A DNA stretch of 34,456 nucleotides. It comes from an uncultured Lachnospiraceae bacterium. Its GTDB lineage: Bacteria; Bacillota; Clostridia; Lachnospirales; Lachnospiraceae. A program made the position numbers and the translations under genes. This document shows, one piece after another, positions 1-34,456 of this stretch. The notes below the pieces were generated by a model. That model was given only the letters and a program-made list of their open reading frames with translations. It was not told the origin of the DNA and did not search any database. The stretch covers positions 1 through 34,456 of the forward strand of contig CAOKPU010000032.1 in assembly GCA_948470755.1 (NCBI GenBank), given 5' to 3'. How positions within the stretch are numbered: position 1 is the first letter of the stretch; the number at the start of each line of letters is the position of its first letter.

Positions 1-7
1 CTAGTGT

Positions 8-43
8 GCCATCTGCCGGACGGGGCCGCCGGATGGGCCTTTT
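8..43 (+). terminator. Probable intrinsic terminator of a gene upstream of the window
   Basis: An imperfect GC-rich hairpin (CATC plus a CCGG block on the left, CCGG and GATG on the right) is followed by TTTT. It would end a transcript that enters from before the window. The following 38-67 stretch is similar to the sequence after the metK terminator (10806-10835). Confidence 0.45.
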
Positions 44-112
44 GACACCCGAATCTTTATAGGAAAGGCATTTTGTTCCCATATAGGATAAAAATAATAG
101 GAGGATGAGGGT

Positions 113-898
113 ATGGTTTATTTTTTGTTTTTTATAATTAGTTTTCTGGCATCTATTGCCGGGGCGATCTGCGGCATTGGGGGAGGGGTTATTATTAAGC
201 CGCTGCTGGATTCTTTTGGGCTTATGGATGTAAAGACGATTAGTTTTTTATCAGGCTGTACAGTACTTGCCATGAGTACATATTCTTTTGTTGTTTCCAA
301 GATGAAAAAGGAATCTTTGGTGGATATGAGGATCGGGACTCCCCTGGCAGTGGGGGCGGCCATAGGCGGGGTACTTGGTAAAAGCCTGTTTCAGGCGTTG
401 GTACGGTCTTTTGACCAGGATTATGTGGGGGCTATCCAGGCAGGATGTCTGTTGGCGGTTACTTTAGGGACGTTGGTTTATACGGTTTATAAGGCGAAGG
501 TGAAAACGCTGCAGGTGACAAACCTTTTGGCATGTCTGCTGGTAGGGCTGGTTCTCGGGGTGATGTCTTCCTTCCTTGGGATTGGGGGAGGGCCGATTAA
601 CCTTGTGGTCCTTTTTTATTTCTTTTCTATGACTACAAAGACCGCAGCCCAGAATTCCCTGTATATCATATTGTTTTCCCAGATCACCAGTTTGTTGAAC
701 TCAATTTTTACGTCCACAGTCCCGGCTTTTTCCGTTTTTCTTTTGGCATTGATGGCTGCGGGAGGGATCCTTGGCGGGTTCTGCGGCAGGAAAGTAAATA
801 AAAAGATTGACGACCGTAAAGTTGATATGCTTTTTATGGGGCTGATGGTGGTCATAATCTTCATTAATATTTATAATATGTACCGGTTTCTTGCCTGA
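113..898 (+). CDS. TauE/SafE-family sulfite/sulfate exporter (membrane permease)
   Basis: This 261-residue protein is almost entirely hydrophobic and has two related halves. Each half contains the glycine motif typical of the TauE/SafE (DUF81) family: GIGGGVIIKP near residue 21 and LGIGGGPINL near residue 155. The family is known for transport of sulfite, sulfate, sulfonates or sulfoacetate across the cytoplasmic membrane, usually outward. The ATG at 113 follows a GGAGGATGAGGGT ribosome site. It precedes a sulfatase maturase by 52 bases with no terminator, and a sulfatase lies downstream, so the inferred job is to export the sulfate or sulfite released from an imported organosulfate. The direction and exact anion cannot be read from the sequence. 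Its promoter is not evident in the first 112 bases and may lie outside the window. Confidence 0.87.
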   Translation: MVYFLFFIISFLASIAGAICGIGGGVIIKPLLDSFGLMDVKTISFLSGCTVLAMSTYSFVVSKMKKESLVDMRIGTPLAVGAAIGGVLGKSLFQALVRSFDQDYVGAIQAGCLLAVTLGTLVYTVYKAKVKTLQVTNLLACLLVGLVLGVMSSFLGIGGGPINLVVLFYFFSMTTKTAAQNSLYIILFSQITSLLNSIFTSTVPAFSVFLLALMAAGGILGGFCGRKVNKKIDDRKVDMLFMGLMVVIIFINIYNMYRFLA

Positions 899-950
899 CG
901 AGATCCGGATGTCAAAGAGCCTTTTTTAAAAAAGAAAGGATAGGAGAGAT

Positions 951-2069
951 ATGAGAAATATCAGTGTGTTGATAAAACCGGCATCCGGGATGTGCAATAT
1001 GCGATGCGAATATTGTTTTTATCACGATGAGGCGAAAAACAGGCAAGTGGAGTCTTACGGATTGATGTCGGAAGAAACTTTGGAACGGGTTGTGGAAAAG
1101 GCATTGGCTTTTTCAGATGACTCCTGTTCATTTACTTTTCAGGGAGGGGAGCCTTTTTTGCGGGGGCTTTCTTTTTTTCGGAAAGCGATAGAACTTCAGA
1201 AGAAATACAACGTTAAGAATCTGCGGATTTTTAATGCAATTCAGACAAATGGGACATGCATTGACGATAAATGGGCAGAATTTTTAAAAGAGAATCATTT
1301 TCTGGTGGGGGTTTCCCTGGATGGGACGGAGTTTACCCACGACTCGTTCCGCGTGGATGCAGGAGGAGAAGGCACTTTCCTGAAAGTAATGGAGGGGATT
1401 GGGAAGCTTAAGGAGTATCAAGTGGATTTTAATATATTGACAGTAGTGAATGCTGTAACCGCAAAAAAAATACCGAGGATTTATGAGTTTTACAAACAAA
1501 ACGGTTTTCGGCATCTTCAGTTTATCCCCTGTCTGAATCCTCTGGGAAAGGAAGCGGAGCGCTTTCGGTATACATTAAGCCCGGAAGCTTACGGGCATTT
1601 TCTAAAGACTCTTTTTGATTTATGGTACAATGACTGGAAAAGGGGGAGTGTCATCCATATCCAGCAATTCGAGGAATATGTAAAGATGCTTCTTCTTATG
1701 CCGCCGGATGTATGCGGTATGAGTGGGATCTGTTCCCGCCAGCATGTGGTGGAGGCGGATGGCGGGGTATACCCCTGTGATTTTTATGTGTTGGATGAAT
1801 ATAAGCTTGGCAGCCTGAATGAGGTTTCTTTTGAGGAGATTAATAAAAAGAGGGAACAAATCCGCTTTATTGAAGAATCGGTAATTAAGGGCGGAAAATG
1901 CACTGCCTGTAAATATGCCGCGATCTGCAGGGGAGGCTGCCGGAGGCATAGGATGCCGGATAATTATTTTTGCATTTCCTACTATGGTTTTTTCGATTAT
2001 GCAATCTGCAGATTGGAAGAAATCGCTGTCTGGCATCAGAAAAATCACCAAACATCCGGAAATGTCTGA
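951..2069 (+). CDS. Anaerobic sulfatase-maturating enzyme (radical SAM/SPASM, anSME)
   Basis: This enzyme converts the active-site Cys or Ser of a sulfatase to formylglycine using S-adenosylmethionine and iron-sulfur clusters, without oxygen. Cys15, Cys19 and Cys22 in the motif CNMRCEYCFYHDE form the radical SAM CX3CX2C site. A glycine motif, FTFQGGEP, follows. The C-terminal SPASM part contains CGMSGIC, the family stretch VVEADGGVYPCDFYVLDEY, and a final CTACKYAAICRGGC cluster, which is the pattern of auxiliary 4Fe-4S ligation in anSME. The length of 372 residues is normal. The ATG at 951 follows AAAGGATAGGAGAG. The cognate substrate is probably the Cys-type sulfatase at 5413-6765 in the same locus. 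The gene acts in the cytoplasm and points to an anaerobic host. Confidence 0.92.
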   Translation: MRNISVLIKPASGMCNMRCEYCFYHDEAKNRQVESYGLMSEETLERVVEKALAFSDDSCSFTFQGGEPFLRGLSFFRKAIELQKKYNVKNLRIFNAIQTNGTCIDDKWAEFLKENHFLVGVSLDGTEFTHDSFRVDAGGEGTFLKVMEGIGKLKEYQVDFNILTVVNAVTAKKIPRIYEFYKQNGFRHLQFIPCLNPLGKEAERFRYTLSPEAYGHFLKTLFDLWYNDWKRGSVIHIQQFEEYVKMLLLMPPDVCGMSGICSRQHVVEADGGVYPCDFYVLDEYKLGSLNEVSFEEINKKREQIRFIEESVIKGGKCTACKYAAICRGGCRRHRMPDNYFCISYYGFFDYAICRLEEIAVWHQKNHQTSGNV

Positions 2070-2119
2070 CAGCAGTAGTTTATATTATGACCAATTATTT
2101 TGCTGATATTAGACAAGAT

Positions 2120-2146
2120 TTGTAGAAAATAGACTATTTCGTACAA
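2120..2146. promoter_or_regulatory. Candidate operator: 12-bp-arm inverted repeat upstream of the transporter operon
   Basis: The left arm TTGTAGAAAATA (2120-2131) and right arm TATTTCGTACAA (2135-2146) are complementary at 10 of 12 positions around the centre GAC. The site lies about 27 bases before the proposed -35 box and 124 bases before the receptor gene. Dimeric GntR-type regulators bind palindromes of this size, and one is encoded at the end of the operon. Assignment to that regulator is inference. Confidence 0.45.
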
Positions 2147-2172
2147 CTTTTTAAAGAAACTGTAGAAACTTG

Positions 2173-2202
2173 TTGAGGGGGCAAATTATAATATGCTATA
2201 TT
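2173..2202 (+). promoter_or_regulatory. Candidate sigma-A promoter of the transporter-sulfatase operon
   Basis: A TTGAGG -35 box (2173-2178) and a TATATT -10 box (2197-2202) are separated by 18 bases. This places a start site about 60 bases before the receptor gene. A small palindrome, ACATC-GAT-GATGT, lies just downstream at 2211-2223. The -35 box is one or two bases off consensus, so the call is moderate. Confidence 0.5.
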
Positions 2203-2269
2203 GAAATCACATCGATGATGTCCGTAAGACCTATAGGGATTGTTAGAAAATTGTGAAGGAGATGTGAAG

Positions 2270-3235
2270 ATGAAAAAGAGAATATTAAGCAGCATTTTAG
2301 CCCTTACAATGGCCGCAGGGTTATTGGCAGGCTGCGGCGGGAGCAAGACTGCAACCTGGACTGTAACTTGTCCATGGGCTCCATCGGGAGTGGCCGCAAT
2401 GGTAAGTCAAAAGGCGGCGGCTATGTCAACGGATTATTCTGAAAATATTATCCTTGTAGCTGATGCGATAAAAGGCGATGCGGCTACTGTGAATACGTGG
2501 GTAGCGGATACAAAAGCAGATGATACGGAGCTGGTATTTGCAGGAGAAGGGCTTTTTTCCATTACTTCTATTTTGGATCCGGCAAAGCTGCAATTTACGT
2601 ATGATGATTTTATGTTTGTAGAAAACCTGTATTCTTCCGTATTTGTTATGTCTGCGGATGCAAAGCTGAATATTAAGGGTATTGAAGATTTGAAGGTTTA
2701 TGCGGAAGGCGTTGACGAAATCAGCGTGGCGGCAAACGGCGCAACCAGTTCCGAGGCATTTTTAGCGGCGGCGCTTTTTGGCTCCATGGGTTTTGGGGAC
2801 AAATTAAAGATTACTCCTTACAGTTCCGCGGCGGAAGCGGCACAGGCAGTGGCAAGAGGGGAGACGAATTTTGCGGTTTCCCATCAGTCCCAGATCCTGG
2901 AGACATATCAGCAGGGCGGAGTTACCATTGTTTGTGCATTTGACGGCGAGGATATTAGCGAAGGGGAATTTGCAGGAGTAGAGGGTGTAGGGAAATACGG
3001 ATATCCTTACTTCCGCAACCGTTGCTTCGTTCTGGCGCGCTCCGGAACCAAGGCTGAAACAGTAGCGGAGTTAAAAAAGTTATACGATGATATACTTGCA
3101 AACGATGAAATGTCGGCTTGGCTGAACGATACTATGATGTTGGAAGTGGATACGATGAGCGAAGCGGACGTTCAGGAACATATTCAAAATGTGCAGGATA
3201 TTGTAAATGAATATTATGACATTGTTGTAGGCTAA
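2270..3235 (+). CDS. Tripartite tricarboxylate transporter (TctC/BUG-type) substrate-binding lipoprotein
   Basis: This 321-residue secreted receptor begins with a lipoprotein signal peptide (positively charged MKKR, hydrophobic stretch, lipobox LAGC with Cys22), so in a Gram-positive cell it is anchored to the outer face of the membrane. The body resembles the TctC/BUG family: an early TVTCPWAPSG segment where the family has its ligand-loop motif, and a two-lobed periplasmic-binding fold. It is followed by the small and large membrane subunits of the same transporter type. BUG receptors usually bind carboxylates or other small organic anions; here the ligand is inferred to be a small organosulfate because of the sulfatase downstream. 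The ATG at 2270 was chosen over an upstream in-frame codon because GAAGGAGATG lies directly before it and the signal peptide starts there. Confidence 0.85.
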   Translation: MKKRILSSILALTMAAGLLAGCGGSKTATWTVTCPWAPSGVAAMVSQKAAAMSTDYSENIILVADAIKGDAATVNTWVADTKADDTELVFAGEGLFSITSILDPAKLQFTYDDFMFVENLYSSVFVMSADAKLNIKGIEDLKVYAEGVDEISVAANGATSSEAFLAAALFGSMGFGDKLKITPYSSAAEAAQAVARGETNFAVSHQSQILETYQQGGVTIVCAFDGEDISEGEFAGVEGVGKYGYPYFRNRCFVLARSGTKAETVAELKKLYDDILANDEMSAWLNDTMMLEVDTMSEADVQEHIQNVQDIVNEYYDIVVG

Positions 3236-3250
3236 TCGAACCTCTTCATA

Positions 3251-3287
3251 GGATGGACGGGACCGGATAGGACTTGCCCATCCTTTT
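3251..3287 (+). terminator. Intercistronic terminator-like hairpin between receptor and membrane subunits
   Basis: GGATGG (3251-3256) pairs with CCATCC (3278-3283) and is followed by TTTT. Partial termination here would give more mRNA for the receptor than for the membrane subunits, as is common in binding-protein transporters. Confidence 0.6.
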
Positions 3288-3352
3288 GTTAATATAGGGA
3301 TAGTCTGTGAAGCGGGGTGTCCGTTGTTTTCATATGGAAAGGAGCTTTATAT

Positions 3353-3880
3353 ATGGAAGGGAAACAAAGCTGGATGGAGCGTTTGGACAGGAAAAGGGAT
3401 GAAATCGGGGAAAAACTGGTTCAAAAAGAAATAAATCTCCCCACCGAACTGATTACGGGAATACTGTTCCTTTTGCTTGGGATCCTGACGCTTGTGATTA
3501 TGCCGGGCCAGGTGAAAGTGTCGGATACGGATGTGGTAAACGGCAGGGCGTTTCCGACATTGCTTATGGTAGTTATGATGATATGCAGCGGCATTGTGTT
3601 GGTGAAGGAATTGTATCAGGTTTTTGTAAAAAAACAACCATTGACGACAAAGAAAGTAAATCTTCTCGTGGAAGTGAAGGCTTTGGAAATTCTGGCGATT
3701 TTAGTTTTGACTTATATAATCTGTGCCATAACCGATTTGTTTGTAATCGGGGCTGTATTCTGCAGCCTTGGCTTTCTTGTTTATTTTCGCTGCAGGAAGG
3801 TAAGCTATTATGCAATTACCCTGACGGTTGCAGTATTGATTTGGGTGGCGTTCCGTTTCGGGCTTGGGGTTAATTTTTAA
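3353..3880 (+). CDS. Tripartite tricarboxylate transporter small membrane subunit (TctB-type)
   Basis: This 175-residue protein has a charged N-terminal segment of about 35 residues followed by four hydrophobic segments, the usual layout of the TctB subunit (4 membrane helices). It sits between the receptor gene and the 498-residue TctA-like subunit, which is the standard order for this transporter class. The TctB subunit is needed for transport, but its exact role in the complex is poorly defined. The ATG at 3353 is preceded by GGAAAGGAGC; an upstream in-frame GTG at 3317 has no ribosome site. The long charged cytoplasmic N-terminus (residues 1-30, rich in Lys, Arg and Glu) is somewhat longer than in many TctB proteins. 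Confidence 0.8.
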   Translation: MEGKQSWMERLDRKRDEIGEKLVQKEINLPTELITGILFLLLGILTLVIMPGQVKVSDTDVVNGRAFPTLLMVVMMICSGIVLVKELYQVFVKKQPLTTKKVNLLVEVKALEILAILVLTYIICAITDLFVIGAVFCSLGFLVYFRCRKVSYYAITLTVAVLIWVAFRFGLGVNF

Positions 3881-3898
3881 GGAAGGAGGAGTTTGTCT

Positions 3899-5395
3899 AT
3901 GTTGGAGTATATTGTTCCTGCTCTTCAGCATTTGTTTACGCTGGAAAATTTTCTTTGGATAAATATAGGTGTGTTTATCGGTTCGGTTTTTGCGGCAATT
4001 CCGGGATTATCGGTTATTCTCTGCGTTATTTTGTTCCTTCCTTTTACTTATAGGATGACGGCGATTCCAGGGATGATGTTTTTGCTCGGCATTTATTGTG
4101 CGGGCGGTTATGGGGGAAGCGTATCCGCGATACTGATCAATACGCCGGGTACGCCTCATGCGGCGGCGACGATGATGGACGGGCATCCGCTTTCCAGGAA
4201 CGGGAGGACGAAAGCCGCGTTGAAGATCGCGCTTTATGCGTCTGCCTTCGGCGGCGTTTTTTCGGCATTGATGCTTTTGTTCTTAGGGCCGCAAGTGGCG
4301 CAGATAGCAGCGCAGTTGGGGACGGCGGAATATTTTATGGTATGTCTGTTTGGATTGACGATTATTGCCGGAGTGTCGGGAAAAAGCATGATTAAGGGAA
4401 TAATAGCGGCGTGTATTGGGCTTTTAATCTCCTGCATCGGAGCGGATCCTATGACAAGTTATGACAGATTTACTTTTGGCGTTCCGCGTTTGTACCTTGG
4501 GCTGGATCTCGCTATTTGCCTGATCGGGTTGTTTGCCCTTGTGGAGGTGCTGGCAAAAGCGGAAAAGAAGCCTGGGCAGCTTATTTTGGATTCAAAAAAG
4601 ATGAACGATAATGGGGAAATTACAAAAGATGAATTTAAGAGGATGATACGTCCCACAATCCTTTCTTCCATTATCGGCGTTTTGGTCGGCATTATTCCCG
4701 GCACGGGGGCTTCGGAGGCTTCGTGGTTTAGTTATGACAGGGCAAAAGCGATGTCTAAACATAAAGAAGAGTTCGGCCATGGCTCAGTCGAGGGGATTGC
4801 TGCCGCGGAATCGGCCAACAACGCCGTAACGGGGGCGACTTTGATCCCATTACTTACAATGGGGATCCCCGGGGACGGAACGGTAGCGATCATGCTTTCC
4901 GCGCTGATGATCAACGGGCTAAACCCGGGGCTGAGCCTGTTTACAACCCAAGGCGACATTATGTATGCAATTATGATCGGCCTTGTATTTGTCAATTTGT
5001 TTATGTTGCTTCAGGGGACTTTCCTGACCCGGCTTTTTGCCAAGGTAGTGTCTATCCCGCAGGAAATACTGACTCCGATCATTGTCCTTTTTTGTTTTGC
5101 GGGTGCGTATTCCGTAAATAAAAATTACTTTGACGTCGGCGTGGCATTGATCTTTGCTGTTATCGCTTGGCTGCTCCGGAAGCTGGATATGCCTCCTGTC
5201 CCCATTCTTTTGGGGATGGTGCTTGGGAATATGACGGAAACGAATTTCCGCCGCGCGCTGCTGATATCAAACGGCAGTCCGAAGATTTTCGTGAGCAGCA
5301 TTTATTGCATTATTTTTGTGATTCTTACCGTTCTTGCGGTAGCGACGTTGATTAGGAGTAAAATGAAAGAGGCAAAGGGAGAAACGAAGAGATAG
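3899..5395 (+). CDS. Tripartite tricarboxylate transporter large permease subunit (TctA-type)
   Basis: This 498-residue membrane protein has about 12 hydrophobic segments and carries the two glycine/proline signature regions of the TctA family. They are GGYGGSVSAILINTPGTPHAA near residue 70, and IIPGTGASEASWFSYDRAK followed by NNAVTGATLIPLLTMGIPGDG in the second half. It forms the translocation pore and is driven by an ion gradient. The ATG at 3899 is placed seven bases after GGAAGGAGGAG; a TTG six bases earlier is too close to that site. The stop codon is immediately followed by the ribosome site of the sulfatase gene, so the two are almost certainly co-transcribed and translationally close. 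The substrate is inferred from the sulfatase neighbour. Confidence 0.93.
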   Translation: MLEYIVPALQHLFTLENFLWINIGVFIGSVFAAIPGLSVILCVILFLPFTYRMTAIPGMMFLLGIYCAGGYGGSVSAILINTPGTPHAAATMMDGHPLSRNGRTKAALKIALYASAFGGVFSALMLLFLGPQVAQIAAQLGTAEYFMVCLFGLTIIAGVSGKSMIKGIIAACIGLLISCIGADPMTSYDRFTFGVPRLYLGLDLAICLIGLFALVEVLAKAEKKPGQLILDSKKMNDNGEITKDEFKRMIRPTILSSIIGVLVGIIPGTGASEASWFSYDRAKAMSKHKEEFGHGSVEGIAAAESANNAVTGATLIPLLTMGIPGDGTVAIMLSALMINGLNPGLSLFTTQGDIMYAIMIGLVFVNLFMLLQGTFLTRLFAKVVSIPQEILTPIIVLFCFAGAYSVNKNYFDVGVALIFAVIAWLLRKLDMPPVPILLGMVLGNMTETNFRRALLISNGSPKIFVSSIYCIIFVILTVLAVATLIRSKMKEAKGETKR

Positions 5396-5412
5396 TGGAG
5401 GTAAGTGAAATT

Positions 5413-6765
5413 ATGGCATATAATATAATTTTTTATTTTACGGATCAGCAAAGGGCGGATACCTGCGGATGTTATGGGCAGCCGTTGGATATTACGCCTA
5501 ACTTGGACCGTCTTGCATCGGAGGGGATAAAGTTTGAAAACGCTTTTTCCCCGCAGCCCGTCTGCGGGCCCTGTCGAGCGCTTTTCCAGACGGGGAAATA
5601 TCCGACGGAAACCGGATGCTTTAGGAATAATATCATGCTTCCTGCAGGGGTAAAAACGTTGGCGGATTACATAGAGGAAGCCGGATATGAGACGGCTTAT
5701 ATTGGGAAATGGCATTTGGCCAGTGATGGGGAATTGGAAAAGCCGCCTGCCATCGATCATACGATTACTCCCATACCGCGGGAACTAAGGGGAGGCTATA
5801 CAGGCTTTTGGCGTACTGCGGATGTATTGGAATTCACTTCCCACGGCTATGATGGATATGTGTTTGACGAAAACAACAATCGGATAGATTTTAAAGGTTA
5901 TAGGGCGGATTGCATCACTGATCTGGCATTGGATTTTTTTGAGGAAAGGGATACGGGAAAACCGTTTTTTATGACGATTTCCCATATCGAGCCTCATCAT
6001 CAAAATGACCGCAAGCATTACGAAGGGCCGGAAGGGTCAAAAGAAAAGTTTAAGGACTTCATACTGCCGGAAGATTTAAAGGTTCTAAAAGGGGATGCGG
6101 CGGAAGAATATCCGGATTATCTGGGGGCCTGTGAAAGGTTGGATCAGAATTTGGGTAAATTAATCAATAAATTAAAAGAAAAAGGCTTATATGAAGATAC
6201 GATAATCATTTTTGCGGCGGATCACGGCTCCCATTTTAGGACGAGAAACAGGGACGGACATTTGAATGGCTATGATGATTACAAACGTTCTTGCCACGAT
6301 GCCTGTCTGAAGGTGCCGCTTGTAATTGCAGGAGGGCCTTATAAGGGAGGCGCGGCGGTGGAGGAACTTGTAAGTACGGAAAGCCTTCCTAAAACTATTT
6401 TGGCGATGGCGGGAGTGGATGTAGGCGATGCTATGATAGGGGAGAACCTGCTGGACGTAGTGGAAAAAAAGGATGGGAAGCGTCTGAACCAAGTCTTTGC
6501 CCAAATATCGGAAAGCAGGATTGGAAGGTGCATCCGCACTCCCAGGTATACCTATTCCGTCTATGCGCCGGGTATGAATGGGGGCGAAGCTTCGTCATCG
6601 GATGTTTATGCGGATGATTTCCTGTATGATATGGAAAAAGACCCGTATCAGTTGAAGAATGTGGTGGATAGCCCGGAATATAAAGCCGTTAAAACGGATA
6701 TGAGGAAACGGTTGTTGGAGTGGATAGAAAAGGCGGAAGGAAAGAGGCCGGTTATTACAGATTAA
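5413..6765 (+). CDS. Type I (formylglycine) sulfatase, cytoplasmic
   Basis: This 450-residue alkaline-phosphatase-superfamily enzyme hydrolyses sulfate esters. Visible active-site elements are TDQQR (residues 10-14, metal-binding Asp11), the formylglycine motif Cys51-Gly-Pro-Cys-Arg55 followed by a GKYP segment, GKWH (98-101), and DHGSH with Asp270-His271. The C-terminus has the LYDMEKDPYQLKN segment typical of this subgroup (DUF4976-like region). No signal peptide or membrane segment precedes the catalytic domain, so the enzyme should work in the cytoplasm on an imported substrate. Cys51 needs conversion to formylglycine, which the maturase at 951-2069 can supply without oxygen. The ATG at 5413 is ten bases after GGAGGT; the GTG at 5395 overlaps the previous stop and is less likely. 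Substrate is unknown. Confidence 0.93.
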   Translation: MAYNIIFYFTDQQRADTCGCYGQPLDITPNLDRLASEGIKFENAFSPQPVCGPCRALFQTGKYPTETGCFRNNIMLPAGVKTLADYIEEAGYETAYIGKWHLASDGELEKPPAIDHTITPIPRELRGGYTGFWRTADVLEFTSHGYDGYVFDENNNRIDFKGYRADCITDLALDFFEERDTGKPFFMTISHIEPHHQNDRKHYEGPEGSKEKFKDFILPEDLKVLKGDAAEEYPDYLGACERLDQNLGKLINKLKEKGLYEDTIIIFAADHGSHFRTRNRDGHLNGYDDYKRSCHDACLKVPLVIAGGPYKGGAAVEELVSTESLPKTILAMAGVDVGDAMIGENLLDVVEKKDGKRLNQVFAQISESRIGRCIRTPRYTYSVYAPGMNGGEASSSDVYADDFLYDMEKDPYQLKNVVDSPEYKAVKTDMRKRLLEWIEKAEGKRPVITD

Positions 6766-6777
6766 GGAGGCGTCCTG

Positions 6778-7896
6778 ATGGGAACTTTGGATAAGAAATC
6801 GGAGCAGGCTTATCTTTGGCTGCGGGCATATATCGATGAGAATAAGTTTGCAAATAATTCAAAGCTCCCATCGGAAAATGTAATCAGCCACCGGCTTTCG
6901 GTAAGCCGGGAAACCGTGCGTACGGCATTGTCCAGACTGGCGGAAGAAGGGCTGATCCGCAAAGTAAAAGGGAGCGGGACTTACATTAATAAAGATGTGG
7001 CGTTGACAAAGGAGCTTGGCGGGAACAGCGGTACGATCAAGGTAGGATTAGTCTTGCAAGGACAGGATACTGACGCCAATTCCACCCTGATCGAAGGGAT
7101 ACGGAGCGTGCTTTTGGCCGATAAGGTGGATTTGCGTATCTTTTTGACGGATAATAAGTTTGCGAATGAAAGGCGTTGCCTGCAGACGGTGGTTCATCAG
7201 GATTTTCAAGGGTTTATCGTAGATGGTGTAAAGGCGAGCCTGATGAATCCCAATTTAGACTGTTATAAACAGATTTATCAAAAGAAGATACCGGTTATCT
7301 TTTATAACAATTATTATAAGGAGCTGAATTATCCAAGGGTTACTGTAAATGACAAGCAATGCGCTGACCGCTTGCTGGGGCTGTTGATTAAAGCCGGGCA
7401 TAGGCATATTGCGGGAGTGTTTATTTATGATAATTATCAAAGTATTGAAAAGTTCCAGGGGATGGCGGCGGCGCTGAAACGGCATGGAGTGGAATTCCAG
7501 GATGATTATATTAAATGGTGTGTTTCCAATGAAGCGCATGATGATCGTTTCGCCCGTTCCATTGATAAGTTCTTGAAAGGGATCCCGCGTTGCAGCGCCA
7601 TTGTATGTTGTAATTATATGATCTACCGCCTGGTGCGGCATGTGTTGAACAAACAGGGGAAAAAGGTGCCGGAGGATTATTCGCTTGTGTGTTTTGATTA
7701 TTCGGGAGGCAATTGGGAGGAGGAAGGCGTGACGTGTTCTGTTCATCAGGGGTATCAGATTGGGCAGCAGGTGGCGGAAAGGCTTTTGAAGATGATTGAA
7801 CGCAGGGATTGCAAGGGGCAGGATTATTCATGCATTATGCCGCCTAAAATCTATATTGGGAGTTCCGTAGGACAAGTAAATAAAAAACAGCAATAA
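6778..7896 (+). CDS. GntR-type transcription regulator with LacI/periplasmic-binding-like sensor domain
   Basis: Residues 1-75 form a GntR winged helix (KLPSENVISHRLSVSRETVRTAL, then RLAEEGLIRKVKGSGTYI). Residues from about 85 to the end resemble the LacI/periplasmic-binding fold: VGLVLQG at the start, the VTVNDKQCADRLLGLLIKAGHRHIAG segment, and a late VCFDYSG segment. This is the AraR-like architecture, usually a repressor released by a small sugar-type ligand. The gene starts 12 bases after the sulfatase stop, with AAGGAGG in front, so it is the last gene of the operon and may control it. A ligand of sugar type would hint at a sulfated sugar, but this is inference. Its stop codon lies inside the terminator hairpin. 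Confidence 0.88.
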   Translation: MGTLDKKSEQAYLWLRAYIDENKFANNSKLPSENVISHRLSVSRETVRTALSRLAEEGLIRKVKGSGTYINKDVALTKELGGNSGTIKVGLVLQGQDTDANSTLIEGIRSVLLADKVDLRIFLTDNKFANERRCLQTVVHQDFQGFIVDGVKASLMNPNLDCYKQIYQKKIPVIFYNNYYKELNYPRVTVNDKQCADRLLGLLIKAGHRHIAGVFIYDNYQSIEKFQGMAAALKRHGVEFQDDYIKWCVSNEAHDDRFARSIDKFLKGIPRCSAIVCCNYMIYRLVRHVLNKQGKKVPEDYSLVCFDYSGGNWEEEGVTCSVHQGYQIGQQVAERLLKMIERRDCKGQDYSCIMPPKIYIGSSVGQVNKKQQ

Positions 7897-7923
7897 TCCG
7901 GGAAAATGGATGATTGCTGTTTT
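7884..7923. terminator. Bidirectional terminator shared by the regulator and the HD-GYP gene
   Basis: AAAACAGCAAT (7884-7894) and ATTGCTGTTTT (7913-7923) are perfect complements; ATCC/GGAT extends the stem around a short loop, with one A/G mismatch. The A and T runs at both ends make it work for either strand. The regulator's TAA stop (7894-7896) is within the stem. It separates two converging genes. Confidence 0.85.
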
Positions 7924-7952
7924 GCAGCGCGTCCGGCGGTACGCGTTTCAAA

Positions 7953-9029
7953 TTAAATGATAGCGTCGATAGACAACCCGGGCGTATTGGCAAGATTGAT
8001 GTAGTTGCTGCCTGATTTGATTGTGGGCTTGGATAATTTGTCCGGGTTGATAAAGACGATTTCCCCTTCCTGCCCGTTGTTAAGACGGACGCGGTGGAGC
8101 ATATATGTATTGACAATATTGCCAAGAAAGGTAAGGATGTACTGCGCATCGTATTTTTGAAAGCCTTCGTTTTCAAACGCTTCAATTACTTTAAAGGGGC
8201 ATAACGGGCCGCGGTAAACCCGGGCGGAAGTCATGGCGTCGTAAACATCGGCGATGGCAACCATTTTTGCAAACGGATCAATTTGCTGAGCCGGCAGTTG
8301 TAAAGGATAGCCGGTGCCGTCGCAACGTTCATGATGCATTAATGCTGCATTCTTAACATGATCGTTGACGGGGGAATCCTGAAGCAGATTGTATCCTTCC
8401 CTAGGGTGGGTTTTGATCACTTTAAACTCTTTTTCGGTAAGCTTCCCTGGTTTTTTTAAGATGTTTTCAGGGATCTTTAATTTGCCGATGTCATGCAGAA
8501 GGCCGCAAAGGGTAGCGGTCTTGATGTCCTCTTCCCCCATATGCAGCCAGCCGGCGAATATGTTGCAGATTAGGCCGACGTTCATGCAATGGACATAAGT
8601 AGAATCATCTAATTGCCTCATATTATGAAGCATGTCGAATACATTGATATGTTTGCCGTCTGAGGATAAAAGGGCGATAGAATTTTGCACGAGCTGATCC
8701 ACATCCAGATTGGTGATATCGTCCAATGCATTATTTATCGTATCTTTAAAAGCCTCCGTTTCTTTATGGAAGTCTGCGGCAAAGTTCTGGAATTCCGGCG
8801 TCTGCTTTAAGCGTTCTGCATAAGAGGTGTCCTCTGCCGGTCCTTCTTCGGGGACTTCCGCCCGTTCGTCTTCGATCCTGACATTAAAAATAGAGTAAAC
8901 TTCCAGTTTTGTAATTGCTTTGTCTGTTAAAATTGTTCCCTTCGGAAATATCAGACTATTGCTGTAGCTAAAAACATCTTCTGCCGTTATCATGCCCGGC
9001 ATGAGTGATCTTGTACTTACACGTCTCAT
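7953..9029 (-). CDS. HD-GYP domain protein (putative cyclic-di-GMP phosphodiesterase)
   Basis: The 358-residue protein has an N-terminal regulatory part (residues 1-60) and an HD-GYP domain from about 125 to 330. The metal site is visible as GLLHDIGK (His179-Asp180), with further His near HPREGY, then HHERCDGTGYP (His232 to Pro242) and a late DVYDAMTSARVYR motif. HD-GYP proteins hydrolyse cyclic-di-GMP, although some act on other dinucleotides or are only regulatory. No membrane segment or receiver domain is seen, so the N-terminal part may sense a signal directly or through a partner. A GGAG site lies before the ATG. It is transcribed divergently from metK from a consensus promoter at 9107-9135. 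Confidence 0.9.
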   Translation of the reverse strand: MRRVSTRSLMPGMITAEDVFSYSNSLIFPKGTILTDKAITKLEVYSIFNVRIEDERAEVPEEGPAEDTSYAERLKQTPEFQNFAADFHKETEAFKDTINNALDDITNLDVDQLVQNSIALLSSDGKHINVFDMLHNMRQLDDSTYVHCMNVGLICNIFAGWLHMGEEDIKTATLCGLLHDIGKLKIPENILKKPGKLTEKEFKVIKTHPREGYNLLQDSPVNDHVKNAALMHHERCDGTGYPLQLPAQQIDPFAKMVAIADVYDAMTSARVYRGPLCPFKVIEAFENEGFQKYDAQYILTFLGNIVNTYMLHRVRLNNGQEGEIVFINPDKLSKPTIKSGSNYINLANTPGLSIDAII

Positions 9030-9106
9030 ATTAATTTCTCCATTATACTCCGCAATGATGTGATAAAAATTGTCTTCATCGTGAACTGAAAACTTTGAAC
9101 AATAAA

Positions 9107-9135
9107 ATTATATGGTTTTTATAAGACATTGTCAA
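9107..9135 (-). promoter_or_regulatory. Consensus sigma-A promoter of the HD-GYP gene
   Basis: Read on the minus strand, TTGACA (9135-9130) and TATAAT (9112-9107) are separated by exactly 17 bases. Both hexamers match consensus perfectly, and the gene start is about 78 bases downstream. Confidence 0.85.
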
Positions 9136-9143
9136 TAAATACA

Positions 9144-9172
9144 TTGACAATAAGCGGGAGATGGTGTATGTT
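9144..9172 (+). promoter_or_regulatory. Sigma-A promoter of the metK leader
   Basis: TTGACA (9144-9149) and TATGTT (9167-9172) are spaced by 17 bases, placing the start about 27 bases before the SAM-I riboswitch. Its -35 box lies eight bases from the -35 box of the divergent HD-GYP promoter; together they form the inverted repeat ATTGTCAAT / ATTGACAAT (9128-9151). Confidence 0.8.
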
Positions 9173-9205
9173 AATAGACAGATATGAAAATTCAATATTG
9201 TAGAG

Positions 9206-9342
9206 AATCTCTTATTCAGAGTGGTGGAGGTACATAGGACCTAAGAAGCCACGGCAACCCCTGACAAGGAAGGTGCCTGCCTGAGCGAGCAATGAGGAGC
9301 AGCGGGATATTTGGCTGCGGTGAATCGAACAATAAGAGGATT
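9206..9342 (+). ncRNA. SAM-I (S-box) riboswitch controlling metK
   Basis: The element has the S-box landmarks: CTCTTATTCAGAGTGGTGGAGG at the 5' side split across the P1/P2 junction, the GAAGCCACGGCAACC block, AAGGTGCC, an AATGAGGAGCAGC part, and a closing AATAAGAGG. P1 pairs CTCTTATT (9209-9216) with AATAAGAG (9331-9338). The 3' P1 strand AATAAGAGGA (9331-9340) can instead pair with TCCGCTTATT (9361-9370) at 9 of 10 positions. This is the antiterminator, so SAM binding should favour termination and switch metK off. Confidence 0.95.
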
Positions 9343-9360
9343 TGATTATCAGTTATCGGG

Positions 9361-9386
9361 TCCGCTTATTATAAGCGGATTTTTTT
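9361..9386 (+). terminator. Riboswitch-controlled intrinsic terminator
   Basis: TCCGCTTA and TAAGCGGA form a perfect eight-base-pair stem around TTA, followed by seven T. Its 5' strand is the partner of the antiterminator described for the SAM-I riboswitch. Confidence 0.93.
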
Positions 9387-9428
9387 GTATCATGGGAAAT
9401 TGCAAAGCAACTTCCCATGATACAAAAA
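9382..9428. repeat. 47-base near-perfect palindrome in the metK leader
   Basis: The left arm TTTTTGTATCATGGGAA (9382-9398) is fully complementary to TTCCCATGATACAAAAA (9412-9428). Inside, TTGC pairs with GCAA around AAA after one A/C mismatch. It begins within the T run of the riboswitch terminator. It could be a second terminator-like hairpin or a dispersed palindromic element. The next 110 bases to metK are GC-rich (CCTCCGGGAGG and GCGCACTGCGCGC are visible small palindromes) and do not look coding. Confidence 0.85.
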
Positions 9429-9552
9429 CCCCTCCGGGAGGATGCGCACTGCGCGCAAGAGGGAGATGGCCGCTGTCGCAGCCGCGCGTTGTTGCGTATG
9501 CTTTTATGGAAAACAACAAAAGAAGAATGACAAATTTGAAGGAGGAAGAAAG

Positions 9553-10752
9553 ATGGAGAAATTTTTATTTACTTCTGAATCAGTAACGGAAGGGCATCCG
9601 GATAAGGTTTGCGATGCGATCTCCGATGCGGTGCTGGATGCATTGATGGAAAAGGACCCGATGAGCCGGGTAGCTTGTGAAGTGGCGACTTGTACAGGGT
9701 TTGTGCTTGTGACGGGAGAGATTACGACAAATGCGTATGTGGATATCCCGAAAATAGCAAGGGAAACGATTAAAGAAATCGGTTATACGAAATCGGAATA
9801 TGGGTTCGACGGCAATACATGCGCGGTATTTGTAGCTATTGACGAGCAGTCGTCCGATATTGCCATGGGCGTTGATAAGGCTCTGGAGGCAAAGCAGGAA
9901 AGCGCGGAAAATAAGATGACGGATGAACAAATAGAAGCGATTGGCGCAGGGGATCAGGGAATGATGTTCGGATATGCAACGAATGAAACGGAAGAGTATA
10001 TGCCTTATTCGATTGCCTTGGCTCATAAACTGGCGCTTCAGTTGACAAAAGTACGTAAAGACGGCACATTGAAATATTTAAGGCCCGATGGAAAAAGCCA
10101 GGTATCCGTGGAATATGATGCGGACGGCAAGCCGCTGCGTCTGGAGGCGGTAGTGCTTTCTACCCAGCATGACGATGATGTGGCGCAGGAACAGATCCAT
10201 GAAGATATTAAAAAGTATGTTTTTGATCCGGTATTGCCCAAAGAGCTGATTGATGAAAATACAAGGTTTTATATCAATCCTACGGGACGTTTTGTGATTG
10301 GCGGGCCTCATGGCGATGCCGGGCTGACAGGCCGTAAGATTATTGTAGACACATATGGCGGATATGCCCGCCACGGTGGCGGCGCTTTTTCCGGCAAAGA
10401 CTGTACAAAGGTAGACCGTTCCGCAGCATATGCGGCGCGTTATGTAGCGAAGAATATCGTAGCTTCCGGGATTGCGGATAAGTGTGAAATCCAATTATCT
10501 TATGCAATCGGCGTAGCGCAGCCTACTTCCGTTATGGTGGATACTTTCGGGACGGGCAAAATAGAAGATGATAAGCTGGTGGAAATCATCCGTGAAAATT
10601 TCGATTTACGTCCGGCCGGTATCATTAAAATGCTGGATCTGCGCAGGCCTATTTATAAACAGACGGCGGCTTACGGCCATTTTGGGCGTAATGATCTGGA
10701 TTTACCCTGGGAAAGACTGGATAAAGTGGATGTATTAAAAAAATATTTATAA
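9553..10752 (+). CDS. metK: S-adenosylmethionine synthetase
   Basis: MetK makes S-adenosylmethionine from methionine and ATP, in the cytoplasm as a tetramer. The protein is 399 residues, the usual length. Family motifs are present in order: [20 protein letters not shown] at the N-terminus, [12 protein letters not shown] in the middle (the substrate and metal hexapeptide region), [21 protein letters not shown] and GGGAFSGKD towards the C-terminus. The ATG at 9553 was chosen because GGAGGAAGAAAG precedes it and the family begins at this residue; an in-frame ATG at 9442 would add a non-family segment derived from the GC-rich leader. Expression is set by the SAM-I riboswitch, that is, by its own product, and ends at the terminator at 10773-10811. 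Confidence 0.98.
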
Positions 10753-10772
10753 AAAGCAATGCCATAATAGGC

Positions 10773-10811
10773 GGGCCGTTTTGGGAAATTATCTTTCCGG
10801 ACGGCCCTTTT
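10773..10811 (+). terminator. metK intrinsic terminator
   Basis: GGGCCGT (10773-10779) pairs with ACGGCCC (10801-10807), with an inner GGGAAA/CTTTCC stem, and TTTT follows. Confidence 0.85.
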
Positions 10812-10867
10812 GCCGCTCGGATCCTTATAGGAAAGTTCTCCTGCGGATGAAGATTCATTGACGAAAG

Positions 10868-10897
10868 TTGACCGGTTCTCTCTATTTGTGCTATAAT
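10868..10897 (+). promoter_or_regulatory. Sigma-A promoter of the glmS ribozyme-glmS transcript
   Basis: TTGACC (10868-10873) and TATAAT (10892-10897) are separated by 18 bases. The start site would be near 10904, giving a leader of about 120 bases before the ribozyme in which I see no other recognised element. Confidence 0.75.
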
Positions 10898-11025
10898 CCC
10901 TCAAGTAAACCAAAGCTTCGGCATGGTTTTGATCTTTGGCAAATGAATATTGTATCTATGGATTGGCTTCAGATGCACAGGACTTGTTCCTGCTGTATCC
11001 AATAATTTCCCATAGTTCCCCATTT

Positions 11026-11200
11026 AGCGCCATGTACCTGTCGGGGTGGAGAAAAGAATGGCTCTGACAGGTTGACGAGGAGGAAGGTGATCGAAAATTC
11101 GGCGGGTGCCTTCCCGTACGGCTTCCGGTACGTGATATGCCGGGGAAATATGCGGGCGACCGCAAAACAAAGACGGCATAACGGGGTTAGTGTGAGAAGT
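11026..11200 (+). ncRNA. glmS ribozyme (glucosamine-6-phosphate-activated self-cleaving RNA)
   Basis: AGCGCC at 11026-11031 contains the cleavage site (after A11026). ACCTGTC and GACAGGT form P1, followed by the highly conserved GTTGACGAGGA, then ATCGAAAATTCGGCGGGTGCC and the P2/pseudoknot region with GGAAGG/CCTTCC. A CGTACGGCTTCCGGTACG hairpin (P3) and GCAAAACAAAG with a GGGGTTAGTG tail follow, consistent with P4. It sits just before glmS, its expected place. Glucosamine-6-phosphate triggers cleavage, and the downstream mRNA is then degraded. The 3' boundary is approximate because repeats follow. Confidence 0.95.
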
Positions 11201-11430
11201 GCTTCTAACCACTCGCAGCAGAGGCTGCTTCGTGGAGAAGCACTAAGTCTCACACGGGAGAATGCCTAAAATACGGCATTCTCCGCATTGATTTGAGATT
11301 CCGCGAAGCGGAATCATGGGGGTTAGTGTGAGAAGAAGTTCTAAAGCTCAACAGCAGTGGCTGTTTATTATGTGAATATTGTGCCAAAATGCTGTCGGCA
11401 TTGGTTTAAAGTTCACATACTGGGAGAAAG
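11183..11430. repeat. Two diverged copies of a palindromic element plus extra hairpins between ribozyme and glmS
   Basis: GGGGTTAGTGTGAGAAG occurs at 11183-11199 and again at 11319-11335. In copy 1 the left side TGTGAGA and AGTGCTTCT pairs with AGAAGCACT and TCTCACA (11236-11254), enclosing CCAC/GTGG and GCAGC/GCTGC. Copy 2 keeps the CAGCAG-GGCTG core and the final TGGGAGAA but has diverged and holds an insertion. Between them are two further hairpins: GGAGAATGCC/GGCATTCTCC (11257-11284) and GATTCCGC/GCGGAATC (11298-11314). No protein-coding signal is seen in this stretch. Confidence 0.8.
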
Positions 11431-11472
11431 AGCATAATTATTAAGATGAAAATAGAAAGATGAGGAAATTTT

Positions 11473-13293
11473 ATGTGTGGAATTATTGGTTATACGGGAA
11501 TAGAGGAAGCGGGAGATATGATTGTGGATGCGCTGGAAATCTTGGAATACAGGGGCTATGACAGCGCTGGGATAGCGTTGTGCCGGACGGACGGCAGTGT
11601 GAGGATACGCAAGTGTGCGGGACGTGTAAAGGATTTGCGCTCTTTGTGTCAAAGAGAGGATATCCGGGGTACGTGCGGTATCGGGCATACAAGGTGGGCG
11701 ACCCATGGCGGGGTTAGTGACGGGAACGCCCATCCCCATCAGTATGGGAAGGTTACGCTTGTCCATAATGGCATTATTGAGAATTACCGTGATCTGGTCA
11801 GGAAATATGATTTGCAGGAAAGGTTGCAATCCCAGACGGACAGCGAAGTGGCAGCGGCGGTACTGGATCATTTTTATAACGGGGATCCATTTGCGGCGAT
11901 ACGTAAGGCCGTGCTGAAATTAAAAGGGACTTTTGCCTTGAGTATTTTGTTTGAGGATTTTCCCGGGATTGTCTTTGCAGTGAGGAATGTGAGCCCTATT
12001 GTGATCGGAAATGTGAGGGGAGGGAGTATGCTCGCTTCGGACGTGACGGTGCTTGGGCAGTATACAAGGGAATATTTTGTGCTGCCTGAATTCCATGTGG
12101 CCGTATTGAAAAAAGATGGGGTGGAATTGTACGACATGTCCGGGGAGGCAACGGAGCCGGAATGGCTGACGGTGGATTGGGATGTGGATAGAAGCGGAAA
12201 AGGCGGCTATCCTTTTTATATGGAGAAAGAGATTATGGAGCAGCCAAAGGTGATCGCAGATACAGTGCGTCCCAGGATCTGCGGCGGCATACCGGATTTT
12301 ACCATAGACGGCATTCCCGACAGCCTTCTTGCGGATTGCCGGAGAATATGCGTAGTAGCCTGTGGGACGGCAATGCATGCGGGGCTGGTGGGGAAAGCCC
12401 TTATGCAGTCGTTTGTCCGCATCCACATGGATGTGGAGCTTGCCAGCGAGTTCATGTATACGGACGGGATTGTGGATGAGGAAACGCTGGTCATAGCCAT
12501 CTCCCAGTCGGGTGAAACAATAGATACATTGGAAGCTGTAAAATATGCCCGGAAACATGGGGCGAAAACATTGGCTATTGTCAATGTAAGAGGAGCATCG
12601 GTAGCCCTTGCCAGCGATTATGTGATTTACACGAATGCTGGGCCGGAAATTGCGGTTGCCAGTACAAAGGCGTATACGACCCAATTGGCGGCGCTTTATT
12701 TGCTGACGGGAAGGATGGCGTACGTGAGAGGAAGCTTTGGGGAAAAGGAGGCAAAGGCTTTTGCAGCGGAGCTGATGCGGGTGCCGGAAGCGATGCGCCA
12801 AGTATTGGACAGGAGGGAAGAAATCCATTATATCGCCCGTTCCATCTTAAATGCCAAGGATGTGTTTATGATGGGAAGGGGGCTGGATTATTCTATTTTG
12901 CTGGAAGGCTCCCTGAAGCTGAAGGAGATTTCCTACATTCATTCAGAAGCTTATGCATCGGGGGAACTAAAGCATGGCACGATTGCCCTGATCACGGAAG
13001 ACACGCCGGTAGTGGCGGTGGTAACTCAAAGTAGGCTGCAGTCCAAGGAATTTTCCAATATAAAAGAGGTGCAGTCCAGGGGCGCAGGAGTTATACTGTT
13101 TATGAAGGAAACGTTCGGGATGGATAAAGAGTCGTCCTGGAACAGCGTATTCAAGCTGCCGGCAATGGAAGACGGGTTTATGGTCATGCCTGCATCGGCG
13201 GCCTTGCAGCTTCTGGCGTATTATGTATCGCTGGATAAAGGTTTGGATGTGGATAAACCGAGGAATCTGGCAAAAGTAGTTACAGTGGAGTAA
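11473..13293 (+). CDS. glmS: Glutamine-fructose-6-phosphate aminotransferase (isomerizing)
   Basis: GlmS makes glucosamine-6-phosphate from fructose-6-phosphate and glutamine, the first step of amino-sugar and peptidoglycan precursor synthesis. The N-terminus MCGIIGYTG supplies the catalytic Cys as residue 2 after Met removal. The glutaminase domain continues with RGYDSAGIA, GIGHTRWATHGG and HNGIIENY. Two SIS domains follow, with ACGTAMHAG, AISQSGETIDTLEA and the late ASGELKHGTIAL and PRNLAKVVTVE C-terminus. The length of 606 residues is normal. The ATG at 11473 follows GATGAGGAAATTTT. Control is by the upstream ribozyme, which senses the enzyme's product. Confidence 0.98.
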   Translation: MCGIIGYTGIEEAGDMIVDALEILEYRGYDSAGIALCRTDGSVRIRKCAGRVKDLRSLCQREDIRGTCGIGHTRWATHGGVSDGNAHPHQYGKVTLVHNGIIENYRDLVRKYDLQERLQSQTDSEVAAAVLDHFYNGDPFAAIRKAVLKLKGTFALSILFEDFPGIVFAVRNVSPIVIGNVRGGSMLASDVTVLGQYTREYFVLPEFHVAVLKKDGVELYDMSGEATEPEWLTVDWDVDRSGKGGYPFYMEKEIMEQPKVIADTVRPRICGGIPDFTIDGIPDSLLADCRRICVVACGTAMHAGLVGKALMQSFVRIHMDVELASEFMYTDGIVDEETLVIAISQSGETIDTLEAVKYARKHGAKTLAIVNVRGASVALASDYVIYTNAGPEIAVASTKAYTTQLAALYLLTGRMAYVRGSFGEKEAKAFAAELMRVPEAMRQVLDRREEIHYIARSILNAKDVFMMGRGLDYSILLEGSLKLKEISYIHSEAYASGELKHGTIALITEDTPVVAVVTQSRLQSKEFSNIKEVQSRGAGVILFMKETFGMDKESSWNSVFKLPAMEDGFMVMPASAALQLLAYYVSLDKGLDVDKPRNLAKVVTVE

Positions 13294-13475
13294 ATCAGGG
13301 GAGCCGGCTGCGCCGGTATGTATCAGAAAAGGTTTTGGGGGATCGTTGGGCGGCGGGAGTTGGTCCTGTGCATCTGAAACGGATAGCCATGGGTAAACGG
13401 CGGGCTTAGGGAAAGCGCCGGAGGGTGCGGATTGGGGAATCCATACAAAAGAAAGCGGAAAAAGGAGTAACGGTT

Positions 13476-16400
13476 ATGGCATTTGCGCATTTACATGTCC
13501 ATACGGAATATAGTTTATTAGATGGATCCAATAAGATTAAAGAGTACGTAAAACGTGTCAAGGAGCTGGGCATGGACAGCGCGGCGATTACGGATCACGG
13601 CGTTATGTATGGAGTGATCGAATTTTATAAGGAAGCGAAGGCGGCGGGGATCAATCCGATTATGGGGTGTGAAGTGTATGTTGCGCCCAATTCCCGCTTC
13701 GATAAGGAACTGACCGGAGGGGAAGACCGGTACTATCATCTGGTGCTGCTGGCGGAAAATAATAAGGGATATGATAATCTGATGAAGATTGTCAGCCGTG
13801 GGTTTACGGAAGGGTATTATTATAAGCCCCGTGTGGATATGGAGGTCTTGACTGAATTCCACGAAGGGATTATTGCCCTTTCCGCGTGCCTGGCCGGGGA
13901 AGTGCAGCGGTATATCGTAAAAGGGCTGATAGATGAGGCAAAGAAGGCGGCGAAAAAATATGAGGCGTGTTTTGGGAAAGGGAACTATTTCCTTGAGATG
14001 CAGGATCATGGGATTCCTGAGCAGAAAACGGTAAACGCCGCGCTTTTAAAGATGAGCAAGGAGTTGGATATCCCTTTGGTAGTGACCAATGACGTTCATT
14101 ATACTTATGCAGAAGATGAAAAATCCCATGACGTGTTATTGTGCATCCAGACAGCGAAAAAGCTGGCGGATGAGGATCGTATGCGGTACGTGGGCGGGCA
14201 GTATTATGTCAAAAATGAAGAGGAAATGAAAGGCTTGTTTCCCTATGCATGGGAAGCGGTGGAAAATACGCAGAGGATTGCCGACCGCTGTCATGTGGAA
14301 ATCGAATTCGGAGTGACGAAACTGCCGCATTTTGAAGTGCCGGAAGGATATGATTCGTGGACGTATCTGAACAAGCTTTGCTATGACGGCCTGTATGAGC
14401 GTTATGGGGTTTTAAAAGTGCCGGGGCGGGAGAAGGAAGGTAAAGCGTCGAAGGGACGGATCCCGGAAGGGGCGTCCGAAGGAAGCCTGATAGAGCGTCT
14501 GGAATATGAGCTGGGCGTAATCCGGGGTATGGGATATGTGGATTATTTCCTGATCGTATGGGATTTTATAAATTATGCCAAAATAAACGATATTATGGTT
14601 GGGCCTGGGAGAGGATCGGCAGCAGGGAGCATTGTCTCCTATTGCCTTAGGATTACCGATATTGACCCGATTAAATATAATTTGCTGTTTGAACGGTTTT
14701 TAAATCCGGAACGGGTATCCATGCCGGATATTGATATTGACTTCTGCTTTGAAAGAAGGCAGGAGGTTATCGATTATGTTGGGAAAAAATACGGGCCGGA
14801 CAAGGTAGTGCAGATTGTTACTTTCGGTACAATGGCGGCAAAAGGCGTGATCCGGGATGTAGGCAGGGTCATGGATCTGCCTTATGCTTATGTGGATTCC
14901 ATTGCCAAGATGGTTCCCAACGAACTGAATATTACGATAGACCGGGCGCTTAGCATAAACCCGGAATTCAGGCGGATGTATGAAACGGACGGGCAAGTCA
15001 AAAGCCTTATCGATATGAGCAAACGTTTGGAGGGGCTGCCCCGGCATACGTCCATGCACGCGGCGGGGGTGGTGATCTGCAGCAGGCCGGCGGAAGAATT
15101 TGTCCCTCTCTCAAGAGGGAGCGACGGGTCTATTATCACGCAGTTTACCATGACGACCATTGAGGAGCTGGGGCTTTTGAAAATGGATTTCCTGGGTCTG
15201 CGGACGTTGACCGTGATACAGAATGCCGTTCATTATGCGGAGAAAAATCAAGGCATCCGTTTGGACATGGAGCATATTGATTATAATGATAAAGAGGTGC
15301 TTGCATCCATCGGGACCGGGCGGACGGACGGGGTGTTCCAGTTGGAAAGCGGGGGCATGAAAAACTTTATGAAAGAATTAAAGCCTCAAAGCTTAGAAGA
15401 TATCATTGCGGGGATATCCTTATACCGCCCCGGCCCGATGGATTTTATACCCAAATATATCAAAGGGAAGAATAATCATCAGGATATTACGTATTCCTGC
15501 CCACAGCTTGAGCCAATCCTTGCATCCACTTATGGCTGTATCGTATATCAGGAACAGGTAATGCAGATCGTGCGGGATCTGGGCGGCTATACTTTAGGGC
15601 GCAGCGACTTGGTGCGCCGCGCCATGAGCAAGAAGAAACAGTCGGTGATGGAAAAGGAACGGGATAATTTTATTTACGGGAATCAGGAAGAGGGAGTGCC
15701 GGGCTGTGTGGCGAACGGTATTAGTGAGAATACGGCGAGGCAGATTTACGCGGATATGATGGACTTCGCCAAGTATGCTTTTAATAAGTCCCATGCGGCT
15801 TGTTATGCGGTAGTTGCCTATCAAACCGCCTATTTAAAATATTATTATCCGGTGGAATTCATGGCGGCGCTGCTGACTTCCGTTATCGATTTCCCGAGAA
15901 AGGTGTCGGAATATATTGTAGCCTGCCGGAATATGGGGATTGCTATCCTTCCGCCCGATATTAATGCCGGGGAGGCTGGTTTTTCCGTTACGGATGAAGG
16001 GATACGCTATGCGCTTACAGCGATCAAGAGCATCGGCTATCCGGTCATCGAGGCGATTGTAAAGGAAAGGGAAGAACGAGGGGAATATAAGAATTTAAAA
16101 GATTTCATTACCCGTGTGGCGGATAAAGAAATCAATAAGCGTTCCGTGGAGAACTTTATAAAGGCAGGGGCATTGGATGGGCTTGGAGGCACGCGGAAAC
16201 AGTTTATGAGCGTATATGTCCGGATTATGGATAGTATACAGCAGGATAAAAAGAATAATATGGCAGGACAGATTTCCCTGTTTGACATTGCTTCCGAAGA
16301 GGATAAGGAAGATTTTGAAATTAAGATGCCCAAGGTGGGGGAATATTCAAAAGAGATGCTTTTGGGGTTTGAAAAAGAAGTGCTGGGCATTTATATCAGC

Positions 16401-16988
16401 GGCCATCCGTTGGAAGAATATGAGGCGATATGGAAGAAAAATATTACCAATACTACCGTGGATTTTATTCCGGATGAGGAAACCGGGGAAACGGCTGTAA
16501 AGGACGGGCAGAGCGCGACAGTAGGCGGCATTATTGCGGATAAGAAAATCAAATATACGAAAAACGATAAGGTGATGTCGTTCTTACAGGTGGAAGATCT
16601 GGTAGGGACGGTGGAAGTAATCGTATTCCCAAAGGATTATGAGAAATATTCATCCAAGCTGCTGGAAGATAATAAAGTATTTATTAAAGGCAGGGTATCC
16701 GTGGAAGAAGAAAAGGGCGGGAAGCTGGTCTGTGAGAAAATCACAGGGTTTGATGAAATCAGCAGGAAGCTATGGATCAAATTCCCAACGATAGGAGCTT
16801 ATGAGGCGGCGGAAAAAGAATTGCTTGCCCGGCTGGCTCAATCCGACGGGAGAGACTGTGTATGTATTTATATAGAGAATCCGAAAGCGATGAAAAACCT
16901 TCCGCCTAACAGAAACGTAAAAGCGGACAGGGAGCTGGTGGAAGAACTGTCGGCTGTATATGGGGAAGGGAATGTAAAGGTTACGTGA
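13476..16988 (+). CDS. dnaE: DNA polymerase III subunit alpha (DnaE)
   Basis: This is a replicative DNA polymerase of the C family, 1170 residues. Starting at 13476 the N-terminus is MAFAHLHVHTEYSLLDG, the PHP-domain metal motif. The palm domain shows PGRGSAAGS and then PDIDIDF (residues 417-423) carrying two catalytic Asp (418 and 420). DMDFLGLRT-like and SLYRPGPMDFI segments of the fingers follow, then NKSHAACYA. A helix-hairpin-helix part and an OB fold (about residues 1000-1090) complete the protein. In Firmicutes, DnaE works beside PolC, mainly extending RNA primers; PolC is not in the window. The ATG at 13476 has AAAGGAG in front; the in-frame ATG at 13425 adds a non-family extension and lacks a ribosome site. 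Confidence 0.97.
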   Translation: MAFAHLHVHTEYSLLDGSNKIKEYVKRVKELGMDSAAITDHGVMYGVIEFYKEAKAAGINPIMGCEVYVAPNSRFDKELTGGEDRYYHLVLLAENNKGYDNLMKIVSRGFTEGYYYKPRVDMEVLTEFHEGIIALSACLAGEVQRYIVKGLIDEAKKAAKKYEACFGKGNYFLEMQDHGIPEQKTVNAALLKMSKELDIPLVVTNDVHYTYAEDEKSHDVLLCIQTAKKLADEDRMRYVGGQYYVKNEEEMKGLFPYAWEAVENTQRIADRCHVEIEFGVTKLPHFEVPEGYDSWTYLNKLCYDGLYERYGVLKVPGREKEGKASKGRIPEGASEGSLIERLEYELGVIRGMGYVDYFLIVWDFINYAKINDIMVGPGRGSAAGSIVSYCLRITDIDPIKYNLLFERFLNPERVSMPDIDIDFCFERRQEVIDYVGKKYGPDKVVQIVTFGTMAAKGVIRDVGRVMDLPYAYVDSIAKMVPNELNITIDRALSINPEFRRMYETDGQVKSLIDMSKRLEGLPRHTSMHAAGVVICSRPAEEFVPLSRGSDGSIITQFTMTTIEELGLLKMDFLGLRTLTVIQNAVHYAEKNQGIRLDMEHIDYNDKEVLASIGTGRTDGVFQLESGGMKNFMKELKPQSLEDIIAGISLYRPGPMDFIPKYIKGKNNHQDITYSCPQLEPILASTYGCIVYQEQVMQIVRDLGGYTLGRSDLVRRAMSKKKQSVMEKERDNFIYGNQEEGVPGCVANGISENTARQIYADMMDFAKYAFNKSHAACYAVVAYQTAYLKYYYPVEFMAALLTSVIDFPRKVSEYIVACRNMGIAILPPDINAGEAGFSVTDEGIRYALTAIKSIGYPVIEAIVKEREERGEYKNLKDFITRVADKEINKRSVENFIKAGALDGLGGTRKQFMSVYVRIMDSIQQDKKNNMAGQISLFDIASEEDKEDFEIKMPKVGEYSKEMLLGFEKEVLGIYISGHPLEEYEAIWKKNITNTTVDFIPDEETGETAVKDGQSATVGGIIADKKIKYTKNDKVMSFLQVEDLVGTVEVIVFPKDYEKYSSKLLEDNKVFIKGRVSVEEEKGGKLVCEKITGFDEISRKLWIKFPTIGAYEAAEKELLARLAQSDGRDCVCIYIENPKAMKNLPPNRNVKADRELVEELSAVYGEGNVKVT

Positions 16989-17061
16989 CGATTAACGCTT
17001 TCTAACCGAAAATGCCTATGCCGCGAGTGCAGGAAGCAATCGGCTGAAAGCGAAAAAGTTA

Positions 17062-17090
17062 TTGAAAAGGTCGGGAAAACAAGGTAAAAT
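17062..17090 (+). promoter_or_regulatory. Sigma-A promoter of pfkA
   Basis: TTGAAA (17062-17067) and TAAAAT (17085-17090) are separated by 17 bases. A long hairpin without a T run (CGCTTTC / GAAAGCG, 16998-17052) lies between dnaE and this promoter. Confidence 0.65.
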
Positions 17091-17183
17091 AAGGATACTG
17101 TATGGCGTTATCGGAACGAGGGCAGGAAACGGCAGCAGAATAAGTATTTTCAGTATTTGATAATATTTGAGAGAGGTGTAGGC

Positions 17184-18158
17184 ATGGCGGATGAGATTAG
17201 GACAATAGGAGTTTTAACCAGCGGTGGGGATGCACCGGGGATGAATGCGGCTATCCGTGCGGTAGTAAGGCAGGCGCTTGCCAAAGGAGTAAGGGTTAAG
17301 GGAATTAAAAAAGGATATCAGGGGCTTTTAAACGAGGAGATTGTAGATTTGGAAAGGAGCAGCGTATCGGATATCATCCAAAGGGGCGGAACGATTCTGG
17401 GAACGGCCCGCTGCATGGAATTCAAGACGGATGAGGGACAGCAGAAGGGTGCGACGATATGCATGAAGCATGGGATCGACGGATTGGTGGTCATCGGCGG
17501 CGATGGCTCTTACAGAGGGGCGCAGGCGCTTTCCAGAAAGGGGATCAATACGATTGGGATTCCTGGAACAATCGATTTGGATATATCCTGCACGGACTAT
17601 ACGATTGGTTTTGACACGGCGGTGAATACTGCGATGCAGGCAATTGATAAGGTAAGGGATACTTCTTCTTCCCATGAAAGATGCAGCATTATCGAAGTTA
17701 TGGGCAGGAATGCAGGCTATATTGCCCTTTGGTGCGGCGTGGCAAACGGTGCGGAGGATATCCTTCTGCCGGAGAAATATGATTATAATGAGCAGAGGAT
17801 CATTAACAATATTATCAGCAACAGGAAAAAGGGGAAAACTCATCATATCATCATTAATGCAGAGGGGATCGGGCATTCGACATCTATGGCGAGGAGGATT
17901 GAAGCGGCTACAGGGATCGAGACGAGAGCCACGATTCTCGGATACATGCAAAGGGGAGGAAGCCCTACCTGTAAAGACCGTTTTTATGCATCCATCATGG
18001 GTGCTTATGCTACGGATATCCTTTGCCAGGGGAAGACGAACAGGGTGGTTGGATATCAGCATGGGGAATTCCAAGATTTTGATATTGAAGAAGCATTGGC
18101 TATGAAGAAAAATATACCGGACTACCAGTATGAAGTGAGCCGGGCATTGTCTATGTAG
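17184..18158 (+). CDS. pfkA: ATP-dependent 6-phosphofructokinase
   Basis: PfkA phosphorylates fructose-6-phosphate to fructose-1,6-bisphosphate, the committed step of glycolysis. The 324-residue protein shows GVLTSGGDAPGMNA (ATP loop), IGGDGSYRGA with Gly in the position that marks ATP rather than pyrophosphate use, the PGTIDLDISCTDYTIGFDTA active-site region, MGRNAGYIAL, and LGYMQRGGSPT near the C-terminus. The active-site segment has Leu132 where the textbook motif has Asn (TIDND); both flanking Asp (131 and 133) are kept. The ATG at 17184 follows GAGAGGTG; an upstream ATG at 17157 adds nine non-family residues. It has its own promoter and terminator. Confidence 0.97.
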   Translation: MADEIRTIGVLTSGGDAPGMNAAIRAVVRQALAKGVRVKGIKKGYQGLLNEEIVDLERSSVSDIIQRGGTILGTARCMEFKTDEGQQKGATICMKHGIDGLVVIGGDGSYRGAQALSRKGINTIGIPGTIDLDISCTDYTIGFDTAVNTAMQAIDKVRDTSSSHERCSIIEVMGRNAGYIALWCGVANGAEDILLPEKYDYNEQRIINNIISNRKKGKTHHIIINAEGIGHSTSMARRIEAATGIETRATILGYMQRGGSPTCKDRFYASIMGAYATDILCQGKTNRVVGYQHGEFQDFDIEEALAMKKNIPDYQYEVSRALSM

Positions 18159-18168
18159 CGGAGAACAG

Positions 18169-18198
18169 CGGGCCGGCGCAGGGAGCGTCGGCCCGTTT
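18169..18198 (+). terminator. pfkA intrinsic terminator
   Basis: CGGGCCGGCGC (18169-18179) pairs with GCGTCGGCCCG (18185-18195) over 11 positions with one G-T wobble, followed by TTT. The short T run makes it moderate. Confidence 0.7.
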
Positions 18199-18239
18199 GC
18201 CATAGACGGCAAAGAGGGAGGCAGGAAGGCGGGATTGTT

Positions 18240-19049
18240 ATGATAACTAGTACAGCAAATTATAAAGTGAAAAAAATCGTCCAACTGAATAAAAAACCAT
18301 CTGACCGGAGAAAAGAAGATGTATTTGTAACGGAAGGGCTTAAAATGTTCCTGGAGGCTCCGGAAGAAAGTTTGCGCGAAGTTTATATTTCAGAAAATTT
18401 CCGGGATTTTCTAAATGGGCAGGGAGAGGATGGGGAAAGGGCAAGGAAGAGGCTGGAAAGATCCGGATATGAGGAGGTGTCGGAGGAGGCTTTCCGTAAG
18501 ATGTGCGATACACAGGCTCCTCAAGGAATCTTATGCGTAGTCAGGCAATCGCATTACCGGTTGGAGGATATGCTGCAGAAAAGGGGATGCCCGTTGATTC
18601 TGGTATTGGAAAACCTGCAGGATCCGGGCAATCTGGGAACGATACTAAGGGCCGGGGAAGGGGCCGGGGTCTGCGGAGTGGTCATGAGCCGTGATACGGC
18701 TGACATTTACAACCCAAAAGTAATCCGGGCGACTATGGGGTCTATATACAGGGTGCCGTTTTACTATGCGGAAGATTTGGAGGATGCGGTCAGGGAAATA
18801 AAGGATGCCGGGATTAGGGTGTTTGCAGCCCACTTAAAAGGAGAAACGGTTTATGATGGATGCGATTATTGCAGGCCCTCGGCGTTTTTGATCGGGAATG
18901 AGGGAAGAGGGCTGACGGAGAGGATAGCGGCTTTAGCGGATTCTTATGTGAAAATCCCTATGGCCGGAGCGGTGGAATCGTTGAATGCGGCGGTAGCTTC
19001 CGCATTGCTCATGTTTGAGGCGGCCAGGCAGAGGCGGAAAGCGGAGTAA
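18240..19049 (+). CDS. TrmH/SpoU-family RNA 2'-O-methyltransferase
   Basis: This 269-residue protein has an N-terminal substrate-binding part (residues 1-105, NKKPSDRRKEDVFVTEGLKM) and a SpoU methylase domain with a knotted SAM site. The three SpoU motifs are visible: ENLQDPGNLGTILRAGEG (motif 1), FLIGNEGRGL (motif 2) and PMAGAVESLNAAVASALLMFE (motif 3). It is expected to methylate the 2'-OH of a ribose in rRNA (as RlmB or TsnR) or tRNA; the exact target nucleotide cannot be told from the sequence. The ATG at 18240 lies 11 bases after AGGAAGG. It follows pfkA's terminator, and no strong promoter is seen in the short gap. Confidence 0.9.
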   Translation: MITSTANYKVKKIVQLNKKPSDRRKEDVFVTEGLKMFLEAPEESLREVYISENFRDFLNGQGEDGERARKRLERSGYEEVSEEAFRKMCDTQAPQGILCVVRQSHYRLEDMLQKRGCPLILVLENLQDPGNLGTILRAGEGAGVCGVVMSRDTADIYNPKVIRATMGSIYRVPFYYAEDLEDAVREIKDAGIRVFAAHLKGETVYDGCDYCRPSAFLIGNEGRGLTERIAALADSYVKIPMAGAVESLNAAVASALLMFEAARQRRKAE

Positions 19050-19096
19050 GGACGACGCAGGCGGATAAAACGGCGACGGGGGAGGAAGGGGTAAAA

Positions 19097-19180
19097 GATT
19101 GAAAATTCAAATTTTCAATCGCGAGATTTGTGTCTGCGCGTTGCTTGCCACAAACTCGTTATGCGCAACAAGCAACGCAG
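19097..19180. repeat. Palindrome plus interleaved inverted repeats in front of proC
   Basis: GATTGAAAATT (19097-19107) and AATTTTCAATC (19110-19120) are a perfect inverted repeat with a two-base spacer. Then CGAGATTTGTG (19122-19132) can pair with CACAAACTCG (19149-19158), and CTGCGCGTTGCTTG (19134-19147) with CAAGCAACGCAG (19169-19180), each with a small bulge. The two pairings are interleaved, so they are either alternative hairpins or a pseudoknot. The stretch ends just before the proC ribosome site. Confidence 0.75.
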
Positions 19181-19194
19181 AAATGGAGAAAATC

Positions 19195-19989
19195 ATGAAA
19201 ATAGGATTTATTGGTCTTGGAAATATGGCAAAAGCGATGATTGGGGGGATGCTGCAAAAGGGGATGGTAGAAGCGGGGGATATTGCCGGTTCGGCAAAGA
19301 CGAAAGGCACTCTGGAAAGGATGAGAGAGGAATTCGGCATCCTTGTGCTGGATTCTAACAAAGATGTGGCGAAATGGGCGGATGTGATCGTATTGGCGGT
19401 AAAGCCGGTTTTCCTTTCAGAGGTGATTGGGGAAATCAGGGAGGAAGCAACGGAAGAAAAACTGGTGATCAGTATTGCCGCAGGGAAAAGCCTGCAATGG
19501 CTGGAGGGAGAATTCGGAACACAGCGGAAGCTGATACGCTGTATGCCAAATACACCGGCTTTGGCAGGGGCGGGCTGTACGGCGGTATGCAGCAATCCGA
19601 TGGTTGAGAGGAAAGAAGAAGAACTTTGTCTTAAGTTGATGGAAAGTTTTGGAAAAGCAATTGTGATCCCGGAGCGGCTGATGGACGCGGCGGGAGCAGT
19701 GGCCGGCAGTTCCCCGGCTTTTGTATTTTTATTTATAGAGGCGATGGCGGACGGCGCAGTGAGGGAAGGTATGCCGCGAAAGCAGGCTTATGAGTTTGCC
19801 GCCAGTGCAGTGGCGGGAAGCGCGAAGCTGATCCTGGAAACGGGGATGCATCCGGGGGAATTGAAAGATATGGTATGTTCCCCGGGCGGGACGACGATAG
19901 AAGGCGTGGCCGTTTTGGAAGAAAAGGGAATGCGGTCTGCCGTTATGGAAGCCATCCATGCCTGTGTGGAGAAATCCGGGCGACTGTAA
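19195..19989 (+). CDS. proC: Pyrroline-5-carboxylate reductase
   Basis: ProC reduces pyrroline-5-carboxylate to proline with NAD(P)H, the last step of proline synthesis. The 264-residue protein starts with the Rossmann motif MKIGFIGLGNMAKAMIGG, has VLAVKP at the end of the cofactor domain, RCMPNTPALAGAGCTA, and the C-terminal signature DMVCSPGGTTIEGVAVLEE. The ATG at 19195 is preferred: GGAG lies six bases upstream and the Rossmann motif starts directly. Longer in-frame starts (19183 or 19099) would translate the repeat element as protein. The length matches the family. Confidence 0.96.
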   Translation: MKIGFIGLGNMAKAMIGGMLQKGMVEAGDIAGSAKTKGTLERMREEFGILVLDSNKDVAKWADVIVLAVKPVFLSEVIGEIREEATEEKLVISIAAGKSLQWLEGEFGTQRKLIRCMPNTPALAGAGCTAVCSNPMVERKEEELCLKLMESFGKAIVIPERLMDAAGAVAGSSPAFVFLFIEAMADGAVREGMPRKQAYEFAASAVAGSAKLILETGMHPGELKDMVCSPGGTTIEGVAVLEEKGMRSAVMEAIHACVEKSGRL

Positions 19990-20072
19990 AAAAGCCCATG
20001 CGGGATACAGCCAAAGCGGCCGGCTCTAAGATGGAAAAATCCTACATAAATTCGGACAAGGCGGCATAAACT

Positions 20073-20139
20073 TGACAATAACCAATTCTTTTGCTATTAT
20101 TTATGTAATAAAATTAACAATTTCGTAATAATTACATAA
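20073..20139 (+). promoter_or_regulatory. Sigma-A promoter and downstream inverted repeat before the cell-wall hydrolase gene
   Basis: TTGACA (20073-20078) and TATTAT (20096-20101) are spaced by 17 bases. TTATGTAAT (20101-20109) and ATTACATAA (20131-20139) form a perfect nine-base inverted repeat that starts at the last base of the -10 box and covers the transcription start. It could be an operator or form a 5' hairpin. Confidence 0.8.
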
Positions 20140-20211
20140 GATGAATGCAAAGAAAAAGCATCTCGCCATATGAATAGGATAGGCGGGGGCATGAACTGGG
20201 AGGTAAAGGAA

Positions 20212-21402
20212 ATGTCAGGAAACAGGAAGCCGTTTCATGTGCTGTCAGGTCTGATCGTAAGCCTGATTATGATGATGGCTGTAGGTATGACCGCTGTAGC
20301 CGGCGAAGAAAAGACCAGCAGCCAGGAATATTTGGATTCGCTGAATGTAGGCGTGGCGGTCCTTCTCGCCCCGGACGAAGATGAAAGGGTTGTGGAGGAA
20401 ACGGGAAGCGGGATAGAAGGAAAGAATACAACAGAAGAAGCGGTGCCGTCAGATCTTATGGCGGATAATTCCGCCTCAAGAGTACAGGTAACGGAAGCAA
20501 TGGTGTCAGAAAGCATTGCGTCTGGAAAGGCCTTGCCGGAGGAAGAAAAATCCGATCTCGTGATGGCTGATGTGCAAAATACATTGAATGTCCGTGCGAA
20601 AGCTGATGAGGAATCGGAAAAAGTAGGCGTATTATATAAAGACTGCGGAGGCAGGATACTGGAAAGAAGGGACGGATGGACAAAGCTTAGATCAGGCGAC
20701 TTGGTGGGATGGGCAAAAGACGAGTATCTTTTGTTTGATGAAGAGGCGGAAAGCCTTGCCGATGAAGTGGGGAACCTGATCGTAACCATTGAAACCGATG
20801 CACTGCGGATCCGCAAAGAACCTAGTACGGAATCCGGGGTTTTTGCATTGATGGCTCAGGACGATGAGTTAGATGTGATAGAAGTGGTGGATGATGAATG
20901 GATCAGTGTAAAATATGATAATCAGATTGGATATGTTTCTGCAGAGTTCGTAGATTTGGATTTCCATATTGACGAAGGAGAGACGATTGCCTCTATTAAG
21001 GCAAGGGAAAAAGCGGAAGCGGAAGCAAAGGCGAAGCTGACGGCAAACCAGGGGGCGGTAGTAGTCGGGGCGGATGATACAAGGCTTTTAGCAGCCCTGA
21101 TTTATTGCGAAGCGGGCAACCAGGGTTATGAAGGCCATCTGGCAGTTGGCGCGGCTGTTATGAACCGGGTAAGAAGCGGTGCATATCCTAATTCCATTTA
21201 CAGCGTTATCTATGCATCCGGCCAGTTTACGCCGGCGTTAAACGGGAAAGTGGCAAGGGTGTACGGCGGTAATATCCCGGAAAGCTGTATTACGGCAGCC
21301 AGGGAAGCGATTAACGGGGCTACCAATATTGGCGCGGCAACTCATTTCAGGAGAGCGGGCGCCCATGAAGGGATTGTGATCGGGGACCACGTTTTCTGGT
21401 AA
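20212..21402 (+). CDS. Secreted cell-wall hydrolase: two SH3 domains and a SleB/CwlJ-type catalytic domain
   Basis: The 396-residue protein begins with a signal peptide (residues 1-30, hydrophobic stretch ending AVAGEE). An acidic linker leads to two bacterial SH3 repeats: about 117-176 (NTLNVRAKADEESEKVG to LVGWAKDEYL) and 188-250 (DALRIRKEPSTESGV to QIGYVSAEFV), which bind cell wall. A short Lys/Ala/Glu helix (about 262-278) joins the C-terminal domain (288-396), which matches the cell-wall hydrolase family of SleB: YCEAGNQGYEG with probable catalytic Glu300, VMNRVRSG, GQFTP. Such enzymes cleave peptidoglycan glycan strands in spore germination or vegetative wall turnover; which role applies here is unknown. 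The ATG at 20212 follows GGGAGGTAAAGGA; two upstream in-frame ATGs are less well placed. Confidence 0.9.
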   Translation: MSGNRKPFHVLSGLIVSLIMMMAVGMTAVAGEEKTSSQEYLDSLNVGVAVLLAPDEDERVVEETGSGIEGKNTTEEAVPSDLMADNSASRVQVTEAMVSESIASGKALPEEEKSDLVMADVQNTLNVRAKADEESEKVGVLYKDCGGRILERRDGWTKLRSGDLVGWAKDEYLLFDEEAESLADEVGNLIVTIETDALRIRKEPSTESGVFALMAQDDELDVIEVVDDEWISVKYDNQIGYVSAEFVDLDFHIDEGETIASIKAREKAEAEAKAKLTANQGAVVVGADDTRLLAALIYCEAGNQGYEGHLAVGAAVMNRVRSGAYPNSIYSVIYASGQFTPALNGKVARVYGGNIPESCITAAREAINGATNIGAATHFRRAGAHEGIVIGDHVFW

Positions 21403-21438
21403 AAAAGGATAGGGATAGATAAAAGAATAAGGCATAGC

Positions 21439-21476
21439 AAAGGCAGCTTGTCCCTGGCAGGGAAAAGCTGCCTTTT
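21439..21476 (+). terminator. Intrinsic terminator of the cell-wall hydrolase gene
   Basis: AAAGGCAGCTT (21439-21449) and AAGCTGCCTTT (21465-21475) pair perfectly, with an inner TCCC/GGGA stem, and the T run follows. Confidence 0.93.
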
Positions 21477-21527
21477 GACAGAGGGATAGGACATGCATCC
21501 GTTGGAAAAATCTTATGCTACATGATA

Positions 21528-21556
21528 TTGAATAAAAACATAAAATATAGTAAGAT
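21528..21556 (+). promoter_or_regulatory. Candidate sigma-A promoter of the NfeD-SPFH pair
   Basis: TTGAAT (21528-21533) and TAAGAT (21551-21556) are spaced by 17 bases, about 30 bases before the NfeD start. Since the preceding gene ends in a strong terminator, a promoter is expected here. Confidence 0.6.
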
Positions 21557-21585
21557 AATAAAAAGGCTGGAAAGGGGCTTTGCAT

Positions 21586-22020
21586 ATGAATTATACAATT
21601 TTTTGGCTGGTGGCCTTGGTTTTGTTTATCGTTATTGAAATAGCTACGATGGGGCTGACTACCATATGGTTTGCCGGCGGCGCGGTTCTTGCGGTGATTG
21701 CTGCAGCCTTGGGGCTGCCCTTGGCGGTGCAGGTCATCCTGTTTTTTATAGTGTCTTTTGTGCTTTTATATTTCACGAGGCCTATGGCAGTGAAATATTT
21801 TAATAAGGACAGGGTGAAAACCAATGCGGAAAGCCTCGTTGGGAAGCAGGCGATCGTGATCAGCGAAGTGGACAATCTGCAGGGGATCGGGCAAGTGACG
21901 GTCGGCGGTATGGAATGGTCGGCGCGGTCGGCAGAAGAAGGAATGATGCTTCCGGTAGGCAGCGTGGTAAATATTGTTGCTATCAATGGGGTAAAATTAA
22001 TTGTAGAAGAGAAAAAATAA
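21586..22020 (+). CDS. NfeD-like membrane protein
   Basis: This 144-residue protein has hydrophobic helices in residues 3-65 (IFWLVALVLFIVIEIATMGLTTIWFAGGA and a second stretch) and a soluble C-terminal OB fold from about 85, with the family-typical LVGKQAIVISEVDNLQGIGQVTVGGMEWSA region. Short NfeD proteins sit next to SPFH (stomatin-like) genes and form membrane-microdomain complexes with them; the SPFH partner is the next gene. The ATG at 21586 has GGAAAGGGG nine bases upstream; a TTG six bases earlier is less likely. The precise cellular role of such pairs is not settled. Confidence 0.88.
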   Translation: MNYTIFWLVALVLFIVIEIATMGLTTIWFAGGAVLAVIAAALGLPLAVQVILFFIVSFVLLYFTRPMAVKYFNKDRVKTNAESLVGKQAIVISEVDNLQGIGQVTVGGMEWSARSAEEGMMLPVGSVVNIVAINGVKLIVEEKK

Positions 22021-22033
22021 GGGAATCCTGAAA

Positions 22034-22063
22034 AAGCAAATTGCTTAAAAGCAAATTGCTTTT
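22034..22063. repeat. Tandem short palindromes between the NfeD and SPFH genes
   Basis: AAGCAAATTGCTT (22034-22046) is directly followed by AAAAGCAAATTGCTTTT (22047-22063). Both are palindromes with the shared core AGCAAATTGCT. It is probably an intercistronic hairpin element; no T run supports termination. Confidence 0.7.
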
Positions 22064-22140
22064 AAGCAGACTGCTGTTGGGAAGAAAGAATTTGCGCTTA
22101 TGTCTGGATGGGCAGGCAGGGCGGGAGTGGAGGATGAAAT

Positions 22141-23064
22141 ATGGGATTTGCAGTACTTGTTTTATTGATTTTAGTTGTTTTGATTATGGTTTCCTGTATC
22201 AAGATCGTACCGCAGGCTTATGCCTATGTTGTGGAAAGGCTTGGGGCGTATCAGGGGACATGGTCGGTAGGGCTTCATTTTAAGACGCCTTTCCTTGATA
22301 AAGTGGCGAAAAAGGTGAATTTGAAGGAGCAGGTAGTGGATTTTGCGCCTCAGCCGGTAATTACGAAGGATAACGTAACGATGCGGATCGATACCGTCGT
22401 ATTTTTCCAGATTACGGATCCCAAACTTTTTGCTTATGGAGTGGAAAATCCCATTATGGCGATTGAAAACCTGACCGCTACAACGCTGAGAAATATTATC
22501 GGCGAGATGGAATTGGATCAGACTTTGACTTCCAGGGAAGTGATTAATACAAAAATGCGTTCGTCCCTGGATATCGCAACGGATCCCTGGGGCATTAAGG
22601 TGAACCGCGTGGAACTTAAAAATATCATTCCGCCGGCAGCCATTCAGGATGCGATGGAGAAGCAGATGAAAGCGGAACGTGAACGACGCGAAGCAATCTT
22701 AAGGGCGGAGGGCGAAAAGAAATCAACGATCCTCGTAGCGGAAGGGCAAAAGGAGTCTGTGATCCTGGAAGCGGAAGCGGAAAAACAATCGGCGATCCTG
22801 CGTGCAGAGGCGCAGAAGGAAAAGATGATCCGCGAGGCCGAAGGTGAGGCGGAAGCAATCCTTAAGGTGCAGAAGGCAACGGCGGATGGTATCCGGATGA
22901 TCCGGGAAGCGGGGGCAGATCAGTCCGTGCTTACCATCAAGAGTCTGGAAGCTTTTGAAAAGGCGGCAGACGGCAAGGCTACTAAAATTATCATTCCTTC
23001 GGAAATTCAGGGGATTGCAGGGCTTGCCTCTTCTTTAAAGGAACTGGTAGTGGATGAAAAGTAA
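22141..23064 (+). CDS. SPFH/stomatin-like membrane protein (QmcA/paraslipin type)
   Basis: This 307-residue protein has one N-terminal membrane helix (residues 3-20), an SPFH domain (about 22-190: VPQAYAYVVERLGAYQGTWSVGLHFKTPF, then NPIMAIENLTATTLRNIIGEMELDQTLTSR) and a long Ala/Glu-rich coiled coil (about 180-265) with repeated ILxAEAEK-type units. The C-terminal GIAGLASSLKEL segment is usual for the family. Such proteins oligomerise in the membrane and scaffold microdomains or proteases. The ATG at 22141 follows GGAGGATGAAAT. It forms a two-gene unit with the NfeD gene and ends in a terminator hairpin. Confidence 0.92.
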   Translation: MGFAVLVLLILVVLIMVSCIKIVPQAYAYVVERLGAYQGTWSVGLHFKTPFLDKVAKKVNLKEQVVDFAPQPVITKDNVTMRIDTVVFFQITDPKLFAYGVENPIMAIENLTATTLRNIIGEMELDQTLTSREVINTKMRSSLDIATDPWGIKVNRVELKNIIPPAAIQDAMEKQMKAERERREAILRAEGEKKSTILVAEGQKESVILEAEAEKQSAILRAEAQKEKMIREAEGEAEAILKVQKATADGIRMIREAGADQSVLTIKSLEAFEKAADGKATKIIIPSEIQGIAGLASSLKELVVDEK

Positions 23065-23109
23065 AGATTTATCAGTATAAACTGGCAGATTGGAAAATAT
23101 GAATATATT

Positions 23110-23145
23110 CCGGCAGCGGGAAGAGACATTCCGTCTGCCGGATTT
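23110..23145 (+). terminator. Intrinsic terminator of the SPFH gene
   Basis: CCGGCAG (23110-23116) pairs with CTGCCGG (23135-23141), an inner GGGAA/TTCC stem extends it, and ATTTT follows. It lies just ahead of argF. Confidence 0.75.
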
Positions 23146-23163
23146 TAGGTGGGAGGGTTAAGG

Positions 23164-24165
23164 ATGAATCTAAAGGGCCGTGATTTTTTGAAATTATTGG
23201 ATTTTACAGGGGAAGAGATTACATATCTGCTGGATTTGGCGGCAGATTTAAAGGAGAAGAAGAAAAAGGGGATAGCGGTAAAATGGCATGAAGGAAAGAA
23301 TGTGGCGCTGATATTTGAAAAGACAAGTACGAGGACAAGATGTTCGTTTGAAGTGGCGGCGCATGATTTGGGGATGGGTGCTACCTATCTGGATCCTATG
23401 GGATCCCAGATCGGTAAAAAAGAAAGCATTGCGGATACGGCAAGGGTGCTTTCGGGCATGTATGAAGGGATAGAATACAGGGGCTATGGGCAGGATATTG
23501 TAGAAGAACTGGCTAAATATGCGAAAGTCCCGGTGTGGAACGGGCTGACGAATGAATTCCATCCGACTCAGATGCTGGCGGATTTGTTGACTATCCGGGA
23601 ACATTTTGGTTATTTAAAAGGGATCCGTTTTACATATATGGGTGACGCCCGTTATAATATGGGGAATTCCCTTATGGTGGCATGTGCAAAAATGGGTATG
23701 CATTTTACCGCATGTACGGCGGAAAAATATTTTCCGGACAGGAAACTGGTGGAGGAATGTGAGAGAATCGCTGCGGAGACAGGCGCCTCTGTTTCTTTGA
23801 CGGAGGATGTGGAAACCGGTGCAAAGGGGGCGGACGTCGTCTATACGGATGTATGGGTTTCCATGGGAGAACCGGATGAAGTATGGGAAGAGAGGATTAA
23901 GGAGCTTTCCCCTTATCAGGTCAATGCCAGGGTGATGGGATGCGCGGGTAAAAATGCGGTATTTATGCATTGCCTTCCTGCTTTTCATGATCTGGACACG
24001 AAAATAGGGAGAGAGATCAGCAGGAAATTCGGCATTACAGAAATGGAAGTGACCGATGAAGTCTTTGAATCGGAGGCATCCATTGTGTTTGAGGAAGCGG
24101 AGAACCGTATGCATACGATCAAAGCGGTGATGGCGGCAACGCTGGGTATACCGGAAAACGGGTAA
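23164..24165 (+). CDS. argF: Ornithine carbamoyltransferase
   Basis: This enzyme joins carbamoyl phosphate and ornithine to make citrulline, in arginine synthesis. The 333-residue protein has the carbamoyl phosphate motif STRTR ([20 protein letters not shown]), GRVLSG-like and [11 protein letters not shown] segments, and the ornithine-site motif MHCLPAFHD near the C-terminus. The ATG at 23164 follows GGGAGGGTTAAGG; the GTG at 23149 is upstream of that site. The gene is not next to other arginine genes: it is followed after six bases by birA. A catabolic role (arcB, arginine deiminase pathway) would look alike at this resolution, but no arcA or arcC is nearby. Confidence 0.93.
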
Positions 24166-24170
24166 CGGAT

Positions 24171-25151
24171 ATGAAAACAGGGATTTTAAAACTTCTCAGG
24201 GAGCATGAGGGTTATATTTCGGGACAGGAGCTATGCAGGCAGTTCGGCGTCTCCAGAACGGCGGTGTGGAAAGCGGTCAACCAGTTAAAGGAAGAAGGGT
24301 ATGGGATTGAGGCGGTACAGAATAAGGGGTACCGTCTAAGATCGAATCCGGATGTGCTTTCTTCCAGCGAGTTAAAGAGCCGTATCCGGAACCAATGGGC
24401 AGGCTCCAGTATTTATTATTATGAGGAAACCGGGTCCACGAATATCGATGCGAAGCGGCTTGGGGAAGAAGGGGCCGATCATGGTACGGTAGTGGTGGCG
24501 GATAAGCAGAACGCGGGCCGGGGAAGGCGGGGAAGGACATGGCAGTCTCCCGCCGGGAAGGATATTTATTTTACCATTTTGCTAAGGCCCCGATTCTTAC
24601 CCGACAAGGCGGCCGGGCTTACGTTGGTCATGGCGCTTTCGGTGGCGCAGGCCGTTGAGAGGATCTGCGGCCTGCAGGCCGGCATTAAATGGCCGAATGA
24701 TGTGGTGATGAACGGGAAAAAAATATGCGGGATCCTGACGGAGATGAATGTGGAAACCGATTATATCCAACATGTGGTGATCGGCGTAGGGATAAATGTG
24801 AATCTGGATGAGATGCCGGGAGAAATCAGCCGGACGGCCACTTCTATCTTGCTGGAAAGCGGGAAGGAAACGGCCAGGGCGGAACTGCTGCAGGAAGTTC
24901 TCGCGCGGTTTGAGGAAAATTACGGAATATATGAACGAAAGCTGGACTTAAGGGACATGCTGGGGGAATATAATGGGCATCTGGTAAATATGGGAAAGCA
25001 GGTGAAAGTATTGGATCCAAAAGGGGAATTTGAAGGGATTGCAAGAGGGATTGACGCTTCCGGTGAACTTTTGGTGGAGACGCAGGACGGGAAAACCGTT
25101 AAAGTATATGCGGGGGAAGTTTCGGTAAGGGGGATGTATGGATATGTCTGA
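24171..25151 (+). CDS. birA: Bifunctional biotin-protein ligase / biotin operon repressor
   Basis: BirA activates biotin as biotinyl-AMP, attaches it to the biotin carboxyl carrier domain of carboxylases, and represses biotin genes. The 326-residue protein has an N-terminal winged helix (residues 1-60: GYISGQELCRQFGVSRTAVWKAVNQL), then the ligase domain with ETGSTNIDAKR, the biotin/ATP loop GRGRRGRTW, KWPNDVVMNGKKICGILTEM and the C-terminal SH3-like domain (VLDPKGEFEGIARGIDASGELLVE). The helix-turn-helix makes this the regulatory (group II) type. It starts six bases after argF and overlaps the next gene by 14 bases, so the cluster is probably one operon. Confidence 0.95.
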   Translation: MKTGILKLLREHEGYISGQELCRQFGVSRTAVWKAVNQLKEEGYGIEAVQNKGYRLRSNPDVLSSSELKSRIRNQWAGSSIYYYEETGSTNIDAKRLGEEGADHGTVVVADKQNAGRGRRGRTWQSPAGKDIYFTILLRPRFLPDKAAGLTLVMALSVAQAVERICGLQAGIKWPNDVVMNGKKICGILTEMNVETDYIQHVVIGVGINVNLDEMPGEISRTATSILLESGKETARAELLQEVLARFEENYGIYERKLDLRDMLGEYNGHLVNMGKQVKVLDPKGEFEGIARGIDASGELLVETQDGKTVKVYAGEVSVRGMYGYV

Positions 25152-25566
25152 TGCGGGAAAAACTGCAAAAAAGGGAAAAGGGAAGACAGTGCTTTGCGGG
25201 GCGAACGCATATGAGAAAAAATATTACTTCAATGAAGCGTTCCGAGGGATCCCTCAATCCATTCAGGATGAGCTTCATATTATCTGCGTCCTGTTTACGG
25301 AGGAAGCGGGCGGGGTTTTTACGATAGCTTTTGAAGCGGATGGAAGCGTTGTTATGGAAACGGATTTTGCAGAAGATGATTTCCTTTACGATGAAATAGG
25401 CAGCGGGCTTTTAGTGCGGGAAGTGAGCAGGAATAGGCAGGAGATGTTTGAAGCCTTAAGCCTGTATTATAGAATATTTATTTTGCATGAAGAATTGGAT
25501 GTAGAAAAGGATGGAACAGGAATAGGAGCGGAAAGGCCAGGTAACAGCAATGATATTAGTAATTGA
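25138..25566 (+). CDS. Small conserved protein of unknown function (DUF6145-like)
   Basis: I do not recognise a function with certainty. The 142-residue soluble acidic protein has a basic N-terminus (KTAKKGKGK), a segment [34 protein letters not shown], and a C-terminal helix ([23 protein letters not shown]). It resembles a family of unknown function seen in clostridia, from memory DUF6145. It overlaps birA by 14 bases and coaX by 17 bases, which strongly supports that it is a real gene in this operon. Two ATGs (25138 and 25144) are possible; the AAGGGGG ribosome site fits the second slightly better. Confidence 0.8.
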
Positions 25567-26320
25567 CGTAGGGAATACGAATATAACTTATGGAGTGTAT
25601 AAAGAAAAGGAATTGGTGGCGACTTTCCGTATGACGACGAAGCAGGCGCGCACTTCGGATGAGTATGGGATGAGCATTATGGAATTGCTGAGGATTCATT
25701 CTGTGGATAAAAAGGATCTGGAAGGGACGATTATTGCCAGTGTAGTCCCTAATGTGATGCATTCCCTGACCGGGGCAGTGACGCGCTATCTGGGAACGGC
25801 GCCGATTATCGTAGGCCCCGGGATCAAAACAGGGATTAAGGTAGTGACGGAAAATCCAAGGCAGATAGGTTCGGACCGTATCGTAGACGCGGTGGCGGCT
25901 TATGAGATATACGGCGGGCCGGTCCTTGTGCTGGACTTTGGAACGGCTACTACATATGATCTGGTATCGGAAGACGGAAGCTTTATCGCATGTATCATAG
26001 CCCCCGGCATACGTATATCCGCAAAAGCCCTTTGGGAAGGGACGGCCAAGCTGCCGGAAGTGGAAATAAAAAAACCGAAATCAATCCTGGCTCAGGAAAC
26101 TGTTTCCAGTATGCAGGCAGGCCTGATATATGGGCAAATTGGGCAGACGGAGTACATTGTCAGCCATGTAAAAAAGGAAAGCGGCTATGAAGACCTGAAA
26201 GTGGTGGCAACGGGAGGGCTGGGAAGGCTGATTTCTGAAGAAACGGAAAGTATCCAGTATTATAACAGCACCCTTACGCTGGACGGGCTGCGGATGATTT
26301 ATGAAAAGAACAGGAAATAG
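25550..26320 (+). CDS. coaX: Type III pantothenate kinase
   Basis: CoaX phosphorylates pantothenate, the first step of coenzyme A synthesis; the type III enzyme needs a monovalent cation and is not inhibited by CoA. The 256-residue protein has the ASKHA-fold motifs [17 protein letters not shown] (Asp6), [23 protein letters not shown] and [12 protein letters not shown]. The usual GADR motif reads GSDR here. The ATG at 25550 overlaps the end of the preceding unknown gene by 17 bases, and dusB follows after two bases. The gene is part of the birA-coaX-dusB run common in clostridia. Confidence 0.95.
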
Positions 26321-26322
26321 GA

Positions 26323-27330
26323 ATGGCGGGACAATTATTAAGGCAGTTAAAAATCGGTAATGTTATTTTAAAAAACAATATTATCTTGGCTCCTATGGCA
26401 GGCATATCCGACCTGCCATTTCGTCTTTTGTGTAAGGAACAAGGGGCGGGGCTTCTGGGGATGGAGATGGTAAGTGCGAAAGCGATAATGTACAACAGCA
26501 AAAATACAGAGGTTTTGATGGAGATCCATCCCAAGGAGGGGCCGGTTTCTTTGCAGTTGTTTGGTTCGGACGCGGATATCATCAGCGAAATGGCAAAAAG
26601 GATTGAGGAAAGGCCGTTTGCAATCCTTGATATCAATATGGGCTGTCCGGTACCGAAAGTCGTAAATAATGGGGAGGGGTCGGCGCTGATGAATAATCCC
26701 TCCCTGGTGAGGGAAATCATATCCAAGACGGTAAAAGCGATCCGTAAACCGGTGACTGTAAAAATAAGGAAAGGTTTCGACGGGGAGCATGTGAATGCGG
26801 TGGAAATCGCCAAAGTTGCAGAAGATGCAGGCGCGGCGGCGATTGCCGTGCATGGGAGGACGAGGGAAGAACTTTATTCCGGCTGGGCGGACTGGGACAT
26901 TATTGCACAGGTAAAAAGGGCAGTCGGCATACCGGTAATCGGCAACGGCGATGTGACGGACGGGCGATCGGCAAAGAAAATGCTGGAGGAAACAGGCTGC
27001 GACGGGGTTATGATAGGACGGGCGGCAAGAGGGAATCCGTGGATATTCCGTGAAGCGGCCGCTTATCTGAAAAACGGGGAAATGATAGGAAGGCCGGATC
27101 CAAAAGAGATAAGGGAAACCATTCTGCGCCATGCGGCTCTGCAAATCCGATATAAGGGGGAATATGTAGGGATCAGGGAGATGCGTAAGCATGTCTCATG
27201 GTATACGGCGGGGTGTCCTAATTCGGCAAGATTCCGGGGAAGGCTGAATGAAATGGAAACTATGGAGGATCTATGTAAAGGAATAGAGGAAATATTTTCA
27301 TCCGGTCAGCAGGGCGGTCTTTATGAATAA
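26323..27330 (+). CDS. dusB: tRNA-dihydrouridine synthase (DusB family)
   Basis: Dus enzymes reduce a uridine in the tRNA D-loop to dihydrouridine with FMN and NADPH. The 335-residue protein begins with the TIM-barrel motif LAPMAGISDLPFRLLCKEQGAG, has DINMGCPVPKVVNNGEGSALM (catalytic Cys in GCP), VKIRKGFDG, AVHGRTREELYSGWADW and VMIGRAARGNPWIF for FMN phosphate binding, and a C-terminal helical domain. The gene starts two bases after coaX. It is called DusB by overall pattern; which uridine it modifies (U17 in known DusB) is not shown by the sequence. Confidence 0.93.
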   Translation: MAGQLLRQLKIGNVILKNNIILAPMAGISDLPFRLLCKEQGAGLLGMEMVSAKAIMYNSKNTEVLMEIHPKEGPVSLQLFGSDADIISEMAKRIEERPFAILDINMGCPVPKVVNNGEGSALMNNPSLVREIISKTVKAIRKPVTVKIRKGFDGEHVNAVEIAKVAEDAGAAAIAVHGRTREELYSGWADWDIIAQVKRAVGIPVIGNGDVTDGRSAKKMLEETGCDGVMIGRAARGNPWIFREAAAYLKNGEMIGRPDPKEIRETILRHAALQIRYKGEYVGIREMRKHVSWYTAGCPNSARFRGRLNEMETMEDLCKGIEEIFSSGQQGGLYE

Positions 27331-27466
27331 ATAAGGCACGGTTTTCATATTTTGTCTTAAGACAGGCGGTAGGGAGAGACGGAATATTTTGCAAACCGGA
27401 CGGATCATTTATTTTTATTTGGAGAAGGAAGCCAGATTTAAAAGACATAAATGGAGCAGGGGAAAA

Positions 27467-28162
27467 ATGCCGGAGACAGAAGTCATAATGGAGGAAGGCT
27501 GGACATTGAGCTGCTGCGGCATACCGGAATTCTTTTGGAAAAACAAAAAGTGGGAAGGCGGCAGATTAACAGACAGCTTATGCAGGTTCTTGGAGGAGCG
27601 AAAGGCGGAAGACTATTATCTGCAGCCGGAAGTGGCCCGTATGGCTGGAATCGGGGAAAGGCTGCCGCCGGAAGTCCTGTTGCGGAAAATGTTAAGCCAA
27701 GCCCCGTGCCTGGAATACGTCGTTTATATAGGATGGGGGGAGGGGCATAGGGATGGGGCGTTGGGTGAGGAAGCTTTTAGGGAGGAGCGCGAAATGCTTT
27801 TCCGGCTTCTGGATCCATATTTGACGCGTGTGAATCATTTTACTTTAGTGACAGACTGTCCGGAAGGATATGAAGAATTTGCGGATTATATCTATGAGGA
27901 ATATGGGATTCCCACGGCGGCTGCAAAAGAGATGTGCCAGCAGTCCGGGAAAAGAGGGAAGACGGTGGTTTTGGATGCGAGAAAAGAGGGGGGCGCGCCA
28001 TGCCAGGAGCTTCCTCAAAGGGCGGTATATGTGGATTTTTGGTCTAGTGGGAAGAAACGGAAGGCGCTAGAGGCGGAACGGGGGGATGTCAGGTATTTAT
28101 CGGTGGTGAAATTCCTTGACACTCTGGTGAAAAATGGGTATAATACCATAGTTAATTCTTGA
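27467..28162 (+). CDS. Conserved protein of unknown function between dusB and greA
   Basis: I do not recognise a family. With the ATG at 27467 the protein has 231 residues. It is soluble, without signal peptide or membrane segment. It has an N-terminal TLSCCGIPEFFWKNKKWEGG part, LEYVVYIGWGEGHRDGALGEE in the middle, then NHFTLVTDCPEGYEEFADYIYEEYGIP, and a C-terminal VDFWSSGKKRKALEAERG segment. The position between dusB and greA suggests an operon gene of clostridia. The start is uncertain: AGGGG lies four bases before 27467, and a TTG at 27389 would add 26 residues without a good ribosome site. The last codons contain a perfect promoter (28116-28144). Confidence 0.75.
   Translation: MPETEVIMEEGWTLSCCGIPEFFWKNKKWEGGRLTDSLCRFLEERKAEDYYLQPEVARMAGIGERLPPEVLLRKMLSQAPCLEYVVYIGWGEGHRDGALGEEAFREEREMLFRLLDPYLTRVNHFTLVTDCPEGYEEFADYIYEEYGIPTAAAKEMCQQSGKRGKTVVLDARKEGGAPCQELPQRAVYVDFWSSGKKRKALEAERGDVRYLSVVKFLDTLVKNGYNTIVNS
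28116..28144 (+). promoter_or_regulatory. Perfect consensus sigma-A promoter inside the 3' end of the upstream gene
   Basis: TTGACA (28116-28121) and TATAAT (28139-28144) are separated by exactly 17 bases. Both match consensus fully, and they lie within the last 16 codons of the unknown gene. Transcription would begin near 28151 and run into greA and lysS. Confidence 0.85.
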
Positions 28163-28411
28163 CTGAAATGAGATAAACAGGGGCTTTTCTTCCGGATTTG
28201 CCGGATATGGGAAGAAGGCGGGTTATAATAAGGGTTATGATGTTGCTGGTTTGGAGTCCGCAGGGTATGGGGCATTTTTGCACGTTATTTTATAAAATGC
28301 CGAAAATGCCGTATTGGGTCATGGGGCAGGACCCGATGCACTGCATTATTGCCTCCGGGGCAGACGGCAACTTTGTGATTAAGAATAAAATTACAAAACT
28401 TTGAAAGGAGC
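28151..28411 (+). other. Long non-coding leader of the greA-lysS transcript
   Basis: About 260 bases separate the predicted start site from greA. It contains several hairpins: TTCTTCC/GGAAGAA (28188-28217), GGCATTTT/AAAATGCC (28270-28301) and GGGTC/GACCC (28316-28334). I see none of the T-box or other riboswitch signatures I know. An open frame of 68 codons (28198-28404) has no ribosome site and no family likeness. Whether the leader regulates is unknown. Confidence 0.5.
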
Positions 28412-28909
28412 ATGAAGATTCAGATGGAAGAAAAGAAGAATATTTTAACTTATGAGGGTCTCAAAAAGTATGAGGATGAACTTCATGAATTAAAAGTAGT
28501 GAAAAGACAGGAGGTTGCCCAGAAAATAAAAGAAGCCAGAGAGCAGGGCGACTTATCGGAAAATGCGGAATATGACGCTGCCAAGGACGAGCAGCGCGAT
28601 ATTGAAGCGAGAATCGAGGAATTGGAAAAAATACTGAAAAACGCCGAGGTCGTAGTAGAGGACGAAGTGGATCTGGATAAAATCAATATCGGCTGCAAGG
28701 TAAGGATCCTGGATTTGGAATATAATGAGGAATTGGAATATAAAATTGTGGGTTCTACGGAAGCCAATAGCCTGAAAGGTAAGATTTCCAATGAATCCCC
28801 TGTTGGGAAGGCTTTGATCGGTGCGAAAGTGGACGATGTGGTAAATGTGGAAACCCAAGTGGGAGTGCTGCAGTACAAGGTGCTGGAGATTCAGCGTTCC
28901 AGCAACTGA
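28412..28909 (+). CDS. greA: Transcription elongation factor GreA
   Basis: GreA enters the secondary channel of RNA polymerase and stimulates cleavage of backtracked RNA. The protein has the N-terminal coiled coil with the acidic tip ([21 protein letters not shown]) and the C-terminal FKBP-like domain ([23 protein letters not shown], then [20 protein letters not shown]). Total length is 165 residues from the first ATG, close to the usual 158-160. The start is ambiguous: AAAGGAG ends one base before the ATG at 28412, while the ATG at 28424 ([13 protein letters not shown]) is 13 bases away but begins as the family does. It precedes lysS by 57 bases. Confidence 0.95.
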
Positions 28910-28966
28910 TAAGACGATAAGATACTGTGCAGGCCATAGAAAAAGAAGAAAAGAGGAGTGTCAGCG

Positions 28967-30454
28967 GTGGGAGAAACACAGAATACACAGGAGCAGGATA
29001 TTAACCAGTTGTTAAAAGTCAGGAGAGAGAAGCTTGCTACGCTTCAGGAAAATGGAAAGGATCCGTTTTTGATCACAAAATATGATGTGACTCATCATAG
29101 TCTTGAAATAAAAAATAATTTTGATAATTTGGAAGGACAGACTGTTTCCGTTGCCGGGCGCATTATGTCGAAAAGAGTGATGGGAAAAGCGTCTTTTTGC
29201 AATGTGCAGGATATCCAGGGGAACATCCAGTCATACGTTGCCAGGGACAGCATTGGGGAAGAACCATATGCAGATTTTAAGAAATATGATGTAGGGGATA
29301 TTGTAGGGATCAAGGGTGAAGTATTCAAGACGAAAACGGGGGAGATTTCCATTCATGCGGGGGAAGTGAAGCTGCTTTCCAAGAGCCTGCAGATTCTTCC
29401 GGAAAAATATCATGGGCTTGTAAATACGGATATCAGATATCGGCAAAGATATACGGATCTGATTATGAATGAAGAGGTAAAGGATACTTTTGTAAAAAGG
29501 TCGCGGATTATCAGTTCTATCCGCAGATATTTGGACGCTCAGGGCTTTTTGGAAGTAGAGACTCCAATGCTGGTATCCAATGCAGGCGGCGCGGCGGCCA
29601 GGCCTTTTGAGACGCATTACAATGCATTGGATGAAGATGTAAAATTGCGTATATCTCTGGAATTATATTTGAAAAGACTGATCGTAGGGGGGATGGAACG
29701 GGTTTATGAGATTGGGCGTGTATTCCGTAATGAAGGATTGGATACGAGACATAACCCGGAATTTACTTTAATGGAATTATATCAGGCCTATACGGATTAT
29801 AACGGCATGATGGATCTGACGGAGAATATGTTCCGCCATGTGGCAAAAGAGGTATGCGGTTCCACCACGATTACTTACGGCGGAGTGGAAATCGATTTGG
29901 GAAGCCCTTTTAAAAGGATCACCATGATTGATGCCGTAAAAGAATATACGGGTGTGGATTTTGATAGTATTAAAGACACAGAGGAAGCAAAAAAAATAGC
30001 GGATGAAAAGGGAGTCCATTATGAGGCGCGGCATAAGAAGGGGGATATCCTGAACTTATTCTTTGAGGAGTTTGTGGAGGAGCATCTGGTGCAGCCTACG
30101 TTTGTTATGGATCACCCGGTGGAAATCTCCCCGCTTACGAAGAGAAAACCGGATAAGCCGGATTATGTGGAGCGTTTTGAACTGTTTATCACATGCAGGG
30201 AGATGTGCAATGCTTATTCCGAGCTGAATGACCCTATTGACCAGCGTGCGCGTTTTGCAGCCCAGGAGGAGGCGTTTGCAGCGGGCGATGAGGAAGCAAA
30301 CCATACGGATGAAGATTTCCTGAACGCATTGGAAGTGGGGATGCCTCCGACAGGCGGGATTGGCTACGGGATCGACCGCCTGGTGATGCTGTTGACAGAT
30401 TCGCCGGCGATCAGGGATGTTTTGTTGTTCCCGACGATGAAAAGTCTTAACTGA
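28967..30454 (+). CDS. lysS: Lysyl-tRNA synthetase, class II
   Basis: LysS charges tRNA-Lys with lysine. The 495-residue protein has an N-terminal OB-fold anticodon-binding domain (about 55-165: [23 protein letters not shown]) and a class II catalytic core with motif 1 ([10 protein letters not shown]), motif 2 ([24 protein letters not shown]) and motif 3 ([13 protein letters not shown]). The GTG at 28967 is preferred: AGGAG lies eight bases before it, while the in-frame GTG at 28958 overlaps that site. No T-box leader is visible. The gene directly borders the phage-like element that starts about 70 bases after its stop. Confidence 0.96.
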
Positions 30455-30520
30455 TTTCGGAGCCGGAAAAGCCCGGAAATAAAGGAAAGTTGGCGGTTGC
30501 CCTGCTGCCAGAATGGCGGT

Positions 30521-30541
30521 TTTATCTCAAATTTATCTCAA
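30521..30541. repeat. Direct repeat near the likely element boundary (possible attachment or integrase site)
   Basis: TTTATCTCAA occurs at 30521-30530 and again at 30532-30541, an 11-base period. Just upstream, CTGCCA/TGGCGG around GAA followed by TTTT (30505-30523) may be the lysS terminator. Repeats of this type can be integrase arm or core sites, but the second att copy is outside the window, so this is an inference from position. Confidence 0.45.
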
Positions 30542-30558
30542 TTCAATAGATTTTGAAG

Positions 30559-30599
30559 AAAAAGGCACTCAATACCTTAGTTGGTATCGGGTGCTTTTT
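30559..30599. terminator. Bidirectional terminator between lysS and the repressor-like gene
   Basis: AAAAAGGCACTC and ATACC on the left pair with GGTAT and GGTGCTTTTT on the right around TTAGTT, with a few wobbles and one mismatch. A and T runs at the ends fit termination for the leftward repressor gene and any rightward read-through from lysS. Confidence 0.8.
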
Positions 30600-30615
30600 A
30601 AATGCAGAAAAAATA

Positions 30616-31392
30616 TTAGCCTAAGACTTCATCCAATAATTTTTCTTCATCTGTTCTAGGATATCTTTCTTGTAACAATTCTTTAGTTGGAATGTTTTTG
30701 GAATGCGCATATATATATTCAAGGCAGTCCATAAATTTGCGAGAGGCCATTGTTCTTTCAGTTTCACATTTATTATATATATCTTTGGTAATTTTGTAAG
30801 TGAGATTTTTTGTTTCGCTTATTCGCTTATAACATAAATAATTGGAAACATTTTTAGATAGAACAACTGTATGACCGCCGCAGCACTCTAATAAATCGCT
30901 AATAAAGTAAATGGATGGATTATAATGGTAAGGGTTACTATGTGGAAGTTTCGTCTCCTCATTCCATTCAATTAATCTATTTATTGCTTCTTTTGAAAGC
31001 CCGGTTTCACTATGAATATTAGTTTCAGCATGTGTTGGTAATTTTATTAATCCGAGAAGATAGTCTGCGGAACAATGAAAAAATTTACAATATGCTAACA
31101 TATAAGTTCCGCTCGTTTTTTTAAAATCTTCATTGCGTAAATCGGTCTTTATTCTTTTACTAATCGCATCAATGACGTGTCTGTAATCATTATTTTCTGG
31201 GCTGTTACAGGTAAAACGAGAATTAAAAATAAATTTTTGTTCATCTTCATTTCCCTTTAATTCTTCAAAACATTCATCATAAAGTAGCCTAGCAAATCCA
31301 AACACGGTTTTTATTTGGTATTTATGTTTGATATTATGTTGGTCAATCAGAGATAATAGTCTTTCATTTTTCATCCATTTGTCTTTTTTCAT
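30616..31392 (-). CDS. Phage-type repressor-like protein with XRE-like segment
   Basis: The 258-residue protein is Lys- and Asn-rich and AT-rich in its DNA, unlike the housekeeping genes to its left. Residues about 90-150 (GTYMLAYCKFFHCSADYLLGLIKLPTHAET, then TGLSKEAINRLIEWNEE) match the end of XRE-type helix-turn-helix repressors and the linker that follows them. The preceding part, which should hold the recognition helix, is expanded and not recognisable to me. Position at the element's left end, leftward transcription and the paired operators just upstream fit a lysogeny-type repressor. The ATG at 31392 has AGAAGG eight bases upstream on the minus strand. Function remains an inference. Confidence 0.7.
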   Translation of the reverse strand: MKKDKWMKNERLLSLIDQHNIKHKYQIKTVFGFARLLYDECFEELKGNEDEQKFIFNSRFTCNSPENNDYRHVIDAISKRIKTDLRNEDFKKTSGTYMLAYCKFFHCSADYLLGLIKLPTHAETNIHSETGLSKEAINRLIEWNEETKLPHSNPYHYNPSIYFISDLLECCGGHTVVLSKNVSNYLCYKRISETKNLTYKITKDIYNKCETERTMASRKFMDCLEYIYAHSKNIPTKELLQERYPRTDEEKLLDEVLG

Positions 31393-31408
31393 TTTAATAC
31401 CTTCTATT

Positions 31409-31479
31409 ATTAGAAAATTTATTCTAATTTGAAAAAAATAATTTATTGAAATAGATAAAATTAGATGATTTTTTCTAAT
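31409..31479. promoter_or_regulatory. Two matching 20-bp operators between divergent element genes
   Basis: Site 1 is ATTAGAA-N6-TTCTAAT (31409-31428), a perfect palindrome. Site 2 is ATTAGAT-N6-TTCTAAT (31460-31479), one mismatch. The centres are 51 bases apart, about five helical turns, so bound proteins would sit on one DNA face. They lie in the AT-rich gap between the repressor-like gene and the rightward genes. Site 2 lies just where the -35 box of a rightward promoter with TATTAT at 31498-31503 would be. Confidence 0.75.
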
Positions 31480-31551
31480 AAAAGTATTTTATCATAATAT
31501 TATAAGGTTGTAAACGAGCATAGACAAAAATAAGAAAAGGAGCATACAAGT

Positions 31552-31764
31552 ATGAACAAATCAAATTATACCAATTGTGATTTTCAAAATGGAAAAGCAA
31601 AAGTTAATGTTAAGCCACAAGAAGGATGTATTTTATGGTCGAGAGGTCGCAATGCCTTAATGGCTGATGCAGCAGAAGCGCAGGCAATTATAAGAATTGG
31701 ACGGTCAGTTTTAATCAATGTGCCTAAAATGGATTCTTATTACGAATCATTAACAGGTGAGTAA
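31552..31764 (+). CDS. Small excisionase-like/helix-turn-helix protein
   Basis: This 70-residue protein has the C-terminal pattern ADAAEAQAIIRIGRSVLINVPKMDSYYESL, which resembles small winged-helix proteins of the excisionase/MerR-like type in clostridial mobile elements (RIGRSVLIN is the wing-like part). AGGAG precedes the ATG at 31552. As the first rightward gene after the operators, it is placed like an early phage regulator (Cro or Xis-like). I cannot decide between these roles; the family call is from pattern memory only. Confidence 0.6.
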   Translation: MNKSNYTNCDFQNGKAKVNVKPQEGCILWSRGRNALMADAAEAQAIIRIGRSVLINVPKMDSYYESLTGE

Positions 31765-31791
31765 TGAAACAAAATAGAACAATGAAAAATA

Positions 31792-31874
31792 CCCTCCCAA
31801 GTGCTGCAACGCTTAAGAGGGCAAAACATAGCCGGAGCCATGCCTAGATACAGCATGATTATACCATATCCGGC
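31792..31874 (+). ncRNA. Candidate structured RNA leader of the phage replication genes
   Basis: Two hairpins lie in a row. CCCTC (31792-31796) pairs with GAGGG (31817-31821), with an inner AAG-G/C-CTT stem. GCCGG (31831-31835) pairs with CCGGC (31870-31874), enclosing CATGC/GCATG (31839-31857). No T run follows either, so termination is unlikely. The region ends 14 bases before the next start codon, close to the ribosome site. It may regulate translation or processing; no known RNA family is assigned. Confidence 0.45.
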
Positions 31875-31888
31875 AGAAAGGATAAAGG

Positions 31889-32185
31889 ATGATTGAAGAA
31901 TTTTTACTGGAAGGAAAGAGAAATGCCATTGCATCACAAAGGCTTGCTGATTTAGTTGGTTGCAAAAGCGTCCGCGAATTACAAGAAGTGATTGCGGCGG
32001 AACGGGCAGCAGGAGCGGTGATTCTTTCCACATGTCAGAATGGCGGAGGTTATTATCTCCCATGCGTTGGTGATAAAAAAGAAGTCATGGATTTTATTAG
32101 GACACTGCAGAGCAGAGCGGAAAATACATTGTGTGCTTTGGATTCTGCAAAAGCCTATTTGAAACAGTTAGAGGACGGTGAGTAG
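31889..32185 (+). CDS. Phage-type protein of unknown function with winged-helix-like N-terminus
   Basis: This 98-residue protein has GKRNAIASQRLADLVGCKSVRELQEVIAAERAAGAVILS followed by GGGYYLP, a pattern of small phage proteins with a helix-turn-helix and short wing, often found before replication genes in clostridial phages. A C-terminal helix (RTLQSRAENTLCALDSAKAYLKQLE) follows. Its stop codon directly abuts the next start, so it is part of the replication operon. AAAGGATAAAGG precedes the ATG. No biochemical function is known to me. Confidence 0.72.
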   Translation: MIEEFLLEGKRNAIASQRLADLVGCKSVRELQEVIAAERAAGAVILSTCQNGGGYYLPCVGDKKEVMDFIRTLQSRAENTLCALDSAKAYLKQLEDGE

Positions 32186-32914
32186 ATGGCAAACAGACGA
32201 ATGTTTTCGCTAGATGTGATAGACACAGACATATTTCTTGACCTCCCTATATCTTCGCAGGCGTTATATTTCCATTTGGGAATGAGGGCAGATGATGACG
32301 GTTTTGTTTCATTACCTAAACGAATAACTAATATGGTTGGATGCAATACAGATGACTTGAAACTACTGGTTGCCAAGGGCTTTATAATACAGTTTGATTC
32401 AGGCATTATAGTGATTACGCACTGGAAAGTAAATAACTATCTGCGTGCGGATCGTTACCTCCCAACATTGCATCAGACTGAAAAGGAATTGCTTGCGGAT
32501 AATGAAAACGGTTACAGTGTACCTGCCGTTGGTATGCCAGTGGTTGACAAAATGGAAACCCAGTATAGTAAAGAGATAGAAAAGAGTAAGGACAGGAAAG
32601 TTAAGGATAATACAAAACCGCCAAAGCGTGCCGCAACCTATTTCCCGAATGATGAATCGCTGAATCAGGTATTTTTAGATTATTTGGAGACGCGCAAACA
32701 GATTAAAAAACCCATGACAGGTAGGGCGGTTGAATTGGCAATAAAGAAACTGGAAGAATTGTCAACAGTACCATTCTCTGACAGTATGGATAACGATATG
32801 GCTATTCAAATTCTTAATCAGTCAGTTATGAACAGTTGGCAAGGGCTTTTTCCGTTGAAAGAGCAGAAAACGAATAATACACCGAAAAGTGGTGTGGATT
32901 GGAGTAAAGTATGA
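32186..32914 (+). CDS. Phage replication-initiation-like protein (replisome organizer type)
   Basis: The 242-residue protein has an N-terminal domain (residues 1-95) typical of phage DnaD/replisome-organizer-like proteins: MANRRMFSLDVIDTDIFLDLPIS, then ALYFHLGMRADDDGFVSLPKRITNMVG and KGFIIQFDSGIIVITHWKVNNYL, a winged-helix-like part. A linker rich in Lys (about 130-150) leads to a helical C-terminal part. The next gene is a helicase-loader-like protein overlapping by four bases (ATGA), which is the usual initiator-loader pair of temperate phages. Origin binding is inferred from this context. Confidence 0.78.
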   Translation: MANRRMFSLDVIDTDIFLDLPISSQALYFHLGMRADDDGFVSLPKRITNMVGCNTDDLKLLVAKGFIIQFDSGIIVITHWKVNNYLRADRYLPTLHQTEKELLADNENGYSVPAVGMPVVDKMETQYSKEIEKSKDRKVKDNTKPPKRAATYFPNDESLNQVFLDYLETRKQIKKPMTGRAVELAIKKLEELSTVPFSDSMDNDMAIQILNQSVMNSWQGLFPLKEQKTNNTPKSGVDWSKV

Positions 32915-33435
32915 CGAGAAACGAAGCAAAAAAAATTGTGATGGTTATTTCAGCCACTTATCCGAACTGGCATCCGTTAGATATGAGTTTTACTGTTGAT
33001 GCGTGGGCGTCAATGTTGGAAAGTTATACATATCAGGATATCAGCGCAGCGCTAAAAGCATTTATTGTATCAGATACAAGTGGATTTGCACCGGCTCCCG
33101 GACAAGTAATAGGATTATTGGATAGGGCAAGTAATCAGGAATTAAACGAAATGGAAGCATGGACGCTTGTAAGCAGAGCGTTACGTAATGGCTATTATGG
33201 GGCAGAACGGGAATTTGAAAAATTGCCACCTATCGTACAAAAGGCAGTTGGTTCACCGTCACAGCTTCGTAATTGGTCACAAACGGATAGTGAGAGCGTG
33301 GAGAATGTGATCCAGTCAAATTTCATGAGGACTTACAGACAGGAACTTGCAAAGAAAAAGGAAATGCGGAAAATACCACAAGAAGTTCTCCATTCGTTAG
33401 AGCAGTCGGGTAACAGACTGATTGAAAATAAATAA
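32911..33435 (+). CDS. Phage replicative helicase loader/inhibitor-like protein (G39P type)
   Basis: The 174-residue protein matches the layout of the loader-and-inhibitor family of phage helicase G40P: TRNEAKKIVMVISATYPNWHPLDMSFTVDAWASMLESYTYQDISAALKAFIVSDTSGFAPAPGQVIGLL. The N-terminal helical domain is followed by an extended tail with RTYRQELAKKKEMRK. In the known system it delivers the DnaB-type helicase to the origin complex. It overlaps the initiator-like gene by four bases. The assignment rests on pattern and neighbourhood. Confidence 0.78.
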   Translation: MTRNEAKKIVMVISATYPNWHPLDMSFTVDAWASMLESYTYQDISAALKAFIVSDTSGFAPAPGQVIGLLDRASNQELNEMEAWTLVSRALRNGYYGAEREFEKLPPIVQKAVGSPSQLRNWSQTDSESVENVIQSNFMRTYRQELAKKKEMRKIPQEVLHSLEQSGNRLIENK

Positions 33436-33502
33436 AAGAGCCTGTCATTTCGACAAGCCCCGAACCACAACCTAAATTGATTATATGGTGGAGGGCTAGG
33501 AA

Positions 33503-33838
33503 ATGTCAAAGGAAAAGCGTAAAAAAGGCACACAGGAAATCCAGCGGTTTAGTTACGAGGAATATGGCATTGATGGTGTAAGGCTTGCAGAATTACAGGA
33601 CGGATGCAGAACCGGGAAATATCCCCCTGAAATGCTCCAGGCGGCTTGCGACGGGCTTGAATTTGTCAGGCCATGGATTTTATTATCCGTTACAAAAAAC
33701 GTGTCATTTGACCGCTTGGAGTTTCACTGGGAGCTGGGGAGATGTCCGTCTGGGAGAACGAATTTTTACAGCTTCCGGAGACGGTTCTTTTATAATCTGG
33801 ATAAAGCATTGCGAGAAAAGGAAGCTGTAAATGGATAA
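33503..33838 (+). CDS. Phage-associated protein of unknown function
   Basis: I do not recognise a function. The 111-residue basic protein has EEYGIDGVRLAELQDG, then GLEFVRPWILLSVTKNVSFDRLEFHWELGRCPSGRTNFYSFRRRFFYNLDKAL. The Cys-Pro and several aromatic and Arg residues suggest a compact nucleic-acid-related domain, but no zinc-binding pattern is complete. GGAGGG is seven bases before the ATG. A hairpin (GCCC/GGGC plus CCAC/GTGG, 33457-33496) could hide that ribosome site. It lies in the early region of the element, after the replication genes. Confidence 0.65.
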   Translation: MSKEKRKKGTQEIQRFSYEEYGIDGVRLAELQDGCRTGKYPPEMLQAACDGLEFVRPWILLSVTKNVSFDRLEFHWELGRCPSGRTNFYSFRRRFFYNLDKALREKEAVNG

Positions 33839-34009
33839 CCGGGCAGCAGGCGCACAAGAAAAGAGGGTGCTTCTTATTTTGCGGCAGGGGTGCATCTAAT
33901 CGGGTGCAGGGCATCCTGAAAATCCCGGAGGGGTGCAGGAGATTTCCCGGCAGGAGAGCCAAAGGGGATAGAAGTATATGAATCACATTGGACTGCTGAC
34001 GGTAAAGAG

Positions 34010-34456
34010 ATGTACAGTTATGAGTACCGTAACAGCGCAGAACGGTTTGAACGGCCTATCAGGAAATCATACCGTATAAGCATACATGAAAGCTACCGGG
34101 AGAATGGGAAAGTAAAGAAGAAACAGACCGTAATTTGCACGATTGGATATTATGAAGTGGTGGACTGGGGTGACTGGCCGGGGGATTCTGTTGTTGGTGG
34201 GTTGGCATCAAAAGCGGATGCGCTTGGACTGGAAGAAAGCGAACTGGCAGACCTGATTTATACAAAGTGGCAGGCTATTGTTGACCGCATTTGGGAGGAA
34301 TACAAACAGACGGAGGAATATGCTGCAAGGCAGGAGAACTGCCGCATAATCAGGGAGCATAACGAGAGGGTAAATGAGTTCACGGAGAAATACGGCGTTA
34401 CCCGGAGCGAGTACAACCGCTGCTATGATGTGTTCGGCAAATTGCGCAATCCTGAA
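34010..34456 (+). CDS. Phage-type gene of unknown function, truncated by the window end
   Basis: An open frame runs to the last base of the window with no stop. From the ATG at 34010 it reads MYSYEYRNSAERFERPIRKSY, later KVKKKQTVICTIGYYEVVDWGDWPGD, then ESELADLIYTKWQAIVDRIWEEYK and an acidic helical part. Codon use and the coherent sequence argue for a real gene. The frame is open back to 33920 without ATG, GTG or TTG, and residues just before the ATG (EVYESHWTADGKE) also look coding, so the true start may be non-standard or the ORF may be frameshifted upstream. No family is recognised. The rest lies outside the window. Confidence 0.6.
   Translation, partial: MYSYEYRNSAERFERPIRKSYRISIHESYRENGKVKKKQTVICTIGYYEVVDWGDWPGDSVVGGLASKADALGLEESELADLIYTKWQAIVDRIWEEYKQTEEYAARQENCRIIREHNERVNEFTEKYGVTRSEYNRCYDVFGKLRNPE

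Follow-up and report, generated by a model that had tools for sequence, protein, structure and literature searches.

A clostridial operon joining a tripartite transporter to a cytoplasmic sulfatase and its probable role in scavenging sulfated mucin sugars

Gene content and organisation of the locus

The window, a stretch of 34,456 nucleotides, belongs to a Lachnospiraceae genome of 3.01 Mb that is 92.5% complete. Pfam and NCBIfam searches confirmed the full set of seven genes on the + strand, at the positions given in an earlier note on this DNA. That note had placed the genes in one + strand run; the common strand was confirmed, but the run splits into two units, tauE-anSME and tctC-tctB-tctA-sulfatase-regulator, the second with its own promoter-like site. 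The gap between the units is 200 nt and contains this site and a putative operator. The features are as follows.

113..898, + strand: tauE, TauE/SafE membrane protein (PF01925, 105 bits, 5.5e-30), probable sulfate/sulfite-type exporter
951..2069, + strand: anSME, anaerobic sulfatase-maturating radical SAM enzyme with CNMRCEYC and SPASM (NF010321, TIGR03942)
2143..2175, + strand: putative operator, inverted repeat ACAACTTT-N15-AAACTTGTTG, 17/17 match
2173..2202, + strand: promoter-like site, TTGAGG-18-TATATT with TG before the second hexamer, overlapping the right arm of the operator
2270..3235, + strand: tctC, lipoprotein solute-binding receptor (PF03401 under cut-off; PDB profile matches), pincer PWAPSGVAA
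3353..3880, + strand: tctB, small membrane subunit (PF07331, 3.1e-8)
3899..5395, + strand: tctA, large membrane subunit (PF01970, 5.1e-150)
5413..6765, + strand: cytoplasmic Cys-type S1 sulfatase, CGPCR (PF00884, 1.7e-47)
6778..7896, + strand: regulator with GntR DNA-binding and LacI-type sugar-binding domains, the AraR architecture (PF00392, PF13377)

The likely starts, judged by eye, are the ATG codons at 2270 (tctC), 3353 (tctB), 3899 (tctA) and 5413 (sulfatase). The tctB gene ends 18 nt before tctA, and the spacing through tctA, sulfatase and regulator is 12-17 nt.

Within its own genome the sulfatase was the sole PF00884 match (163 bits), the anSME was the only protein over the TIGR03942 cut-off, and TctA was the only match at E<=1e-60. 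Co-occurrence in clostridia, the check proposed in the earlier note, was found: dozens of gut Lachnospiraceae and Oscillospiraceae share the arrangement, and related loci are present in spirochaetes and Pasteurella. One named isolate that carries it is Anaerotruncus colihominis DSM 17241 (L015). Since each of the three genes is the only such match in the genome and the arrangement recurs, the set is more than chance. The anSME was absent from the locus DNA examined in 26 of 81 loci, some of which were truncated.

Sulfur export had also been claimed, and a sulfate-type exporter is supported by the distribution of such genes: TauE was present in 18 of the 81 loci, a chromate-transporter family protein in 9 and both in 2. 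The operon might instead serve sulfur assimilation, with the sulfate retained and the sugar incidental, as ~1.3-1.6 kb downstream there is a gene resembling S-adenosylmethionine synthetase, together with a SAM riboswitch. This is highly improbable, because TauE, like the chromate-transporter-family proteins of other loci, resembles an exporter, the gene downstream is served by a SAM riboswitch of its own and lies beyond a gene on the opposite strand, and the operator was not found elsewhere in the genome.

Sulfatase and maturase

The sulfatase carries the nucleophile motif C-x-P-x-R as CGPCR, in which Cys, Gly, Pro and Arg were invariant in 36 aligned orthologues. Further invariant residues, in alignment numbering, are Q365, S367, E368, R373 and R376. 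No signal peptide was apparent by eye in the sulfatase, and in 56 of 79 called orthologues a stretch of 10-12 residues separates the called start from the first catalytic motif, TDQ. The anSME scored above both curated cut-offs (452 bits against 441 for NF010321; 395 against 349 for TIGR03942). The sulfatase genes of loci L013 and L069 were open and intact.

Sequence and profile searches of the PDB both placed 5g2v first for the sulfatase; we take this entry to be the S1_11 GlcNAc-6-sulfatase BT4656 of Bacteroides thetaiotaomicron. The two proteins share the S1 family and the KR motif, which together with a nearby Asp aligns with D-K-R of 5g2v. The Asp-Asp ... Asp-Gln residues of 5g2v, presumably metal ligands, align here with Asp-Gln ... 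Asp-His, which all 36 sequences share, so that the presumed metal-site residues differ from those of 5g2v; the clostridial enzyme also lacks an apparent signal peptide. The recognition loop, QISESRVGRCIRT, is shorter and is without the His common to the best PDB matches. That His is probably the His of the S1_11 recognition triad, given as His/Asp/Arg in an excerpt of PMC10154612. Because of the differing loop and presumed metal ligands, assignment to S1_11 was rejected. Second sulfatases were observed at L047 and L054; one points to S1_16 (6ust, 9fo1) and the other had no clear assignment.

Steroid, phenol and bile-acid sulfates had been listed in the earlier note among compounds to test, and choline sulfate may be considered with them, as the sulfatase matches the NCBIfam arylsulfatase and choline-sulfatase models. 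The scores (145 and 125 bits) are far below the curated cut-offs of 481 and 433, and the choline-sulfatase assignment (TIGR03417) was rejected. No recognisable steroid, aromatic or betaine gene was present among 40 annotated neighbouring proteins, and the effector domain of the regulator is of a sugar type related to AraR. A substrate of this group is improbable.

Operator, promoter and regulator

Upstream of tctC lies a fixed-spacing inverted repeat, ACAACTTT-N15-AAANTTGTTG, with at least 15 of 17 positions matching in 36 of the 42 loci compared. It was the sole site in its own genome at 0-1 mismatch, with 1 match for a reversed-pattern control. When 41 other genomes were scanned with the looser pattern ACAACTTT-N15-AAANNTGTTG (at most 1 mismatch), 44 matches were obtained, of which 7 were chance-like compared with 4 for the reversed-pattern control, and an operator match was present in 37 genomes. 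Of these 37 presumed operators, 31 agreed in every letter with a site located before tctC in the 42-locus comparison and were assigned by that identity rather than mapped to a gene, one (L008) lay upstream of the sulfatase and five were unplaced. A regulon extending beyond the operon was rejected, as second operators appeared only at chance level in the 41 genomes.

The regulator is probably the protein that binds the repeat at 2143-2175, most plausibly as a repressor. Because the operator was found once in the genome, this AraR-like protein apparently acts on this operon alone. The regulator of L078 is 59% identical, yet this locus was without an operator match (10/17). A short-spaced palindrome at 2115-2151 was dropped as operator because it is not kept in relatives, and the long-spaced repeat was taken instead. 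A promoter scan returned 22 sites against 18.8 expected, so TTGAGG-18-TATATT is weak on its own; similar letters were present in the alignment of close relatives.

The best PDB match of the regulator was the AraR arabinose repressor 3tb6 (3.9e-24), and 4egy was also matched; the likeness lies in the fusion of a GntR domain to a LacI-type sugar-binding domain. The system differs from AraR, described here by its domains only, in the long-spaced ACAACTTT/AAANTTGT operator and in having apparently one target operon.

The TctABC transporter

All three families of a tripartite tricarboxylate transporter (TTT) are represented. TctA (500 bits, cut-off 28.9) and TctB (34.3 bits, cut-off 29.1) scored above their Pfam thresholds. 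TctC alone was just below its own (24.8 against 27), but the profile of its orthologues matched 11 TTT binding proteins in the PDB, the best at 4.7e-18, and the protein carries a lipobox, LAGC. A general rule that TctA adjoins a sulfatase was rejected: hmmsearch with the sulfatase profile was positive in 5 of 30 TctA loci of the family, two of them being this locus and a close relative in G205, although misses are possible as these loci spanned ~1.5 kb on each side of tctA. Three TctA genes of 42-46% identity lie within ~2 kb of a sulfatase match (G149:C4, which is L111; G253:C152; G253:C134).

TTT systems most commonly carry carboxylates, and the pincer P-F-x-A-G-G-x-x-D, which holds the proximal carboxylate, is described as almost ubiquitous in TTT receptors and not strictly required (excerpt of PMC5812351). 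In the present TctC the pincer reads PWAPSGVAA, and the family Asp is missing. This motif and three variants of it occurred in 38 of 46 aligned TctC sequences showing the motif. The Asp was missing in 38 of 41 window-type TctC proteins with the motif, and the clostridial proteins have lost both the Asp and the first Gly; the Asp was kept in L064, L068 and L073, as well as in five paralogues. L064, L068 and L073 are the Pasteurella and spirochaete loci, with a canonical pincer and sulfatases 68-71% identical to this one, so this substrate does not require the Asp to be lost.

These observations bear on the carboxylate-bearing substrate envisaged in the earlier note, either an organosulfate or a sulfated sugar acid. 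The habits of the TTT family, which include sulfolactate as a reported substrate (PMC5812351, in excerpt), the three retained pincers, and the lactate-racemase-like and triosephosphate-isomerase-like genes near the sulfatase in L042, L060 and L081 are consistent with it. Against it, the pincer residues have been lost in the clostridial receptors, GH112 and GH20 enzymes neighbouring the sulfatase elsewhere act on neutral mucin sugars, the lacto-/galacto-N-biose (LNB/GNB) module that alternates with TctABC likewise handles neutral sugars, and the second-operator search led to none beyond chance-level matches. The claim thus found no support, and such a substrate is quite unlikely.

Links to GH112 and other sugar enzymes

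In 10 of 80 sulfatase loci, a GH112 galacto/lacto-N-biose phosphorylase and an ABC sugar importer were located within ~5 kb of the sulfatase, compared with ~0.15 loci expected by position alone (a rough estimate); these labels come from a Pfam run on the L035 copy, of which the other copies are homologues. GH112 was not found in the examined DNA of the other 70. At L046 and L069 the GH112 gene abuts that of the sulfatase, with a spacer of 10 nt or an overlap of 4 nt, and at L026, L028 and L039 the anSME closes the ABC-GH112 run. On a sulfatase tree of 77 rows, which left out L013, L069 and two truncated rows, 4 changes of the ABC/GH112 label are required, of which 2 or more are forced. GH20 adjoins the sulfatase in L056 and L058.

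At the level of genomes, GH112 was present in 9 of 13 family genomes with the sulfatase and in 68 of 286 without it (77 of 299 overall). Among 44 searched genomes carrying such loci, 32 had GH112, compared with backgrounds of 77/299 in the family and 18/295 in the order of Anaerotruncus, and it was absent from the remaining 12 (completeness not stated); the 44 genomes are phylogenetically non-independent and unmatched to the background sets. The link concerns the sulfatase in other genomes and not this TctABC, as GH112 lies here on other contigs. The genome of the window has three GH112 genes, one of which follows an AraC-like gene and a pair of ABC permease genes, and a genome search found no PF00728 GH20, so the organism looks like a scavenger.

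The sulfated sugar could derive from glycosaminoglycans and not from mucin, for example as GalNAc-6- or 4-sulfate, GlcNAc-6-sulfate or a sulfated unsaturated disaccharide. GlcNAc-6-sulfate also arises from heparan sulfate (excerpt of PMC10154612), Hungatella hathewayi reportedly uses chondroitin sulfate (excerpt of PMC9067506) and a Hungatella genome (L067) carries this sulfatase at 70% identity, and one GH88-family match is present in the genome of the window. This origin is nevertheless unlikely, since the recurrent partner GH112 splits the Gal-beta-1,3-HexNAc of mucin and milk glycans, and no polysaccharide lyase or GH88 was detected among 40 neighbouring proteins run through Pfam, most neighbours lying outside those 40.

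Proposed function

From gene content and motifs, the operon probably scavenges a free, small sulfated mucin sugar by import, cytoplasmic desulfation and export of the sulfate. Other gut microbes would free the sugar from host mucin, and the lipoprotein TctC would capture it, as a monosaccharide such as GlcNAc-6-sulfate or as a sulfated galacto- or lacto-N-biose. TctAB would bring it in intact, and the cytoplasmic Cys-type sulfatase, activated by the neighbouring anSME, would hydrolyse the sulfate ester. The bared sugar may then enter ordinary amino-sugar or galactose metabolism while the sulfate leaves through TauE. The AraR-like regulator would keep this operon, and no other, repressed from the repeat upstream of tctC, and binding of a sugar would lift the repression.

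Uptake of an intact organosulfate followed by desulfation inside the cell, as the earlier note had proposed, is consistent with the lack of an apparent signal peptide, the dedicated anSME, the close gene spacing and the single-site operator. The substrate is presumably a sulfated sugar, and transport would run inwards for the sugar and outwards for the sulfate. GlcNAc-6-sulfate, which is made in free form by B. bifidum (excerpts of PMC11186840 and PMC10245121), is one candidate among several, with GalNAc-6S, Gal-3S and sulfated LNB/GNB.

A broader proposal is put forward more tentatively. A TTT branch may have changed its carboxylate pincer and come to import sulfate esters of neutral host sugars; free sulfated mucin sugars might then be a public good harvested by single-sulfatase clostridia, with the sulfatase module swapping between this transporter and a sulfated-disaccharide ABC/GH112 route.

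Both as nutrients and as colonisation factors, sulfated mucin glycans are of key importance; an excerpt of a review on the bacterial sulfatases that act on them deals with enzymes of Bacteroides and its relatives (PMC10154612). The module, in dozens of gut clostridia, would permit living on sulfated sugars left by primary degraders. The prediction could be tested with the operator and the regulator of this locus, in a genome that has a single sulfatase.

Comparison with known systems

The transporter resembles known TTT systems in its TctA, TctB and TctC families. The ligands named for those systems nearly all bear carboxylates in the excerpts of PMC5812351 and PMC13390454: the substrate is a sulfonate for the sulfolactate system SlcHFG (PMC5812351) and acidic sugars for the Vibrio sp. 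C42 TTT (PMC13390454). In the alginate-oligosaccharide receptor of Vibrio sp. C42 the substitution D26A abolished binding (PMC13390454, in excerpt), whereas the clostridial TctC is without the pincer Asp that is essential there. The TTT family would gain a testable candidate for a carboxylate-free ligand.

As the earlier note had supposed, no described pathway with exactly this set was among the matches listed in the literature; the ats2 cluster of Bifidobacterium breve has a similar logic with another transporter. The ats1 and ats2 glycosulfatase clusters of B. breve UCC2003 (Egan 2016, AEM 82:6611) reportedly encode a transporter and a local regulator of sugar type beside a cytoplasmic sulfatase and its anSME, and B. 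breve is reported to grow on GlcNAc-6-sulfate that other species liberate. Their transporter is reportedly of another type and their regulator of the ROK type. The clostridial operon belongs to a different phylum, and its likeness to ats1 and ats2 is one of gene content.

Gene organisation of the locus

The window is the whole or the left portion of contig C32 in an assembly of 3.01 Mb (114 contigs, 92.5% complete). All seven genes named in the earlier note were present on the + strand, and the single run it described looks like two transcription units.

Genes of the locus (window coordinates; start codons chosen by eye)
113-898, +, tauE
951-2069, +, anaerobic sulfatase-maturating enzyme (anSME)
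2270-3235, +, tctC
3353-3880, +, tctB
3899-5395, +, tctA
5413-6765, +, Cys-type sulfatase
6778-7896, +, GntR/LacI-type regulator

A gap of 200 nt separates the anSME gene from tctC, and gaps of 18, 17 and 12 nt separate tctB from tctA, tctA from the sulfatase and the sulfatase from the regulator. Only 112 nt of contig precede tauE, so its upstream context is out of view. The sulfatase was the sole PF00884 match in its own genome, the anSME the only protein above the TIGR03942 cut-off and tctA the only TctA match at E ≤ 1e-60; these three form a dedicated set.

An inverted repeat noted by eye 3' of the regulator (AACAGCAAT...ATTGCTGTT, 7886-7924) could be a terminator for transcription from either side; the terminator scan did not pick it up, its loop exceeding the length allowed. 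Further downstream, a SAM riboswitch (9209-9338) and a glmS ribozyme (11015-11190) precede an S-adenosylmethionine synthetase-like and a glmS-like gene, respectively (gene names by eye), and homologues of both genes lie in the same order downstream of L002, a sulfatase locus of another genome.

Recurrence across genomes

The scan of species genomes for sulfatase loci retained 80 of 142 matches (numbered with L handles), giving 81 annotated loci with the window, many of them cut by contig ends. TctA was found in 56 loci (a count that takes in distant paralogues), anSME in 55, the regulator in 52, TctC and TctB in 50 each and TauE in 18. The hosts include Lachnospiraceae, Anaerotruncus, Faecalibacterium, Flintibacter, Hungatella, Treponema, further spirochaetes and Pasteurella canis. 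Of the sulfatases compared with that of the window, the one from Lachnospiraceae bacterium 28-4 came nearest, at 92% identity. The gene set is both genuine and widespread. Distant TctA sets also lie beside one or two extra sulfatases (L067 5701-8850, L080, L081, L053 and L076), so the pairing of a tripartite tricarboxylate transporter (TTT) with a sulfatase occurs outside the window-type orthologue group as well.

Regulator and candidate operator

The regulator has the layout of AraR, a GntR DNA-binding domain joined to a LacI-type sugar-binding domain, and AraR was its top PDB match (3tb6, 3.9e-24). Upstream of tctC, at 2143-2175, lies a candidate operator, the fixed-spacing inverted repeat ACAACTTT-N15-AAANTTGTTG. 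It scored at least 15/17 in 36 of the 42 loci having 260 nt of upstream DNA; shuffling the same stretches gave a mean of about 10 and, rarely, a maximum of 15. The regulator is present in 35 of these 36 loci, the exception (L071) ending inside the sulfatase. The repeat is absent from L061 and L064, neither of which has a regulator in the locus, and from the spirochaete loci L068, L072 and L073, whose regulators are 41-46% identical; L078 is an exception, with a 59%-identical regulator yet no repeat. At L008, where no tctC was called, the repeat is placed ahead of the sulfatase.

At 0-1 mismatch the repeat core was unique to 2143-2175 in its own genome (one match for the reversed-pattern control), and no such repeat was seen ahead of the anSME gene or within the 112 nt visible before tauE. 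A slightly looser pattern matched in 37 of 41 other genomes, with 44 matches in total, 7 of them chance-like, and 4 for the reversed control. As the repeat is confined to the operon in its own genome, with only chance-like extras elsewhere, the regulator appears to serve the operon alone, which would apparently be regulated locally. The right arm of the repeat overlaps a promoter-like site, making repression by the regulator plausible.

Sulfatase

The cytoplasmic desulfation put forward in the earlier note is well supported at the level of sequence. No signal peptide was apparent by eye in the window sulfatase; the first catalytic motif begins 10-12 residues after the called start in 56 of the 79 called orthologues, and C-x-P-x-R is invariant across 36 aligned orthologues. 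Of the rest, two are truncated, and in the other 21 the called start lies 13 to 104 residues ahead of the motif, which is partly an effect of a gene caller that opts for the earliest available start codon.

The top PDB match, by sequence and by profile, was the GlcNAc-6-sulfatase 5g2v, but all 36 orthologues have Asp-Gln and Asp-His at the positions of the metal-site Asp-Asp and Asp-Gln of that structure. The His-bearing loop of the best PDB matches is shortened in the window sulfatase and lacks the His. Assignment to S1_11 was dropped because of these differences.

Transporter receptor

Carboxylates are the commonest TTT cargo. The receptors grip the proximal carboxylate, via two waters, with a pincer to which the motif P-F-x-A-G-G-x-x-D belongs; in some receptors hydroxyl side chains substitute for these residues (PMC5812351). 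A TTT receptor for alginate oligosaccharides cannot do without the motif's Thr and Asp (PMC13390454). That Asp is absent from the TctC of the window and its clostridial relatives: among 52 aligned sequences (6 truncated), 38 of the 46 showing the motif had PWAPSGVAA or a near variant, a placement consistent with profile alignment to PDB receptors. The Asp is retained in five paralogous receptors and in L064, L068 and L073, loci with sulfatases of 68-71% identity. Loss of the Asp thus fits a non-carboxylate ligand, yet cannot be a prerequisite for one.

Linkage to GH112 and candidate substrates

GH112 (galacto/lacto-N-biose phosphorylase) and an ABC sugar importer lie within about 5 kb of the sulfatase in 10 of the 80 loci, most of which also carry an AraC regulator (Pfam was run on the L035 GH112 and ABC copies, the others being assigned as homologues). 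From position alone, a rough estimate based on GH112 density predicts about 0.15 such loci. GH112 runs 4 nt into the sulfatase gene in L069; 10 nt separate the two genes in L046, with anSME following; 35 nt separate a permease gene from the sulfatase in L059; and anSME ends the ABC-GH112 run opposite an intact tctC-tctB-tctA-sulfatase-regulator operon in L026, L028 and L039. In a tree built from 77 sulfatases, four changes were required for the ABC/GH112 label, at least two of them forced by well-supported branches, and two for the joint label, so the tree indicates that the link arose repeatedly. GH20 adjoins the sulfatase-anSME pair in L056 and L058.

GH112 was present in 9 of 13 genomes of the family with the sulfatase and 68 of 286 without it (Fisher p = 0.001). 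For genomes with TctABC-kind loci the figure was 32 of 44, against 18 of 295 in the order of Anaerotruncus. Neither comparison is phylogenetically matched, and the 44, picked from the 80 loci, include two (L008 and L063) that show no tctA in view. The window's own genome has three GH112 genes, one of them preceded by an AraC-like gene and a pair of ABC permease genes; a 496-aa gene at the binding-protein position of this cluster matched none of the binding proteins found at the other loci. No PF00728 GH20 was found in this genome, which thus looks equipped for use of mucin-type disaccharides and unable to free GlcNAc-6-sulfate by a GH20 of its own. Bifidobacterium bifidum BbhII yields free GlcNAc-6-sulfate (PMC11186840 and PMC10245121), and PMC11323728 describes sulfated mucin glycans accumulating behind Ruminococcus torques, in which it records no sulfatase.

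The earlier suggestion that the substrate might carry a carboxylate is disfavoured by the clostridial TctC lacking the pincer Asp and by the link of the sulfatase to GH112. The operon most likely serves scavenging of sulfated mucin sugars through an unusual importer.

An additional sulfatase in the GH112 locus L047 (1098-2495) is near PDB 6ust and 9fo1, labelled as a GalNAc-6-sulfate sulfatase and an S1_16 carrageenan sulfatase; this suggests that substrates there may carry multiple sulfates. Lactate-racemase-like and triosephosphate-isomerase-like genes lie near the sulfatase or transporter in L042 (3450-5811), L060 (2-2261) and L081 (5033-5983 and 12839-14272), identified by PF09861 and PF00121 in L060 and by clustering in the other two.

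Probable exporter

Among the 81 loci, genes of the chromate-transporter family lie near the sulfatase in 9 (L013, L015, L030, L036, L037, L038, L044, L057 and L069) and TauE in 18, with both in 2; seven of the nine thus lack TauE. These genes are paired in six loci and single in three, and PF02417 was found in the one copy run through Pfam. Both families take their names from the transport of oxyanions, and their occurrence at an equivalent place fits export of the released sulfate better than sulfur assimilation.

Comparison with known systems

No description of this locus was found among the matches listed in the literature on TTT, TctA, TctC, sulfatases, GH112 and GlcNAc6S, most subscription journals lying outside that coverage. 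The nearest known analogue of the operon is reportedly the ats clusters of Bifidobacterium breve. An importer with a cytoplasmic sulfatase, a maturase and a local regulator is a known arrangement; what is unusual here is the type of importer.
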